Shown: piece by piece, positions 1 to 64,000 of the stretch
Numbering within the stretch: position 1 is the stretch's first letter
Layout: each line of letters starts with the position of its first letter
Assembly: GCA_951828515.1 (NCBI GenBank)
Contig: OX639992.1
Span: forward strand, 2,076,008 to 2,140,007
DNA from: an uncultured Poribacteria bacterium
Lineage (GTDB): Bacteria; Poribacteria; WGA-4E; WGA-3G
Length of the DNA stretch: 64,000 nucleotides
Direction of reading: 5' to 3'
Translations under genes and position numbers: made by a program
The notes under the pieces: generated by a model
What the model saw: only the letters and a program-made list of their open reading frames with translations
Databases searched by the model: none
Told to the model about the DNA's origin: nothing

Positions 1-1
1 A

Positions 2-1009
2 GTCACAGGCATGGCTATGGGTGTGATTATCGGCGGCATCGCCCAATTTCTAATTCAGGTGCCGTCTATGTATCGGGTTGGTTTTCGGTATCGTCCGCTG
101 CTGAGTCTGCGAGATCCGAGAGTCCTCCAAGTTGTTCAGCTCATCGGGCCTGCTGTATTGGGGGTCGCGGCGGTACAGGTGAATCTACTCACGAACACGT
201 TTTTTATTACTTCAGGTTCCGGATGGTTGACTTGGATCAGTAGGGCGTATCGTGTTATGCATCTCCCGATTGGGATATTTGGCGTTGCGATTTCAACAGT
301 GGCACTGCCACAACTCGCGAGGCTCGTAACAGCAGGAGAGACGGAAAATTTTCGCAATGCTCTCTCTTATGCCCTCCGCTTAATGCTTGTCCTGACAATC
401 CCCGCTGGAATTGGGCTCATGGTCCTCTCAGAACCGATCTGCCGTTTGCTTTACGAATGGGGTGTAACTATCGAAGAAGACACAATAGGAACAGCAGGGA
501 TTTTATTCGTTTATGCCTTCGGTCTATGCGGATTTTCGACCCTTAAGATCGTTACAGATGGTTTCTACGCCTACAAAGATATCCGCGCCCCGGTTATCGT
601 TAGCATTTGTGCTGTTATGCTCAATATCTGCCTCAACTATCTGTTTATTTATCAAGAATTCTTCTTGGACCCGCGTGCGGTGGTATTTTCAACGGTCTTG
701 ACTGTAACGCTAAATTGCGGCGTTTTACTGCTACTACTCCGCCGCAAGGTTGGACGATTGGGACTTCGATCATTCATCCCGCTGACGCTCAAAATCTTAA
801 CTGCTTCAGTGGTGATGGGGTTCATCTGCTGGCTGACAAACGGTGTCATTGAGCAGGATTGGCTCGGCACAGTCGGCATTATTCCACGTATTACCGGGGT
901 GTTTGCCCCTATCGGATTGAGTCTGTTGGCACTCGCGGGAATGTATAAGTTTCTGAAGGTTTCGGAATTTGACGATATTCTGAATATATTTAAACATGGC
1001 AGTCGGTAG
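2..1009 (+). CDS. murJ: MurJ/MviN-type lipid II flippase, 3' part (5' truncated by window)
   Basis: The reading frame is open from the left edge of the window, so the protein begins upstream and only about 335 C-terminal residues are present; full-length MurJ is usually 500-530 residues. The visible part is a series of hydrophobic membrane segments separated by short loops, with the MurJ-like stretch GVIIGGIAQFLIQVP at its start and a conserved IFGVAISTVALPQLAR segment, typical of the MOP-superfamily flippase fold. The family flips lipid-linked peptidoglycan precursors across the inner membrane. It ends in a TAG followed directly by a dispersed GTCGGT-type repeat. The in-frame ATG codons at 11 and 17 are unlikely to be real starts because homology continues upstream of them. 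Confidence 0.88.
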   Translation, partial: VTGMAMGVIIGGIAQFLIQVPSMYRVGFRYRPLLSLRDPRVLQVVQLIGPAVLGVAAVQVNLLTNTFFITSGSGWLTWISRAYRVMHLPIGIFGVAISTVALPQLARLVTAGETENFRNALSYALRLMLVLTIPAGIGLMVLSEPICRLLYEWGVTIEEDTIGTAGILFVYAFGLCGFSTLKIVTDGFYAYKDIRAPVIVSICAVMLNICLNYLFIYQEFFLDPRAVVFSTVLTVTLNCGVLLLLLRRKVGRLGLRSFIPLTLKILTASVVMGFICWLTNGVIEQDWLGTVGIIPRITGVFAPIGLSLLALAGMYKFLKVSEFDDILNIFKHGSR

Positions 1010-1125
1010 TCGGTAGTCGGTAAGAAAACCTGTGTCAGTTGCGATAGCTTTGTGTGCCACAAATTGCTTTTTACCGATGGTTTCCGAAATCCGAAAGCCA
1101 ATAGCCAAAAAATCATAGCGAGGTC
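1010..1125. repeat. Dispersed imperfect palindrome, AGTC-heptamer class (family A)
   Basis: Begins with tandem GGTAGTC heptamers directly after the murJ stop and ends with the opposite-sense arm (CCGAAAGCCAATAGCC). Related copies occupy most intergenic gaps in this window, for example 1922-2027, 5974-6142, 12030-12196, 52503-52618, 53705-53850 and 60680-60784. No coding potential is seen. Confidence 0.7.
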
Positions 1126-1138
1126 CCATAATTAAAAA

Positions 1139-1918
1139 ATGCTAACGAAACGGATAATTCCTTGTTTAGATGTGCGTGCGGGAAAGGTCACCAAAGGCAT
1201 CGCTTTCCAAGGCAATGTGGATGTCGGCGATCCCGTCGAGATGGCGCGGTTTTATTATGAAGGCGGTGCCGATGAACTCGTCTTTTACGACATCACGGCA
1301 AGCAATGAACGCCGTGATATTATGATCGACGTTGTTTCCGCTGTCGCCGCCGAAATCTTTATCCCGTTCTCTGTCGGCGGTGGGTTACGCACACTTGAAG
1401 ATATGCGCCGGGTCCTACTCGCAGGGGCAGAGAAAGTAAGCATAGACTCCGGTGCTGTGCGGAACCCTGAAATCATTGCGGAGGGGGCACGAGCCTTCGG
1501 GAGTCAGTGCGTCGTTCTGAGTATGCAGGTGAAGCGGGTCCCGAAAAGCGAACAGGTCCCAAGCGGCTATGAAATTTTCATAGATGGCGGGAGAACACCG
1601 GTCGGTTGGGATGCGCTGGAATGGTCGGCGCGTGGGGTTGATTTAGGTGCAGGCGAAATTGTCGTCAATAGCATCGATGCAGATGGCACAAAAGCCGGGT
1701 ATGAACTCGAATTGACGGGTGCTATCGCGGATCTGGTGCCGGTGCCGGTCATCGCCTCCGGTGGTGCGGGAAACCCACAGCACTTACGGGACGTTTTTGT
1801 CGAAAGCAACGCCGATGCAGCGATTGTCGCCTCTATCACACATTACGGCGAATTTACAATTGATAATATCAAAACCTACCTGACGGATGAAGGTGTGAGC
1901 GTCCGGGATACATGGTAG
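1139..1918 (+). CDS. hisF: HisF-type imidazole glycerol phosphate synthase cyclase subunit
   Basis: 259 residues, the normal HisF length, forming a (beta/alpha)8 barrel. HisF converts PRFAR plus ammonia from HisH into imidazole glycerol phosphate and AICAR. Visible family hallmarks are the N-terminal RIIPCLDV with Asp11, the first phosphate-binding loop (FSVGGGLRT, 77-85), [11 protein letters not shown] around residue 178, and the second phosphate loop IASGGAGNP. The general-acid position equivalent to Asp130 of the Thermotoga enzyme falls at residue 130 here and is Gln, in LSMQVKRV where homologues have AIDAKRV. The enzyme may therefore be altered, or may belong to a HisF-like side branch such as those in surface-sugar biosynthesis. 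No hisH or other his gene is in the window. The start has only a distant AGGT upstream. Confidence 0.85.
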
Positions 1919-1921
1919 GAA

Positions 1922-2027
1922 TGGCCGTCAGCAGTCAGCAATCAGCCATCAGAAAGAGAATCTCCTGGTAGAAAGCATGCCACTGCCACATTCCGATAGT
2001 CGATAGCTGAAAGCCGATAGCGAAAAA
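1922..2027. repeat. Dispersed family A palindrome between hisF and the aminotransferase
   Basis: The left arm is tandem GTCAGCAGTCAGCAATCAGC-like heptamers and the right arm is CCGATAGTCGATAGCTGAAAG-like. It fills the gap between two plus-strand genes and ends just before the GGAGGAGAG ribosome-binding site of the next gene. Confidence 0.7.
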
Positions 2028-2038
2028 ATGGAGGAGAG

Positions 2039-2941
2039 ATGGCACCTAAATTACCTGATGCAAGAAATGAAAACATATTAATCCACGTTAACGGTGAATT
2101 GTTACCTCGTGAAGATGCAAAGATCTCCGTGTTCGATAGCCTCGTCCAAGGCGGAGATGGCGTATGGGAAGGTTTGCGCGTCTATAATGGAAAGATATTT
2201 GCACTCGCCCCACATCTGGATCGACTCATAGATTCAGCCCACGCGATGGCGTTCGCAGGCATTCCAACACGCGATGAAATCAAAAAAGCGATTTTTGAGA
2301 CGCTTGAAGTCAACGGCATGCGGGATGGTGTTCATATCCGTCTAACGCTGAGTCGCGGGAAAAAGGTTACCTCCAGCATGGATGCTCGTGTCAATCAGTA
2401 CGGGACCACTTTAATTGTGCTTGCAGAGTGGAAGCCACCCATCTATGCCAGCAGTGGTATCCGTTTAATCACCTCGGCGATCCGACGGAATCCACCGCAG
2501 TGCGTTGACTCTAAGATCCATCACAACAACCTGATTAACAACATCCTCGCCAAAATTGAGGCGAATGTCGCTGGCATGGACGATGCGATCATGCTTGACA
2601 TCTTCGGTTACGTTTCAGAGACGAATGCAACAAACATCTTTCTCATAAAACGTGGAGAAGTTCTGACCCCATACGCTGATAGCTGCCTACCAGGAATCAC
2701 ACGAGGCACGGTCATTCAAATCGCTCGCGAGGCGGGTATCCCACTGACGGAGCGCAATGTTTCGTTGACTGAGGTTTACACCGCGGACGAAGTCTTCACG
2801 ACGGGTACTGTCGGTGAGCTAAGCCCGGTCTTAGAGGTTGATGGCAGGAAAATTGGAGACGAGGGGATACGTCCTGTGACAACGCGGCTACAGGAACTTT
2901 ATGCAGAGATGACTGCCAATGAAGGCGAACCACTGCCATAG
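2039..2941 (+). CDS. PLP-dependent class IV aminotransferase, branched-chain type
   Basis: 300 residues with the fold-type IV PLP enzyme layout. The catalytic Lys is likely K159 (VDSKIHHNNLINN), followed by the AKIEANVAGMDDAIMLD segment, SETNATNIFLIK with the PLP-binding Glu near 194, and the phosphate-binding TTGTVGELSPV near the C terminus. The length and the DSK-x-H-x-x-N-x(4)-N pattern fit IlvE-like branched-chain aminotransferases. D-amino-acid transaminase and aminodeoxychorismate lyase belong to the same fold and cannot be excluded by eye. The start is supported by an ideal GGAGGAGAG just upstream of the ATG. It lies downstream of hisF in the same direction, separated by a repeat. Confidence 0.8.
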   Translation: MAPKLPDARNENILIHVNGELLPREDAKISVFDSLVQGGDGVWEGLRVYNGKIFALAPHLDRLIDSAHAMAFAGIPTRDEIKKAIFETLEVNGMRDGVHIRLTLSRGKKVTSSMDARVNQYGTTLIVLAEWKPPIYASSGIRLITSAIRRNPPQCVDSKIHHNNLINNILAKIEANVAGMDDAIMLDIFGYVSETNATNIFLIKRGEVLTPYADSCLPGITRGTVIQIAREAGIPLTERNVSLTEVYTADEVFTTGTVGELSPVLEVDGRKIGDEGIRPVTTRLQELYAEMTANEGEPLP

Positions 2942-3302
2942 GCAAGGGAATTAGGATTTTTGTGGTTACACAGAATATGTAGGAGCAACCTCTCTGGGAG
3001 GGGTTTGAAACTCCGAATCTCCATGTAGGAGCACCTCCTGATCGCGATCCGTACATCCGCCAGTGAGGTTTGCAACCTCGCCCCCTGAATACTGATCGTT
3101 GATGGCTGACAGCCATTCTTCCTGTGGGAAGGTTTTTAACCTCTGATGCTCTTCACTGACTGCTGGTTGCTGAAAACTGAATGCCTTTGGCTTTTTCTAC
3201 TTTTTTCTTGAATGATATGCTAAAATAAATTAACCTGTTAACCAAAATGCGGTATATACGTTATTTTCATGTCGTAAAACTGAAGTTTAGGAGATTCGCC
3301 AA
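2942..3302. other. Intergenic region with dispersed palindromes
   Basis: No gene is seen here. It holds short palindromic pieces: GGAGCAACCTCTCTGGGAGG near 2983, CAGTGAGGTTTGCAACCTCG near 3061, and a family A remnant (GATGGCTGACAGCC ... GACTGCTGGTTGCTG) around 3100-3180. A TAGGAGA ribosome-binding site lies at 3288-3294, in front of ATG 3303. Confidence 0.6.
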
Positions 3303-3355
3303 ATGGGTGGGCGATACGTCTCGGGGTTCTCTGTGTCCTTTCCATTACGTCTACA

Positions 3356-3895
3356 GTGTTCGCGCAATCACAGTCGGCAACCGATACAATTATTGAAAAG
3401 ATATACCAATCAGAGATCCGAGTCCGCGAACATGTGGATACGAAAGTCGAAGGTGTTAACACAAAAATTTCGGCAATTGATACAAAGGTTGGCACCCTTA
3501 GTAGAGATGTAGAAGAAAATAAGACGAATGTAACAAACATGAAAGACGACATACGTGACTTAAAAGGGACGGTGGATCGGATTTGGTATGGTATATTAGG
3601 AGTTTTGGGAACCCTGCTAATTTCTATAGTGGGTTATTTTCTCAGGTCATGGCGGCAAAATCAAGGTAGCAAGGACAATGTGGACATCGTAGATCGCTTA
3701 ACCGATCAAATCACCAGACTAACCTCAGCACAGACGGAAATTTCAGACCAAATCACCAGACTAATCTCAGCACAGGCAGAAACTTCAGAAACGAGAGGTG
3801 TTCCCGGGCACTCCAAAGTACCGAGAGTAGACGGATTAGACGAGTTAACAGGCGACATACGGTCTAAACATCATGATGCAAAGGAAGCAGCCTGA
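3356..3895 (+). CDS. Predicted exported/membrane coiled-coil protein, 5' end uncertain (possible frameshift)
   Basis: 179 residues from a GTG codon, but the reading frame continues upstream and encodes a typical signal peptide (WAIRLGVLCVLSITSTVFAQ) ending in an AxA-like VFA/Q cleavage site. No usable start codon lies in that upstream frame. The only ATG with a good ribosome-binding site (TAGGAGA, then ATG at 3303) is one frame off, so a single-base frameshift or sequence error between 3303 and about 3330 is likely. After the signal comes a heptad-rich region (KVEGVNTKISAIDTKVGTL), one transmembrane segment (WYGILGVLGTLLISIVGYFL), and two copies of a DQITRL-x-SAQ repeat. No family is recognised. 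The stop overlaps the next ATG (TGATG), suggesting translational coupling to the TPR gene. Confidence 0.6.
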   Translation: MFAQSQSATDTIIEKIYQSEIRVREHVDTKVEGVNTKISAIDTKVGTLSRDVEENKTNVTNMKDDIRDLKGTVDRIWYGILGVLGTLLISIVGYFLRSWRQNQGSKDNVDIVDRLTDQITRLTSAQTEISDQITRLISAQAETSETRGVPGHSKVPRVDGLDELTGDIRSKHHDAKEAA

Positions 3896-4407
3896 TGGAA
3901 AACACTAAAAACTCAATTGAGGATCCTACATCCGCAGAAACCTACGTCGATAGGGGTAATAAGTTATACGATCAGGGTGATTATCAGGCTGCTATTTCCG
4001 ATTATGATGAGGCGATCCGTCTAAATCCTAATGATGTGAGAGCCTACTACAACCGAGGTGTTGCGAAAAGAGAACTGGGAAAATATTTTGACGCCATTTC
4101 CGATTATGACGAGATGATTCGTCTCGATCCTAATGATGCGAGAGCCTACAACAATCGAGGCATTGCGAAAAGAGAACTGGGACACCCTGAAGCTGCTATC
4201 TCTGATTATGATGAGGCGATTCGTATAAACCCTGAACATGCGAAAGCCTATAACAACCGAGGAGATGCCAAAAAAGAACTGGGAGATCTTGAGTCTGCAA
4301 TCTCTGATTATGATGAGGCGGTCCGGCTTGATCCTAACAATGCAGCAGTCCGCATCAACCGAGAAAACGCCAAAGAAGAACTTAGAGAGCACCAGAAAGA
4401 AACTTAG
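3895..4407 (+). CDS. Tetratricopeptide-repeat protein
   Basis: 170 residues made of about four consecutive 34-residue TPR units (roughly 16-49, 50-83, 84-117, 118-151). Each has the pattern A-Y-x-N-R-G-x-A-K-x-E-L-G-x-x-x-x-A-I-S-D-Y-D-E-A-I-R-x-x-P. There is no signal peptide, so it is probably cytoplasmic or recruited by the membrane protein encoded just upstream, whose stop codon overlaps this start. TPRs mediate protein-protein contacts and no enzymatic domain is present. The repeats are very similar to each other at the DNA level, pointing to recent internal duplication. The partner is unknown. Confidence 0.85.
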   Translation: MENTKNSIEDPTSAETYVDRGNKLYDQGDYQAAISDYDEAIRLNPNDVRAYYNRGVAKRELGKYFDAISDYDEMIRLDPNDARAYNNRGIAKRELGHPEAAISDYDEAIRINPEHAKAYNNRGDAKKELGDLESAISDYDEAVRLDPNNAAVRINRENAKEELREHQKET

Positions 4408-4559
4408 GTAGCCTTAAAAAGGGAAGTAAGATTTTCAGAAAGCGGCTAAATTTGGTAAAGTACCGATAGGGATAAGCAAGACATGAGGACGTAGGTGTTG
4501 CATCCCACCACCTTATTTGTTAAGTCTGGGAAAGAATTCGGCACACAAGCGAAACTACT

Positions 4560-5972
4560 CTAAATCTCAAGACGGACAAAGGCGAGATAAGCACCCGACA
4601 GAAGCACCACAACGAACAACGCCAACAGCAACAACTCCGTCGTCCTCGTATTGAAGTCCTTACTCAGGCTCAGCGTGTCTTCAAATTTTGGAACTGACTC
4701 CGGCAGGATCTTTTTCTGCGTCATCCCCTCACGAACACCAATGATATGGAGGCTCTCTGGGTCTGCTCTATCCGTGTCAGCGACGAATTCACGAAGTTGT
4801 CGGGCGTAACGTTGCGCGTTCTCGACGAATTGCAAGTGCCGTTCAAACCCGGTTCCAGCAAATGATTCAATAAGGTGCTGCAGAAGCGTAGCGGGTGAGA
4901 TACGCGTAATGGAACGCGCGTGTTGAACCTGGGCAATTTTCTCTATTAAGTGTTCCCGGTGTAAGCGTTCTTCCGCGTCTGCGTCTTGGGTGAAAAACTC
5001 GCGCTTTCCTGTCAACGTTTCTTTATCCACTTTATCCGACCAGAGCCATCTGCCGTATTTCTGCCAGAGTTCTTCTTGAATTTGGTTACGGCGTTTCCAT
5101 AAGGACTCGGATGATGGCATCGATGGTGAGAATTCACTCGCAATTGCAGCGAGGGTACTCGGCATAAAAACAACAAAGGTGATCCAGATTAACAGGAGTA
5201 TTACGAGACTCACCGCGCTCCGTTGCGCTCGTGCAGAGACTAAGAGACCTAATGCCAGAAATAGACATGTGTACAGGAGCGCGATAAGGAAGATGATGCC
5301 TAAACGTTCCCATGCTTCGGCATTGAGGTGAACAGCATTTGACGTAGAAATTAGTAAGAGGTTTATCAACACTGCAAGCGTAAAAGGGATACTCACACTT
5401 ATCAATGCTCCCAAAAACTTACCCATAAGGACGGTATGCCGTGGCACTGAATTGGCAAACATCAATCGGAGCGTGCCGCGCTCGCTTTCACCAGAGATCG
5501 CATCAAAAGTGAACAAAAGGGCAACCAGACTCAAAACGTAACCGATGACGAATGCCCAGTCCAGTTTGGTAACGTCCGGACCAACGCGCTTCATATTTAT
5601 GTTCGCATCCGGATATTTCAGCTTCCAGACCCCTCTTAGATTTTCGGAATACCCAAAAGGACTCCCTCCTTCAATAGTGTTTGGTAAAACGGGGTCTCCT
5701 CCCTCTGCACAGAAATAGAGAGATGACGGCTTTTTATAGAGGTTTCCGGGACCCTCTTGTGCGAGTTTATACAAACTGTCCTCGGTGTGAGCAGCCATGC
5801 GCGTCATAGATTCGCTGACAGCGTTATGATACTTCTGCATCCGCTTTGGATGTTCGCGGAGATGTCCGATAGCGTTGGTTAGCATCAATGCTAACAGTAA
5901 CACGGTTGTCAGTGCGAATCGGAGACTATTGAGGTTATCGTAGAGTTCGCGTTTTGTAATATGCCAAATCAT
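4560..5972 (-). CDS. ABC-2 type transporter permease, type A copy 1
   Basis: 470 residues. It starts with the family signature IWHITKRELYDNLNSLRF followed by TM1, has a large extracytoplasmic segment to about residue 135, and then a TM before the cytoplasmic motif SGESERGTLRL (160-170). Further TMs follow, then a second long soluble loop, and a final TM near the C terminus (LLLALFVVVLLSGAYLAFVRLEI). This is the layout of ABC2/DUF3526-like permeases that pair with a separate ATPase. It is the last of six tandem genes on this strand, closely related to 7650-9059 and 10583-12025. It is separated from the preceding gene (6144-7646) by a family A repeat rather than by the 2-3 bp seen elsewhere in the cluster. 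The substrate is unknown. Confidence 0.85.
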   Translation of the reverse strand: MIWHITKRELYDNLNSLRFALTTVLLLALMLTNAIGHLREHPKRMQKYHNAVSESMTRMAAHTEDSLYKLAQEGPGNLYKKPSSLYFCAEGGDPVLPNTIEGGSPFGYSENLRGVWKLKYPDANINMKRVGPDVTKLDWAFVIGYVLSLVALLFTFDAISGESERGTLRLMFANSVPRHTVLMGKFLGALISVSIPFTLAVLINLLLISTSNAVHLNAEAWERLGIIFLIALLYTCLFLALGLLVSARAQRSAVSLVILLLIWITFVVFMPSTLAAIASEFSPSMPSSESLWKRRNQIQEELWQKYGRWLWSDKVDKETLTGKREFFTQDADAEERLHREHLIEKIAQVQHARSITRISPATLLQHLIESFAGTGFERHLQFVENAQRYARQLREFVADTDRADPESLHIIGVREGMTQKKILPESVPKFEDTLSLSKDFNTRTTELLLLALFVVVLLSGAYLAFVRLEI

Positions 5973-5973
5973 A

Positions 5974-6142
5974 TTATTGGTTGTCAGTTGTCAGCAATCA
6001 GCCGTCAGCAAAGAGCGGTTGTGCTATATTAGCAAGTGCAGTTGGTAATCAGCAGTTTGCGGTAGTAAACATTCGAGCAATCATTATATCTGTTTCTTAA
6101 CTGATGGCTGAGAGCGCAGCGACCTGACTGCTGATAGCCATC
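5974..6142. repeat. Long family A palindrome between permease genes, copy 1
   Basis: About 170 bp with GTCAGTTGTCAGCAATCAGCCGTCAGC-type heptamers at one end and CTGACTGCTGATAGCC at the other, and a shared middle (TTTCTTAACTGATGGCTGA). It is near-identical in layout to the copy at 12030-12196, which also lies between a B-type and an A-type permease. Confidence 0.75.
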
Positions 6143-6143
6143 C

Positions 6144-7646
6144 CTAAACTTCACTTTTGACAAAAATCAGAAATATTATCATGAAAAGAATGACGTTGAT
6201 GAGCAGCAATAGGCAGACATCGGGTAACGCCCGTTTCGCATTTGTGCCGACATCGCTTCTCTGAAAGGAAAACTGAGGCAGCGTGTTCCAGTCAATCTCC
6301 CCTTTGGCGGCAACAAACCATTGTCGAGACTCAAATATCTTATTGTCGAGAAAATAGTCAACGACTGCCTGTTGGTAGCGTTGACCTGCTGTGAAAAAAT
6401 CTTGGAGACCGTTTAAGTCGGTCCCTATCCACGCTTCAGTCGCTGCATCATATAGACCTACGGGTGAGAACTTTAACAACATCCGTTCTATTTTTGCGGG
6501 GTGGACGTAGATCGTCTCCAGTGCAGGCTTTCGGACAATCCACGTTCGGTCTGCTGTGTTGGTAACCTGTAGACCGAAAAAGCGGTGATAATTCTGAGCG
6601 TGCGGCACCTGTGGCTCAGATTCCTCTGTGAGTGTCTCAAAGTGGAACCCAGTGATCTCGTAATATAGCAATTTCGAGGCATCGTCATCGCCACCCCAAA
6701 AACTGTAGCCATCCCCCCACAAACCGAAATCCCAATCTTCCCCTGGGACAGGGTCATTGGCGAGAAACTGCTTGCGTTCTCTGTCAAATTCCTCCCATAT
6801 CTGTTTGATTTGATTGTAAGCGGAGATTTCCGTATCGGCTTGCGGGGCAGTATCAATCGCGGTTAGAATCAGATTCGGATACACCAAGACCAAGAACCCC
6901 CAGACGAACATGGCAATCATGAGGGCAGTTCCCGTTCGGCGCGTGGCTGCTGAAATCAGTAGACCGATGAGATAGAACAGCGATAGATAGACAAACGACG
7001 TAAAGATGACCCCGCCGATGCGGAGAAAATCATCCGTACTCAGAAAAACAGAAGCGGAAGTCGTTAGCATCATCAGCACGAGGAGGAAACACATCACTAA
7101 TGGCATCAGTAGACATAGCATCGCACTGATGTACTTGGCAAACAGGATATGACCACGCCGGACAGCGTGTGTCAGAACGAGTCGTAACGTGCCCCGCTCG
7201 CGTTCCCCGGCAAGTGCATCGTAGGCAAAGACGAGTGCCAATAGGCTGAGAATCCCCTGCAAAATAAAAACGATATCAATGGAAGCAAAGATATTGAGAA
7301 ACGCGTTATTCGATCCATATTTCCTAGCATCCCACAGGGTCGGTACGTAAAGATAATTGACCCTGAGTGTGTTCCCTAACCGTTTGTCCAAACCGACATT
7401 GAAGATACTCAACGGGTTCGGCGGACGATGCGCGGTTAAGCCTACCGCTGAATAGGTTTTTGTTTCCAGCAATTCCTGTCGATGCTTTTGGACCGCAGTG
7501 TCGTAACCTGCCAAACGTCGCTCATAATCTTTGAGGAGCACAACGGTATTGGCGACCACAAGCAAGAGTGTGATGAAAACAGCTGCAGCAAACCGGAACG
7601 TCATAAGATTATCGAGGAGTTCTCGACGGATGAGTGTTACCAGCAT
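6144..7646 (-). CDS. ABC-2 type transporter permease, type B copy 1
   Basis: 500 residues. The N terminus LVTLIRRELLDNLMTFRFAAAVFITLLLVV combines a cytoplasmic amphipathic start and TM1. A soluble segment follows with the B-type marker RPPNPLSIFN-x-GLDKRLGN (around 74-92). The conserved cytoplasmic motif is AGERERGTLRLVLTH (146-160), followed by four or five TMs, a second long soluble region, and a last TM ending FLIFVKSEV. It overlaps no gene; its start is 3 bp downstream of the stop of the A-type gene 7650-9059. B-type and A-type proteins probably form heterodimers, since they alternate in three pairs. No ATP-binding subunit is encoded in the window. Confidence 0.85.
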   Translation of the reverse strand: MLVTLIRRELLDNLMTFRFAAAVFITLLLVVANTVVLLKDYERRLAGYDTAVQKHRQELLETKTYSAVGLTAHRPPNPLSIFNVGLDKRLGNTLRVNYLYVPTLWDARKYGSNNAFLNIFASIDIVFILQGILSLLALVFAYDALAGERERGTLRLVLTHAVRRGHILFAKYISAMLCLLMPLVMCFLLVLMMLTTSASVFLSTDDFLRIGGVIFTSFVYLSLFYLIGLLISAATRRTGTALMIAMFVWGFLVLVYPNLILTAIDTAPQADTEISAYNQIKQIWEEFDRERKQFLANDPVPGEDWDFGLWGDGYSFWGGDDDASKLLYYEITGFHFETLTEESEPQVPHAQNYHRFFGLQVTNTADRTWIVRKPALETIYVHPAKIERMLLKFSPVGLYDAATEAWIGTDLNGLQDFFTAGQRYQQAVVDYFLDNKIFESRQWFVAAKGEIDWNTLPQFSFQRSDVGTNAKRALPDVCLLLLINVILFMIIFLIFVKSEV

Positions 7647-7649
7647 CTA

Positions 7650-9059
7650 TTACACCTCAACACGCACAAAAGCGAGATACGCTCCTGACAAAAGAACAAC
7701 GAAAAACAGCATCAACAACAATAAATCTATCGCTGCCGTGTTGAAATCTTTACTCAGGTTGATCGTATCTTCAAAGATCGGGATTGATTCTGGACTCACG
7801 GGTTTTTCAGACATACCTTCACGAACCCCGATGAGATAGAGGCTTTTCGGATCCCCCCTATCGGTGTCAACAATGAATTTTCGGTATTCGCTGGCGTAGC
7901 GTTGAGCATTTTCTAAAAATTGTAGATGTCGCTGAAAACCGGTTCCGGCAAAGGATTCAAGAAGATGTTGAAGAACCGCAGTCGGTGAGATGCGGGTAAT
8001 GGAACGTGCGCGTTGAACTTGTGCAATCTGCTCGTCTAACTGTTTTTCAATCAAGCGTTCCTGCTCCGCGGCTTCTTGTGTGACATACTTGCTCCCGGCT
8101 TGCAAAGTTTCTGATTTAGTTCCGCCCATTACGCGATAGTATTCCTCAAGGTGTTTGTCATTAATCTGTTTTTGGTGTATCCGCAATTCATCGTTCGACA
8201 TGGGCGAGGAAAAGCCGTTGGCAATTAGCGCGAGAACGCTGGGCATGAAAACCACAAGGGTAACCCATATCAGTAGAAGTATCACAAGACTCACCGCACT
8301 CCGCTGCACACGCGTAGATACCAACAGACCTAACGCCAGAAATAAACATAAGTACAGGAGGGCGACAAAAAAGACAATGCCTAAGCGTCCCCACGCACCG
8401 GCACTGAGATGAATAGCACTTGACGTGGACAACACCAGCAGATTTATCAAGACAGCCAGCACGAAGGGGATACTGATGCTCATCAATGCCCCTAAAAACT
8501 TGCCGATCAGCACGGTGTGGCGCGGCACTGAATTCGCTAACATCAACCGCAGCGTGCCGCTTTCCCGTTCACCAGTAACGGCATCGAAGGTAAACAGCAG
8601 TGCTATCAGACTCAACACATAACCGATGATAAACGCCCAATCTATTTTCGTAACGTCCGGACGAATATTTGTCAGATTCGAGGTTGCAGCTGGATACCGC
8701 ATCTGCCAGAAACTCTTTAAATCTGCGTATTCCGAAGAGTTTCCCCAAAAGTGGTGATGTGCTTCAACAGCCCCTGACAGAAAGGGGTCGCCGCCTTCTG
8801 CACAAAAGTGAAGATCGGACGGTTTTTTGTAAAGTTTTCCGGGTCCCTTCTGTGCCAGTTCATACAAGCTGTCTGCCCGTGCTTCTAAAGCATTACGTGC
8901 ATCTGTGACAGTCGTCAGATACCGCTGTATTCTCGCAGGTTGTTCTCGGAGATGCACAACGGCGTTAGTTAGCATCAACGCCAGCAGTAACACGGTTGTT
9001 AGCGCAAACCGGAGGCTATTGAGGTTATCGTAGAGTTCACGTTTTGCGATATGCCACAT
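7650..9059 (-). CDS. ABC-2 type transporter permease, type A copy 2
   Basis: 469 residues and the same architecture as the other two A copies: WHIAKRELYDNLNSLRF at the N terminus, a soluble loop with the marker KGPGKLYKKPSDLHFCAEGGDPFL, the motif TGERESGTLRLMLANSVPRHTVLIGKF around 160-185, multiple TMs, a shared QRARSITRISPTAVLQHLLESFAGTGF segment, and a C-terminal TM ending VRVEV. It sits 2 bp from its upstream neighbour (9062-10579) and 3 bp from its downstream neighbour (6144-7646), so it is certainly co-transcribed with them. It is expected in the inner membrane as half of an ABC exporter. Confidence 0.85.
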   Translation of the reverse strand: MWHIAKRELYDNLNSLRFALTTVLLLALMLTNAVVHLREQPARIQRYLTTVTDARNALEARADSLYELAQKGPGKLYKKPSDLHFCAEGGDPFLSGAVEAHHHFWGNSSEYADLKSFWQMRYPAATSNLTNIRPDVTKIDWAFIIGYVLSLIALLFTFDAVTGERESGTLRLMLANSVPRHTVLIGKFLGALMSISIPFVLAVLINLLVLSTSSAIHLSAGAWGRLGIVFFVALLYLCLFLALGLLVSTRVQRSAVSLVILLLIWVTLVVFMPSVLALIANGFSSPMSNDELRIHQKQINDKHLEEYYRVMGGTKSETLQAGSKYVTQEAAEQERLIEKQLDEQIAQVQRARSITRISPTAVLQHLLESFAGTGFQRHLQFLENAQRYASEYRKFIVDTDRGDPKSLYLIGVREGMSEKPVSPESIPIFEDTINLSKDFNTAAIDLLLLMLFFVVLLSGAYLAFVRVEV

Positions 9060-9061
9060 TT

Positions 9062-10579
9062 TTACACTTCACTTTTAACAAAAATCAGAAATATTATTGT
9101 GAACAAGACGAGGTTGATTGTCAGCAGTAGGGACAGATCGGGTAAGGCTCGTTTTGCCTTTGTGCGTATATCATTTCCTTGAAAGGAGAACTGGGGCAGT
9201 GTGTCCCAGTCCACTTTCCCCTCGTCTGCGGCGAGCCACAGTCGAGAGCCGAACGCCTTTTTATCGTATAGATAGTCAATCACTTCTTGTCTGTATTGTC
9301 GAACCACGTCGAAAAAATCTTGGATACCTCTCAAATCGGTGCCTGCCCACGCCTGTGTGGTGGCATCGTATATCCCGACTGGCGAGAGTTTCAACAATAT
9401 TCTATCCATTAACGCCGGTTTCACGAAGAGGTCCTGAAGAGCCTGCTTCCGAACAAGCCATGTTCGGTTTGCTATATTGACAATGCGAGGTCCGAGGAAA
9501 CCGTAGTAATTTTGGGCGTGTGGGACCCGGGGGAGGTATCTGTCATAGAATTCCTTATAGGAGATCATACTCCAATAGTAATACAATAACGTCAATTGAT
9601 TCTCTATAAATCCATCACCACCCGACCATCCACTGGGACCGTCCATATCAAACATTGGATCGTCTCCTGGAACAGGGTCGTTCGCGAGGAAGTTTTTTCG
9701 CTCTCTGTCGAGTTCTTCATACATCTGCTTTATTTGAGTGAGTGTAGAGATGCCGCGCGCCTCTGAGGTCGCCTGTGGCGTAATCGCGGTAAGGATCATA
9801 TTCGGATAGACCAATACCAAGAACCCCCAAACAAACATTGACAGCATCAGCGCGGTGCTGGTGCGGCGTGTTACCGCTGAAATCAGGAGCCCGATGAGGT
9901 AAAACACTGAGAGATACACAAGCGATGATAGAACGATCCCACCCATGCAGAGAAACGCATCGGTGCTCAAGAAAATTGAAGTGGATGCCGTTAGCAGAAT
10001 CACGGCGAGAATCAGGCTCATCAGCACCGGAACCAACAAGCAGAGCATCGCACTGATATACTTCGCAAACAGGATATGTCCACGACGGACAGGATGCGTC
10101 AGAACGAGACGTAAGGTACCGCGCTCGCGTTCGCCAGCGAGGGCATCGTAGGCGAATATGAGTGCGAGTAGACTGAGGACTATCTGAAAAATAAAGACGA
10201 TATCAATGGAAGAGAAGATATTGAGAAACGAATTATCTGAGCTGTCCATTGTGGCATCCCACAGTGATGGGACAAAACCGTGCGACACCCGAATTTTGTT
10301 CCCCAATCGCTTATCCAACCCAGCATTGAACAGGCTCAAGGGGTTGGGTGGACGATCGACGTACAATCTTTCCATCCCAGGCGAATAGGTTTGCCACTTC
10401 CGCAATCGCTGCCGATGTGTCTCAACGGAGGTGTTGTAACTCTCCAATCGACGCTCGTAATCTTGGATGAGTACGGCGGTGGTGGCAACAACGAGCAACA
10501 GCGTGATGAAAACAGCTGCAGCGAATCGGAAGGTCATCAGATTGTCGAGGAGTTCTCGACGGATAAGTGTTATCAGCAT
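9062..10579 (-). CDS. ABC-2 type transporter permease, type B copy 2
   Basis: 505 residues, B-type: LITLIRRELLDNLMTFRFAA at the N terminus, RPPNPLSLFNAGLDKRLGN near residue 75-95, AGERERGTLRLVLTHPVRRGHILFAKY near 150, several TMs, and the shared segment LVRKQALQDLFVKPALMDRILLKLSPVGIYD in the second soluble region. It ends in FLIFVKSEV. Compared with copies 1 and 3, the central soluble stretch (roughly 275-345) is the most diverged part, which suggests that the extracytoplasmic loop carries specificity. It is tightly packed between A-type copies (3 bp upstream, 2 bp downstream). Confidence 0.85.
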   Translation of the reverse strand: MLITLIRRELLDNLMTFRFAAAVFITLLLVVATTAVLIQDYERRLESYNTSVETHRQRLRKWQTYSPGMERLYVDRPPNPLSLFNAGLDKRLGNKIRVSHGFVPSLWDATMDSSDNSFLNIFSSIDIVFIFQIVLSLLALIFAYDALAGERERGTLRLVLTHPVRRGHILFAKYISAMLCLLVPVLMSLILAVILLTASTSIFLSTDAFLCMGGIVLSSLVYLSVFYLIGLLISAVTRRTSTALMLSMFVWGFLVLVYPNMILTAITPQATSEARGISTLTQIKQMYEELDRERKNFLANDPVPGDDPMFDMDGPSGWSGGDGFIENQLTLLYYYWSMISYKEFYDRYLPRVPHAQNYYGFLGPRIVNIANRTWLVRKQALQDLFVKPALMDRILLKLSPVGIYDATTQAWAGTDLRGIQDFFDVVRQYRQEVIDYLYDKKAFGSRLWLAADEGKVDWDTLPQFSFQGNDIRTKAKRALPDLSLLLTINLVLFTIIFLIFVKSEV

Positions 10580-10582
10580 CTA

Positions 10583-12025
10583 TTACACCTCAACACGTAC
10601 AAAGGCGAGGTACGCACCCGACAGAAGCACCACAACGAACAACGCCAACAGCAGGATCTCTATTGCCCTGGCATTGAAGTCTTTACGGAGGCTGAGCGTG
10701 TCTTCAAACCTCGGAACTGCCGCTGGATTGACAGGTGTCTGTGACATGCCCTCACGAATACCTATGATATGAAGGCTTTCAGGGTCACCGCTATCGGTGT
10801 CAACGATGAATTCACGGAATTGTCGGGCGTAACGTTGCGTATTCTCCACAAATTGCAAATGTCGGTCAAACCCCGTTCCAGCAAACGCTTCAATGAGGTG
10901 CTGCAGCAGTGTGGCGGGTGAGATGCTGGTGATGGCACGGGCGCGGTGTACCTGAGAAGCCCGATACTTTAATCGTTCTACGCGCCAGCGTTCGGACCTT
11001 TCAACGTGTTCGGTGTAAAAACCGCTTTTCGCTCTCAACGTCTCTTCGTCGGATTTCTCCGACCAGAGCCGATTCCCGTATTTATCCCATAAATCCTCTT
11101 GCGCTGGGTTCCGCTGCTTCCAAAATTCATCAAAGGACCTGGCAGGCGAGAAACTACTTGCAATTGAAGCGAGGGTGCTGGGCATAAAAACGACGAAAGT
11201 TACCCACGTCAAAAGAAGTATCATCAGACTCACCACGCTCCGTCGCACACGCGTAGAGACCAACAGCCCTAACGCCAAAAAAAGACTCGTGTATAAAAGC
11301 GCGAGACAGAAAATGATACCTAAGCGTCCCCACGCTTCTGTCGTCAAGTGAACAGTATTTGCAGTAGAAATCAGTAAAAGGTTCACCAACACAGCAAGTA
11401 TAAACGGGATGCTAATACTGAGCAATGCCCCTAAGAACTTGCCGATAAGGACAGTGTGTCGCGGAATTGAATTTGCTAACATCAATCGGAGGGTGCCGCG
11501 CTCACGTTCACCAGAGACAGCATCAAAGGTAAACAAAATGGCTATCAAACTCAAGACGTAACCGATGATGAATGCCCAATCTACTTGTGAAACATCCGGT
11601 CCAACGTCCCTATTCTGAAGGTTGGCATCTGGATAGGACAGGGACCAGATACCGTGCAGTACTACCTTTTCTTCGTATGAATTGGACACGCCTATTGTCC
11701 CGAACACAATGGGTTCGTCCACTTCGACCGTATCAGGTAAAATCGGTTCACTTCCATTTGCACAGAAGTGAAGGGGAGAAGGTTTTTTGTAGAAATTTCC
11801 CGGTCCGTGTTGTGTCAGTTTATAGAGGCTGTCGTCGGCGCGATCCGTTAAGTGGTTCAAAGATTCGGTGACAGCACTTTGATACCTCTGTATCCGTTTT
11901 GGATACTCTCGGAGATGCCTAACAGCATTGGTTACCATCAGTGCCAGCAACAACACGATTGTTAGAGCAAATCGGAGGCTATGGAGATTATCGTAGATTT
12001 CACGCTTTGTGATATGCCAAATCAT
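10583..12025 (-). CDS. ABC-2 type transporter permease, type A copy 3
   Basis: 480 residues from the ATG at 12025, which reproduces the family N terminus MIWHITKREIYDNLHSLRF. The open frame extends nine codons further upstream, but that part is a dispersed repeat and aligns with nothing in the sister genes. It carries the A-type markers HGPGNFYKKPSPLHFCANGSEPILP, SGERERGTLRLMLANSIPRHTVLIGKF, and the HRARAITSISPATLLQHLIEAFAGTGF segment, and ends VRVEV. Its N-terminal soluble loop has an insertion relative to copies 1 and 2 (around VDEPIVFGTIGVSNSYEEK). Upstream, the gap to the B-type gene 12198-13727 is filled by a family A repeat. Confidence 0.85.
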   Translation of the reverse strand: MIWHITKREIYDNLHSLRFALTIVLLLALMVTNAVRHLREYPKRIQRYQSAVTESLNHLTDRADDSLYKLTQHGPGNFYKKPSPLHFCANGSEPILPDTVEVDEPIVFGTIGVSNSYEEKVVLHGIWSLSYPDANLQNRDVGPDVSQVDWAFIIGYVLSLIAILFTFDAVSGERERGTLRLMLANSIPRHTVLIGKFLGALLSISIPFILAVLVNLLLISTANTVHLTTEAWGRLGIIFCLALLYTSLFLALGLLVSTRVRRSVVSLMILLLTWVTFVVFMPSTLASIASSFSPARSFDEFWKQRNPAQEDLWDKYGNRLWSEKSDEETLRAKSGFYTEHVERSERWRVERLKYRASQVHRARAITSISPATLLQHLIEAFAGTGFDRHLQFVENTQRYARQFREFIVDTDSGDPESLHIIGIREGMSQTPVNPAAVPRFEDTLSLRKDFNARAIEILLLALFVVVLLSGAYLAFVRVEV

Positions 12026-12029
12026 TTTT

Positions 12030-12196
12030 TTATGGCTGTCGGCTTTCAGCAATCAGCCTTCAGCAAAGAGGGATTGTGCCATATTAGTAGGCACAATCAG
12101 TAATCAGTAGCTTGCGAGAGTCAGCACACGAGCAACTGCCAAATATGTTTCTTAACTGATGGCTGAAAGCGCAGCGACCTGACCGCTGACAGCCAT
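12030..12196. repeat. Long family A palindrome between permease genes, copy 2
   Basis: It has the same layout as 5974-6142 and shares long stretches with it (for example TTTCTTAACTGATGGCTGA and GCGCAGCGACCTGAC). It separates permease B3 from A3. Its proximal end is read through by the over-extended frame of the A3 gene. Confidence 0.75.
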
Positions 12197-12197
12197 T

Positions 12198-13727
12198 TTA
12201 CACTTCACTCTTGATGAAAATCAGAAATATTACTGTGAATAGAATTAGGTTGATCGCCAGCAATAGAAATAAATTTGGTAACGCTCTCTTTGCATTTATG
12301 TCTATACCACTTCGTTGAAAAGAAAACTGAGGGAGTGCGTCCCAGTCGGCTGTCCCTTGGTCGGCAGCAAACCATTGTCGCGATTCAAATATCTTTTCGT
12401 CAGCGAAATAGTCAAGGACTGCCCGTCGGTAGCGTTGGACTGCGCTAAAAAAGTCTTGAATACCCTCCAAGTCGGTGCCTGCCCATGCTTCCGTTGCCGC
12501 ATCATACAACCCGACGGGTGAAAGTTTTAGTAGGATGCGACCAAGATTTGCGGGTTGGATATAGATAGTTTCAAGTGCCGGTTTCCGGACAAGCCACGTT
12601 CTGTTTACAGTATTGAGGGTCTCTCTATTGTAGAATCCGTAATAATTCTGGACGAGTGGCACGTGTGGCTCAGATTCTGCTCCAATTTTTTCGGCATGGA
12701 ATCCGGTTTGGTAGAAATAGAGTAATATTGACGGTTTGTCTTCACGCGGCCCGAAGGAGTATTCAGTGCCTTTCAACTTAAATCCCCAACCTTCGCCGTT
12801 GCGCGAGAGGGGCCCTAAGACGGCATCATTGCGGAGCAGCTGCTTATTTTTTCTCTCCCATTCCTCCCACATCTGTTTGATTTGCTGATGGTCGGAGATG
12901 TACGCCTCCGGTTGCGGTGTGGTTTCAACTGCGGTCAGAATCATATTTGGATAAACCAAAACTAAGAACCCCCAGACGAACATGCAAAGCATGAGAGCGG
13001 TGCTGGTGCGACGCGTCATTGCGGAGATGCACATACCGATGAGGTAGAACAACGACACATAGAGCAGTGAGGTCAGGACGATCCCGCCGATGCACAGGAA
13101 TTCATCCGTGTTCAAGGAGATCGTAGTAGATGTCGTCAGCAAGATGATGGACAGGAGAAGACTCATCAGTAACGGCACAAGTAGACAGAGCATCGCGCTG
13201 ATGTACTTGGCAAATAGGATGTATCCGCGCCGAATCGGGTGCGTCAGCACGAGGCGTAACGTCCCGCGTTCACGTTCACCAGCAAGCGCATCGTAAGCGA
13301 AAATCAGCGCGAGCAGACTCAGTACTCCCTGAAAGACAAGTGCGATATCAATTGAGGTGAAGAGGTTGAGAAACGGATTATCCGCCCCGTGCTTCTTTGC
13401 ATCCCAAATGGTCGGCACAAACGCGTGGTATACAGCAATTTCGTTACCCACCTGCTTATCCAATCCCAGATTGAAAATACTCAACGGATTAGGAGAACGA
13501 TGGGCAACTAATTTCCCAATATAATAGGAATAGGTTTTTTGCTTGCGCAATTTCTGGTGACTTTCCTGCGTAGCCGTGTTGTAAGCGGTGAGTCGCTGTT
13601 CATAGTCCTTGAGGAGCACAACGGTATTCGCGACCACAAGCAAGAGTGTGATGAAAACAGCTGCGGCAAAGCGGAACGTCATTAGATTATCGAGGAGTTC
13701 TCGACGGATAAGTGTTGTCAGCATCAT
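12198..13727 (-). CDS. ABC-2 type transporter permease, type B copy 3 (first gene of the cluster)
   Basis: 509 residues, B-type: LTTLIRRELLDNLMTFRFAA at the N terminus, RSPNPLSIFNLGLDKQVGN, AGERERGTLRLVLTHPIRRGYILFAKY, the shared LVRKPALETIYIQPANLGRILLKLSPVGLYD, and a C-terminal TM ending FLIFIKSEV. The start is ATG-ATG preceded by GGGGAAGAT. As the first gene in the minus-strand series it should lie closest to the promoter, which I could not identify with confidence in the upstream 420 bp. Three B-A pairs in a row indicate tandem duplication of a two-gene unit. No nucleotide-binding subunit is adjacent. Confidence 0.85.
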   Translation of the reverse strand: MMLTTLIRRELLDNLMTFRFAAAVFITLLLVVANTVVLLKDYEQRLTAYNTATQESHQKLRKQKTYSYYIGKLVAHRSPNPLSIFNLGLDKQVGNEIAVYHAFVPTIWDAKKHGADNPFLNLFTSIDIALVFQGVLSLLALIFAYDALAGERERGTLRLVLTHPIRRGYILFAKYISAMLCLLVPLLMSLLLSIILLTTSTTISLNTDEFLCIGGIVLTSLLYVSLFYLIGMCISAMTRRTSTALMLCMFVWGFLVLVYPNMILTAVETTPQPEAYISDHQQIKQMWEEWERKNKQLLRNDAVLGPLSRNGEGWGFKLKGTEYSFGPREDKPSILLYFYQTGFHAEKIGAESEPHVPLVQNYYGFYNRETLNTVNRTWLVRKPALETIYIQPANLGRILLKLSPVGLYDAATEAWAGTDLEGIQDFFSAVQRYRRAVLDYFADEKIFESRQWFAADQGTADWDALPQFSFQRSGIDINAKRALPNLFLLLAINLILFTVIFLIFIKSEV

Positions 13728-14149
13728 ATCTTCCCCTATCTACAAGTCTACCAGTTTCACCCTTTTTCAGCAATGTAAAACACTTTTACTCAAAGCCATT
13801 CAGTTTCCGGTTTTCTGTGCGTTTGTGTCGAGTGTTGAGACGCGGAAATACCTTCACAGAAGAGGGAATCGGGATTCGGAGATCCCTCCTACAGAAGTCT
13901 CAAACCTTGTCAGCAAGCCTTAGGGTGCTGATGCAACAGTATTTGGTCTGGATCATCAATATGTTATAACCCAATCTGCTGCTTTTTCTTCACTAACGTG
14001 AATTTGATGTAAGGGTTCTGCCATGTAGGCTGGGTTGACCGGTGAAGGACAAGCGTTATCCAACTTCCAAAGCGCATGGACGGATGAATGAAAGAGAGTT
14101 ATAGAGTGATGGTAAAAGGGTGGTGGATAGAAAGGGAGAGAGAAAAAAG
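13728..14149. other. Intergenic region between the permease cluster and tRNA-Ile
   Basis: No gene is recognised. It contains one copy of the dispersed 26-bp palindrome related to GGGATTCGGAGATCCCTCC (about 13869-13893) and AT-rich sequence. Related copies of the palindrome are at 29375 and 62838. Confidence 0.6.
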
Positions 14150-14223
14150 TGGGCCTACCTGGAATCGAACCAGGGACCTCGCGCTTATCAGGCGCGCGCT
14201 CTAACCGTCTGAGCTATAAGCCC
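14150..14223 (-). tRNA. tRNA-Ile (GAU anticodon)
   Basis: A 74-nt cloverleaf reads cleanly on the minus strand. The acceptor GGGCTTA pairs with TAGGCCC, the D arm is TAGCTCAGACGGTTAGAGC, the anticodon loop CTGATAA gives anticodon GAT, and the T arm is GGTTCGATTCC; the discriminator is A and CCA is not encoded. In most bacteria this gene sits in the 16S-23S spacer. Here it lies about 1.1 kb beyond the 16S 3' end, with a protein gene in between and its own consensus promoter. Confidence 0.95.
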
Positions 14224-14285
14224 ACAAAAAGGAGAGATGTTTGCGAAAAGATAGTTTCGTTTTCGTTTGTCAAGAAGCACTATTA

Positions 14286-14314
14286 AGTATACACGCGAAA
14301 AAAAGATTTGTCAA
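14286..14314 (-). promoter_or_regulatory. Consensus sigma-70 promoter for tRNA-Ile
   Basis: On the minus strand, TTGACA (14314-14309) and TATACT (14291-14286) are separated by exactly 17 bp. It sits about 60 bp upstream of the tRNA and just after the stop of the LamG-like gene, so the tRNA can be made independently of 16S. Confidence 0.85.
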
Positions 14315-14323
14315 ATTAATTTG

Positions 14324-15076
14324 TCAAAATCGGGCTTTGATCGCTCCCCACGTCGCTGCTAACTTCAGACGGGGTGAAACAGGACGAACCTTATCAATAT
14401 CGGCAATACTTTCAACAACAACCATATTATCAAAATAACTGACACCGCTGGTAATTCCCATCATGCCAACGGGACCCGTTTTGAAAGTATCATCATCAAT
14501 TTCCACAATAGGCTTCTCATTAAGATGCCAATCCGCGGGCGGTAATTCTTTCTCCCGCTTTCTGAGATACATCTGGTGTTGTCCGCCTTTCATAACCAGT
14601 CGATGGGTATACCAGACGTTGTTCTCATTGGGAAACTGTCCGGTTCCGAGTAAAGCCCAAGCACCAGCCTTACGTGTATAAATCTGGATATTGGATCCGC
14701 CAACGCGACGCGTGCCGTGAAAATGCGCCTCAGCCCCTTTAAGTCCACCTTCCGCTCGGTAGATCGTTCCTACAAAACTGTCATTTTCCCACAACCAATC
14801 GAAATCCCAAATATAATCCCGCCATCCTTCCCTTCCATCCGCTTTTGGGATGTAAAGTCCTATACCTGTGGTTTTAGCGGTTTTGTTTTTCGGATCGGCA
14901 GGATCTTTTTCAATAAGGATTTTTGAGTTACCCGAGTTAAAGTTGAGGTGCTCCCACCTCGCCGGTTCTTCGCCAATTTTATCCTGTTCAAAGTCATCGA
15001 CAAAAAGAATTTCCGCATTTACGATGCCAAGCCCTGTTAAAAAGAGAAGCATTACGACAAATACCGCAGTTCTCAT
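14324..15076 (-). CDS. Secreted LamG/DUF1080-like protein with C-terminal TWG-IK motif
   Basis: 250 residues from the ATG at 15076, supported by AAAGGAGAGATGAA just upstream. The open frame extends further but without homology or a ribosome-binding site. It has an N-terminal signal peptide (RTAVFVVMLLFLTGLGIVNA/E). The mature part begins LFVDDFEQDKIGEEPARWEH, the usual start of concanavalin-like DUF1080/3-keto-disaccharide-hydrolase-type beta-sandwich domains, and includes GMMGITSGVSYFDNMVV, the typical last strand. No catalytic residues can be assigned. The C terminus VRPVSPRLKLAATWGAIKARF shares the V-x-P-x-KL-x-x-TWG-x-IK motif with three other secreted proteins in the window. The gene lies between 16S and tRNA-Ile. 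Confidence 0.75.
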   Translation of the reverse strand: MRTAVFVVMLLFLTGLGIVNAEILFVDDFEQDKIGEEPARWEHLNFNSGNSKILIEKDPADPKNKTAKTTGIGLYIPKADGREGWRDYIWDFDWLWENDSFVGTIYRAEGGLKGAEAHFHGTRRVGGSNIQIYTRKAGAWALLGTGQFPNENNVWYTHRLVMKGGQHQMYLRKREKELPPADWHLNEKPIVEIDDDTFKTGPVGMMGITSGVSYFDNMVVVESIADIDKVRPVSPRLKLAATWGAIKARF

Positions 15077-15343
15077 TTCATCTCTCCTTTGGTTGTGTGA
15101 GTGGATCAAACACTGACGAGGCAAATTGGGAAACGGAGAAATTAAACTTAAATTTTTTTATGTAAGTTCGGTTCTAAGGAAAATCAGATTGGGGTATAAA
15201 AAAAGGAAAATTGGATTGGTTAGTATAGCAAGAGGTTTGCTGTATGAAGTAGAAAATGTTCCTGAAAGTTAAATAGTGTTGGTGCGTGTCATATAAGGTA
15301 AAGAACTAAACAAGTGGACTGTGTTAGAATCCATTTGTTAATG

Positions 15344-16901
<1,558 letters not shown>

Positions 16902-16904
16902 GTT

Positions 16905-16988
16905 TTGAAGTACATCTTCAAGAAAATTGAAGTATACTCACAAGTATTGAAGTACATCTTCAAGAAAATTGAAGTGTACTCACAAGCT
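16905..16988. repeat. 42-bp tandem duplication in the 16S leader
   Basis: Two consecutive 42-bp units, each starting TTGAAGTACATCTTCAAG and differing by only three bases at their ends, lie immediately upstream of the 16S 5' end. Each unit contains the small inverted repeat GAAGTACATCTTC. The position suggests a duplicated processing or leader-folding element. Confidence 0.8.
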
Positions 16989-17021
16989 ATTAATAGGCAC
17001 GTCACGTTCACTATTTAACTT

Positions 17022-17032
17022 TCAAAGAACAA
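17022..17032 (-). promoter_or_regulatory. boxA-like antitermination element in the 16S leader
   Basis: The minus strand reads TTGTTCTTTGA, resembling rrn boxA (the NusB/NusE site). The same 11-mer occurs upstream of 23S at 48876-48886, which supports independent antitermination of the two separated rRNA units. Confidence 0.6.
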
Positions 17033-17061
17033 ATTCACCTTTCTTTCAAAAGGTAATGTTA

Positions 17062-17090
17062 ATTATACACTCTCAGAAAAGGTTTGTCAA
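17062..17090 (-). promoter_or_regulatory. Consensus sigma-70 promoter for 16S rRNA
   Basis: On the minus strand, TTGACA (17090-17085), a 17-bp spacer and TATAAT (17067-17062) make a perfect consensus match. A/T-rich sequence upstream (including a second TTGACA about 12 bp further) could act as an UP element. Confidence 0.9.
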
Positions 17091-17097
17091 ATAAAAT

Positions 17098-17328
17098 TGT
17101 CAAAAAAACGCATAATTTTGCCCCAAAAGCCTACTTTTATAACAATTTTATCACTTTTTTCCGATAAAAAGGTCTCTCTTCGCGGTCTTCGGCATTTTTG
17201 CCTAATTTTCACGCGATTTCGCGCGTTTTGTGAAGCCCTTATAACATAAGCCGATGCAAACAGGATACGTCCGGCGTTTTAAACTACGGCTTGTGAAATA
17301 TCATAACACCTATCGTCCCTCTGGACTT
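17098..17328. other. AT-rich region upstream of the 16S promoter
   Basis: No gene is seen. AT-rich tracts close to the promoter are compatible with an UP element. The remainder up to the end of the deacetylase gene carries no feature I can name. Confidence 0.5.
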
Positions 17329-18111
17329 TTATGGCCAATAGGTTATGCTTTTTCCAGCCAATTCTGATGGGTCAACATATTTCGCCAGATCGCGCAACGC
17401 AATAACTGCAGAACTGTTATCATGAAGATAATCCATGTAGGTCTTAAACTGCTCAGGTGAGACATCAACCCATGGATGCTCAAGAGCCGGTACACCGTGA
17501 AACGTCAGGACTGCGATTTTCCCGTCCTTTGCCTGTTCAACCGCCCATACCAAATCCTCAAATCCCCAATTCGGACCGGGGACACCTGTTGACGGAACGA
17601 CCAACGGGTGATGGACATTCGGATCGTAAGCCGGTCCACGCCCGCCTTCTGGATGAAATGGAAACTCCGGTCCAATGCCACGCCGCGCGAAACGATACCC
17701 TTTTTCTGTCAGCACTTCTAACGCTTCGGGTCCGCGACAATCCGCAGGATAGCCAAAGGTCTCAGGGATAGGAATACCGTATTCCTCGCATCGTTTATCA
17801 ATGTGTATCAAGTCCGCCATCAACTCTTCTTTCGATTGTGTGTTGGTGTGTTTATGATGACGGGTGTGGTTCCCTATCTCAAAACCTTCCTCGTGCAATT
17901 GACGGATCTCCTCCCATGTGACATAGTGCGCCTTGCTGTTGAGGAAATTTAAGCCTTCAGTGATGTAAAACGTTGCCCCAAAACCGTAACGCTTCAACAG
18001 CGGTCCAACATAAGTATAATCCGACTTGTTACCGTCATCAAAGGTGAGGACAACCAACCTATCAGGGATAGGTTGTAAAACTTCAGACAATTCGTGATTT
18101 TCTTTTTCCAT
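17329..18111 (-). CDS. Polysaccharide deacetylase (NodB/CE4 family)
   Basis: 260 residues from ATG 18111, which has AGGTG seven bases upstream; a TTG five codons earlier is less likely. The NodB-domain motifs are present: VLTFDDGNKSD (motif 1, catalytic base and metal Asp), EIGNHTRHHKH (motif 2, the H-x(3)-H metal ligands), the FGYPADCRG region corresponding to motif 3, and AVLTFHGVP near the C terminus carrying the late His. CE4 enzymes remove N- or O-acetyl groups from polysaccharides such as peptidoglycan or chitin oligomers. No signal peptide is seen, so a cytoplasmic substrate, or a non-sugar substrate as in the allantoinase-like branch, is possible. It is followed downstream by the 16S promoter region. 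Confidence 0.85.
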   Translation of the reverse strand: MEKENHELSEVLQPIPDRLVVLTFDDGNKSDYTYVGPLLKRYGFGATFYITEGLNFLNSKAHYVTWEEIRQLHEEGFEIGNHTRHHKHTNTQSKEELMADLIHIDKRCEEYGIPIPETFGYPADCRGPEALEVLTEKGYRFARRGIGPEFPFHPEGGRGPAYDPNVHHPLVVPSTGVPGPNWGFEDLVWAVEQAKDGKIAVLTFHGVPALEHPWVDVSPEQFKTYMDYLHDNSSAVIALRDLAKYVDPSELAGKSITYWP

Positions 18112-18207
18112 TTTTGCACCTAACAATTTTAACTACGGAATTAGACCTTCTAAAGAGGCGAGGTTAGATGAAGTTTCAATAAATATTTCGGTAATTCTGT
18201 AACATAT

Positions 18208-18238
18208 CCGGTGCGGTTAGGAAACCGCACCTACCGGT
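18208..18238. repeat. Dispersed palindrome (GCGGTTAGGAAACCGC type)
   Basis: A near-perfect inverted repeat, CCGGTGCGGTT-AGG-AAACCGCACC, in the gap between PhyH and the deacetylase. A CCTCGCCAGCGG-type fragment, also found near 49375, follows at about 18288. Confidence 0.6.
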
Positions 18239-18365
18239 CCAGGGAAAATAAATATTACCGAATTAAATTCTGAATCCTCATGAAACCTCGCCAGCGGTAG
18301 TGGAGGTTTTCGATTCTATTAGGATTGACTCACAGTAAAGCTATTGGTTTGTTTATATAGTGTAT

Positions 18366-19256
18366 CTACTCGTCGGTGGGTTTTGCCCTGCGGCGATGGT
18401 AAGCCGGTTGGACATCCATGTCAATTGCGTTCCAGTAATACTTCAGCGGATCGTCGGTTTCCCACTCCGAATAGACCTCCGCCCATTTCGCACACCCCAA
18501 ATGAACGGTGAGGGCATCTTCATCAACGGGTTCACTGACCGACTGGTAACGGGCACTCGTTGCGAATCGTATGCGATCCTCGGTCATGTTGTCACGACCT
18601 CGGTGAATCGTTAAACTGTGAAACATGAGGACATCCCCGCACTTGAAGGGATTCCATGCCCATTCCGTACTTTCTTCAAGCAACTTCCATGAACGGACAT
18701 TGTTGTCCTTTAAAAACCCACGACGGTTTGATTCACGCGCGATCGCCAACCCCCCCAACTCGGCATTACAGTCTCCCAAGGGTGTCCACACGGTCCACGT
18801 ATCCTGCGCACCGCGAACTGGGTGAAAATCCTGATGCGGAGGGGTGGTATACTGATGCTCTCCGGGGAAAATGACGTGACAGATGTGACGTGGGTGAATG
18901 AAAACAGAGTTGCCGAACAGGACTTCCAGAACTTGCACGATATGCTCGTGATGGGGAAGGGCGTGGAAAAGTCGGAGTTTCTGAACGTCAATGTAGAAAC
19001 GCCTGAAAGTTTCGGATCCATCCTGCTCGCAGATGAAGACCCCTTTTCTACGGATAGCGGCATCGAGATGGGTGCCTGGTTCAAGGAGTTCGTGCTGCGC
19101 TGCTACATGGAGCACCTGTCGACGGAGTTCAAGCACGGGTTCTGTCGGGAGTAGTCCGCGGAAGAAGAGATAGCCGTTTTGGTGGCTATGCTCAAGAAGT
19201 CGAGAACGGTCACTGATGAAGTCTGTGCAGTCTACAAATGGTAATTCGGTGTGCAT
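18366..19256 (-). CDS. Phytanoyl-CoA dioxygenase (PhyH) family protein
   Basis: 296 residues. Members are Fe(II)/2-oxoglutarate-dependent oxygenases. The iron-binding H-x-D is H141-Q-D143 (PPHQDFHPV). The distal His is most likely H218 in MFHSLTIHRGRDN, and the 2-oxoglutarate-binding Arg is R228 or R230 (EDRIRFATSARYQ). The N-terminal NGYLFFRGLLPTEPVLELR fits the family start. No signal peptide, so cytoplasmic. PhyH paralogues are notably abundant in Poribacteria genomes; the substrate is unknown. Upstream GAAGGAAC provides a ribosome-binding site. It ends next to a dispersed palindrome. Confidence 0.88.
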   Translation of the reverse strand: MHTELPFVDCTDFISDRSRLLEHSHQNGYLFFRGLLPTEPVLELRRQVLHVAAQHELLEPGTHLDAAIRRKGVFICEQDGSETFRRFYIDVQKLRLFHALPHHEHIVQVLEVLFGNSVFIHPRHICHVIFPGEHQYTTPPHQDFHPVRGAQDTWTVWTPLGDCNAELGGLAIARESNRRGFLKDNNVRSWKLLEESTEWAWNPFKCGDVLMFHSLTIHRGRDNMTEDRIRFATSARYQSVSEPVDEDALTVHLGCAKWAEVYSEWETDDPLKYYWNAIDMDVQPAYHRRRAKPTDE

Positions 19257-19279
19257 TAAATTTGTTCCTTCTGAACCTA

Positions 19280-19954
19280 TTATCGCATCTTGAGTTTACC
19301 CCATGTGACCGGCAGGGCATCCGCGGGATTCACTGCGAAACTATGCCCCACGGTTGTAACTAACAGATTGTCATACAGGGAATGTTCACCGCCACTTGCT
19401 CTGAAACCTATACCACCCTTGTCATTAGTCTTATCTTCCCAGGTGCAAGCTAACTCGAGTTCCTCGCCCTGTTCACCCAAATAGAGGTCGTAACGCTCAC
19501 CTTCGGCAACGATCTTTATCGTATACCATTCGCCAAGTTCAGGGTGCAGACCCGATTCATTGTCCAATTTATCGTCATCTTTAACGATATAATTACCACC
19601 AACTCTTGTAAACCACCAAAATTGATTACGATTATCTGCCACAATTTGAACCAGCGTACAATTGTTTGGGTCTCCAGCACGCACGACCCAATTCGATGCC
19701 CAGAGCGGGTTTATCATGTGAAAATCGACATAGAACTCAAAGTCAGTGAAGTCATCTTTGACGGACATCCCGACTTCTCCGCCGTTAACTTCCAGTGTCC
19801 CGCCATCCAAGTTCCAGCCTCCTGTAGGTGCCCATTTACCCTTGTCAATTTCCTTCTTCTCAAAGTCATCCTCAAACAGCACCTCGCCAACGCAAAGCGG
19901 CGCGTATACCGAGATGAGTATGAATAAAAAGAGTGTGAAGATGCTGAATCTCAT
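19280..19954 (-). CDS. Secreted LamG/DUF1080-like protein with C-terminal TWG-LK motif
   Basis: 224 residues from the ATG at 19954, which has GGAGAGG upstream and opens a clear signal peptide (RFSIFTLFLFILISVYAPLCVG). The longer open frame (to 20173) overlaps the moaD-like gene and is not credible. The mature start EVLFEDDFEKKEIDKGKW is the same entry strand seen in 14324-15076. The domain continues with a beta-sandwich pattern and ends GGIGFRASGGEHSLYDNLLVTTVG. The C-terminal tail VNPADALPVTWGKLKMR matches the motif shared with three other secreted proteins. No catalytic site can be assigned; a sugar-binding or glycan-cleaving role is possible. Confidence 0.75.
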   Translation of the reverse strand: MRFSIFTLFLFILISVYAPLCVGEVLFEDDFEKKEIDKGKWAPTGGWNLDGGTLEVNGGEVGMSVKDDFTDFEFYVDFHMINPLWASNWVVRAGDPNNCTLVQIVADNRNQFWWFTRVGGNYIVKDDDKLDNESGLHPELGEWYTIKIVAEGERYDLYLGEQGEELELACTWEDKTNDKGGIGFRASGGEHSLYDNLLVTTVGHSFAVNPADALPVTWGKLKMR

Positions 19955-20027
19955 TATAACCTCTCCTTTTCGGTTTGAATCAGAAAACACACTTGTCCCG
20001 CCAAAAGTTTCAAAATGTTGTAGAGCT

Positions 20028-20309
20028 TCAGTGTGATGGTTCTGCGACACCACCGCCAATGGCAGGGAGGAAATGGATTTCTGCGTCGGTGTCAACGCGT
20101 TCGAGGAAGGATCCCCGAGTGAGGAGGCCATTGATGTATATGGCGATGCCGGGCTTAAGACGATCTTCTTCACATAACCGCTCTTTGATACCTGGGTAGC
20201 GACTTTCTAAATTATCAATCACTTCACGGACAGTCGCACCGGGGAGCGTAATGTTCTCTTCGCCGCCTGTAAACTTACGCATGAGGGGTGGAATAACTAC
20301 GGTTGGCAT
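20028..20309 (-). CDS. MoaD/ThiS-family ubiquitin-like sulfur carrier with C-terminal extension
   Basis: 93 residues with the beta-grasp fold pattern (VVIPPLMRKFTGGEENITL, then TVREVIDNLESRYPG, then IAIYINGLLTRG) and the C-terminal PAIGGG expected of MoaD/ThiS proteins. Mature carriers end at Gly-Gly, but here six residues (VAEPSH) follow the glycines, so a protease would be needed to expose them unless the tail is tolerated. It is encoded just downstream of a molybdenum hydroxylase operon (20459-24203), on the same strand, which suggests molybdopterin synthesis (MoaD role). No MoaE or protease gene is adjacent. No good ribosome-binding site is seen; the upstream gap holds repeats. Confidence 0.75.
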   Translation of the reverse strand: MPTVVIPPLMRKFTGGEENITLPGATVREVIDNLESRYPGIKERLCEEDRLKPGIAIYINGLLTRGSFLERVDTDAEIHFLPAIGGGVAEPSH

Positions 20310-20403
20310 TTTTTGAGTGGTTGTCGGTTTTCAGTTGTCGGTTTTCGGTTGCCACTTCGGTAAAGGGCACTTGAACGAAAACCTGTCACGACTTGGATAT
20401 CAT

Positions 20404-20430
20404 AGGGGTAGGCACAAGACCTACCCCTAC
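20404..20430. repeat. Dispersed palindrome (GGGGTAGGCACAAGACCTACCCC type)
   Basis: A 27-bp inverted repeat with GGGGTAGG / CCTACCCC arms around GCACAAGA. A second copy of the same element, with one base pair of the arms exchanged, lies inside the coding region of the 1013-residue protein at 51442-51468. Confidence 0.7.
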
Positions 20431-20458
20431 AGAATCGGGGTTTCAAACCCCACTCACG

Positions 20459-22714
20459 CTAAATTTTGCCCATGGCTTTCAGGAGCCGATCAGGCGACAT
20501 CGGGAGTTCTGTCATCCGAACGCCGATTGCATCATAGATAGCATTGGCAATGGCAGCCATCGGTGGCACAATCGGCACTTCACCGACCCCACGCACACCA
20601 TACGGATGCCCCGGATTCGGGACTTCAACGATAACAGCATCGATCATAGGTAAATCTAAGCAGGTCGGCATCCGATAATCGAGGAAACTGGCGTTGGTCA
20701 TAGTGCCTTCGTCATCGTAGATGTATTCCTCATTTAACGCCCAGCCGATACCCTGCACAGCACCGCCCTGTATCTGGCCCTCAACGTAGCTCGGATGGAT
20801 GGCTTTTCCTGCATCCTGGACTGCGGTATAACGGAGGATCTCGACCTTACCGGTCTCCTCGTCGACTGCCACATCCACCACGTGCGTTGCGTAGGCACCA
20901 CCAGCACCACCAGGATTCACTGTTCCGCTACCTACAACCGGACCGCCAGTTTCACCGAGCCGTGCACATAGATCGCGGAAACTAATCTGTTCTTCTTTGC
21001 CGTTGATGCATGAAAACTCGCCATCTGCGAACTGCACGTTGTCTTCGTCAACTTCCCAGAGTTTCGCGGCGCGAGCACTCATCTTCCGCTTGACATCCTG
21101 TGCGGCTTCATACGCGGCGTAACCGGTTGCGTAGGTTGTACGGCTACCGCCCGTTACGGCGGTGTAACCGACAGAATTAGTATCAACAACGCTTGGGTTG
21201 ACCGATTCGGCGGGGATACCGAGGACTTCCGCCGCCTGCATAGCGATTGACGATCGAGTGCCACCGATGTCTGTGGAACCTTCAATAAGGTTAATAGTAC
21301 CATCGGAGTTGACATTAATCGTCACGCTGGACTCCAAGCCGATATTGAACCAGTAACCGGAAGCGACACCGCGACCGTGGTGTTTCTTCCCATTCGGTGC
21401 GGTATAGTGCGGATGCGCTTTCGCGGTTTCGAGCGTTTCAATACAGCCGATGCGCGGGTGAATGGGTCCGTCTGCGCGTCGGTCGCCCTCTTTTGCGCCG
21501 TTGAGCAATCGGATCTCAAGTGGATCGATGTCCAGTTTCTCCGCGATCTCGTCAACAACTGACTCTGAACCGAAAGCGGCGTTTGGTGCCCCAGGCGCGC
21601 GGTAGGGCGCGGTTTTCGGTTTATTGACAACGACATCGTAACCGTCAATGACGACGTTTTCAATGCTGTAGGGTGCAAAGATACACATTGCGCCAGGTCC
21701 AACGGGGGCACCGGGATACGCACCTGCTTCAAAAGCGAGATACGCCTCAGCGGCGGTTATCTTACCGTCTTTGGTCGCACCCATCTTGACACGAACGTAG
21801 GAGGCAGGTGTCGGTCCTGTACCTTCAAACACATCCGCACGGTTCATGAGGACTTTGACCGGTTTCCCCGTTTTCTTTGCCAGCAACGCGGCAACGGGTT
21901 TAATGTAAACGCTAATCTTACCGCCAAAACCGCCGCCAATTTCCATCGGAACAACCTTAATTTTGGAAATCGGGTACTGGAGGATTTCGGCGACCTGTTC
22001 ACGAACAGTAAACGCCCCTTGTGTGCTACACCAAATGGTCAGTTGCCCATCTTGGTTGAAATGCGCCGTGGCGTTGTGGGGTTCAATATAGCCTTGATGA
22101 ACAGTGCCAGTAACGAAATCACGTTCAACAACGATATCCGCTTCGGCGAACCCTTTCTCAGGATCACCCAACTTATGCTGAATATGACTTGCGACGTTGC
22201 TCGGTTCGTCAGCCGCCTCACCCATTGAGGTAGTTTTCAGACTCTCATGCAGGAGGGGTGCATCCGCCTCCATTGCTTGACGCACCTCTAAGACGGGTGG
22301 TAGCACCTCGTATTCGACATCAATGAGTGTACAAGCTTCTTCTGCGATATGCGGACTTGTCGCGGCAACAGCGGCAACGGCGTGCCCCTTGTACAAAACC
22401 TTATCGCTTGCCAAAATGTTATCGCAGAGATATTTGAGATTGACCGCCCCTTCGCCTAAGTCTGCGACTCTGTCCTCAGCTTCAGGCAAGTCTTGAGCGG
22501 TGACAACACCTTTAACACCGGGATAGGCTTCGGCACGACTGGTGTCAATCGATATAATTCGCGCATGGGCGTGCGGGCTGCGCAGGACTCTTCCGTGCAG
22601 GAGTCCGGTCATTTGAAAATCTGCCCCGTAAAGTGCGCGACCGGTGACTTTGTCGACCCCATCATGGCGGATGGGACGGGTGCCGATAACTTTATATTCT
22701 TTTTTCTCAGCCAT
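20459..22714 (-). CDS. Xanthine dehydrogenase/CO dehydrogenase-family molybdopterin-binding large subunit
   Basis: 751 residues, the usual size for the large subunit of molybdenum hydroxylases. It carries GRALYGADF near the N terminus, the molybdopterin-contact GGGFGGKISVY, PYRAPGAPNAAFGSESVVDEIA, and the C-terminal GVGEVPIVPPMAAIANAI containing the catalytic-Glu region. The CO-dehydrogenase-specific AYRCSFR loop is absent, so this is an aldehyde/xanthine-type hydroxylase of unknown substrate. It forms an operon with the 2Fe-2S subunit (22757-23233) and the FAD subunit (23325-24203), in the order FAD, Fe-S, Mo. GGAGGAATATGCGTA precedes the start. Probably cytoplasmic. Confidence 0.9.
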   Translation of the reverse strand: MAEKKEYKVIGTRPIRHDGVDKVTGRALYGADFQMTGLLHGRVLRSPHAHARIISIDTSRAEAYPGVKGVVTAQDLPEAEDRVADLGEGAVNLKYLCDNILASDKVLYKGHAVAAVAATSPHIAEEACTLIDVEYEVLPPVLEVRQAMEADAPLLHESLKTTSMGEAADEPSNVASHIQHKLGDPEKGFAEADIVVERDFVTGTVHQGYIEPHNATAHFNQDGQLTIWCSTQGAFTVREQVAEILQYPISKIKVVPMEIGGGFGGKISVYIKPVAALLAKKTGKPVKVLMNRADVFEGTGPTPASYVRVKMGATKDGKITAAEAYLAFEAGAYPGAPVGPGAMCIFAPYSIENVVIDGYDVVVNKPKTAPYRAPGAPNAAFGSESVVDEIAEKLDIDPLEIRLLNGAKEGDRRADGPIHPRIGCIETLETAKAHPHYTAPNGKKHHGRGVASGYWFNIGLESSVTINVNSDGTINLIEGSTDIGGTRSSIAMQAAEVLGIPAESVNPSVVDTNSVGYTAVTGGSRTTYATGYAAYEAAQDVKRKMSARAAKLWEVDEDNVQFADGEFSCINGKEEQISFRDLCARLGETGGPVVGSGTVNPGGAGGAYATHVVDVAVDEETGKVEILRYTAVQDAGKAIHPSYVEGQIQGGAVQGIGWALNEEYIYDDEGTMTNASFLDYRMPTCLDLPMIDAVIVEVPNPGHPYGVRGVGEVPIVPPMAAIANAIYDAIGVRMTELPMSPDRLLKAMGKI

Positions 22715-22756
22715 TACGCATATTCCTCCGATTTATGAGACTGCGTTTGTATGAAG

Positions 22757-23233
22757 TTAAGCAGAGGCTTCCTTAGCGGCATCCATCACTGCTTTGACAA
22801 TTTTATCATAACCGGTACAGCGACACAGGTTACCCGCCAACCAGTACCGAATTTCATGTTCGGTTGGATTTGGGTTGCTATCCAGCAATGCCTTGGCACT
22901 CATTATAAAGCCGGGTGTGCAAATACCACATTGGAGTGCGGCGTTCTCTAAGAACGCGTCTTGGATCGGGTGCAGCTTATCAGGTTCCGCGAGACCTTCT
23001 ATGGTTTCGACAGATTTGCCCTCAGTCTCTACACCGAGGACGAGACATGAATTGACAAGTCTGCCATCAAGGATGACACTGCAAGCTCCACAATTTCCGT
23101 TGTTGCATCCTTCTTTAGCACCTGTAAGGTAGAGTTCATCCCTGAGAACTTCGAGTAGGCTTTGCCGGGATTCGCAGAGAAATTCTACTGTTTCGCCATT
23201 GATAGTGGTTTGAACGTGCGATTTTCTCGCCAT
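22757..23233 (-). CDS. Molybdenum hydroxylase 2Fe-2S subunit
   Basis: 158 residues, the standard size for the small subunit. The plant-ferredoxin-type N-terminal cluster is formed by CNNGNCGACSVILDG and a later Cys (NSCLVLG). The C-terminal four-helix domain binds the second cluster through CGICTPGFI and CRCTGYDKIV. It passes electrons from the molybdenum centre in the large subunit to FAD in the medium subunit. GAAAGGAAC precedes the start, and the three subunit genes are separated by only 42-91 bp. Confidence 0.93.
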   Translation of the reverse strand: MARKSHVQTTINGETVEFLCESRQSLLEVLRDELYLTGAKEGCNNGNCGACSVILDGRLVNSCLVLGVETEGKSVETIEGLAEPDKLHPIQDAFLENAALQCGICTPGFIMSAKALLDSNPNPTEHEIRYWLAGNLCRCTGYDKIVKAVMDAAKEASA

Positions 23234-23324
23234 AGTATGGTTCCTTTCGGGCTTCTAACGATTCAGGCTTTGTTCCGTTTTGTCCGTTGTCCAAAATGGA
23301 TTGCCGTTAAAAAATCAACAAAAT

Positions 23325-24203
23325 CTACGCTGCGTCTCGGACTCTCTGGATTGCGCCGTTGAGTGCACGTCGCGTCAGTACACCGACGAGGTGTGTCCGC
23401 TGCTCGGCAGTCCCACGCATATCGCTAATCGGACGTGCGATGGCTTGTGCGGCTCGTGCGGCATCATCAATCGCGGCATCAGAAACCTCGCGACCGGCGA
23501 GTGACGCGCTCGCATCTTCAGCAAAGAGCGGTGTGGGTGCGACAGCAGCGAGTGCAATACGGGCAGAGACAATTGTCTGTTTCGCAGCATCAAGTGTCAC
23601 AGATGCTCCGGCACCAACGACAGCGATATCCATCTCATTGCGCGGAATAAACCGGAGATAGAAAGAACTGGAATTGCTTGCAGGTGCTGGTATCTTCAGA
23701 GAGACGAGCATCTCGCCTTTTTCCAGAGCAGTCTGCCCTGGGGCTGTGCAGAACTGTTCGACAGGTAGTTCACGCTCGCCGTTTGGACCGGCAATGACAC
23801 ACGTAGCATTCAGCACAATTAGAGGCGGTATGCAATCCGCAGCGGGTGAGGCGTTACACAAATTACCACCAACGCCAGCACGTCCTTGGATCGCGGTGCC
23901 ACCAATAATTTTGGTTGCATCGATTAAACCCGGATAGGCATCACAGATGGCATCAACGGCGTAAGTCTTATAACACTCGACTGCAGCACCGAGTGTTAAG
24001 CCGGTGTTCGCATCATAATTTAAGACGTTCACCTCTGGAATGGATTTGACATCAACCACCAAGCCAACGTCGCGACGTCCCTCCCGGATATTAACGATGA
24101 GGTCGGTCCCACCCGCCAAAATACGAGCCTTTTCTCCGTTTTCATCAAGCAGTGCAACGGCTTCCGGGACAGTTTTCGCGGAAACATACGAAAAATCTTG
24201 CAT
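23325..24203 (-). CDS. Molybdenum hydroxylase FAD-binding (medium) subunit
   Basis: 292 residues. The FAD-binding domain (PCMH type) shows AGGTDLIVNIREGRR near residue 31 and GGNLCNASPAADCIPPL near 115, the two pyrophosphate-contact loops of CoxM/XdhB proteins. The C-terminal CO_deh_flav_C domain contains the GAGASVTLD and ALAAVAPTPLFA segments. It is the first gene of the three-subunit operon and starts after an ideal AAAGGAGATTCC. The upstream 586 bp carry a 32-bp tandem repeat that may be regulatory. Confidence 0.92.
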   Translation of the reverse strand: MQDFSYVSAKTVPEAVALLDENGEKARILAGGTDLIVNIREGRRDVGLVVDVKSIPEVNVLNYDANTGLTLGAAVECYKTYAVDAICDAYPGLIDATKIIGGTAIQGRAGVGGNLCNASPAADCIPPLIVLNATCVIAGPNGERELPVEQFCTAPGQTALEKGEMLVSLKIPAPASNSSSFYLRFIPRNEMDIAVVGAGASVTLDAAKQTIVSARIALAAVAPTPLFAEDASASLAGREVSDAAIDDAARAAQAIARPISDMRGTAEQRTHLVGVLTRRALNGAIQRVRDAA

Positions 24204-24789
24204 GAACGGAATCTCCTTTCGTTACTATAACTGGAATTCACAATTTATAAAAAGTTGGGGGCTGAGGCGCGGAGACCCCGCCACAGAAATCGGTACTTAT
24301 GAGATAGGTTTTAGATATATTTATTTTAAACCGTAGTATAGCAAAAATTCGGTTTTAAGGCAAGTTTTTTTGTGGGTGTACCAGAGGTATTCAGTTATCA
24401 GTTATCAGTTGTCAGTAATTAGCAGTCAGCCGTTAGTTTTCAGTAGGTGTGGGTTCATGAAGCTTGAGGGGGGTTAATTGAGCGATGGGCAGTGCCTATT
24501 GTCTGAATCAGGATATACAGGATTATGGACATTTCTCGATTGACAACTATCCTTTACAGAATTATCAATCTATTCTTTTAAACTTTGTAAAATCTCACCC
24601 ATGAAATCGAGAACAAGACTAAAAAATGGAAACAGAATAGTCTTTATTAGGCATATAGTACTACCATATGTCAAGTTCGTTTGCATATAGTAGTACTATT
24701 TGTCAAGTCTGCTTGCATATAGTAGCGTTTTCCGGTTGTGCAACATGCGCGCGGGGATTTCTAAAAAACGATTCCCCAACGCCTTGATT
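24204..24789. other. Intergenic region with repeats, no gene
   Basis: Contains a family A fragment (about 24390-24440), a TGTCTGAATCAGGATATACAGG-type dispersed sequence (about 24499), and the 32-bp tandem repeat listed separately. No protein or RNA gene is supported. Confidence 0.6.
24651..24725. repeat. 32-bp tandem repeat with palindromic core
   Basis: GCATATAGTA begins at 24651, 24683 and 24715, giving an exact 32-bp period (about three helical turns). Units contain ATAGTAGTACTAT and a TGTCAA(GT) that reads TTGACA on the minus strand. It lies upstream of the molybdenum hydroxylase operon, so an operator or promoter array is possible. Confidence 0.65.
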
Positions 24790-25821
24790 TCAATCAAGAA
24801 CTTCAAGGGACGCGCACCGAATATTGTCCAATTCTTCAGCACTAAAGACACCCGCTCGGTAGAGATTCCGATATTCCTCGGAGACGCTCTGACCGAATAT
24901 CATCAGATCGTCTGTATTAATTGTCACGCGGACACCGTTATCAAATAAGATGCGGATCGGATGTGAGGTGAGATTCGGCACAGCATCTAACATCACATTG
25001 CTTGTTGGACACACATTCAATTGTATCTGATTCTCCGAAAGCCAACGCATAACTTCAACCGATTCTGCGGCACCGACACCGTGTTGGACTTCGTCCAAAT
25101 CCAAGACTTCGACCGTCCGCCGGACTTCTTCCGCCCCACCGAACTCCCCAACATGTGCTTTGAGCTTCATTCCTGCAGTACGTGCCTTTTTGTATAAAGG
25201 CTTCACGGCTTCAGGAGCACACGCTTCTTGATAGCTATACAGATCAATTGATTGAAATACACCCAATTCCACGGCTTCGTGTGCCAACGCCATCAACTTT
25301 GGATCGTTAGCATGTGTCCGAGAAAAACCGAGTTCCGGACGCAGATCAATCTGTGCGCCATATTGTTCAGCTAACGCCTCAAAAAACACCCGCACCCCGA
25401 CTAATTCATCTGGATAGTATTCAGCCATCCGAATGTCAAAACTCATCTCGAGCATAACAACGCCATCTTGTATTGCATCGCGCACGCCTGAGGATGCGAC
25501 AAACTTAAAACTTTCAGGCGTTATTATGTGAAGGGATAAGACCTCGTTTATGTATTCCATCATCCCCTCAAGTCCTTCCATCTTAGAAGGCGGGTGCTTT
25601 AGGGGATGACCCACCCAGCATTCGAGATTCTCCAGTCGTGTACTCAAGAACGCGTGGGAGTGAACGTCAGTTTTAGGGGCTGCTCTTATAGAGGTCAAGT
25701 TATCTATAGAGAGTGCTTCAATGAAATCCATATACATAGTACCTAAACGTGAGTTTGATAAAAGTGGAATGTCGGGTTTCGCTACCGGTATTGAGGCAGA
25801 AAGTGCCTTGAAAAGCGGCAT
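24790..25821 (-). CDS. Adenosine deaminase-like metal-dependent deaminase
   Basis: 343 residues of the adenosine/AMP deaminase family, which hydrolyses amino groups on purines. Zinc and catalytic motifs are visible: TDVHSHAFL (H-x-H), KAHVGEFGG (His plus catalytic Glu), VQHGVGAAES (HG), and NTDDLMIFG (Asp-Asp). The protein ends about 12 residues after the FSAEELDNIRCASLEVLD segment, earlier than usual for the family (a further short helix is normal), so slight 3' truncation is possible. The ATG at 25821 has AGGACG upstream; internal ATGs at 25737 and 25731 are alternatives, since homology begins near residue 30. The substrate may not be adenosine. Confidence 0.8.
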   Translation of the reverse strand: MPLFKALSASIPVAKPDIPLLSNSRLGTMYMDFIEALSIDNLTSIRAAPKTDVHSHAFLSTRLENLECWVGHPLKHPPSKMEGLEGMMEYINEVLSLHIITPESFKFVASSGVRDAIQDGVVMLEMSFDIRMAEYYPDELVGVRVFFEALAEQYGAQIDLRPELGFSRTHANDPKLMALAHEAVELGVFQSIDLYSYQEACAPEAVKPLYKKARTAGMKLKAHVGEFGGAEEVRRTVEVLDLDEVQHGVGAAESVEVMRWLSENQIQLNVCPTSNVMLDAVPNLTSHPIRILFDNGVRVTINTDDLMIFGQSVSEEYRNLYRAGVFSAEELDNIRCASLEVLD

Positions 25822-26178
25822 ATTCGTCCTAATACTAAGGCTTTTGGTGTGTATTTACCACTCTACCCGACCTACAGATTTATTTTCAAACTGGCGTTAC
25901 CTAACTATATTTACTAAGCCTTGGACAATTTTCAATAAGCTGAGACACATAGCACTCCGCTGGAGTGCGGGAATTTGGGGACACCGGTTTCTATAGACAT
26001 AGCACTCCGCTGGAGTGCGGGAGTTTTCTATGAATTCGATCCGTGTGTAAGACTCAGAGAAAAAGAAATAGACCTTTGAAACTCAACTTACACGTGACAC
26101 GAATTGTCCAAACTTTAGCATATTTATGACTCTGCCCAGTAACAGACAGGAGCCTTCGCCAGTGGAGAAACGGACCGG
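25822..26178. other. Intergenic region between ileS and the deaminase gene
   Basis: No gene is seen. It contains two copies, exactly 50 bp apart (25952-25968 and 26002-26018), of the palindrome GCACTCCGCTGGAGTGC inside the longer direct repeat ATAGCACTCCGCTGGAGTGC. Confidence 0.65.
25952..26018. repeat. Pair of GCACTCC-GCT-GGAGTGC palindromes
   Basis: Two identical hairpin-forming units with the same flanks (ACATA before, GGGA after) are separated by a 50-bp period. They lie 3' of ileS on the minus strand. There is no poly-T tract, so these are not simple intrinsic terminators. Confidence 0.75.
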
Positions 26179-29100
26179 CTAAACCTGTTCAACGCTTAAG
26201 GTTGCGGGTTCACCGTTGAGTTTTTGTGCGACGGTGAAGGCATTTTCACCCGGAGTGTCTACGACCACCGTTGTGAGGGTCTCACGAAGGATATAGTCCT
26301 GATGCACCTGAAACGCCTCATCTACAAGCGAAGAAGTGGTATCGAGACTGAGTTTAATCCGATCGGAGACGTTAAAATCCGCTTCCTTCCGCATATTCTG
26401 GATTTTATTGACGAACTCACGTGCCAAGCCCTCCAACGTTAACTCGTGTGTCAATTCCGTTGACAATGCGACGAATTTCCTCGCATCTGCTTCTACAAAG
26501 AAACCCTCCCGATTCTGGGTCTGCACATCAACCTCAGACGGCTCAAGGGTGTATGTCTCTCCCGATGCTTCAACCTGTAAACTGCCAGCGGCTTCCAACT
26601 CCGCTTTCAATGCGACCGCATCTGCGGAGGCGAATGCTTTGGCGATGGCTTGCACACCCTTGCCGTATTTGGGTCCCAATACCTTGAAGTTGGGTTTGAG
26701 TGTCACTTGTGCGAAAGCGTCCAAGTTCTCTGTGAAGGCGATCGCTTTGACATTGAGTTCATCGTGGATGAGGTCTGCCAAACGATTCACGGTCGCTTTC
26801 TCTGCATCGGAGAGTCCACCGAGGGTGATCTCTGCCAAGGGTTGACGCGTCTTAATGCCGGAACGGTTGCGAGCGGCATGTCCCATACTGATAACCTCGC
26901 GTGTGAAATCCATATCTGCTTCCAATTGCGCGTCCTTGAGTGGGACATCCGCAACTGGATATTCCGCGAGATGAACACTTAAGGGTGCTTCAGTATTCAG
27001 CGAACACACCAAGTTCCGATAGAGTTCATCTGCCAAAAATGGAACGAAGGGTGCGGCGAGTTTCGTAACGGTCACGAGGACCTCATAAAGCGTGGCATAG
27101 GCGGCATGCTTGTCAGGTCCGGCTTCCGCGCCCCAAAAGCGATCGCGGGAACGGCGGACATACCAGTTACTGAGATCGTCGACAAACGCCTCAATAGCGC
27201 GCGGGGCATTCGTGAGATGATAGTTTTCCATTTCGTCGCGTACCCTGTCAATAAGGGTGTGGAGACGAGACAGGATCCACCTGTCTACCGTTGCGCGTTC
27301 CGAAACAGGCGGCGCATCTTGCAAGACATCGACCTGCTCAAGGTTGGCATACATGACGAAGAAACTATAAACGTTCTGAAGAGTTCCCATGAACTTCTTC
27401 AACGCTTCATCAATACCCTCTGTTTTGAAAGCGCGGGGTGTCCACGGCGTGGTTGCGGTGAACATATACCAACGCATTGCGTCTGCGCCTTGTCCGTTCA
27501 GAATTGTCCATGGGTCCACTGTGTTGCCTCGACTTTTACTCATCTTTTGGCCGTCGGGTCCCATAATTAGTTCAAGACAGAGACAGTTTTTGTAGGCAGG
27601 TTTGTCGTAGAGAAGTGTGCCAGTCGCTAAGAGACTATAGAACCAGCCACGGGTTTGATCAATGGCTTCGGAGATAAAATCGGCGGGATACGCCTGTTCC
27701 AACATCTCTTTGTTCTCAAAGGGATAGTGCCACTGCGCCGTGTGCGCGCAACCAGAGTCAAACCAGCAATCAATGACATCTTGCACGCGATGCATTGTAC
27801 CACCGCATTTTTCACAATCGAGGACAACGTCGTCTACATAAGGACGGTGCAGCTCAATATCATCCGGCACATCGGTCCCGAGTTCCTTCAATTCGGCGAT
27901 ACTCCCGACACAGTGCGGATCTCCGCAGTCGTCACACACCCAGACCGGCAAAGGGGTGCCCCAATACCGTTCACGGCTCAATCCCCAGTCGATATTGTTC
28001 TCCAACCAATTGCCGAAACGTCCGTCTTTGATATGTTCGGGATACCAGTTGATTTGCTGATTGTGCTGATGCATCTGATCTCGGATGGCGGTCGTCCGGA
28101 TAAACCACGATTCACGAGCATAGTAGAGCAAGGGGGTATCACACCGCCAACAGAACGGATATTGGTGCGTATACTCGGCAGCTTTAAATAACAGCCCACG
28201 TCCGTCTAAGTTTTCAATGATTTTCGGATCAGCGTCTTTGACGTATTCACCTGCCCACACGTCTTTAACTTCCGGGACAAATCTACCGTCGGGACCGACC
28301 AATTGTACGAGCGGGAGACCGTGTTTCTGTCCGATCTCGTAGTCATCCTGTCCAAAAGCGGGAGCAATATGAACCAAACCGCTTCCCTCTGTCGTCGTTA
28401 CGAAATCACCTGAGACGATGTAGTGGGACATCTCAGGATGCTGTCCACCATCAAACAAAGGTTCGTATTCCCAATCGCAAAGGTCCTCGCCCTTATAATT
28501 TTCGACGATTTGCGGGGGTTCATCTCCGAATAAACCCGGTACACACTCTTTTGCCAGAATGAGGTGTCGTCCATCGCCTTCTTCAACGGCAACGTAATCG
28601 TAATCTTCACCGACAGCCACAGCAACATTAGAAGGTAACGTCCACGGGGTCGTCGTCCAGACGAGTAGGTAAGTATTCTCTTTGTTTTTCAGTGGGAAAC
28701 GGACAAAGATAGACGGATCGGCGACCTCTTGGTAACCGAGTGCGACTTCGTGGCTCGCTAAGGTTGTGCCACACCGATAGCAATACGGTTGTACCTTATG
28801 CCCTTGATAGAGGAGATCTTTGTCCCACGCTTGTCGGAGGACCCACCAGACGCTTTCAATGTAATCGTTCGACAGCGTGATATAGGCTTCATCGAGATTG
28901 ACCCAGAATCCGATGCGTTCGGTCATCTGCCGCCAATCCTGCTCGTATTGGAAGACGTTCTCCTTACATTTTTCGATAAAGTTCTGAACGCCGTAAGCCT
29001 CCAGTTCGGCTTTGTTTGTAATATTGAGTTGCTTTTCGACCTGATATTCAACGGGAAGTCCGTGCGTGTCCCACCCCGCTTTGCGGTGGACGTAATGCCC

Positions 29101-29325
29101 TGTCATGGTCTTGTAACGACAGACGGCATCTTTCATGATACGTGCGAGGACGTGATGCACGCCGGGCGGTGCGTTCGCAAACGGGGGTCCCTCCAGAAAA
29201 ACGAACGGCGGCGCGTCTTTGTATATCTCCATACTCTTCTGAAAGATGTCGTTTTCACGCCAGAACTCCAAGATCTGTTTTTCTTTTTCAGCAAACGTGA
29301 ATTGGGATGATACCTCTTTAAACAT
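26179..29325 (-). CDS. ileS: Isoleucyl-tRNA synthetase, IleRS2-like with GVHH in place of HIGH
   Basis: 1048 residues, a class I synthetase charging tRNA-Ile. The N-terminal EGPPFANAPPGVHHVLARIMKD holds the signature: positions 55-58 read GVHH where the canonical motif is H-x-G-H. The KMSKS motif is intact (GQKMSKSRGN, near residue 592). The editing domain lies between (WTTTPWTLPSNVAVAVG; GSGLVHIAPAFGQDDYE). The long C-terminal region with NRSGIKTRQPLAEI and no bacterial zinc-finger ending fits the IleRS2 (eukaryote-like) type. GXHH variants of IleRS2 have been reported as highly mupirocin-resistant. Upstream lies an isoleucine leader-peptide attenuator (29949-30267), separated from the start by a 177-bp tandem repeat. 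Confidence 0.93.
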   Translation of the reverse strand: MFKEVSSQFTFAEKEKQILEFWRENDIFQKSMEIYKDAPPFVFLEGPPFANAPPGVHHVLARIMKDAVCRYKTMTGHYVHRKAGWDTHGLPVEYQVEKQLNITNKAELEAYGVQNFIEKCKENVFQYEQDWRQMTERIGFWVNLDEAYITLSNDYIESVWWVLRQAWDKDLLYQGHKVQPYCYRCGTTLASHEVALGYQEVADPSIFVRFPLKNKENTYLLVWTTTPWTLPSNVAVAVGEDYDYVAVEEGDGRHLILAKECVPGLFGDEPPQIVENYKGEDLCDWEYEPLFDGGQHPEMSHYIVSGDFVTTTEGSGLVHIAPAFGQDDYEIGQKHGLPLVQLVGPDGRFVPEVKDVWAGEYVKDADPKIIENLDGRGLLFKAAEYTHQYPFCWRCDTPLLYYARESWFIRTTAIRDQMHQHNQQINWYPEHIKDGRFGNWLENNIDWGLSRERYWGTPLPVWVCDDCGDPHCVGSIAELKELGTDVPDDIELHRPYVDDVVLDCEKCGGTMHRVQDVIDCWFDSGCAHTAQWHYPFENKEMLEQAYPADFISEAIDQTRGWFYSLLATGTLLYDKPAYKNCLCLELIMGPDGQKMSKSRGNTVDPWTILNGQGADAMRWYMFTATTPWTPRAFKTEGIDEALKKFMGTLQNVYSFFVMYANLEQVDVLQDAPPVSERATVDRWILSRLHTLIDRVRDEMENYHLTNAPRAIEAFVDDLSNWYVRRSRDRFWGAEAGPDKHAAYATLYEVLVTVTKLAAPFVPFLADELYRNLVCSLNTEAPLSVHLAEYPVADVPLKDAQLEADMDFTREVISMGHAARNRSGIKTRQPLAEITLGGLSDAEKATVNRLADLIHDELNVKAIAFTENLDAFAQVTLKPNFKVLGPKYGKGVQAIAKAFASADAVALKAELEAAGSLQVEASGETYTLEPSEVDVQTQNREGFFVEADARKFVALSTELTHELTLEGLAREFVNKIQNMRKEADFNVSDRIKLSLDTTSSLVDEAFQVHQDYILRETLTTVVVDTPGENAFTVAQKLNGEPATLSVEQV

Positions 29326-29374
29326 TTTTTAAACTATTCGCCTCCTGGATCTGTTTCGTTAGGATCATTTAGAA

Positions 29375-29931
29375 GTCGGGAATCGGAGTTCCCTCCTACA
29401 AGAATGGCAATCAGCAGTTGGCAGTCGGCGGTCGGTAAGAGGGTGTTCGTAACAATTCACCCGCTCTCGGAATATTCCAAGAAAAGGTCAATTGTTACAG
29501 AATGCTTCTTTGCTAAGCACCGAAGGTTTCTGATCGCCGATAACTCATATTGTCGGGAATCGGAGTTCCCTCCTACAAGAATGGCAATCAGCAGTTGGCA
29601 GTCGGCGGTCGGTAAGAGGGTGTTCGTAACAATTCACCCGCTCTCGGAATATTCCAAGAAAAGGTCAATTGTTACAGAATGCTTCTTTGCTAAGCACCGA
29701 AGGTTTCTGATCGCCGATAACTCATATTGTCGGGAATCGGAGTTCCCTCCTACAAGAATGGCAATCAGCAGTTGGCAGTCGGCGGTCGGTAAGAGGGTGT
29801 TCGTAACAATTCACCCGCTCTCGGAATATTCCAAGAAAAGGTCAATTGTTACAGAACGCTTCTTTGCTAAGCACTGAAGGTTTCTGATCGCCGATAACTC
29901 ATATTGTCGGGAATCGGAGTTCCCTCCTACA
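29375..29931. repeat. 177-bp tandem repeat, three units plus a 26-bp partial
   Basis: Unit starts (GTCGGGAATCGGAGTTCCC) are at 29375, 29552, 29729 and 29906, an exact 177-bp period. Units are almost identical; unit 3 differs by a few bases (ACGCTTC, GCACTGAAG). Each unit combines the 26-bp palindrome GTCGGGAATCGGAGTTCCCTCCTACA, a family A heptamer run and the mirror arm CTGATCGCCGATAAC. Because 177 is divisible by three, a 157-codon frame stays open across the array; it has no ribosome-binding site and is not believed to be a gene. It lies between the attenuator terminator and ileS. Confidence 0.95.
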
Positions 29932-29948
29932 GATCTGCTACCTACATT

Positions 29949-29991
29949 AAAAAAAAACACCCTCACTGAAATCGTCTGCTTCAGTGATGGG
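29949..29991 (-). terminator. Intrinsic terminator of the ileS leader (attenuator)
   Basis: On the minus strand CCC-A-TCACTGAA pairs with TTCAGTGAGGG (11 bp with one bulged A) around an 8-9 nt loop and is followed by nine T after GTG. The 5' arm (GCCCATCAC) is complementary to GTGGTGGGC at the end of the leader ORF (30027-30035), which would form the competing antiterminator. Confidence 0.88.
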
Positions 29992-30023
29992 CGTTGTAAT
30001 AGAGACTTCTTATCTGTGCGTGA

Positions 30024-30158
30024 TTAGCCCACCACAGCACGACGAATTGCAATAATAATGGATATGGCGCGCGAACCCGTGACAGCCCGAAGGTTGTCTT
30101 GATGTAGGGCGTTGTAGCGCAGTAGTTCCTTATATTGCAGGGTCGGTGTCGTAAGCAT
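30024..30158 (-). CDS. Isoleucine leader peptide upstream of ileS
   Basis: 44 codons from ATG 30158 (AGGAAA just upstream; an in-frame ATG at 30170 is the alternative). The peptide ends SRAISIIIAIRRAVVG: five Ile codons in seven positions (ATA TCC ATT ATT ATT GCA ATT) shortly before the stop. This resembles the leader peptides of ilv operons. The last three sense codons, GTG GTG GGC, can pair with the 5' arm of the terminator at 29984-29992. A ribosome stalled at the Ile codons for lack of charged tRNA-Ile would leave that segment free and prevent termination. A ribosome reaching the stop would cover it and allow termination. The downstream gene is ileS, whose product supplies Ile-tRNA. Confidence 0.8.
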   Translation of the reverse strand: MLTTPTLQYKELLRYNALHQDNLRAVTGSRAISIIIAIRRAVVG

Positions 30159-30238
30159 TTTCCTGTCCATATCTTGCTTAACAGGTGCGTGATGTCTTTG
30201 TAAATGCCATACGTGGCAAAAACTTATCCCTATCAATT

Positions 30239-30267
30239 ATGATACTATATTCTATGGGAGATGTCAA
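30239..30267 (-). promoter_or_regulatory. Sigma-70 promoter of the ileS leader
   Basis: Minus-strand TTGACA (30267-30262), 17-bp spacer, TATCAT (30244-30239). The predicted start near 30232 gives a leader of about 280 nt up to the terminator. Confidence 0.85.
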
Positions 30268-30403
30268 ATCTTTTTAGGAACCCTTTCAGTGCCGGTAATA
30301 CCGATTGTCAGAATCAGGATATGTTAGCAGTCAGCAGTCAGAATGAATAGGATGAGAGGATTTACAGGATCATAGAACCATCTCAATTGAAACTATGGAA
30401 GTT

Positions 30404-31132
30404 CTATTCGTCATCGCTGTCCTCATCTACGAGATGAAAAGGGGTGCCTTCTGCTCTCGCTTTTCGGTATTTTTCCAATGTTTTTAACTTTACATCCCCA
30501 GGCCACAACACATATTCCGCTTCAAGAAAAGCGATGTATTCATCTTCATCGCCGGGAAATATAAAGCCCCCAAACCATAACTTTGTCTCTCCTTTAACAA
30601 CAACATCAGCCTCTGGAATATCCCCATGTTGTTCGATGAGTTCTTCTCTGTAGAGTTTAGCAAACAGTTCTGGATCCTCTGTCTCACGCCTCAATTTTAT
30701 CTTCAGCGACCTGTCAAGTTTGTCACGATTAAGCTTGTTGGGCCAGAGAACATATTTTGCCTTGTCAAAGTCAATCATTTCATCAAGTGTATATGAGACG
30801 TAATCTCCCGATGCTTCTGCTTTTCTCCGCTCATGCGCTGCGACGATATGAACGGCAGGAATGTTCCCGAATTGTTTGAACAGGTGTGCATGGTAATATT
30901 TGGCGTATGATTTAGGATCTTCTGTCTCACGCCAGTTTGTCGGGACATCTAACGTCATCAACTCTTGAATCTCTGCGTCGCTAATATCGTAAGTGAGTTC
31001 GCTGGTATCGTAAAGTTCGCTCGGTATCACTATTGAACCCGTGTCTTCCGTGTCGCCACAACCGATAAAGAAAGGCAGTCCCACACACCAAGCGAGATAA
31101 ACAAATGCCCTAAGGATTTTGCTGTGTTCCAT
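30404..31132 (-). CDS. Predicted lipoprotein with internal duplication
   Basis: 242 residues. An N-terminal hydrophobic segment ends in LPFFIGC, a lipobox-like site with Cys about residue 25, so the protein is probably lipid-anchored. The mature region consists of two diverged copies of an 80-residue unit. Each starts with RETEDP-x-x-(Y/F)AK-x-Y, continues with a helix and GNIPA/GDIPE, and ends with (K/E)AxYVLWP. The tail is acidic (VDEDSDDE). No family is recognised. It has its own promoter at 31200-31227, and ends about 140 bp before the ileS leader promoter on the same strand. Confidence 0.7.
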   Translation of the reverse strand: MEHSKILRAFVYLAWCVGLPFFIGCGDTEDTGSIVIPSELYDTSELTYDISDAEIQELMTLDVPTNWRETEDPKSYAKYYHAHLFKQFGNIPAVHIVAAHERRKAEASGDYVSYTLDEMIDFDKAKYVLWPNKLNRDKLDRSLKIKLRRETEDPELFAKLYREELIEQHGDIPEADVVVKGETKLWFGGFIFPGDEDEYIAFLEAEYVLWPGDVKLKTLEKYRKARAEGTPFHLVDEDSDDE

Positions 31133-31199
31133 TTGTGTGTCTCCTTTACGTTCATCAGGAAGGAGGTCTGTCGTTTGAATTCAGTAAAGTATGTGGTTT

Positions 31200-31227
31200 A
31201 GTATAACATGCCTTGAAATTCGGTCAA
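31200..31227 (-). promoter_or_regulatory. Promoter for the lipoprotein gene
   Basis: Minus-strand TTGACC (31227-31222), 16-bp spacer, TATACT (31205-31200), with an AAGGAG ribosome-binding site between it and the start. Confidence 0.65.
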
Positions 31228-31595
31228 CGCAAATTCTGTTGTATAAATCTCTGCGGTTCTTCAAAGAACACGAAATTTATTGTCTGAATCGCGGATTCTC
31301 GCAGATTTCGCGGATTTTGGGTTTTCTGTGTATCCAACGCCTTTCGTAGTCCTGGGTTTACTTTTGTTGTTTACAATACATTCTGGTGTAGTCTTTTTAA
31401 GGCTATTTAATTTCCGATATTCCAAGTTCGTAGTAGGGCAATTTATTGCCCGTTATACGCTCCTTTACAACGTGCGATGAATCGCACTACTACAAACACA
31501 CTCAATTAGAGTCCGAACGCCATTTATTCCCCGTTAATACGAAAAATCCGACAAATCTTTAAAACTGAATGATCTTGGGGCAGGAAAACAAACGC

Positions 31596-31624
31596 TTTAC
31601 ATCCGCCCGAATAGTGTGTATAAT
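31596..31624 (+). promoter_or_regulatory. Sigma-70 promoter for purB
   Basis: TTTACA (31596-31601), 17-bp spacer, TATAAT (31619-31624), about 58 bp before the start of the adenylosuccinate lyase gene. Confidence 0.75.
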
Positions 31625-31681
31625 TGGCAATAAAAAAGACGAAGGGGTGGAGTTGCTCCGCTCTAATGGAGAAGATATTTT

Positions 31682-33100
31682 ATGGAACTTTATGAAGCCG
31701 TCAGCCCACTGGATTTTAGGTACTATGGTAGTGATCCTGCTTTTATGAAACGATTGCTGCCGTATGTCTCTGAGGCAGGATATGTCACATATCAGGCGAA
31801 AGTGGAGGCGGCATTGGTACGCACTTTGGCAAATTATGGGGTCTGTACTTCTGAGATCGCTGATGAGGTGGAGCAAGCGGTAGATATGGTAACGGCGGAA
31901 GAGGTCTATGAGGAACAGTCTCGTATTCGGCATAATATCCGCTCCCTTGTTAATGTAATCCGGCGGAACATTAGCCCCGAAGCGCGTCCGTACGTCCATC
32001 TGTTCGCCACTTCTGCGGACATTCTGGATACCGCGACTGCTTTGCGGTTCAAGGCACTCACCGAAAACGTTATCATTCCGGATCTGGTTGCCTTGGAACA
32101 GCAATTGATTGCTCTGGCGCGCGAGCACGCAGAGACGGTGCAAATCGGTAGGACACACGGTCAACACGCGGAGCCGACAACGTTCGGTTATGCCCTGGCA
32201 CTCTATGTGAGTCGTCTCGGCACCCGAATTGAAGAGATTCACAGAGCCGGACAAAACCTACGTGGGCAATTTTCAGGGGCGGTCGGTGCGTTCAATGGAC
32301 TCACGCTGATTCATGAACATCCAGAGCAGATTGAGGCGGATTTCCTTGCACTGCTCGACTTGAAGCCATCGGATACACACACCTCAACGCAATGTGTCGA
32401 GCCGGAGTTTATCTCGGATCTCGCGTATCAGATTACGGCGGCGTATACGGTGCTTGCGAACTTCGCTGACGATATGCGACACCTCTATCGCACCGAAATC
32501 GCTGAGGTCGGCAGGAAATACAATCCGCAATTGGTCGGCTCATCGACGATGCCGCACAAAGTGAATCCAGAGGCTTATGAGAACATCAAAAGTTTGTGGA
32601 AGGCGTTTGTGCCGCGCATGCAGACCGTCTTTATGGATAGCATTTTAGAGCATCAACGCGACCTGACGAATTCGGCATCAAGCCGTTTTGTGACGGAACT
32701 GTTCACGGCGTTCGATTACTCTATCTATCGGCTTCGGCGGGCATTAGACGAAATGGATGTCAAAGCGGATAACATGCAACGCAATCTCGCTCTGAGTGCG
32801 GAGGATACGATCGCGGAACCCATTTATCTGTTGATGGCGTATTACGGGTTTCCCGATGCATACGACCATACCCGGAAGTTGATCGGGCAGGTGCATGAGA
32901 CTGGAAAAAGTTTGACGGCGTTGTTGTGGGAAGACGAGACGTTTCGTCCGTTCCTCGATAAGTTGACGGAACCGCAGCGCGAAGCACTCCGGGACCCGAC
33001 GAATTATATCGGTGCCTCAGTGCGACTTACCCACGCAACATGCGATGAATGGGAGGAACGGATTTCTAATTTACCTTTTTTTAATTTACCTTGCGGTTAA
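31682..33100 (+). CDS. purB: Adenylosuccinate lyase (fumarase/aspartase superfamily)
   Basis: 472 residues; the enzyme acts twice in purine synthesis, releasing fumarate from SAICAR and from adenylosuccinate. The superfamily signature loop GSSTMPHKVNPEAYE (around residue 283) is intact. The TSADILDTATALRFKA, GRTHGQHAEPTTFGYALA and DFADDMRHLYRTEI-type blocks are in the right order. The C terminus FFNLPCG is encoded by a dispersed repeat (TTTTTTTAATTTACCTTGCGG, 33063-33085), so the original end has been replaced or extended. The start is ATG 31682; a TGGAGAAG lies just upstream. A neighbouring promoter is at 31596-31624. Confidence 0.88.
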   Translation: MELYEAVSPLDFRYYGSDPAFMKRLLPYVSEAGYVTYQAKVEAALVRTLANYGVCTSEIADEVEQAVDMVTAEEVYEEQSRIRHNIRSLVNVIRRNISPEARPYVHLFATSADILDTATALRFKALTENVIIPDLVALEQQLIALAREHAETVQIGRTHGQHAEPTTFGYALALYVSRLGTRIEEIHRAGQNLRGQFSGAVGAFNGLTLIHEHPEQIEADFLALLDLKPSDTHTSTQCVEPEFISDLAYQITAAYTVLANFADDMRHLYRTEIAEVGRKYNPQLVGSSTMPHKVNPEAYENIKSLWKAFVPRMQTVFMDSILEHQRDLTNSASSRFVTELFTAFDYSIYRLRRALDEMDVKADNMQRNLALSAEDTIAEPIYLLMAYYGFPDAYDHTRKLIGQVHETGKSLTALLWEDETFRPFLDKLTEPQREALRDPTNYIGASVRLTHATCDEWEERISNLPFFNLPCG

Positions 33101-33165
33101 ACTTCGTGCGTTTAGACTTTTGAGGGCGTTCCTTAAATCCGCCTGCGCCGTTGTTGCAGGCTGCT
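33063..33165. repeat. Dispersed TTTTTAATTTTACCTTGCGG element (family B)
   Basis: Similar elements lie at 56726-56815 and 57893-57990, with a shorter relative at 56878. Shared parts are the TTTACCTTGCGG block and the distal ATCCGCCTGCGCCGTTGTTGCAGGCT hairpin region. Here it supplies the last codons and stop of purB. Confidence 0.75.
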
Positions 33166-33303
33166 GTCTTAAGCTAATTTTACATAAGCGCATAGTCCGT
33201 AAGGAAGTGGAGGTGTTTTTGCTTGGGTGTTTCCTCTAGATATACGGAAATGAACGTCAAATCCCAGATCCCGCCTCACCGAACCGCAAGGAATAATTAA
33301 AAA

Positions 33304-34677
33304 ATGTTCGATATTACCTATTTAGGACGGCGGTGCTTCCGTTTCATCAGACGCTATCCGCGCGCATCTACGATCATTAGTTTATTATTGGTCTGCTGTA
33401 TCGGTATTTGGGTTGGCGTTTGGGTGGGTCGAACAAGTCCGCCTTGGCTTGGAAGTACAATCATTGACTCTATCTTGTCCCGTCTCAATCCGGAACGGAG
33501 TGATGTAACAAAATCGGTTGCGCGGGGAATTGAACACCGACAGATACAAGACAACGGAATGCTAACGAACATCCTTGCGGTGTCTCCTGATGCCGTGGAC
33601 ATCCGTCCATACCGAGCGTTGAGTGCGGGGATCGGGACTGAAACATTGGCGTCGCTTGCGCGGCGGCACAAGGCACTCGCTGCGATAAATGGCGGTTTTT
33701 TTGAGATGGTCGGTACGTTTCGTGGTGAGTCGGTCGGTGCGTTGAAGATTGACGGTAAATGGATAAGCGAACCGGAACAGGGTAGAGCAGTGATCGGGCT
33801 CCGAACGGTTGACGGGAAAATCGAAGCGTCCATCGACAGAATTGCGCTGCGGCAGGAACTCGTCGTACCGAATGGAGAAACATTGCCAATTGACGGTATG
33901 AATCGGAACCGTGGCAGCAACGAATTGATCATTTACCGTCCGCATTTTCACGCCGTGACCTTGACGATGCCCGATGGCGTAGAAGCCGTCGTGAGGAACG
34001 GCGAGGTCGTCGGTATCCACAACGGACAGGGGAGTTCTCGGATTCCGGCAGACGGTTACGTCCTGTCTGCAAGCGGTAAAAGGCGCGAGGCTCTCTTAAC
34101 CCATATCTCGGAAGGCGATGCGGTTCAGATTCGTGAGACCATCATCTCTGAACGCGTCGGGGACAGTGATTTGTGGGCAAGTTTCACCCATATTGTCGGC
34201 GGTGGTCCGTTACTACTACAGAGTGGTATCGCGCCTTCGACGCAAGCGTATGAACAAGAAGGTTTTGATCGGGCATTTCACAGTTTCTGGCATCCACGGA
34301 CAGCAGTCGGTAAAAAGGCGGATGGTACCCTCCTTTTTGTGACAATCACAGCAACAGAGGCAGGTGTTCGACGCGGTGTCATGTTGCCACGGCTTGCAGA
34401 ACTGTTTCTGGAATGGGGTGCGACGGACGCGCTCAATCTTGACGGTGGTAATTCATCGATGCTCGTAATTCGGGATGAGGTTGTAAGCGTCGAAAAGAAA
34501 GATCCTGCCCGTGACAAGTCGTCTGATAAACTGGAAGGGAAAAAAGGACAAGTAGAGAAAAAGGCACGAGTAGAGAAGAACACGAAGACTCCCCGCGGGA
34601 ATCGTCGGATTCGCCCGATGCCGAAGCAACAGGGACGCGCGATCTCGGATGCGATCTTGATTTTTTCGCGGTTTTAA
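33304..34677 (+). CDS. Membrane-anchored phosphodiester glycosidase family (NAGPA-like) protein
   Basis: 457 residues. A single N-terminal TM (about 23-42) anchors a periplasmic or external domain of the phosphodiester glycosidase family (Pfam PF09992). The family motifs AAINGGFFE (about 126-134), GGGPLLLQSG and LNLDGGNSSMLV are present. The family covers removal of GlcNAc from phosphodiester-linked glycans, and bacterial relatives act on cell-wall sugars. A lysine-rich low-complexity insertion (about 385-440) splits the usual terminal block GGNSSMLVIRDEVVS ... RAISDAILIF. The start follows CCGCAAGGAATAATTAAAAA, the same leader sequence that precedes prcA and pafA. The last codons overlap a promoter for the next gene. 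Confidence 0.82.
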   Translation: MFDITYLGRRCFRFIRRYPRASTIISLLLVCCIGIWVGVWVGRTSPPWLGSTIIDSILSRLNPERSDVTKSVARGIEHRQIQDNGMLTNILAVSPDAVDIRPYRALSAGIGTETLASLARRHKALAAINGGFFEMVGTFRGESVGALKIDGKWISEPEQGRAVIGLRTVDGKIEASIDRIALRQELVVPNGETLPIDGMNRNRGSNELIIYRPHFHAVTLTMPDGVEAVVRNGEVVGIHNGQGSSRIPADGYVLSASGKRREALLTHISEGDAVQIRETIISERVGDSDLWASFTHIVGGGPLLLQSGIAPSTQAYEQEGFDRAFHSFWHPRTAVGKKADGTLLFVTITATEAGVRRGVMLPRLAELFLEWGATDALNLDGGNSSMLVIRDEVVSVEKKDPARDKSSDKLEGKKGQVEKKARVEKNTKTPRGNRRIRPMPKQQGRAISDAILIFSRF

Positions 34678-34685
34678 GTTATAAT
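34657..34685 (+). promoter_or_regulatory. Promoter inside the 3' end of the glycosidase gene, driving the PIN locus
   Basis: TTGATT (34657-34662), 17-bp spacer, TATAAT (34680-34685). It is positioned about 40 bp upstream of the PIN-domain reading frame. Confidence 0.65.
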
Positions 34686-34722
34686 GTAAAAAGGGACATT
34701 CACTGAGAAGCATCTACCTTTT

Positions 34723-35451
34723 ATGGAGGTAAAAAATGGCGAATTTGACTTTTCAAAACCTCTGCATGGAGAACAAAGAAAACAGATGCAAATTGACCAT
34801 CAGAGATGGAAAATCTATTTTGACACCTGCTGTTTAAGCCGCTTTTTTGACGATCAGGCACAAGACAGAATTCGTAGTGAAACTGAATCTATTCGGGAAA
34901 TTCTCGGTTATTTTCAACGAGGATATTGGGATTGGATTGCCAGTGAGGTTTTGACAAACGAAGTCAACAAAAATCCTGATTTATCACAGCGAGACGAGAT
35001 AAAAGAATTGATACGCCTTGCCCATCAAAATGTTTTAATCGGGACATTAGAAAGATCACGAAGCAAACAACTTGAAATGTTAGGGTTTCAGACTTACGAC
35101 GCGCTTCATCTTGCATGTGCTGAAAGCGGTGGTGCGGATATTTTGTTAACAACCGATGATCCGATGCTTAACAGGACAAAACGCATCAGTTCTAAACTTC
35201 GCGTCCAAGTTGAAAACCCACATACTTGGCTACAAGAGGAAACAGAAATGAACAAAAACCAAATCCGAGAAAGGGACATAGAGGAATGCCAGCATCGAGA
35301 GGCAAAGTTTCGTGAGGTTTTAGATAAGCTGTCTCAGTATAAAGACGGTAAGGGAGACTACTCCGTAGACCGACATAAACGTCCAATGCCAAGTATTGAT
35401 ACGATTATCGCGGAAATTGAACAGGCGCGAAAAATTGAACAAGAGGAATAA
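34723..35451 (+). CDS. PIN-domain protein with C-terminal fusion segment
   Basis: 242 residues. A PIN ribonuclease-like domain begins at WKIYFDTCCLSRFFDD (first acidic residue Asp) and continues to YDALHLACAESGGADILLTTDD, carrying the later acidic residues. The N-terminal 25 residues precede the usual PIN start. A strong GGAGG at 34725-34729 is placed for a different frame (ATG 34736, a 33-codon ORF), so translation of the PIN may be coupled to that ORF or the region may be frameshifted. From residue about 173 (MNKNQIRERDIEE, itself preceded by GAGGAAACAGAA) a charged helical segment resembles a separate small protein fused in frame. Most PIN proteins of this type are toxins of toxin-antitoxin pairs. 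Confidence 0.7.
   Translation: MEVKNGEFDFSKPLHGEQRKQMQIDHQRWKIYFDTCCLSRFFDDQAQDRIRSETESIREILGYFQRGYWDWIASEVLTNEVNKNPDLSQRDEIKELIRLAHQNVLIGTLERSRSKQLEMLGFQTYDALHLACAESGGADILLTTDDPMLNRTKRISSKLRVQVENPHTWLQEETEMNKNQIRERDIEECQHREAKFREVLDKLSQYKDGKGDYSVDRHKRPMPSIDTIIAEIEQARKIEQEE
34736..34837 (+). CDS. Small ORF with strong ribosome-binding site overlapping the PIN gene
   Basis: 33 codons (MANLTFQNLCMENKENR...) with GGAGG spaced six bases upstream of ATG 34736, and entirely overlapping the PIN frame. It could be a translated leader coupling initiation to the PIN gene, or the remnant of an antitoxin. No homology is recognised. Confidence 0.35.
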   Translation: MANLTFQNLCMENKENRCKLTIRDGKSILTPAV

Positions 35452-35530
35452 GGCGAAACGCTGAATTCCGTCTCTAGCACGATGAACGCACCTAACCGCG
35501 AAAAAATAGGTCGGAATAGGAGGAAAAGCC

Positions 35531-36433
35531 ATGTTAAACAACAGTAGTTCCCTTGAATTTATCGAAAAGAAACCTATATCTAGAGTGGAACTGAATTCAA
35601 GGGTCCTATCAAGACGCTCCTTTTTCAAAGGTTCCGTTGGACTTGCTGCCGCTGCACTTGCCGCAGATAAGTTAGTTTTGCCTGCACAGGCTCAGTGGCG
35701 GTTCCGAGAATATCTTCCTTATGACACAGCAGGAGATTATCACTACGGACGATACGGGAGAATCGAACATCACTATCCTGAGATGAATCCGACAGGCGAG
35801 AAGTTCACGTTTGTGCGACTCAAGTACCCGGGCGGTGATTGGTACACAAATATTGTGAATTACTATTATTGGCAATCGGATTTGCAATTTTCTAAGGTCC
35901 TCGCCGAAAATACAACGATTGATGTCGAGGTACGTGAGCATCCGCAATACGTTGACATCGACGATGAAGGCTTATTCGCCTATCCGTTCCTCTATATGAC
36001 GGGACATACCGGGATTCGGCTTTCCTCTGAACAGGTCCGAAAATTGAGAGAATATTTTGAACGGGGTGGTTTCCTTCACGTTGAAGATTGCGATGCACGG
36101 CTCAACAATTATCGCGGCGGCTTGCGTCCACATATCTATGAGATGATGCGGCAGGTCTATCCGGAAAAGAATTTTGAACGACTGGAGATGAGTCATCCGA
36201 TTTATCATACTCTCTATCAGCACGACGAGTATCTCGGCGGCGATAAACGCATCCCTGACGTCTGTGACTATGACGAGGCAATCATGGACGACGATCGTGT
36301 GATCGCCTATTTCTCTCCGAGCGACCTGAATTGTGCCTGGGAAGGCAGACCTTGCGAACCCGGTGGTGAGGAACAGCGGACTTGGGCATTTAAACAGGGA
36401 ATGAACGTCGTTGCTTATGCATTGACGCGGTAG
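35531..36433 (+). CDS. Tat-exported DUF4159 domain protein
   Basis: 300 residues. A twin-arginine signal lies at 27-34 (SRRSFFKG), followed by a hydrophobic stretch and an AxA-type site near PAQA/QW. The mature part matches the DUF4159 family, with FTFVRLKYPGGDWYTN, a GLFAYPFLYMTGHTGIRLS block and LREYFERGGFLHVEDCDA. The family is common in planctomycetes and related bacteria and occurs near MoxR/VWA gene clusters, although none is here. The function is unknown; the fold is thought to be glutamine-amidotransferase-like. GGAATAGGAGGAAAAGCC precedes the start. Confidence 0.82.
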   Translation: MLNNSSSLEFIEKKPISRVELNSRVLSRRSFFKGSVGLAAAALAADKLVLPAQAQWRFREYLPYDTAGDYHYGRYGRIEHHYPEMNPTGEKFTFVRLKYPGGDWYTNIVNYYYWQSDLQFSKVLAENTTIDVEVREHPQYVDIDDEGLFAYPFLYMTGHTGIRLSSEQVRKLREYFERGGFLHVEDCDARLNNYRGGLRPHIYEMMRQVYPEKNFERLEMSHPIYHTLYQHDEYLGGDKRIPDVCDYDEAIMDDDRVIAYFSPSDLNCAWEGRPCEPGGEEQRTWAFKQGMNVVAYALTR

Positions 36434-36436
36434 GAA

Positions 36437-36472
36437 TAGCGGTCAGCAATCAGCGATCAGCAGTCAGGAAGA
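36437..36472. repeat. Family A repeat fragment after the DUF4159 gene
   Basis: GCGGTCAGCAATCAGCGATCAGCAGTCAGG heptamer run right behind the stop codon, without the opposite arm. Confidence 0.55.
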
Positions 36473-36556
36473 GTCGCGAGCATGGAGAAATTGAGGAAAT
36501 TGGGGAAACGCCCTATCAAAAACCTCTATCAAAAACCCCAAGCAAAACACTTGCTC

Positions 36557-37843
36557 CTACAAATGGGAGAGTAGTTTTTCTCGAAGGCGTTCATAGGCGA
36601 GATTCGCGCCAGCGATGTTGCCTGAAGCCGGACCTACCTGAAGTTGCGCGATGGTGCCAGTTCCGAAGAGATTCTCGATTGGGTGGAGTTGTAAATCGGT
36701 ATCGAGTCGGGGGAATCCACAGACAAGCGGGATTTGGTGTCGTGTAAGCAATTCCGTTAAAAATCCGTAACGACGCAGATTGAACCTATACCCCGTCGCG
36801 AGGATGACGCGAGACACATCCGTAATCACACCCGGCGTGGTTTCAACCCTCAGCCTTCGGATAGATAGATCTTCTTCCTCGGCAGTGATGTTATGGATAC
36901 GGGTTTCAGGATAGATGTCAACCTTTGGCGTATTTAGCAAAGCCTCCATAATATCAGGCGTGATGCTTCCTTCTCCTCTGTTCTGTTGGATTATCTCATA
37001 ACGCCGCTGAAAATTTGTCTCGCTTGCAAATTCAGCGAGTGCCTTGGGACCTAACCATACGGGCGGAAAATCGAATTGTTCCGTCTTTAACGCTTTCCGA
37101 GCAATCAGTGCTACATTATATCCCCGTCCACTGAGGCTTTTTGCAAGCGTCCCTGCTGTCAATCCACCACCAACGATAACAACTCGGTTTCCCTTACTAT
37201 CCCGTCTATCCTCACAATCCACCGAAAATTGGGAGGCGTGTAAAATCTGATCGGGGTATCGGCGTTGCCACTGGACAAACTCAGATGGGACGTAAGCACA
37301 ATCATCAGTTCCAGTGGCGAGGACAACACAACGACTCCGAAATCCTTCATTATTTTTCGAGATTAGGCGGAACGGAAATCTACCTGCGCCTTTGTCCCAT
37401 CGCAATTTCGACACATCAAACTGGTAATAAATCTGATGTGCTTCGAGTTCAGCAAGCGCGCTTTTGCAGTAATCCGAAAAGAGTTGCGTGGAGGGTTGCG
37501 AATACGGTGGTGCCAACTCATTCGTCCGGTTGTGACGCTCGGCGTATTCCACGATACCGAGTGCATCAGGGGTAATGTGATGGACAGCGGGTGAGCGGAG
37601 AAAGGTCATGCCTTGGCGTTCTGTTTTAGACCGCCATTGGGTGAGGGGTTGCGGATGCCGATCAACAATCGCGAGGCTTTTTGCTGCCGTTGGCATATCA
37701 CGGAGCAATCGAATTGCAATAGATACACCGTGTATCCCGCCCCCGATGATGGTAATCGGGACGTTCCGATGTGCGAGATGGCGGTCAGCCGTCAGCAGTC
37801 GGCTGTCAGTGAAAACGGCTTTCGGAAATCGTCGGTTATTCAT
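36557..37843 (-). CDS. FAD/NAD(P)-binding monooxygenase-like oxidoreductase
   Basis: 428 residues. The N-terminal dinucleotide-binding motif ITIIGGGIHGVSIA begins at residue 32, a second Rossmann motif VVIVGGGLTAGTLAKSL lies near 217, and the late FAD-contact VILATGYRFNLRRYG near 340. The arrangement is that of flavin N-monooxygenases of the SidA/IucD type or FAD-NAD(P)-binding proteins related to them. The first 31 residues (MNNRRFPKAVFTDSRLLTAD...) are encoded by a family A dispersed repeat, so the N terminus has been acquired from the repeat or the true start is further in. Substrate not predictable. The genes on either side are unrelated. Confidence 0.75.
   Translation of the reverse strand: MNNRRFPKAVFTDSRLLTADRHLAHRNVPITIIGGGIHGVSIAIRLLRDMPTAAKSLAIVDRHPQPLTQWRSKTERQGMTFLRSPAVHHITPDALGIVEYAERHNRTNELAPPYSQPSTQLFSDYCKSALAELEAHQIYYQFDVSKLRWDKGAGRFPFRLISKNNEGFRSRCVVLATGTDDCAYVPSEFVQWQRRYPDQILHASQFSVDCEDRRDSKGNRVVIVGGGLTAGTLAKSLSGRGYNVALIARKALKTEQFDFPPVWLGPKALAEFASETNFQRRYEIIQQNRGEGSITPDIMEALLNTPKVDIYPETRIHNITAEEEDLSIRRLRVETTPGVITDVSRVILATGYRFNLRRYGFLTELLTRHQIPLVCGFPRLDTDLQLHPIENLFGTGTIAQLQVGPASGNIAGANLAYERLREKLLSHL
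37786..37830. repeat. Family A repeat overlapping the 5' end of the FAD oxidoreductase
   Basis: GGCGGTCAGCCGTCAGCAGTCGGCTGTCAG heptamers lie inside the first 25 codons of the coding region. Confidence 0.6.
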
Positions 37844-37854
37844 TCTGTAGAAAT

Positions 37855-38685
37855 CTAATCCGTATTCGGTGGTGGTAGATACACGCTCTTCAACGCGAAG
37901 GTTCGTGACGACGGTTCATCGATGGCACGGTAGATGCTGTAACGATACTGGACAACCCCAACGGATGGCGCGATCCAATAAATCGCGGGTGGACTAATTA
38001 AGAAAACCGACGGCTCTGGACTATCCCCGTAGACGACTTCCTCGTGAACGACATACGTCGTGTAACTACCGGCGGGAACGGTAACCTGTTCATTGTCGCT
38101 GACTACATAGCGTGTAACCGTGACCGGTATTCCAGCGGTCTTCTCAAAAACCACCCACTCTTTCCCGACTTCCAATGGAAAATCCCATAGACGGCGCGGG
38201 GGGAAATGCTTTCGGTGAGATATACGGAGAAAGCCTGGATTATCAACACTCGGCAGGTACATGTCAAACGCAGATTCTACCAATGCTTGATGGGTCTTAG
38301 CAAAATAGGTGGCAAAAATTGGGAACGGGAATCCGTCAAAAAACTCGGTGTCTATCCGCAAATAATAGGCATTCGCCACCAAGTGGTCAACAGCCTCAAC
38401 GCTGAGTTGGTCAGGTTCCTCGGTGGTAATCCCGCTGATGGTCAACTGCCGATGCGTTGTGCCACTGATATCGCGTGTACCTTCGACTCGCATCGTGAAC
38501 TCCTGATTGGTATCAACGTTGATGTATGTCCACGCAGAACCTGGAGCCGTTGGAAGGTCAATAGCCTGGAATCCTCTTGTCTCAGGTGGTGGAAGCGTTG
38601 TTTCGCCGTGCGGGTCAATCAGTCCTTCATCTCCACAACTCAGGAGGAACAGCAAGAGAAGCATAGTAGAAAGGGTCTTCAGCAT
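37855..38685 (-). CDS. Predicted lipoprotein of unknown function
   Basis: 276 residues from the ATG at 38685, which opens a lipoprotein signal (LKTLSTMLLLLFLLSC, lipobox LLSC). The longer open frame runs back through a GGAAGGAT microsatellite (about 38694-38716) and into the next gene's end, and is not credible. The mature part is beta-rich with PGSAWTYINVDTNQEFTMRVEGTRDI, VGKEWVVFEKTAG and VTVPAGSYTTYVVHEEV. These resemble outer-surface or periplasmic beta-sandwich proteins that check for complete salts or cofactors, but no named family is recognised. It lies directly downstream of the large zincin gene on the same strand and may be co-expressed. Confidence 0.7.
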   Translation of the reverse strand: MLKTLSTMLLLLFLLSCGDEGLIDPHGETTLPPPETRGFQAIDLPTAPGSAWTYINVDTNQEFTMRVEGTRDISGTTHRQLTISGITTEEPDQLSVEAVDHLVANAYYLRIDTEFFDGFPFPIFATYFAKTHQALVESAFDMYLPSVDNPGFLRISHRKHFPPRRLWDFPLEVGKEWVVFEKTAGIPVTVTRYVVSDNEQVTVPAGSYTTYVVHEEVVYGDSPEPSVFLISPPAIYWIAPSVGVVQYRYSIYRAIDEPSSRTFALKSVYLPPPNTD

Positions 38686-38798
38686 TTGGGTGGAAGGATG
38701 GAAGGATGGAAGGATGGGCACCCACGCTTCCACCCTTCCCCTCTTCCATTCCGAGTTCTTTGCTGACAGTTTCTTTGCCGATTGCTGACAACTTTTCA

Positions 38799-41405
38799 TC
38801 ATTTTACCACACAGAATTTGCCGGTACTTTGGAATCCGTTTCCATCGGTTGCCCGGAAGAAGTATAATCCGGTGCAGACCATTTCGCCGCGTGCGTTCGT
38901 ACAATCCCACTCGGAGGCACCCTCGAGTACCTTAATTAAGTTTCCCAAAGCATCGTAGATTTCAACGGTTAAACCCTTCGGATAAAAGGTGAGGTGTTTA
39001 CCTTGTCCCGCATAAAGCGGGTTAGGTGCGACAACGACATTACGGTTCTGGCTATTTGCGACATAATTGAAGGTTCGTCCCTGCCAGATTCGGGTGCCTG
39101 TTATGCCAGCAGCGGTTTGCCCTCGAATTTTATAGAGATAGATACCTGTCGGTGGAAATCCGTTCGTGCGGAGTGTCCCCAACCATTTCGTTTCGGTTTC
39201 TTGTGTCAAAAAGACAGTGTATTCATTCCTATTCGGACCCTCCACTACCAAGTGGGGTGAAGCCTGCAGTGGATACGTGCTTTGTACTTCAACATTCCAT
39301 TCACCTGTACCGTGCGGTTGCGTCTGAATGAAGAAGGCAGGTGCTCCGCTCGTGGTGTTCACACTCGGCGTGATGCTGTTTGGAACGATGCTCGGTGTAC
39401 CCATAAATCCCATTGCGTCAACAGGCACAACAGCATAGTAGTAGTGGAAATTGTTCGGGTCAAAGAATTCGCTATTGACATCAATTCCCTCAAAGACAGT
39501 GGAATCTCCAAACTGAGTTTGTGAGATATTCACGCGTCCGACAATAGTTATATCGTCGTCAGGGATGCCGTTTTCATCGCGGTCGGCAGCGGCGCGGACT
39601 TCATCAAAGCTTTGAAAGGGTTGGGGGACATCCGTTTCATTCTGTAGTATGTAGCGTTTTCGCACGATTGCCACCTCTTGAATCCCTGACGGATTGTCAA
39701 CATCCCACTTCACAAGTGGTCCGTTAGAACCTTGAACGACCTGTGCGTTTGAAAGCGTACCCGTTGGTGGCGCACCCGCCATATAACTGACAGACCCACC
39801 GAAACTCCCACCCGGAATTACGACGCGTTCAACATCGGGGTGCATATTAATTAAGATGAGCGTGATCTCCTGAATATCGCCCCCGAAATCCTTGAAGGTC
39901 ATCTGCGCTTCTTGGGAACGGTGATAGGTGAATGCCTCCTTGATCTCAGTGGTCCCATCCCGTTTTTTGACGATGAATTTGGCAGCCCATCCACGCAAAC
40001 CGGTGCCTACGTGCCGCTGCAGTTCATCCTGAATGTCCTGTCGATCATCAGGAGCGAGGCGTTGAAGACTTATCGGTGCGAGATCTGCGCCATCAATTTT
40101 GACCGCGAATTCCGGCATAATACCCGTGGGACGGAAGACGATATAGCGTGCCGAGAAATGCTCAGGCATTGATTCGGAATCGAAATCGGCGCGAACTGGA
40201 TAACTCGCGTGCACATCGTTGGGATGAATAGCGATCGGTGGGAAACGATGTGCGTTTCTATATCCGGGCATTCCAGTCGCCGTATTGGCACGGGTATGCG
40301 TGAAATAGTTCCACACCGTAAAAGTCTTGAACGCCTCAGCGAGGGTCGTGCCGTTATCCGTAAAAACGTCGTAAAAATTGCCCATCTCGCGATAACTGCC
40401 ATCGGTAGCATTTCTGTAAAATTGGCGGACGATGTCGTACCCGAACCGCTCTGTCATATACAACGCCCAGATAACGGAGCCATACTCATGATCGCCGATA
40501 CGACTCTCAAGGGAAATATCGGGGATGAGAAACCAGCGACGGAGCTGATGGATATAATAGTTATAAGCATCGGTTTCGTTGGGTTCATCGGGATCCGGGA
40601 GTGTATCGCCATCGTCAATAAGCCCACCGTCGTAAGTCATGACTTCTATCCAAGTTGCGGATGCCTCCATGAACCAGGTCGGCATATAGGCGTTATATCC
40701 GAACTGGACCCCGTGCAGGAATTCATGTGTGCAGGTTGTCTCAAGATAGCGGATTCCCTCGGCTTTTCCGACGTAATCGTAGATACGGGAGTTAATCATG
40801 AAATAGGGTGCGACGGTCAGTGCGGTGGATAATACACGTCCTTCGAACCAGTCAGCGGTAGTGATACCGAGTGCGGGAAAGGTAAAGAGGTAGACATCAT
40901 ATTTATGGTTGCCGCCGTTTTGTGCCGCCCAAAAGTCGATGTAAGGGATTTTGAATCCCATCAGGTCGATTTGGACGCGATATGCGCGTTCCATCGCATC
41001 GGCACAGAGATCGACATAATCGGGAACGCCATTGCGCGGATGGAAATCCTCAAGCGGTGGTGCATGCGGTCCGACGCGCGTGTAATGGAATTTAAAATGC
41101 GGTGTGTCAAACCTCTCTGGTAACACTATCTCACCGAAGAAACTACCGGGGAGTCCGGGTCGCAGGAAAAGTCCTTTCAGCTTCTGCCGATGTACAGAGG
41201 GTAAGTTTTGCCAATTCTTAGCGAGGGTGACAAAACTATCGGTTACACATTCCGTTATTTCGCTTGCGGTGTATCTCGGTTTGAGATGAGTGAACTGTTG
41301 AGCCGTTTGGATCGCGCTTTGGAGTCCGGGATCCGGTGGAAGTGCGTGTGCGACAGGTAAGAACGCTATAAGGAGCGCGATGATGACGGTAAACGATACT
41401 CTCAT
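38799..41405 (-). CDS. Large secreted zincin-like metalloprotease with C-terminal secretion domain
   Basis: 868 residues. Signal peptide at 1-21 (VIIALLIAFLPVAHA/L). The catalytic HEFLH lies near 227-231, followed by WFMEASATW, where the Glu after the second segment fits a gluzincin-type third zinc ligand. The remainder has fibronectin/Ig-like beta domains. The last 80 residues (VVVAPNPLYAG ... KVLEG-x-x-x-WDCTN ... GLYFF ... GKFCVVK) resemble the FlgD-Ig/Por-secretion C-terminal domain used by type IX secretion in Bacteroidetes. No T9SS gene is in the window. Likely an extracellular or surface protease. Its C-terminal sorting type differs from the TWG-IK motif of its neighbours. Confidence 0.78.
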   Translation of the reverse strand: MRVSFTVIIALLIAFLPVAHALPPDPGLQSAIQTAQQFTHLKPRYTASEITECVTDSFVTLAKNWQNLPSVHRQKLKGLFLRPGLPGSFFGEIVLPERFDTPHFKFHYTRVGPHAPPLEDFHPRNGVPDYVDLCADAMERAYRVQIDLMGFKIPYIDFWAAQNGGNHKYDVYLFTFPALGITTADWFEGRVLSTALTVAPYFMINSRIYDYVGKAEGIRYLETTCTHEFLHGVQFGYNAYMPTWFMEASATWIEVMTYDGGLIDDGDTLPDPDEPNETDAYNYYIHQLRRWFLIPDISLESRIGDHEYGSVIWALYMTERFGYDIVRQFYRNATDGSYREMGNFYDVFTDNGTTLAEAFKTFTVWNYFTHTRANTATGMPGYRNAHRFPPIAIHPNDVHASYPVRADFDSESMPEHFSARYIVFRPTGIMPEFAVKIDGADLAPISLQRLAPDDRQDIQDELQRHVGTGLRGWAAKFIVKKRDGTTEIKEAFTYHRSQEAQMTFKDFGGDIQEITLILINMHPDVERVVIPGGSFGGSVSYMAGAPPTGTLSNAQVVQGSNGPLVKWDVDNPSGIQEVAIVRKRYILQNETDVPQPFQSFDEVRAAADRDENGIPDDDITIVGRVNISQTQFGDSTVFEGIDVNSEFFDPNNFHYYYAVVPVDAMGFMGTPSIVPNSITPSVNTTSGAPAFFIQTQPHGTGEWNVEVQSTYPLQASPHLVVEGPNRNEYTVFLTQETETKWLGTLRTNGFPPTGIYLYKIRGQTAAGITGTRIWQGRTFNYVANSQNRNVVVAPNPLYAGQGKHLTFYPKGLTVEIYDALGNLIKVLEGASEWDCTNARGEMVCTGLYFFRATDGNGFQSTGKFCVVK

Positions 41406-41407
41406 AT

Positions 41408-41486
41408 TTTTATAGTTATCAGTTGTCAGTTGTCAGTTGTCGGTTAACAAGAGAGGTTTAAGGCGCGCCCCTCTTTAACTGATAAC
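41408..41486. repeat. Family A repeat upstream of the zincin gene
   Basis: AGTTATCAGTTGTCAGTTGTCAGTTGTCGG heptamers facing ACTGATAACTGCTCAAG at the other side. It fills the gap between the zincin and the flavin oxidase-like gene. Confidence 0.6.
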
Positions 41487-41489
41487 TGC

Positions 41490-42029
41490 TCAAGCGAAAC
41501 GGGTAGGTTTTCCATCGAGGCTGGTGCGGTTGGTTTCTTTCCAATAGGCTTCTACGCCTTCTTCGCCCTTTTTCGCCGCCCACGCGTTTAACTGTTCCCT
41601 TTCACCGACATAATCATAAAGCGGGACAGCCATCCCACAAGAAGTTTGTACGAGGTCAACGTTGAGATCAAAGATCTGCCTCGCTCCCGGCAATGGCGTG
41701 AACAACGGGAAAAGCAGTTGCCACTCAGCATCGTCTTTGTGGATAGTCTTTGCGGTACCATAGAGTCGGAGGATCATGGGGTTATCCTGAAAAGCGGTAA
41801 ACATGAGCGTCATTCGAGGGTTTTCTTGAACGTGTGCGGCGGTTTCATTCCCGCTCCCCGTTACGTTTAACCAAGCGACGCGGTTTGAACCCAAGACACG
41901 CAACGAATCCATGCCTTTCGGGGACAGATTGATTCTGCTATCGGCTGTAGCGGTTGCGACAAAAAAGATTTTTTGCTCACTGATGAATTGCTGTAGTTTC
42001 TGAGGGATTTCAGTATACAATTTCGCCAT
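41490..42029 (-). CDS. Pyridoxamine 5'-phosphate oxidase-family protein
   Basis: 179 residues from ATG 42029 (MAKLYTEIPQKLQQFISEQ); the frame extends 15 codons upstream without support. The split-barrel FMN-binding fold is suggested by FFVATATADSRINLSPKG near residue 20, NRVAWLNVTGSGNETAAHVQENPRMTLMF and ILRLYGTAKTIH. Such proteins include FMN-dependent oxidases and biliverdin or F420-binding reductases. No signal peptide, so cytoplasmic. The substrate is unknown and no partner gene is adjacent. Confidence 0.8.
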   Translation of the reverse strand: MAKLYTEIPQKLQQFISEQKIFFVATATADSRINLSPKGMDSLRVLGSNRVAWLNVTGSGNETAAHVQENPRMTLMFTAFQDNPMILRLYGTAKTIHKDDAEWQLLFPLFTPLPGARQIFDLNVDLVQTSCGMAVPLYDYVGEREQLNAWAAKKGEEGVEAYWKETNRTSLDGKPTRFA

Positions 42030-42096
42030 CGTGTTAAACCCCACTGTTTTGAAGGCGGCTAAGATATGATCCACTCAGCCGCCGAATTTAAAAAAC

Positions 42097-42879
42097 TTAA
42101 TTCGCTTTGATTGCCCCCCATGTGAGTGCGAGTTTCCCTGCGGGTTCAACATCAAAGGCGATTTGATAATTTTCCATGACCTCTTTTTTATCTAACGCAC
42201 GATGGTAAACAGCGACATCATCAATCTCACCCTCGAAATAGAAGGGTTTGATAAAAGCGTTGCGGTCATGTCCGACTGCGACAACAACATGGCTGCGTGT
42301 CTCACGACTGTTTATCTTTCCATCCGCTTCGGCATCTGCCTCACCATTGATGTAGAGCATCTTTTTCTCGCTATCACCATCGGCGACAAACGTGATGTGC
42401 GTCCATTCATCTGCCTTAACAGCGGTTTCGGTTTTGAAGACCCCAAACCCGTCGCCACCTCTTTGGGTTTGTATCGTGCCATCCGCCAAGAGTTCCAACC
42501 ACGAATCACCACCACCCTGCGGATCATCGTCCCAGATGATAACTTTAGGACCGTCGGGCAGGGCTACGGGTTTAATCCACATGGCATAGGTAACATTCTG
42601 TCCAGTAGTGGCGGGTCCCATGACGACATAATCCTCTTCACCATTGAAACTAAGTGCGTCTCCGACAATGCCCTCTACAATTGTGGGGGCACCCTTGATC
42701 TCTCCATCATTTTCACCGAGGGCATCTTTGGCTACCTTGGCATCGGTATCAGCCTTATCAAAAGTCCAATGTCCCCCCAGTCCATCTTCAATGGATTGCG
42801 CGTGCGCTATTTCTGTGTTGACTGTTGCGAAGCTAATGACTGCTGCGCAAGCGAGTGTAAGGCATAGACCTAATTTCAT
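42097..42879 (-). CDS. Secreted LamG-domain protein with C-terminal TWG-IK motif
   Basis: 260 residues from ATG 42879, which has a perfect AGGAGGTGAACCG upstream. Signal peptide KLGLCLTLACAAVISFATVNTEIAHA/Q. The LamG/concanavalin domain starts at GLGGHWTFDKADTDAKVAKD and includes DALSFNGEEDYVVMG, YAMWIKPV and FEGEIDDVAVYHRALDKKEV, the standard ending of Laminin_G_3 domains. Such domains bind glycans or act as spacers on surface proteins. The C terminus VEPAGKLALTWGAIKAN matches the shared motif. It is transcribed in the same direction as the neighbouring CBM-like protein. Confidence 0.83.
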   Translation of the reverse strand: MKLGLCLTLACAAVISFATVNTEIAHAQSIEDGLGGHWTFDKADTDAKVAKDALGENDGEIKGAPTIVEGIVGDALSFNGEEDYVVMGPATTGQNVTYAMWIKPVALPDGPKVIIWDDDPQGGGDSWLELLADGTIQTQRGGDGFGVFKTETAVKADEWTHITFVADGDSEKKMLYINGEADAEADGKINSRETRSHVVVAVGHDRNAFIKPFYFEGEIDDVAVYHRALDKKEVMENYQIAFDVEPAGKLALTWGAIKAN

Positions 42880-43063
42880 CGGTTCACCTCCTGGATATTG
42901 TAAACCCATGGTGTGCAATGTGTTCTTTCGGTAGAAGCAAAGTGCTTACCACTCTTATTTGACCCTGATGTATATTATATATCGTTTTGGGTGTATATGC
43001 AAGGGAAATGGAAGAAAATCCTTCAGCAATCAGCGGTTAGCAGTTGCGATCGGGAGATCGCTT

Positions 43064-43705
43064 CTACAGGTTTTTGAGAGCGGCCCATGTTGTTGTCAAT
43101 TTATCCGAGGGTTCAACTGCTTGTGGTTCGGCACCATCAATATCAGCAACGTACTCACCTTCATAGAGGCGGATATGATCGAGCCAGACGTCCACCTTTT
43201 GTGCACCCAGAATTATACCCGCACGCGAACTAACGTCGTCGTTGGTCATTTTGAAGGTGATGAAGAATTCCTTCCATGTCTCAGACAGATTGATTGTCTG
43301 TCTCGCATACTCATTCCACGGATCCCCTTGATGAAGGATGCGCATTACGGCAGTTCTCGGTTTTTCACTCTTTGCCCACAAGCTGTAGGTATAGGTTGTG
43401 CCTTTCTCCAGTGTGAAAGGTTGCTGATAGAATTGGATATGCCAGACGGCGTTGCCCTGTTTACCGATTTTGACGTAAGCGACTTTTTTGCCGACGATCG
43501 GTTCTGCTTTTTTGCCTTCAGGTTGAAAAAGAGCGGCGGCATCGGCGTGTGTCCAGTGGTGCCACCCTTCAAGATTGAGATCGAAATCGCCGTTTTTGAG
43601 GATATTTTCGGGCGGTTTTGCTGCATAAGCGAGCGTTGCACACCCGAACAGCCCTATCAACACAAGTAAACAGATAGGCATCGAAGTTCTCTTAATCGTG
43701 TTCAT
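43064..43705 (-). CDS. Secreted carbohydrate-binding-like protein with C-terminal TWA-LK motif
   Basis: 213 residues from ATG 43705, which has AGAAGGTGGAA upstream; the longer frame overlaps the preceding gene. Signal peptide (NTIKRTSMPICLLVLIGLFGCATLAYA/A). The mature domain begins NILKNGDFDLNLEGWHHW, the start pattern of CBM4/9 (CenC-type) carbohydrate-binding domains, with WLDHIRLYEGEY as the typical final strand. The C terminus VEPSDKLTTTWAALKNL is the fourth, slightly diverged copy of the shared motif (TWA instead of TWG). The start overlaps the end of the upstream His-rich lipoprotein gene by 14 bases, so the two are translationally coupled. Confidence 0.8.
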   Translation of the reverse strand: MNTIKRTSMPICLLVLIGLFGCATLAYAAKPPENILKNGDFDLNLEGWHHWTHADAAALFQPEGKKAEPIVGKKVAYVKIGKQGNAVWHIQFYQQPFTLEKGTTYTYSLWAKSEKPRTAVMRILHQGDPWNEYARQTINLSETWKEFFITFKMTNDDVSSRAGIILGAQKVDVWLDHIRLYEGEYVADIDGAEPQAVEPSDKLTTTWAALKNL

Positions 43706-44174
43706 TTCCACCTTCTCTGTCGTGTTCGCCTCCATGTTCTGAGTCGTGTTCACCATGCTCTCCACCGTGGGTATGCTCACCACTTCCTACTTCGGGGTGG
43801 GCAGTCCATCCGTTGAAGTTAGTGCTCGTTGCGATGAGTTGGACCTCTATTTTTTCTCCGGATGCAAGGTCTGTAGACGGTGTCGGACCAAGCTCTTTCC
43901 CGTTCGATAGGTGAACTTCAACTCGAACCTGTTTCAGCGTTTCGTTTGTGGTATTTTCCACGGTGCCTTTGAAGGCATTGCTTTGCGCTTCGTAAGCCAA
44001 AATAAGTCGGGCACCATTGCGGACCCGATCATAGGTTTCATTCAGCGCGAGTTCAGTGTTAGATTCTTCTTCACCCTCATCAACAGATGGTTTGTTCGTC
44101 CTTGAACAACTACTTATAACAAAAATCGCGCACACCACAAGACTTGCGGTAAGAATTTTATAGGTATGATTCAC
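43692..44174 (-). CDS. Predicted lipoprotein with FxLYD-like domain and His/Glu-rich tail
   Basis: 160 residues from a GTG at 44174, supported by AAAGGAGCATCTCC; the longer open frame has no ribosome-binding site. Lipobox VISSC. The mature part has RLILAYEAQSNAFKGTVENTTNETLKQVRVEVHLSNG, a pattern typical of FxLYD-type beta-sandwich domains in surface lipoproteins. The last 30 residues (GEHTHGGEHGEHDSEHGGEHD...) are rich in His, Asp and Glu and could bind Zn, Ni or Cu. The stop overlaps the start of the CBM-like gene. A role in metal handling is only inferred. Confidence 0.72.
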   Translation of the reverse strand: MNHTYKILTASLVVCAIFVISSCSRTNKPSVDEGEEESNTELALNETYDRVRNGARLILAYEAQSNAFKGTVENTTNETLKQVRVEVHLSNGKELGPTPSTDLASGEKIEVQLIATSTNFNGWTAHPEVGSGEHTHGGEHGEHDSEHGGEHDREGGNEHD

Positions 44175-44232
44175 GGAGATGCTCCTTTCGGTACGGGATA
44201 GTTTATATTCGTTAATTCCTTCAACTGAGTAC

Positions 44233-44838
44233 CTACCTAACAACTTGTGTCGCTTGGTTGAACCATCGGAAAAGTCGTTGAATTGGGCCGGGTTGATCTA
44301 CTTGAATTTTAGACACGTCTGTTGGAAGAATTACGGCTACAGATTCCCATTGTCCATCGGTGTAGTCTGGATTACCTTGATGGAAAGCGATGTCTTTGGG
44401 TTCGGGGATCGGGTCTCCATCAAGCAACATACATTCCATGTAAAGTTCAATGGCTTCCCGGGTGCGCTTCAAGGCATCTTCAATTGTGTCACCATCAGTG
44501 AAGCAGCCCGGTAAATCAGGGGTGGTTACACTATAGCCACTGTCGGGGTCTTTGTGGATAACAACGGGATATTGTCGAAGTTCGGGGAATTTTATTGTTA
44601 TCGTTTTCCAGAGTCCATCGGCATATTCTGGATTTGTTTCATGAAATGCGATGTCTTTGGGTTCGGGAATCGGGTCTCCATCAAGCAACATGCCTTCAAG
44701 GTGCAGCTCAATGGCTTCTATGGCTTGTCGCAAGACATCTGCAATAGTGTCACCGAAAGTATAACATCCAGGCAAATCTGGAACCATCATGCCGTAGTCG
44801 CTATCTGGGTCTTTGTAAATAACAATCGGATAATGCAT
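44233..44838 (-). CDS. HicB-family antitoxin with two tandem HicB domains
   Basis: 201 residues from ATG 44838, which has a perfect GGAGGAATTGT upstream. It contains two consecutive HicB (UPF0150) units: HYPIVIYKDPDSDYGMMVPDLPGCYTFGDTI and QYPVVIHKDPDSGYSVTTPDLPGCFTDGDTI. Each is followed by an EAIELxxxxMLLDGDPIPEP helix; single-domain HicB is about 80-110 residues, so the gene has duplicated internally. It lies next to a HicA gene on the same strand. The normal role is to neutralise HicA and repress the operon. A DNA-binding C-terminal domain is not evident; the tail (PGPIQRLFRWFNQ) is short. Confidence 0.85.
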   Translation of the reverse strand: MHYPIVIYKDPDSDYGMMVPDLPGCYTFGDTIADVLRQAIEAIELHLEGMLLDGDPIPEPKDIAFHETNPEYADGLWKTITIKFPELRQYPVVIHKDPDSGYSVTTPDLPGCFTDGDTIEDALKRTREAIELYMECMLLDGDPIPEPKDIAFHQGNPDYTDGQWESVAVILPTDVSKIQVDQPGPIQRLFRWFNQATQVVR

Positions 44839-44909
44839 ACAATTCCTCCAGTGAAGTGCAACCACCTGCCCAGATTGAGCAGGTTCACATAAGCATTTTA
44901 TTCACTTCT

Positions 44910-45140
44910 TTAAGCCCAATCCCAGCCGGTCTGTCTATAGATATTCCGCAATATGTGTATCGGTATGTCCTTTTGTGGATGTGAAACGGTTGCTTTCCCC
45001 GGCTGATTGGGATGTTTGAATTGATGATGGTCTCCCTTAATATCAGACAAGTACCACCCTTCACGCTCAAGTTGCTTAATCAATTTGCGAGAATTGCGAA
45101 GTCGTTTCCAACTTGGACGCTTCAGGCTGCGGTTTGACAT
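44910..45140 (-). CDS. HicA-family toxin (mRNA interferase)
   Basis: 76 residues. HicA double-stranded-RNA-binding-like fold: SRKLIKQLEREGWYLSDIKGDHHQFKHP with the catalytic His in GDHHQF, then KATVSHPQKDIPIHILRNIYRQTGW. HicA toxins cleave mRNA independently of the ribosome. The first 16 residues (MSNRSLKRPSWKRLRN) are longer than the usual start; GAGGAATTCGGAAT precedes the ATG. HicA comes before HicB on this strand, as is typical, with a gap of about 70 bp. A small unrecognised gene precedes it. Confidence 0.85.
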   Translation of the reverse strand: MSNRSLKRPSWKRLRNSRKLIKQLEREGWYLSDIKGDHHQFKHPNQPGKATVSHPQKDIPIHILRNIYRQTGWDWA

Positions 45141-45169
45141 ATTCCGAATTCCTCGGGAAACCCACGCTA

Positions 45170-45529
45170 CTATTCAACTGCATCATCAAGAAGCATATTA
45201 TGATTCTGATATAACCTATTGCGAACACGGTTAAAAGCTAGCTGTCTTTCAACAGGGTTCTCTCCGGTCAACCATTCATAGGCATGTGCTAGAAGTGTCT
45301 CAATAATCTTTCCACATCTGAGGGACTCATCATCCGAACCCATAAACCACTTTGCCGGTGGGATAAAATTCCACCATAGCTGATTCTTTAAATTGTCATA
45401 GTCTGGGAGTTCTAATTCAAGTGGCGAGACAGTTTTACAAATAGTTTCATAATTATCTTGAACCGGTTTTGCTGAAAACTGACCAAAAGCAACCCCTAAC
45501 TCAAAAAAGTTCTTTTTAAGTAGATTCAT
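45170..45529 (-). CDS. Small protein of unknown function between 5S rRNA and hicA
   Basis: 119 residues without signal peptide or TM. Sequence features are FFELGVAFGQFSAKPVQDNY at the start and ESLRCGKIIETLLAHAYEWLTGENPVERQLAFNRVRNR, a charged helical C-terminal half. No family is recognised. It starts 36 bp downstream of the rRNA terminator (TTAGGAGACAATCAGGT before ATG) and ends 29 bp before hicA, so it is probably in the hicAB transcription unit. Confidence 0.6.
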   Translation of the reverse strand: MNLLKKNFFELGVAFGQFSAKPVQDNYETICKTVSPLELELPDYDNLKNQLWWNFIPPAKWFMGSDDESLRCGKIIETLLAHAYEWLTGENPVERQLAFNRVRNRLYQNHNMLLDDAVE

Positions 45530-45555
45530 ACCTGATTGTCTCCTAAGGGGTTTAT

Positions 45556-45586
45556 AAAATTAAAGGGCAGGCGGGATGCCTGCCCT
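45556..45586 (-). terminator. Rho-independent terminator after 5S rRNA
   Basis: Minus-strand GGGCAGGC - ATCCC - GCCTGCCC followed by TTTAATTTT. The stem occupies 45565-45585, about 10 bp after the end of 5S. Confidence 0.85.
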
Positions 45587-45596
45587 GAGAAAGGAT

Positions 45597-45713
45597 TCCC
45601 GGCAACGACCTACTTTCCCGCGGGGTCGCCCCCGAAGTATCATCAGCGCTGAAGGGCTTAACGACCGTGTTCGGGATGGGTACGGGTGGATCCCCTTCGC
45701 TATAGCCACCGGA
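45597..45713 (-). rRNA. rrf: 5S ribosomal RNA
   Basis: The minus strand carries the conserved core CCCATCCCGAACACGG and GAAAGTAGGTCGTTGCCGGG, about 117 nt. It lies downstream of 23S as usual. Boundaries are estimated from helix I pairing. Confidence 0.93.
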
Positions 45714-45829
45714 AAATTTTTTGTAGGACTCAGACTGTTTAGAAACCAGCATCTCTTGATGTTGCTGAGCCGTTACAAGAATATTTGACAATTGTATATG
45801 TGTGAGGGGTCGGTAGAAAGATAAAAGTT

Positions 45830-48832
<3,003 letters not shown>

Positions 48833-48875
48833 AAGTAATATCATATTCTACCGATTTACCCTCTATATACAATTG

Positions 48876-48886
48876 TCAAAGAACAA
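48876..48886 (-). promoter_or_regulatory. boxA-like element in the 23S leader
   Basis: Minus-strand TTGTTCTTTGA, identical to the element in the 16S leader (17022-17032), and located between tRNA-Ala and 23S. Confidence 0.6.
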
Positions 48887-48920
48887 TGCCTAAGAAAGAC
48901 TTACACCTTTTCTTAGACGA

Positions 48921-48993
48921 TGGAGATGAGCGGAGTTGAACCGCTGACCTTCTGGTTGCAAACCAGATGCTCTCCCAACTGAGCTACACCCCC
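48921..48993 (-). tRNA. tRNA-Ala (UGC anticodon)
   Basis: A 73-nt cloverleaf. Acceptor GGGGGTG pairs with CATCTCC, D arm TAGCTCAGTTGGGAGAGC, anticodon TGC in TTTGCAA, T arm GGTTCAACTCC, discriminator A, no encoded CCA. It lies directly upstream of 23S, with its own promoter (49009-49038). Confidence 0.95.
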
Positions 48994-49008
48994 ATGCGGT
49001 ACCTCTTA

Positions 49009-49038
49009 AGTATACCACAATCACGATACAAATGTCAA
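49009..49038 (-). promoter_or_regulatory. Promoter P1 for tRNA-Ala-23S-5S
   Basis: Minus-strand TTGACA (49038-49033), 18-bp spacer, TATACT (49014-49009). It shares the flanks AAATTTGACAT and TATACTTAA with two further copies upstream. Confidence 0.8.
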
Positions 49039-49055
49039 ATTTATTTTCAAAAATC

Positions 49056-49127
49056 GATCAGGGAGGAATCGCACCCCACTTACGGTTTTTCCAACCGATA
49101 CTCCTTATCTGAGCAACTGATCCGTAA
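49056..49127 (-). pseudogene. Degenerate tRNA-like sequence between P2 and P1
   Basis: The minus-strand sequence folds partly into a cloverleaf. GATCAG pairs perfectly with CTGATC, a GCTC/GAGT D-stem is present, a CGGT/ACCG anticodon stem encloses TGGAAAA (anticodon GAA by position), and a T-arm-like segment reads TGCGATT. U33 and U55 are replaced by G, and the T stem has a mismatch. It is therefore more likely a decayed tRNA-Phe-like or regulatory RNA than a functional tRNA. It has its own consensus promoter (49138-49166). Confidence 0.4.
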
Positions 49128-49137
49128 GACGCTTTTA

Positions 49138-49166
49138 AGTATACTACAAAAATCCGAGAATGTCAA
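49138..49166 (-). promoter_or_regulatory. Promoter P2 upstream of the tRNA-like sequence
   Basis: Minus-strand TTGACA (49166-49161), 17-bp spacer, TATACT (49143-49138). The transcript would begin a few bases before the tRNA-like element. Confidence 0.8.
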
Positions 49167-49229
49167 ATTTATTTTGCCGAGGAGTTATCTGAATCAGGAT
49201 TTTCGGTACTGTCAAGCGACGTGAGATTA

Positions 49230-49258
49230 AGTATACCACAAAATCTCTGAAATGTCAA
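49230..49258 (-). promoter_or_regulatory. Promoter P3 of the 23S unit
   Basis: Minus-strand TTGACA (49258-49253), 17-bp spacer, TATACT (49235-49230). It is the third member of a tandem promoter array with near-identical flanks. Confidence 0.8.
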
Positions 49259-49443
49259 ATTTATTTTGCCGATTTCATTTTGGTAGGCGATCTCCTTTCA
49301 CAAAATCTTATACTGAAACTCACAATTATTTAGACATCGGCAGTAAACGAGAGAAACACCCAAGCAAAAACACCTCGCCAGCGGCGGTGCGGGGTTCGTT
49401 GACTAAGCAACTGTCAACATATCTTCGGGCTTTACCATAAAGC

Positions 49444-52400
49444 CTAATTCCCACCCAGTATCGCATCTTGTTCTGAATCTCTGGGATTTCCAAGCCAAAG
49501 TTTGATGGCGGGACTGCTTGCCACAATCCGCTGACCGACCGAAGCATTAATGACAACGGTATACGGGAGCGTTTGCTGCGCACCGACGAAGGGGTTACGG
49601 CGTAGCTGATTACCGGTGGTGCCAGTCGTAATAATATTCGGTATAAGCTTCAAGGTGGCTTCGGTTTTATTTTTTCGGAGGACAGTCGTTCGACGTTGGA
49701 GCCTCACGCCAAAGGGCAGACCGACAGCGGTTAGGTTTAGGTTCTGTCGATTACCACTCTGCCGTTCAACCTTGACGGGGATGTCAATCGGGGTATCAGG
49801 CGTTACCACTACCTCCTGCAGTTCCGTTGACACTATAATAGAGGCGGTCTCTGTAACGCTGACCACAACGTTTTTCCGTTGGACAGTCTGGTCGTTATTT
49901 TGAATGCGATAGACTTCAACGGGTGTCGCGGCACGACGGTATTCATTGCCGGTAGCGGTCGTAACAGCACCAACGACGTGAACAACCCGATGCGTCAACT
50001 CAGCATCGGGAGCAGCAGTGAGGGTTATGTATCCCTGTGTTACACCGGAGAGAATCGCGCTGTCGCTGGCAGTAATGCCAGGAGGCAAGTTTTCAACGGA
50101 AAGTCGTATCGGTTCTGTGAATCCGACGCGGCGTTGTAGAGTCACCTCCAATAGGACAGTTCCACCCCGCCCGATATTCGGGTTATCGGGTGTTACGGAG
50201 ATAGCGAAATCTGGCATCGTTGGACGCGCATCTAAATGGTAAACGTACCCGGGTCCTCCATTGCCAGCGATATCCTCAATGCGAACAGCATACACACCGG
50301 GTTCATCGAAACTGTAATCAATGATGGCATTGCGTCTTCCGCCGACACCAGCATTGTTTGCCAACACCTCGCCACGGGCACTGAGTAAGGTGAGTGAGGG
50401 ACTCAGCGGCGAATTGAGACGTTCTGCGGAGACAGTCAACGAATAACCGCCTATATCTGCGAAAAATCCCCACGGTCCGTATCCATTCGTAACTTTCACC
50501 AAAATCTTATTCCTGCCCTTCGAGACCGGCAACTGGATAACATCCTCGGCACGGCGGAGCGGTCGGTGGACGTATTTGCTAAAAACAAGCGCATCGTTCA
50601 CCCATATCTTGATCGTATCGTCAGAACCGAGGGATAAGAGATAGTTCTGGTCGCCGTCAGATTCAAGATAGGTTAGAGCATAACCTGTGACATCGTCTTC
50701 TGGGACATTTGAGAAGACATTTTCGCCCCGACTCTCGGTTTTATACCACCCGATCTTTCGTCCCTCTTTACCGATATATTCCTTATTGAAATCTATTTCA
50801 GTTTCAGGAGGATAGACGGTATCAAACCCCTTCTCGTCAATGTTATCAAACGGAAAAATCACCCACCACGGACCGAGGCTTGTTCCCTCCGAAATGGTAA
50901 ATCGGTAGTAGTCTACCTCACCGGGTTCTGAGATGCGTCCGCTGAGGGCACCTGGGGTCGTGAGGTGCTGTGCGCGTTCAAGTTGGCGTGCGACGAGTCC
51001 TGCTAAACGTTGCGCCTCTTGGGCAACGAAAGCGATGATACGGTCGCGTTCGGTCGGTGTAATGTCGGCGTTCTCCTTATTCGACATACGTGTAATGGTG
51101 CGTTCCCATTCCTCGGCAGAGAGTGCACGATTACTCGGCGAACGGAGTTCATGGCACGCCGTACATTTCGCCCCAAAAAGGATTTCGGACTCCGTGAATC
51201 GAGGCGCGATTTCCTGTGCAACTGTTTCATCCGACGCGGATTGAACTACCAGCCCTTCTTCGACAACTTCTGAGTGTGTATTAACAATAAATGGAAAAAT
51301 GCCGTAGGGGGTGCGAATCTGCTTGAGTCCTGGGTGTTCATCTGCAGTTAATTCAACCTGCCATTCGGTTTGTGGAAGATTCTCGCCTCCAATAACACAC
51401 TGAACGATATTGGCTTCAGGAGGCGTGGGTGGTCCGTAGAAGTGGGCAGGCACAAGACCTGCCCCTACTTCCCGATCTCCATTCGGGACCGTGCCACCAG
51501 CGGGGAACAGATAGGTATTGTAAGGAAGAACGCCGCCTGTTAAACGATAAACGGAATCCGGGTTGCCGCGATGCAACAAATCTCGGATGCGCAATACATA
51601 AAACGCGTCGGCAGGGAGTGTAACATCAAGAAGCGGATCTAAACTGTAGAATCCGTTACTCCGTGCCAATTCAATCCCCTTTGCATCGAAAAGAGAGAGT
51701 GTAGGATTGAAGAATTGCTGGCTAATGTTGTTGAGACGATAGGCGTTGACACTAAAGATACACCGCTGTCCTTTCGCGCCTTCAAAAACGTAATAATCTT
51801 CATCTCCACCGGGATTAATTAGCCCGTTGATGAGACCCGGCAATTCAATAATGGTAGCAGTTTCTGGGGTATTATTCGATTCTGTTTCAAGGACATCACG
51901 GATCTGGCTAACCTCAAAGGGCCAGGCCGTGGAGGTGCCGTGTTTACCGACGACCCGAATTTCGCGCATCCCGATAGGGGCATCCGATGCGATTGACAAT
52001 TGCGCTGTTAATCCGCCACTGGAAACCCTCGCCGCTGATGTTAGATAATCGATAATTTGGGACTGAACTTCTGCATTGATCTCCGCGCCTTTCTCTGTAA
52101 CCATCCGTCGGACAGTGGTTTCCCACTGTGCTGGCGTCATTGACCGGTTGCTTGGAGATCGGAGTTCATGACATTGCCCGCAATTCGCCTCAAAGACAGG
52201 CTTATGCGTGTCATCAACCGCGCCACCACCAGGATGAAGCTGGGCGGTGATGCCGGGTTCACCTTCAATAATAAGGGTGTGTGCTCCCTCTAAATCGGAA
52301 CCTTGGATTGCGATCTCAATAATGGTTCCGAGCTGCCCGCCAGCCGGAAACAGTGAATTGAGCCGTGGCACGCCTTGCGCAAACGTAGGTATAGCAATTG

Positions 52401-52485
52401 AAAGGAAGAGCAATGTGAAAAGGGTCTGGATTACGTTCTTGAGGCGATACCGCTTAGCCAAAAATGACCTTGTATTGGTTAGCAT
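49444..52485 (-). CDS. Secreted PPC-domain protein with two cytochrome-c-like heme modules
   Basis: 1013 residues from ATG 52485, preceded by GGGAGGTTTCACA. Signal peptide ending IAIPTFA/Q. Two c-type heme modules have almost the same sequence: CGQCHELRSPSNR (about 102-114) and CTACHELRSPSNR (about 441-453), so they arose by internal duplication. Around them lie PPC (bacterial pre-peptidase C-terminal) beta domains such as INGLINPGGDEDYYVFEGAKGQ and GRISEPGEVDYYRFTISEG, then Ig-like repeats. A dispersed repeat is embedded in frame near residues 338-350 (GDREVGAGLVPAHF). The protein is probably periplasmic or extracellular. It leads towards the WD40 and DUF1501 genes in a planctomycete-style cluster. 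Confidence 0.82.
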   Translation of the reverse strand: MLTNTRSFLAKRYRLKNVIQTLFTLLFLSIAIPTFAQGVPRLNSLFPAGGQLGTIIEIAIQGSDLEGAHTLIIEGEPGITAQLHPGGGAVDDTHKPVFEANCGQCHELRSPSNRSMTPAQWETTVRRMVTEKGAEINAEVQSQIIDYLTSAARVSSGGLTAQLSIASDAPIGMREIRVVGKHGTSTAWPFEVSQIRDVLETESNNTPETATIIELPGLINGLINPGGDEDYYVFEGAKGQRCIFSVNAYRLNNISQQFFNPTLSLFDAKGIELARSNGFYSLDPLLDVTLPADAFYVLRIRDLLHRGNPDSVYRLTGGVLPYNTYLFPAGGTVPNGDREVGAGLVPAHFYGPPTPPEANIVQCVIGGENLPQTEWQVELTADEHPGLKQIRTPYGIFPFIVNTHSEVVEEGLVVQSASDETVAQEIAPRFTESEILFGAKCTACHELRSPSNRALSAEEWERTITRMSNKENADITPTERDRIIAFVAQEAQRLAGLVARQLERAQHLTTPGALSGRISEPGEVDYYRFTISEGTSLGPWWVIFPFDNIDEKGFDTVYPPETEIDFNKEYIGKEGRKIGWYKTESRGENVFSNVPEDDVTGYALTYLESDGDQNYLLSLGSDDTIKIWVNDALVFSKYVHRPLRRAEDVIQLPVSKGRNKILVKVTNGYGPWGFFADIGGYSLTVSAERLNSPLSPSLTLLSARGEVLANNAGVGGRRNAIIDYSFDEPGVYAVRIEDIAGNGGPGYVYHLDARPTMPDFAISVTPDNPNIGRGGTVLLEVTLQRRVGFTEPIRLSVENLPPGITASDSAILSGVTQGYITLTAAPDAELTHRVVHVVGAVTTATGNEYRRAATPVEVYRIQNNDQTVQRKNVVVSVTETASIIVSTELQEVVVTPDTPIDIPVKVERQSGNRQNLNLTAVGLPFGVRLQRRTTVLRKNKTEATLKLIPNIITTGTTGNQLRRNPFVGAQQTLPYTVVINASVGQRIVASSPAIKLWLGNPRDSEQDAILGGN
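51442..51468. repeat. Dispersed palindrome inserted in frame in the PPC/cytochrome gene
   Basis: The 27-bp element (GGGCAGGCACAAGACCTGCCC core) also occurs, as GGGTAGGCACAAGACCTACCC, in the intergenic region at 20404-20430. Inside the gene it is read as GAGLVPAH without breaking the frame. Confidence 0.75.
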
Positions 52486-52502
52486 TGTGAAACCTCCCAA
52501 GA

Positions 52503-52618
52503 GTAGCAGTCAGCAGTCGGCAGTCGGCTGTCAGCAAAGACGCAAGCGTGTCAGAAAGGTTCTTTTTTGTTCTCACTGCGAAGTAGGCTAATAGTCAATT
52601 CGCCGAGAACTGATGGCT
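52503..52618. repeat. Family A repeat between WD40 and PPC genes
   Basis: AGCAGTCAGCAGTCGGCAGTCGGCTGTCAGC followed by AAAGACGCAAGCGTGTC and a mirror arm CGCCGAGAACTGATGGC. Confidence 0.65.
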
Positions 52619-52623
52619 ATTTC

Positions 52624-53697
52624 TTAGAATTCGTGGGTTAAGGCACGCTTACGGAGATTATAGAGCCGTACTTTGCCATCACGACCACCCGCCGCGACAA
52701 ACTCACCATTTGGACTGAACTGGACGGCATAAACAGCATCCGTTGACGCATCGAAAGTCTCATATCGGTTGCCCGACCGGAGACTCCAGATAATCACTGA
52801 AGTATCTGCGCTACCGGACGCAATCATTGTCATCCGATTATTCGCGGATCTAAGTGGGACACGCCCAGCATCAACACTATAGACGGCACCTTGATGTCCA
52901 TTGTATTCACGAACGAGTGCCCCCGTCATCTCCAGCGAATTTCGCCCCGCGGTACCTTGATTGCCACCTCCAACCGATGAAACACGCCACGTTCGCACAG
53001 TATTATCGGCAGAACCAGAGACGATCACATCTTCTTCGGCTGAATACGCGAGACTATAGACGGCGTCATCGTTGGCATCTAAGTTCACCAAAACGGTGTA
53101 AGTACTGGGATTCCATACCTTTAGGGTTTTATCTTCGCTACCAGTGACAAAGTAAGTGCCCTCTGGATGATACAAAGTGCAGAGGACCCTGCCAACGTGT
53201 TGTGTGAGCCATTTGGATACCCGGGTATCTATCGAAAAGTCAGTATCCTCAAGTCGTGTTAAGTCGATAACAGCACTATACTCATCCATACTCGCAGTGA
53301 CCAATGTTGTGTCACGTGGGCTGAGCGAGATGGATTCAATGGTATCACCGTGAATCTCGAAACTTTTAATGAGTTCTTCGGAGGAGACATTCCACACTCG
53401 GACTTCGCCACTTCGAGAAGCGAGACCACTGCTTGTATAGAGGGTTTTGCCATCTGAAGAAAACGTGAGACTCCGCACCTCACCGACATGTGGTTCATAC
53501 ATGTGAATGACGCGCTGCGTTTCGAGATCCCAGATTTCCACCCACTGGTATTTTCCGACAGCAAGTGCCTTACCATCGGGACTAAATTCAAGTGACCAGA
53601 TCGGGGATAGAGGTACTGCTGCGAAACAGAGAGACGTTGCGAAGATGATATAAGACGCTACTAATAACGTTCCTACATTGCGAAGCCTTTTGCCCAT
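52624..53697 (-). CDS. Exported WD40-repeat protein
   Basis: 357 residues with an N-terminal signal peptide (TLLVASYIIFATSLCFA/A) followed by about seven WD40 blades. Typical blade ends are LAVGKYQWVEIWDLETQ, TSSGLASRSGEVRVWNV, VTGSEDKTLKVWNPS, VSGSADNTVRTWRV, ASGSADTSVIIWSL and AAGGRDGKVRLYNL. WD40 propellers are scaffolds without catalysis. Exported WD40 proteins next to DUF1501 and cytochrome/PPC proteins are typical of planctomycete-like genomes. The AGGTCTAAGT ribosome-binding site supports the start. Confidence 0.85.
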   Translation of the reverse strand: MGKRLRNVGTLLVASYIIFATSLCFAAVPLSPIWSLEFSPDGKALAVGKYQWVEIWDLETQRVIHMYEPHVGEVRSLTFSSDGKTLYTSSGLASRSGEVRVWNVSSEELIKSFEIHGDTIESISLSPRDTTLVTASMDEYSAVIDLTRLEDTDFSIDTRVSKWLTQHVGRVLCTLYHPEGTYFVTGSEDKTLKVWNPSTYTVLVNLDANDDAVYSLAYSAEEDVIVSGSADNTVRTWRVSSVGGGNQGTAGRNSLEMTGALVREYNGHQGAVYSVDAGRVPLRSANNRMTMIASGSADTSVIIWSLRSGNRYETFDASTDAVYAVQFSPNGEFVAAGGRDGKVRLYNLRKRALTHEF

Positions 53698-53704
53698 ACT
53701 TAGA

Positions 53705-53850
53705 CCTCGTAGGTAGCGGTCAGCGTTTTAGCCACCAGCAGTCAGCAATCAGCAAAGAGGCTTTTCTAAAGCCCGTCAGTTTCCTGTTTAATTTGAGTAC
53801 TTTAGAACACCGAAAGGATATTCACTGAAAGTCGAAAGCCGACTGCTGAC
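53705..53850. repeat. Family A repeat between DUF1501 and WD40 genes
   Basis: Contains GCGGTCAGCGTTTTAGCCACCAGCAGTCAGCAATCAGCAAAGAGG and the mirror arm ACTGAAAGTCGAAAGCCGACTGCTGACCGC. Confidence 0.65.
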
Positions 53851-53856
53851 CGCGAA

Positions 53857-55173
53857 TTAAGAGAGAACGCCGCGAATAGGTTTACCGCCACGTGAGAGGA
53901 CAATGCGAACCCCATCAGGCGATTCGAGATGCTGATTATAATCAATACCGAGGGATCGATAGAGCGTTGCTGAGAGATCTTCCGGACGCACAGGAGTTCT
54001 CGCGGGTTCCATACCAAGCGGATCTGAAGCCCCAATGACTTGTCCGCCGCGGACTCCGCCGCCAGCTAACATCATCGAGAAAACACGGGAATGGTGATCG
54101 CGTCCGCCGTCGCGGTTAATGACAGGGGTTCTTCCAAATTCACCCATAGCCAAAACGAGGGTCGTTTCCAACAATCCTCGATCGCTTAAGTCTTCGATCA
54201 AGGTAGCCATCGTACGATCGAAGGCATTGAGTTTACCCGGCAACGATGAGAAGATGTTGTTGTGGTTATCCCATCCACCGTTACTGACAGTGACAAAGTT
54301 AACCCCTGCCTCAACGAGCCTTCTGGCAAGGAGACAACTTTGCCCGAAGGTATTCCGTTGATACGCATCGCGCGTCTTGCCTGACTCGGTGCCGAGATCG
54401 AACGCAGCACGTGCCTCGGTGGAACTCATTAGGTCATAAGCGGAGGTATAGAAACTATCGACGGCTTCAGCCGCCGGATTGCCTGTCTCATATTTCTTGA
54501 AAGCGGCATCGACGGCTTGCCGCAATGAGCGGCGACGTTCAACACGCGCAAAGGAAACCCCTTTGGGAGGTTCCAAATCTCGCACTTTGAAGTTCCTGCT
54601 TGCCGGGTTTCCTCCGGGCGAGAAAGGTGCGAGCGACGCGCCTAAAAATCCTCCGCCCCCATAAGCGACCGGAGCAGGTACAGCAATATAGGGAGGTAAT
54701 GCACTCCGCTGTTCTTTGAGTTTGGAGACAACAGCACCATACCCAGGGACAGCAAAACCCGGTAAGGGTTGATAACCTGTCATCATATAGTGCGTTCCAC
54801 GCTCATGTGCCGCCTCTGGCGAGGTCATCGAGCGGATAATGCAGAGTTTATCGGTTTGTTGGGCGAGTTTGGGAAGATGTTCGCTAATCTGAATACCGGT
54901 AACGTTTGTTGATATCGGTTTGAAAAGCCCACGAATCTCTTCAGGGGCATCCGGCTTGAGGTCCCACATATCAAGGTGGCTTGGACCGCCCCCCAACCAA
55001 ACGAGAATAACGGAGGTAGCGGTTTCCTTCCCCTGAAATGTGGTTGCACCGTGCGCTTTGAGCCGGAAAAGGTCTGTGAGGCTGAGACCGAACAAACCGA
55101 GGGCACCGGCTTTGAGAAAATCTCGGCGGTAAAATCCCTCACAATCTGTATGTACGCATCTGTCTTTTGCCAT
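53857..55173 (-). CDS. DUF1501 family protein, Tat-exported
   Basis: 438 residues from ATG 55173 (AAGGAGGAAAAGGACC just upstream; the longer frame is not supported). Twin-arginine signal RRDFLKAGALGLFGLSL (16-32). DUF1501 core: VILVWLGGGPSHLDMWDLKPDAPEEIRG, AQQTDKLCIIRSM, HERGTHYMMTGY, GGWDNHNN and VLAMGEFGRTP, which match the sulfatase/alkaline-phosphatase-like fold of this family. The precise activity is unknown; genes with DUF1501 usually accompany cytochrome-c/PPC proteins, as here (49444-52485). It is the gene just downstream of pafA on the minus strand, but unrelated to the proteasome by family. Confidence 0.87.
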   Translation of the reverse strand: MAKDRCVHTDCEGFYRRDFLKAGALGLFGLSLTDLFRLKAHGATTFQGKETATSVILVWLGGGPSHLDMWDLKPDAPEEIRGLFKPISTNVTGIQISEHLPKLAQQTDKLCIIRSMTSPEAAHERGTHYMMTGYQPLPGFAVPGYGAVVSKLKEQRSALPPYIAVPAPVAYGGGGFLGASLAPFSPGGNPASRNFKVRDLEPPKGVSFARVERRRSLRQAVDAAFKKYETGNPAAEAVDSFYTSAYDLMSSTEARAAFDLGTESGKTRDAYQRNTFGQSCLLARRLVEAGVNFVTVSNGGWDNHNNIFSSLPGKLNAFDRTMATLIEDLSDRGLLETTLVLAMGEFGRTPVINRDGGRDHHSRVFSMMLAGGGVRGGQVIGASDPLGMEPARTPVRPEDLSATLYRSLGIDYNQHLESPDGVRIVLSRGGKPIRGVLS

Positions 55174-55281
55174 GGTCCTTTTCCTCCTTAAATTGAGAGG
55201 TGAGGTCGGACGTTTGTAGCAGTGGCTCACAAGATGAGCAGGGGATCCCAAAACGTAAGACTTAGCAAGGATCTGAAAAAA

Positions 55282-56724
55282 TCAAGTTCGCGCGGGCCGC
55301 TTCCGTAGCCTTTTCATCCATCTTTGTGCCTTCGTGATGTTGGTGTCAAACGGTTCTTTCATCTCAAAATATTCCGTATGTCCTGCATATATTTGATGCC
55401 AATCAACAATACAAGGCATCCGATTTTGGGTGAGGGTACGCATCAGGAATGACCGAACTTTGGCACGCGTATCTTGCGGGGCATTGTCCACGGCGTGCTG
55501 AATATGTTCATCGGTGACAACTCTTTGCATCTGACCCTGTTCCTGAAGGGCATAGTAAAGTCCACTCTCCGTATGGATGTTATGATATTCTAAGTCTTGA
55601 CTTTTAATCCAAGAATCTTCCCAATCCAATTTCTCTTCATCAATGAAAGCTTCCAGTAACCATTTTTTTGCCGCCCAATCGACGCGATCAATAACATTTA
55701 ACCAATCATCTTCGAGTTCATCAAGAATAGACTCCCATGCCGCAAGTACCCATTCGGTCTCTTCGTCCCGTTCGGTAATCAAAGCCTGAACGAAGTTAAG
55801 ATACTCTCTCTGTAAATCAACAGCAGAGATTGTCTTTCCGGATTTCAGCTCGACGCGCCACGTGAAGGTATTATCGCGCGAGATGTGTCGAATCGCGTAG
55901 ACTGGATCCGCGAGTTCAAAGCCCGGGAGTGGCAATTTTTCGCCATGCATCTCGTGGAATGTTTCAATAGCAGAAAGCAAGAGTGCAGTGGTGCCGACCT
56001 TCAACGCGGTTGCGTATTCCGACATATTGGAATCCCCAACGAGAAGATGGAGGCGGCGGTATTTGGTGTAATCGCTGAGTGGTTCGTCTCGTGTATTGAT
56101 GATTGCGCGGCTGAACTGGATCCATTCATAAATCTCAGTGACGATGTGATCGGCACGCTGTGAAATCTGATAGTACTGTTGCTCACCAAGTTCATCTTGA
56201 AAATCGCCGAATTCAATCATTTCATCATACGCCCCGACTCTGCCCGCCCCTGCGTAAATTTGGCGTGTAACGAAGAAAGGCATCAGCGTCGGAATAACAA
56301 CACGGTAAAAGGGAACGTCTCGACTGATTTGGAAGTTTTCATGACATCCAAAGGTTGCCCCCGTAAAATGATCGATATTGTTTTTGAAGAAAGCCGTAGG
56401 CAACCCTGTATCCGTAAGGATACCGTTGATGACATGTTCAATGGCTTTATCGTAAGCGATAAGGTCAAAGAGTGTACCACATTCGGGCGTAGCGTACTCC
56501 AAATGTCCCATATCAATGTAGAGACGCCCCCCATTGAATAGGAACCCGCCGTTACCAGGAGGTTCGCCCCAGTCTCGATAGTGAATATCCCGAAGACCGA
56601 GTTCCAACACATCGAAGACATAGTCGCGTACGCGCGCCGCAACTCCCTCAGAGGTGCCACGAATCCGTTCGGCATCCGTCATGCATCCGAATTCAGTTTC
56701 GATTCCAAAAATTCTTTTGTCCAT
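55282..56724 (-). CDS. pafA: PafA-like Pup/UBact ligase
   Basis: 480 residues, glutamine-synthetase-like fold of the Pup ligase/deamidase family. It starts RIFGIETEFGC (nucleotide-site motif), followed by FNGGRLYIDMGHLEYATPEC with the catalytic Asp at about 71, FFKNNIDHFTGATFGCHENFQ, VTRQIYAGAGRVG, INTRDEPLSDYTKYRRLHLLVGDSNMSEYATALKVGT, and a C-terminal VDWHQIYAGHTEYFEMKEPFD. The long Dop-loop insertion is missing, so it is the ligase rather than the depupylase. It should join the C-terminal Glu of the UBact protein to lysines of target proteins using ATP. Last gene of the proteasome cluster. The start is preceded by CCGCAAGGTAAAATTAAAAA, which comes from a dispersed repeat. Confidence 0.9.
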   Translation of the reverse strand: MDKRIFGIETEFGCMTDAERIRGTSEGVAARVRDYVFDVLELGLRDIHYRDWGEPPGNGGFLFNGGRLYIDMGHLEYATPECGTLFDLIAYDKAIEHVINGILTDTGLPTAFFKNNIDHFTGATFGCHENFQISRDVPFYRVVIPTLMPFFVTRQIYAGAGRVGAYDEMIEFGDFQDELGEQQYYQISQRADHIVTEIYEWIQFSRAIINTRDEPLSDYTKYRRLHLLVGDSNMSEYATALKVGTTALLLSAIETFHEMHGEKLPLPGFELADPVYAIRHISRDNTFTWRVELKSGKTISAVDLQREYLNFVQALITERDEETEWVLAAWESILDELEDDWLNVIDRVDWAAKKWLLEAFIDEEKLDWEDSWIKSQDLEYHNIHTESGLYYALQEQGQMQRVVTDEHIQHAVDNAPQDTRAKVRSFLMRTLTQNRMPCIVDWHQIYAGHTEYFEMKEPFDTNITKAQRWMKRLRKRPART

Positions 56725-56725
56725 T

Positions 56726-56815
56726 TTTTAATTTTACCTTGCGGAGGAACAGCCTGCGTTTGGACTCCGACGTGCGTTTCTCATATCCGCCTGCGCCGTT
56801 GTTGCAGGCTACGGA
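56726..56815. repeat. Family B element providing the pafA ribosome-binding site
   Basis: The plus strand reads TTTTTTAATTTTACCTTGCGGAGG..., so on the minus strand CCGCAAGGTAAAATTAAAAA directly precedes the pafA ATG. It continues to a GCCTGCGCCGTTGTTGCAGGC hairpin, as in the copy behind purB (33063-33165). Confidence 0.75.
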
Positions 56816-57112
56816 TCTGGGACTCACGAACATCTCTTTACCGATAACTGACAACCGATAACCGATAACCAACTGCCAATTTTACCTTGTGGAGGAACGA
56901 CGCGGTTTGGAAGTTGAAGGGTTTCGCTCAAATCTGAAGAAATACCCCGCTGATTCTCACTGCAAGGCAACACGCGCAAATGTAATACAAGGAACGGATT
57001 TAGTCTATCCGTAGACTAAATCCAGTCTATTCCCAGACTAAATCCAGCGTTGATTCGCAAAAACCCCTCCATTTCATTACGGGCTTGCGCAATATAATAC
57101 AAGGAAAAGAAA
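56816..57112. other. Gap between prcA and pafA
   Basis: No gene is seen. It contains family A fragments (56838-56875), a partial family B copy (56878-56900), the inverted repeat GGATTTAGTCT-atccg-TAGACTAAATCC (56997-57024) followed by another AGTCTATTCCCAGACTAAATCC half, and two copies of an ATAATACAAGGAA-like string (near 56985 and 57095). Confidence 0.6.
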
Positions 57113-57883
57113 TTATGGGAGGGCGGCTTCAATTTCCTGAGAGGTTAAGAGACGAAACTTACCCGTACCGCGCTGTGTGATTTCCAAAATCCCAGCTTCA
57201 ATCTCACCGTCTTCCCGTGCGGTATCAATAATTTCGTGCATCTGCGCGGTATCTATCTGGGTCTCCTCCGATTCAGCCTCCTCCGGTTCCCGTGAACTTA
57301 ATTCTTTACCAACCGCCCACGCTTCTAAACCTAATTGGAGCGCAGCGGTTAAATCTCTGTCGGTATCTGTAGAAGCAGTAGCGAGATAGTTTTGCATTCC
57401 CGTCTCGATTGCTTCTGTACCGCCGATAACAGTAGAGGTTGTTTCTGTTCGGACATTGCCGTCATAGTTGATACAGGTAAAACGGTTTTTATCATCAGTG
57501 CTGCCGAGTTCGGCAAGCAACATTTTGATGATATACGCTTCACCAACAATGGACTCAAAAGCCTGCTTGAAGGTATGTGCTAAAACAAAGTTCGTGAGTC
57601 GGTGTAGATTTACATCTTCGGTAGCATTTTGAAAACCTTGGACACTGGCGGTGTCAGTAACAAGCATTCGGAGACGCTCAATATCGGCAGGGTGTCCGAT
57701 TGCGGAGAGCGCGATTCGGTCATGCACCTCAAAAATTTTGCGTTGCCCTCTCCCAATAGTGAGTAGCACCATGCCTTCGTCATAGGTAAGCCCTACAACA
57801 GGACTCCCAACCCGGAGTTGGTCTTCAATGTAATCTCGTCGGTCCTGGATCGCCTCTATCCAACGATACGGTTCATCTCGCAT
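57113..57883 (-). CDS. prcA: Proteasome alpha subunit
   Basis: 256 residues, similar to actinobacterial PrcA (about 250). The alpha-subunit pattern is visible: an N-terminal gate helix region (YRWIEAIQDRRDYIEDQLRVGSPVVGLTYDEGMVLLTIGRG), IFEVHDRIALSAIGHPADIERLRMLVTDTASVQGF, then FTCINYDGNVRTETTSTVIGG. There is no N-terminal active-site Thr; alpha rings are non-catalytic and gate substrate entry to the beta chamber. A Glu/Ser-rich insertion (EPEEAESEETQ) separates the last helices. The start directly follows the repeated CGCAAGGTAAAATTAAAAA leader. The gap to the upstream prcB is about 210 bp and holds family B repeats. Confidence 0.9.
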   Translation of the reverse strand: MRDEPYRWIEAIQDRRDYIEDQLRVGSPVVGLTYDEGMVLLTIGRGQRKIFEVHDRIALSAIGHPADIERLRMLVTDTASVQGFQNATEDVNLHRLTNFVLAHTFKQAFESIVGEAYIIKMLLAELGSTDDKNRFTCINYDGNVRTETTSTVIGGTEAIETGMQNYLATASTDTDRDLTAALQLGLEAWAVGKELSSREPEEAESEETQIDTAQMHEIIDTAREDGEIEAGILEITQRGTGKFRLLTSQEIEAALP

Positions 57884-57892
57884 TTTTTAATT

Positions 57893-57990
57893 TTACCTTG
57901 CGGTTTTTTAATTTTACCTTGCGATTAAACATGGCGGGTTTGAACTTTGACATCCCGTTCTGAAATCCGCTCTCCATTTCATTACGAGCT
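57893..57990. repeat. Family B element upstream of prcA (tandem double head)
   Basis: TTTTACCTTGCGGTTTTTTAATTTTACCTTGCG shows two head-to-tail copies of the leader block. On the minus strand the proximal one supplies AAGGT before the prcA ATG. Confidence 0.7.
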
Positions 57991-58097
57991 ACGGGCTTTG
58001 GACGAAGAAGCAGGAAACCATAAATTAAAAACTTCGTGGTTTTAAGGTCCTACGCGGTTTCTATAATATACCTTAGAAACTCAGTATAGACGCGAGA

Positions 58098-58949
58098 CTA
58101 AACTGTCTCTGCGTCTGGCTGTGCTTCAGCGTAACATGCCTTCAACTCATCATCGGCAATATCTTCAACGCCGGTGCTTGTCACAGTCTTGATATTTGGA
58201 AAAATCTCTGCCTGTGCGTTGTAACCGCTTGTCGCGGCATCGTACTCGCTCGCCGTGTCCAAGAGGCGTAGGATATTAATGGTTGCTTGTTGCACATCCA
58301 TCTCCTGTAAAGGCGCATCACCAAACCGAGAGAGATAGCGCAAGACACCGCGGATCCAGATAGAGCCGGAACCGGTCGTGGCAAAATTGACGTTTTCAAA
58401 GTGTGCACCGAGTGCATCATAGAAGAAAATTTTTCCGCCATTCTCGTCATCAGCGGCATTCAAATCGTAGAGGGCAAAGATTGGGATAACGCCTCCGATG
58501 CCTTGAAGTGCCATCGGTAGATTCTCCCGGATGAGTCGCGACAACATTCGGAGCTTGCCTTCAAGACTCAACTCTTGGAGCTGGCTGCGACGAAAGTATT
58601 GAAACGAGTGCTCCAATATTCTGGCGATTTCATAAGCGATTGCGGGTGAACCTGAAATAGCGAGTACGGAATGCTTATCAATCTGCAAAACTTTCTCTGC
58701 CCGATCATAGATAACAGAAGTGCCCGCGGTAGCACGCCGGTCCCCCGCGATCATAACTCCATCTCGGTAACGAACAGCGACAACAGTTGTACTGTGCGCT
58801 ATCTCAATGTCACCCCCGTGCTTTGTCGTTTCCGACGGCAAATCTATTTTCAACGGATAGTTTGCGTGTTTTAAAAGGCTTAGGAAGTCACCTTTATGGT
58901 TGATAACTCCCACACCTGAAGGAGTGAGGTTCTTTGGTTCTTGATTCAT
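58098..58949 (-). CDS. prcB: Proteasome beta subunit (catalytic)
   Basis: 283 residues if translation starts at the ATG at 58949; a GTG one codon earlier (58952) is also possible. The sequence has a propeptide of about 53 residues followed by HS/TTVVAVRYRDGVMIAGDRRAT. After autocleavage the first Thr of TTVV becomes the N-terminal nucleophile, and GDRRAT carries the conserved Asp and Arg; the Lys expected near mature position 33 is in AEKVLQID. Further family blocks are LAISGSPAIAYEIARILEH and FATTGSGSIWIRGVLRYL. It should degrade proteins tagged with UBact and unfolded by the ARC ATPase. The start overlaps the UBact stop codon (TGATG), so tag and protease are translationally coupled. Confidence 0.92.
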   Translation of the reverse strand: MNQEPKNLTPSGVGVINHKGDFLSLLKHANYPLKIDLPSETTKHGGDIEIAHSTTVVAVRYRDGVMIAGDRRATAGTSVIYDRAEKVLQIDKHSVLAISGSPAIAYEIARILEHSFQYFRRSQLQELSLEGKLRMLSRLIRENLPMALQGIGGVIPIFALYDLNAADDENGGKIFFYDALGAHFENVNFATTGSGSIWIRGVLRYLSRFGDAPLQEMDVQQATINILRLLDTASEYDAATSGYNAQAEIFPNIKTVTSTGVEDIADDELKACYAEAQPDAETV

Positions 58950-59146
58950 CACTCTCCCGTTCTTTGGCGGTAACGTCTGGACTGATCTTTGTCAACACGG
59001 CGCATCCGTTTGAGCAGTTCTTGCGTATCGGGCCGACTGACTTTCTGTCGCTTTGGTCCCTCACTATCACCATCGCCATCACCAGGGCCGATGGGTTTGG
59101 TATCTCTTTGCTTACGTTCAAGCTGAGCAATCATTTTGGCTGTCAT
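58949..59146 (-). CDS. UBact/Pup-like protein tag ending in Arg-Thr-Gly-Glu
   Basis: 65 residues, highly charged and predicted disordered (GPGDGDGDSEGPKRQ). The C-terminal half, RPDTQELLKRMRRVDKDQSRRYRQRTGE, has the helical Mpa-binding pattern of Pup proteins and the R-(T/S)-G-E end of UBact. Unlike mycobacterial Pup (GGQ), the last residue is already Glu, so no deamidation is needed before ligation. An AAGGAGATACACA ribosome-binding site lies 15 bp after the dop stop, and the stop overlaps the prcB start. The tag is joined by PafA to lysine side chains of substrates and delivers them to the proteasome. Confidence 0.9.
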   Translation of the reverse strand: MTAKMIAQLERKQRDTKPIGPGDGDGDSEGPKRQKVSRPDTQELLKRMRRVDKDQSRRYRQRTGE

Positions 59147-59161
59147 TGTGTATCTCCTTTT

Positions 59162-60676
59162 TTATAGAGGCAACTTTTCAATGAGCGTCTCAACATTTGG
59201 TGATTGATCAAGTACCTCGTTATATTGACGTGCGATCGCTGCATCCGCGAGAGCGTTCAGATTGATTTCGCGGGTACGCCCGTTTACAGTGAAGGTAATA
59301 CTATCCCACTGGATAGCCTTTATAGAGCTGCTGAACCGATCTACAGCGCGTCCCCGGAAGTATGCCCGTGTATCGGCAGGCGGATTATGGAGCGCAGCAT
59401 CAATTTGTTCATCCGTGACGAGGCGCCGCATCGGAATCCCATAGTATAGCCCTTCATCGAGATCAATGTTGTGATATTCTAAATCCAAACTTTGGAGCCA
59501 CGGGTCATCCCATTCGACGCCCTCTTCCGCAGCGAACGTCTCAAGCAACCATTTCTTCGCGACCCAATCAAGTCGATCCGTGAGTAACATTGGATCCGCC
59601 TCAAGTACGTTGAGGGTATCTTCCCACTCGGTGAGCACCCAGTCAGTTTCAAGTCCTGCAGTTTCACCGAGATGCTTCTGTGCAAGTGCGAGGTACTCAC
59701 GCTGATGGTCAATAGCAGACATCGCTTTCCCTTCTGCCGTCATTACCATCCAACGATACGTTTGGTCATGTGATACAGTTTTGATGGTATCAATCGGGTT
59801 GACGAGTACTAAACTCTCTGGAATCCTCTGCTGTTCAATCAAGGCAATCACGAGTGCCGTTGTGCCGACCTTGAGTGCCGTTGCGTATTCGGACATATTT
59901 GCATCCCCAGCGATGCCGTGCAATCGACGGTATTTGGATGCATCCGCGTGCGGTTCATCTCGCGTGTTGACGATAGGACGATTGTGCATCGTATCCACAC
60001 TCGCCTCGACGTGAAAGAAATCGGATCGTTGGGACAACTGATAGTGTCCTGGGGTTGCGAGTCCAGCTTCTGTTTCAATGCCGATTTTTCCTGCGCCTGC
60101 GAAGATTTGGCGTGTGATAAAGAACGGCATGATACCTTGCTTGAGCGTTTCAAAGGGTACTTCGCGTGCCATCAGATAGTTATCGTGGCACCCGTAACTA
60201 TGCCCATGGAAATCAGTATTATTCTTGTATAAAAGCACCCGTTTTCCGAGTTTCTCGCTGCGTGTTTCGGCACACCGTTGAAGGATACGTTCGCCGGCTT
60301 TATCGTGTGCGACGAGGTCAAAGAGGCTACTGCATTCAGGCGTTGAATACTCTGGATGTGCGTGGTCGTTGTAGAGCCGGGCGCCATTGGCAAGGATGTG
60401 ATCGCTCTTGATCTCAGCGAAAGAGAGCCGTTCTTTAATATTGCGTTTCCGATCGCGCTTTTCCTCTTCCTTCTCATCCGGATGATTGGAAAGCGTGTTC
60501 GCTCGAAAGCCGCGTTCATCCCGAAACGGATCTTCGCCGCGGTAGTCCCACACAGGTCGAAAATCTTCTTGTCGGTAACTTTTTACCAACTCAATTGACT
60601 GCTTGACAGCATCAAGGTGCGCTTCATTTTCGAGTGTTATTCCGTATTCAGTTTCGATTCCAAAAAGTCTTTCCAT
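59162..60676 (-). CDS. dop: Dop-like depupylase/deamidase
   Basis: 504 residues. Same superfamily as PafA but with the Dop-specific loop: VWDYRGEDPFRDERGFRANTL followed by a charged insertion to about residue 92, then NGARLYNDHAHPEYSTPEC with the catalytic Asp at 104. Further matches are YKNNTDFHGHSYGCHDNYLM, SQRSDFFHVEA, INTRDEPHADASKYRRLHGIAGDANMSEYATALKVGT and the C-terminal PADTRAYFRGRAVDRFSSSIKAIQWDSITF. Because the tag already ends in Glu, the likely role is removal of UBact from substrates (depupylation) rather than deamidation. Upstream, a family A repeat separates it from the ATPase gene. Confidence 0.9.
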   Translation of the reverse strand: MERLFGIETEYGITLENEAHLDAVKQSIELVKSYRQEDFRPVWDYRGEDPFRDERGFRANTLSNHPDEKEEEKRDRKRNIKERLSFAEIKSDHILANGARLYNDHAHPEYSTPECSSLFDLVAHDKAGERILQRCAETRSEKLGKRVLLYKNNTDFHGHSYGCHDNYLMAREVPFETLKQGIMPFFITRQIFAGAGKIGIETEAGLATPGHYQLSQRSDFFHVEASVDTMHNRPIVNTRDEPHADASKYRRLHGIAGDANMSEYATALKVGTTALVIALIEQQRIPESLVLVNPIDTIKTVSHDQTYRWMVMTAEGKAMSAIDHQREYLALAQKHLGETAGLETDWVLTEWEDTLNVLEADPMLLTDRLDWVAKKWLLETFAAEEGVEWDDPWLQSLDLEYHNIDLDEGLYYGIPMRRLVTDEQIDAALHNPPADTRAYFRGRAVDRFSSSIKAIQWDSITFTVNGRTREINLNALADAAIARQYNEVLDQSPNVETLIEKLPL

Positions 60677-60679
60677 ATT

Positions 60680-60784
60680 TTAAAGCGGTCAGCCATCAGC
60701 GGTCAGCTATCAGCAAAGAGGCAAGCGTGTCGAAAATAGTTATCTCTTTGCTGACTGCCGATAACCGATAGCCGATAGCCATTC
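60680..60784. repeat. Family A palindrome between arc and dop
   Basis: Left arm GCGGTCAGCCATCAGCGGTCAGCTATCAGCAAAGAGG, right arm CTCTTTGCTGACTGCCGATAACCGATAGCC. CAGCAAAGAG and CTCTTTGCTG are perfect inverted repeats. It begins right after the ATPase stop codon and may have replaced its original 3' end. Confidence 0.75.
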
Positions 60785-62605
60785 CTAAATGACGCGTGAT
60801 CCAGAGGCTTTGCGTCGGTCCTGTTTCTCAGACTTGATAGGTGTAACTTTGACGACATTCGCTGGATCATAATCAAGGAGCTTAAGCCAGTCTTCCGTTG
60901 CCTCAGTTGGCGGGAAGATTTCGCTTTCGTGATACTCTGCAGCGAGTGCATCTAACAGGTCAGCACGTGTGATACCACTCTCTTTCTCTGGGTTCTGAAT
61001 CGCACGCTTGAGTGCGGACTCCTTCGCCCGCTGCACAATCGACTCAATAATTGCCCCGCTGCACAGATGTCCTTTATAGAGGATATCGCGTCTGCCACTT
61101 CTGAGAGAAACTTCGAGGAATCGGTTGTCTTCGTCCTCACGGAACATCTCATCAACAGCCTGTGCGATAAGATCTGCAACGGCTTTCTCAGCCGGGATAA
61201 CCTCAGGTGGCGCTTCACCTTCTGCTGTTTCGGTATCGTTCTCTTCATCAAGAAGTGAAGCGATAGGTAGATCGGGGGTGAGGTAAATGCGGAAGATATC
61301 CTTCGCAGCCTCTGCATCTGGACGGGTTACTTTAATTTTCCTATCGATACGTCCTGGACGTAAAATGGCAGGGTCAATCAGGTCAGGACGGTTTGTCGCC
61401 AAGATAATGACGACATCCTGTAGAGATTCGATACCGTCCATCTCCGCACAAAACATCGGGACAAGCGTGTTCGAGATACTATGGGATCTGAGTGCCCGCC
61501 GAGTGCCCAATATCGACTCCGCCTCATCTATAAAGACAAACGCCAGCTTGCCATCGTCTTTTTTCTCACGGGCAATCTGAAAAATCTCTCGCACCTTCCG
61601 TTCAGATTCACCGAGCCACATGTTGAGAATCTCAGGTCCTTTGATATGCAGGAAACAGCTTTCAACGTCCTCGCCGCTTTCCCTGCGGAGGCGTTGGGTT
61701 AAGTTGTAAGCGGTCGCCTTGCCGATGAGCGTTTTTCCACATCCCGGCGGACCGTGGAGGAGGAAGCCTTTCGGAGCACTATACTGGAACCGTTCAAAAA
61801 GTTTAGGATGCAGGATCGGGAGTTCGATGGTGTCCTTAATGCGTTGGATAGTATTGTCAAGCCCGCCGACCTTGGACCATGGTATATTCGGCACTGCCTC
61901 AAGCGCGTAAGCGTCTGTCTCTTGCGAGGCGATATATTCAACGGCAACACGGAAATTGGAGTCAATCCGAACCTCATCACCGGGCTTCAGTTTCATATCT
62001 ACGAGGTCTGTGGAGCGTTCAAGGATGACAGATTGAGCGTTTGGTTCTTGTCCGATACGGAGCCGTCCATCTGGCATAACATCGGCTATTTTCGCAATAG
62101 GACCCGCATCATTGTATCCGAGTTCGCCGACAACGACAAAAGCGTCGTTCAACAGGACACTGAACCCTTTTTTAAGGTCAGCCCCTTCGAGTTCTGGGTC
62201 AACATTTGCGTAGTATTCGGAGCCACCGACGATGACACGGGCAATGTCCTCTTTAGGCAATCCGAGCAAGGTTCCAATCCGATTCGCGGGTGCGGTGAGT
62301 TTCTCAATCTGCTCCTCCATTTCCGCGTGGATACGGAGTGCCTCCTGCTGAATCGAGTGGACTCTCTCTTGAAATTCACCTTCATCGTTGAGAATAGAGC
62401 GACGGAGTTCCATGAGCCAACGGCGGCGCCGGTCATCTACTGGCGTCTCGGTAATAATATGGTGAATTAACTGCAACGAATAGCCAGAACTCATTGCCTC
62501 CTCTTCGGGAGTGAGTTCCTCTTCAAGTTCCTCGTCATCTTCAATAAACAGGTCGTTCCCATCGGGACCTAGACCCGCAGTTTTAGGATTCTTCTTATCG
62601 TACAT
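60785..62605 (-). CDS. arc: Proteasome-associated AAA+ ATPase (ARC/Mpa family)
   Basis: 606 residues, matching ARC/Mpa order: an N-terminal acidic stretch, a coiled coil (about 60-105) that would bind the UBact helix, an OB-fold domain (about 110-225), then one AAA module with Walker A GPPGCGKT (285-292), Walker B FIDEAES (358-364), and NRPDLIDPAILRPGRID. It unfolds tagged substrates and threads them into the 20S core. Mycobacterial Mpa ends in a GQYL motif that docks on the alpha ring; here the end is KASGSRVI, with no penultimate Tyr. First gene of the minus-strand cluster, starting after TGAGGAGACGTTCAA. Confidence 0.92.
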   Translation of the reverse strand: MYDKKNPKTAGLGPDGNDLFIEDDEELEEELTPEEEAMSSGYSLQLIHHIITETPVDDRRRRWLMELRRSILNDEGEFQERVHSIQQEALRIHAEMEEQIEKLTAPANRIGTLLGLPKEDIARVIVGGSEYYANVDPELEGADLKKGFSVLLNDAFVVVGELGYNDAGPIAKIADVMPDGRLRIGQEPNAQSVILERSTDLVDMKLKPGDEVRIDSNFRVAVEYIASQETDAYALEAVPNIPWSKVGGLDNTIQRIKDTIELPILHPKLFERFQYSAPKGFLLHGPPGCGKTLIGKATAYNLTQRLRRESGEDVESCFLHIKGPEILNMWLGESERKVREIFQIAREKKDDGKLAFVFIDEAESILGTRRALRSHSISNTLVPMFCAEMDGIESLQDVVIILATNRPDLIDPAILRPGRIDRKIKVTRPDAEAAKDIFRIYLTPDLPIASLLDEENDTETAEGEAPPEVIPAEKAVADLIAQAVDEMFREDEDNRFLEVSLRSGRRDILYKGHLCSGAIIESIVQRAKESALKRAIQNPEKESGITRADLLDALAAEYHESEIFPPTEATEDWLKLLDYDPANVVKVTPIKSEKQDRRKASGSRVI

Positions 62606-62893
62606 TTGAACGTCTCCTCAGACAGCAGGGGATGACTTTACGATAGAGTTTACCACATTTTCCACAATTTTGCGAGTATTTATTCAGATTCCGCTTAAAT
62701 TGGGTCTACTGCGATAATTTTCAATAGTTTAGCACAATTCGCAACACAAAAGCAAGGAAAAAAGGAGTTTAGGTAGAATTTCGTCTGTGGTGGAACTTTA
62801 ACTTGACTTCCGTCAGTCCGTATGTTAGGATAGCACCGGGATTCGGAGATCCCCCTACAAGAAATCTGCGAGGTAAATAGGAGAAGCAATCTT
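62606..62893. other. Divergent region between arc and the acyl-CoA synthetase gene
   Basis: Holds the promoter at 62803-62831 and a GGGATTCGGAGATCCCCC-type palindrome at about 62839. A minus-strand promoter for the proteasome cluster should also be here, but only a weak TAAACT box near 62652 is seen. Confidence 0.55.
62803..62831 (+). promoter_or_regulatory. Promoter for the acyl-CoA synthetase gene
   Basis: TTGACT (62803-62808), 17-bp spacer, TAGGAT (62826-62831), about 55 bp before the AGGAG and start codon. Confidence 0.6.
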
Positions 62894-64000
62894 ATGACAC
62901 TCATATCTCTTTTAGAAAATTCAATCCAGCACTACGGTAGTAAATCGGCATTGGCACATAAACCGAAAGGTGGCACCTATCAAGACATCTCTTACACTGC
63001 ACTCAGTGAATCAGTGGACGCTTTTAGTAAAGGGTTAAACGCCTTAGGCGTGAAAAAGAACGATCGGGTCGCGCTGCTCTCTGAGAACCGTCCCGAATGG
63101 GCAATCACGGATTTTGGTAGCCTCAAAGTCGGTGCGGTAACCGTGCCGATGTTCTCAACGCTGACTGCGGCACAGGTCGGTTATATCCTTAAAGATTCCG
63201 GATCAAAAATTATCTGCGTCTCCACAAGTAGACAGTTGGAGAAGGTAACCGCTATCCGAGATGAGGTGCCGACACTTGAACAAATAATTGTCTTTGACCC
63301 GATTGAAGGTGAATGCCCAACCGATGTTATCCAATTTGAGGAAGTCTGTGAACTGGAAGGACAAGGAACAGACGTGGCTGTGAGTGAAGACGACATCGCA
63401 ACGATTATCTATACTTCGGGAACGACAGGAGATCCGAAGGGTGTCATGCTGACACACGCGAATTTCATTTCAAATTTACAGGCGTGCAAATCGCTCATTG
63501 ATGTCAGTGATGCAGACGTGTTGTTGTCATTCTTGCCGTTATCGCATGTGTTTGAACGGCTCGGCGGGCACTACGTGCCGTTGTTCTCCGGTGCGAAGGT
63601 GGCTTATGCGGAGAGCACGTTCACGGTCGCACAGAATATGCGGGAGATCGCTCCGACGGTGATGCTCAGCGTTCCAAGACTCTATGAAACAATGCACGAT
63701 AGGATTCTGCGTGCCGTGCAGGAAGGCTCATCGCTGAAACAGAAGATTTTTCATTGGGGTGTTTCAGTCGGTTCGTCCGTCAGCTCAGCGATCCAACAGG
63801 GGAAAAAACCGTCTGCGATTTTGCAATTACAACAGAACATCGCCGACAAACTGGTTTTCGCGAAATTGAAGGCAGCGACGGGAGGTCGGTTGCGCTTTTT
63901 CGTCTCAGGTGGCGCAGCGTTACCACAATCGATCGCTGAATTTTTCCACGCGGCGGGGATACTGATCTTGGAAGGGTACGGCTTAACAGAGACCTCACCT
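62894..64000 (+). CDS. Long-chain acyl-CoA synthetase (AMP-binding), 3' truncated by window
   Basis: 369 codons are visible from ATG 62894 (AGGAGAAGCAATCTT upstream) to the window edge; the full family length is about 590-640. The ANL-superfamily P-loop YTSGTTGDPKGVMLTHANF lies near residue 177, LSFLPLSHVFERLGGHY follows, and the A5 motif GYGLTETSP is at the very end. The enzyme activates fatty acids with ATP and CoA. The N terminus TLISLLENSIQHYGSKSALAHKPKG is the normal start of FadD15/long-chain types. Substrate length cannot be judged. It is divergent from the proteasome cluster. Confidence 0.9.
   Translation, partial: MTLISLLENSIQHYGSKSALAHKPKGGTYQDISYTALSESVDAFSKGLNALGVKKNDRVALLSENRPEWAITDFGSLKVGAVTVPMFSTLTAAQVGYILKDSGSKIICVSTSRQLEKVTAIRDEVPTLEQIIVFDPIEGECPTDVIQFEEVCELEGQGTDVAVSEDDIATIIYTSGTTGDPKGVMLTHANFISNLQACKSLIDVSDADVLLSFLPLSHVFERLGGHYVPLFSGAKVAYAESTFTVAQNMREIAPTVMLSVPRLYETMHDRILRAVQEGSSLKQKIFHWGVSVGSSVSSAIQQGKKPSAILQLQQNIADKLVFAKLKAATGGRLRFFVSGGAALPQSIAEFFHAAGILILEGYGLTETSP

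Follow-up and report, generated by a model that had tools for sequence, protein, structure and literature searches.

The locus described here raises the question of whether six neighboring genes in an uncultured bacterium of the Poribacteria make up an intact tag-proteasome system and, if they do, whether that system is the only one of its kind in the cell. Well-studied bacterial proteasomes have been described with one tag and one core. The UBact tag was published by Lehmann et al. (2017, BBRC 483:946; cited in PMC12751074), and a 2020 survey placed Dop and PafA chiefly in Actinobacteria and Nitrospirae, with Poribacteria unmentioned (PMC7947786). A search of the open-licence literature turned up no account of two systems in Poribacteria, of the rule for ARC tails described below, or of the split signal in PafA and Dop. 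The genome is a single contig of 5.85 Mb, of which the window, the whole stretch of 64,000 nucleotides that was analyzed, covers positions 2076008-2140007 (G000:C1).

The UBact-proteasome locus

A first-pass annotation of this DNA had described six co-oriented pathway genes in the actinobacterial order arc-dop-tag-prcB-prcA-pafA. All six are present in that order on the minus strand of the window, with open reading frames throughout, and their orthologs are intact in many species at ~50-90% identity. Among named relatives, the most similar loci belong to metagenome-assembled genomes of Candidatus Poribacteria. The ARC/Mpa ATPase (60785..62605; 606 residues, with OB and AAA domains) ends in SRVI and lacks a GQYL/HbYX tail. 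Dop, the predicted UBact-type deconjugase/deamidase (59162..60676; 504 residues), has the Dop-loop and retains the catalytic Asp. The basic, 65-residue UBact tag (58949..59146) ends in RQRTGE, and the 20S proteasome beta subunit PrcB (58098..58952) carries a propeptide. The alpha subunit PrcA (57113..57883) retains the pocket lysine at the position of Mtb K52 and has an N-terminus that differs from that of Pup-type PrcA, and PafA, the predicted UBact ligase (55282..56724; 480 residues), is strongly acidic and without a Dop-loop. The prcB gene has a GTG start with an in-frame ATG just inside, and the tag stop codon TGA shares one base with this ATG, which is the TGATG overlap that had been pointed out earlier.

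HMM searches assigned each of the six proteins, tag included, to the expected family. The ligase-family proteins matched Pup_ligase at 5.7e-167 and 2.1e-135 and the proteasome subunits matched their family at 9.9e-23 and 6.2e-08 (Pfam), while the ARC matched TIGR03689 at 2.3e-134. The tag exceeded the cut-offs of both UBact models (PF20513: 4.3e-18, 65.3 bits, cut-off 27.8; NF033388: 69.1 bits, cut-off 35), and its RTGE terminus was correctly likened to UBact: 48 of 49 UBact tags end in RTGE or RTGQ, the remaining one being a chance reading frame. Pup models gave no match to this tag up to E = 1, and it ends in TGE, not GG[E/Q]. The other window proteins fell below the NCBIfam equivalog cut-offs: PrcA (74 vs. 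139 bits), PrcB (165 vs. 192), ARC (449 vs. 505), PafA (356 vs. 551), and, marginally, Dop (490.5 vs. 492.3).

The catalytic apparatus is conserved. E16, E18, D64, and R207 (Corynebacterium glutamicum PafA numbering) are among the residues invariant in all aligned PafA and Dop sequences. The N-terminal Thr of PrcB that had been read from the window sequence lies in register with D17 and K33 after the propeptide, and T1/D17/K33 are invariant in 79 of 79 PrcB (49/49 UBact-type, 30/30 Pup-type). The lysine at Mtb K52, which we take to be the alpha-ring pocket lysine for the ATPase tail, is likewise found in 77 of 77 PrcA (49/49 UBact-type, 28/28 Pup-type). Which of the two ligase-family genes is dop and which is pafA had also been assigned correctly. 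At the Dop-loop position there are 17 residues in PafA vs. 48-53 in Dop, and the alpha-loop starts with H-I in the ligases of both sets and with F-F in the Dops of both sets; this region is reported to set ligase versus depupylase activity (PMC8599861, PMC7947786). Judged by these features, the window holds a real UBact-proteasome locus that is, by itself, an ordinary member of a known family. The earlier claim of a complete locus stands, but the supposed rarity outside Actinobacteria does not apply to Poribacteria, where UBact is the norm (76 of 85 genomes), or to Nitrospirota (85 of 246 sampled genomes).

A second, Pup-type set in the same chromosome

Two things lift the locus above the ordinary: a second complete set, and evidence that the members of each set match one another and differ from those of the other set. 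Four Pup-ligase family genes are encoded in the genome, two of them ~0.98 Mb from the window, where, out of reach of the first-pass annotation, a second six-gene set (about 1151800-1158945 of G000:C1; 8757-15946 of L035) repeats the order ARC, Dop, tag, PrcB, PrcA, PafA. Its 65-residue tag ends in QRGGQ, matches TIGR03687 (50.6 bits) and PF05639 (58.5 bits), and has the features of a canonical Pup; its ARC ends in GTFL. ARC (714.7 bits), Dop (583), PrcB (291.9), and PrcA (238.9) exceed the Pup-type equivalog cut-offs, and PafA, with 526 bits, falls slightly below its cut-off of 551. That one set arose from the other by a recent duplication in this genome was considered and rejected, since each falls with counterparts of its own type in other phyla. 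With two complete tag sets in one genome, a single cell probably runs two parallel ubiquitin-like disposal systems, UBact and Pup.

Distribution of UBact and Pup

Poribacteria are reportedly in the list of phyla given when UBact was first described. Among 85 Poribacteria genomes, some of whose single-tag members are incomplete, UBact was detected in 76, Pup in 78, and both tags in 71, and most genomes of this phylum set carry four ligase-family genes. Among 246 sampled Nitrospirota genomes, UBact was detected in 85, Pup in 114, and both in 78, an association for which the Fisher value is shaped by common descent in addition to any functional connection. The comparison outside Poribacteria covered 30 UBact-locus genomes of other phyla. 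In 24 of these (Latescibacterota, Gemmatimonadetes, Handelsmanbacteria, Chthoniobacteraceae, and unnamed bacteria) two ligase-family genes were found in each, and a search for Pup detected none, such that these genomes, Chthoniobacter among them, carry UBact only. The other six are Nitrospirota, with four ligase-family genes, and Pup was detected in five of them.

Several departures from the compact cluster were also observed. In several Nitrospirota (L229, L234, L245, L246, L247, L248, L250, and L253), pup lies apart from the dop/prcBA/pafA cluster, with no other member of the set within several kb. In one Poribacteria family (L108-L111; G007, G008, G009, and G011), the UBact cluster consists of tag-prcB-prcA-pafA only, and the UBact-type ARC and Dop do not adjoin it. 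In another poribacterial genome, G006 (L107), the UBact dop and pafA frames are fragmented, through sequencing errors or decay, which accounts in part for its nine ligase-family matches.

Contrast and coherence of the two sets

In every locus examined, each core gene was closest to its own set and never to the other, after a few very weak chance matches to short frames were set aside; the sets are thus coherent modules. They differ markedly in charge. The mean net charge of the tag is +5.2 in UBact vs. -15.3 in Pup, that of PafA is -28.6 vs. +1.5, and that of Dop is -25.4 vs. -14.0. In 16 alignment columns, PafA and Dop of the Pup system are each more positive than either UBact counterpart, the reverse being true of 5, and most of the charge-contrast columns fall at CgPafA 319-393; they include CgPafA 326, 344, 361, 362, 377, and 382. 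A reading of this contrast as specific to the binding groove is weakened by the greater overall acidity of the UBact enzymes, ARC among them.

The sets also differ at the end of the ATPase. The penultimate ARC residue is V, I, or A in 96 of 96 UBact sequences, none of them having an aromatic residue there, and Y or F in 39 of 39 Pup sequences, some genomes being entered twice in these counts. Nearly all Pup sets have an ARC ending in G-x-[Y/F]-[L/F]. Some Nitrospirota UBact ARCs (L218, L219, and others of L263-L270) end in I-E (RTIE, RAIE, or RQIE), not V-I. Insulation between the two sets is probable and would rest on tag charge, on a tag-specific segment that the PafA and Dop of each pair have in common, and on different ARC docking tails.

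A split signal in PafA and Dop

Phylogenetic analysis resolved the four kinds of enzyme (UBact or Pup, PafA or Dop) as four groups. The PafA/Dop tree that the first-pass annotation had proposed as a check recovered UBact PafA and UBact Dop each as one clade (100/100 and 98/92, respectively). Actinobacterial enzymes fell on the Pup side in one tree, and in another the Dop of Acidothermus was weakly placed. Full-length trees, which sort the enzymes by system, unite UBact PafA and UBact Dop (UFB 99-100), and AU tests of a single PafA clade gave p 0.03-0.125. Without alignment columns 455-560, the tree flips to a single PafA clade (96/94). This flip, together with alpha-loop residues that speak for a single origin of the ligases, led us to reject an independent origin of the UBact ligase.

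Site likelihoods localize the conflict. The ~200 residues at CgPafA 215-412 favor grouping by system (+76 log units; permutation p about 0.0002, with columns treated as independent), and sites outside this segment favor grouping by enzyme (-43). Separate trees concur. In a tree of the segment, the UBact enzymes all fall together (100/100), and a single PafA clade is rejected. A tree of the remainder supports PafA as one clade (98/94), subject to a warning about long branches, and there a single UBact clade is rejected (p 0.027). The p-values of these region trees are optimistic because the segment limits were derived from the same data; the sliding likelihood profile involved no preselected segment. 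In the genome under study, UBact PafA and UBact Dop are 51.6% identical within the segment and 32.5% elsewhere, and its two PafAs are 43.1% identical within the segment and 39.5% elsewhere. A first region tree suggested repeated exchange between dop and pafA, lineage by lineage; with wider sampling, one PafA clade was not rejected within either system (p 0.086 and 0.43). On the simplest reading, this segment would hold the surface that binds the tag and would evolve along with it. The alternative is that the split reflects an ancient exchange between the adjoining dop and pafA genes.

Leaders and repeats around both clusters

A short leader, CAAGGTAAAATTAAAAA, lies on the minus strand directly before the start codon of pafA in the window (56725..56741) and, in two copies (57884-57900 and 57905-57921), directly before that of prcA; it also precedes pafA of the second set (G000:C1:1157569-1157585, plus strand). 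The genome has 95 exact copies, compared to none of the reversed control pattern, and in 24 of them, including those at window prcA and pafA and at second-set pafA, an ATG follows within 0-3 bases. The sequence appears to act as a portable leader for ribosome binding. Intergenic gaps of both clusters are filled by short GATAACCGATAACC- and GTCAGC-type repeats (about 56780-56880 and 60690-60790 of the window; about 10590-10680 and 12225-12335 of L035).

Proposed mechanism and alternative explanations

An intact UBact-proteasome system, which shares the cell with its Pup-type counterpart, is probably encoded in the window and most likely operates as follows; its activity, its substrates, and its insulation we infer from sequence. 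The acidic PafA, using ATP, would join the C-terminal Glu of the basic UBact to lysine residues of its targets. UBact already ends in Glu when synthesized and would therefore need no deamidation. Dop would remove UBact from targets, and a ring of the UBact-type ARC would capture the tag, unfold the target, and feed it into the chamber of the PrcA/PrcB 20S core. The Pup-type set would work likewise with its acidic tag, except that Pup ends in Gln here and Dop must then deamidate it first. Delivery to the proteasome is less certain for UBact than in Pup systems, since the UBact ARC is without GQYL, the motif through which Mpa is known to dock to the 20S core (PMC8755798). With the alpha-ring lysine invariant, docking through another tail is possible in UBact systems.

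One alternative is that UBact conjugation works but does not serve chiefly as a degradation signal, with ARC, for want of a GQYL-type tail, acting as an unfoldase or as an aid in tag removal and the 20S core being ungated or working with other partners. Such an arrangement would be consistent with ARC tails that end in V-I or similar and lack an aromatic residue in all 96 UBact sequences, with an N-terminus of UBact PrcA unlike that of the Pup type, and with actinobacteria in which pupylation exists without a proteasome (PMC3511204). It is nonetheless unlikely, given the pocket lysine in 49 of 49 UBact-type PrcA, the catalytic Thr retained in all PrcB, and the clustering of prcB and prcA with tag and ligase in several phyla. 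That the window copy is in decay, or was created by an error of assembly, is far less probable still; while the broken dop and pafA frames in the relative G006 could be taken to hint at this, the six open frames, the single-contig genome, and the intact orthologs at ~50-90% identity largely refute it.

It is also conceivable that the two systems are not insulated and that, through common or mixed 20S particles or through cross-conjugation, they act as a single, redundant system. The sets are alike in design, occupy one cytoplasm, and have identical active sites at the residues tested. Yet tag and ligase charges are opposite between the sets, ARC tails differ, no core gene has been swapped in any locus examined, and both sets are retained in 71 of 85 genomes, which together make a merged system improbable. 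Our fullest proposal is that two insulated tag-proteasome brands coexist in one cell, their identity written in the ~200-residue segment of PafA and Dop, which would follow the tag through co-adaptation or ancient dop/pafA exchange, and in an ARC tail that is aromatic for Pup and aliphatic for UBact, implying a different mode of ATPase-20S docking. This we put forward tentatively, rating it somewhat below an even chance.

Paired sets, retained by most Poribacteria and by some of the Nitrospirota, offer a natural test of partner recognition among tag, ligase, deconjugase, unfoldase, and protease. The pair also occurs in Nitrospira, which makes available an organism nearer to the bench than Poribacteria. 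The ARC tail rule calls into question the need for a penultimate aromatic residue in proteasome docking, and an insulated bacterial tag pair, if true, would be useful for targeted degradation tools.

Comparison with known systems

A genome with two systems has precedent, as a 2012 paper noted such a case (L1/L2) in Leptospirillum ferrooxidans before UBact was named (PMC3511204). That case concerns one species of Nitrospirota, whereas the pairing reported here extends to 71 of 85 Poribacteria and 78 of 246 sampled Nitrospirota. With the UBact system of Lehmann et al. (2017), the window locus has in common the tag family (PF20513/NF033388), the C-terminal R-T-G-E, and the clustering of the tag with PafA, Dop, ARC, PrcB, and PrcA. 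With the actinobacterial Pup-proteasome system of Mycobacterium tuberculosis and C. glutamicum, it shares gene order, enzyme families, catalytic residues, and a 20S core; it differs from that system in a tag that is basic rather than acidic and invisible to Pup models, an ARC without GQYL, an acidic ligase, and a diverged PrcA.
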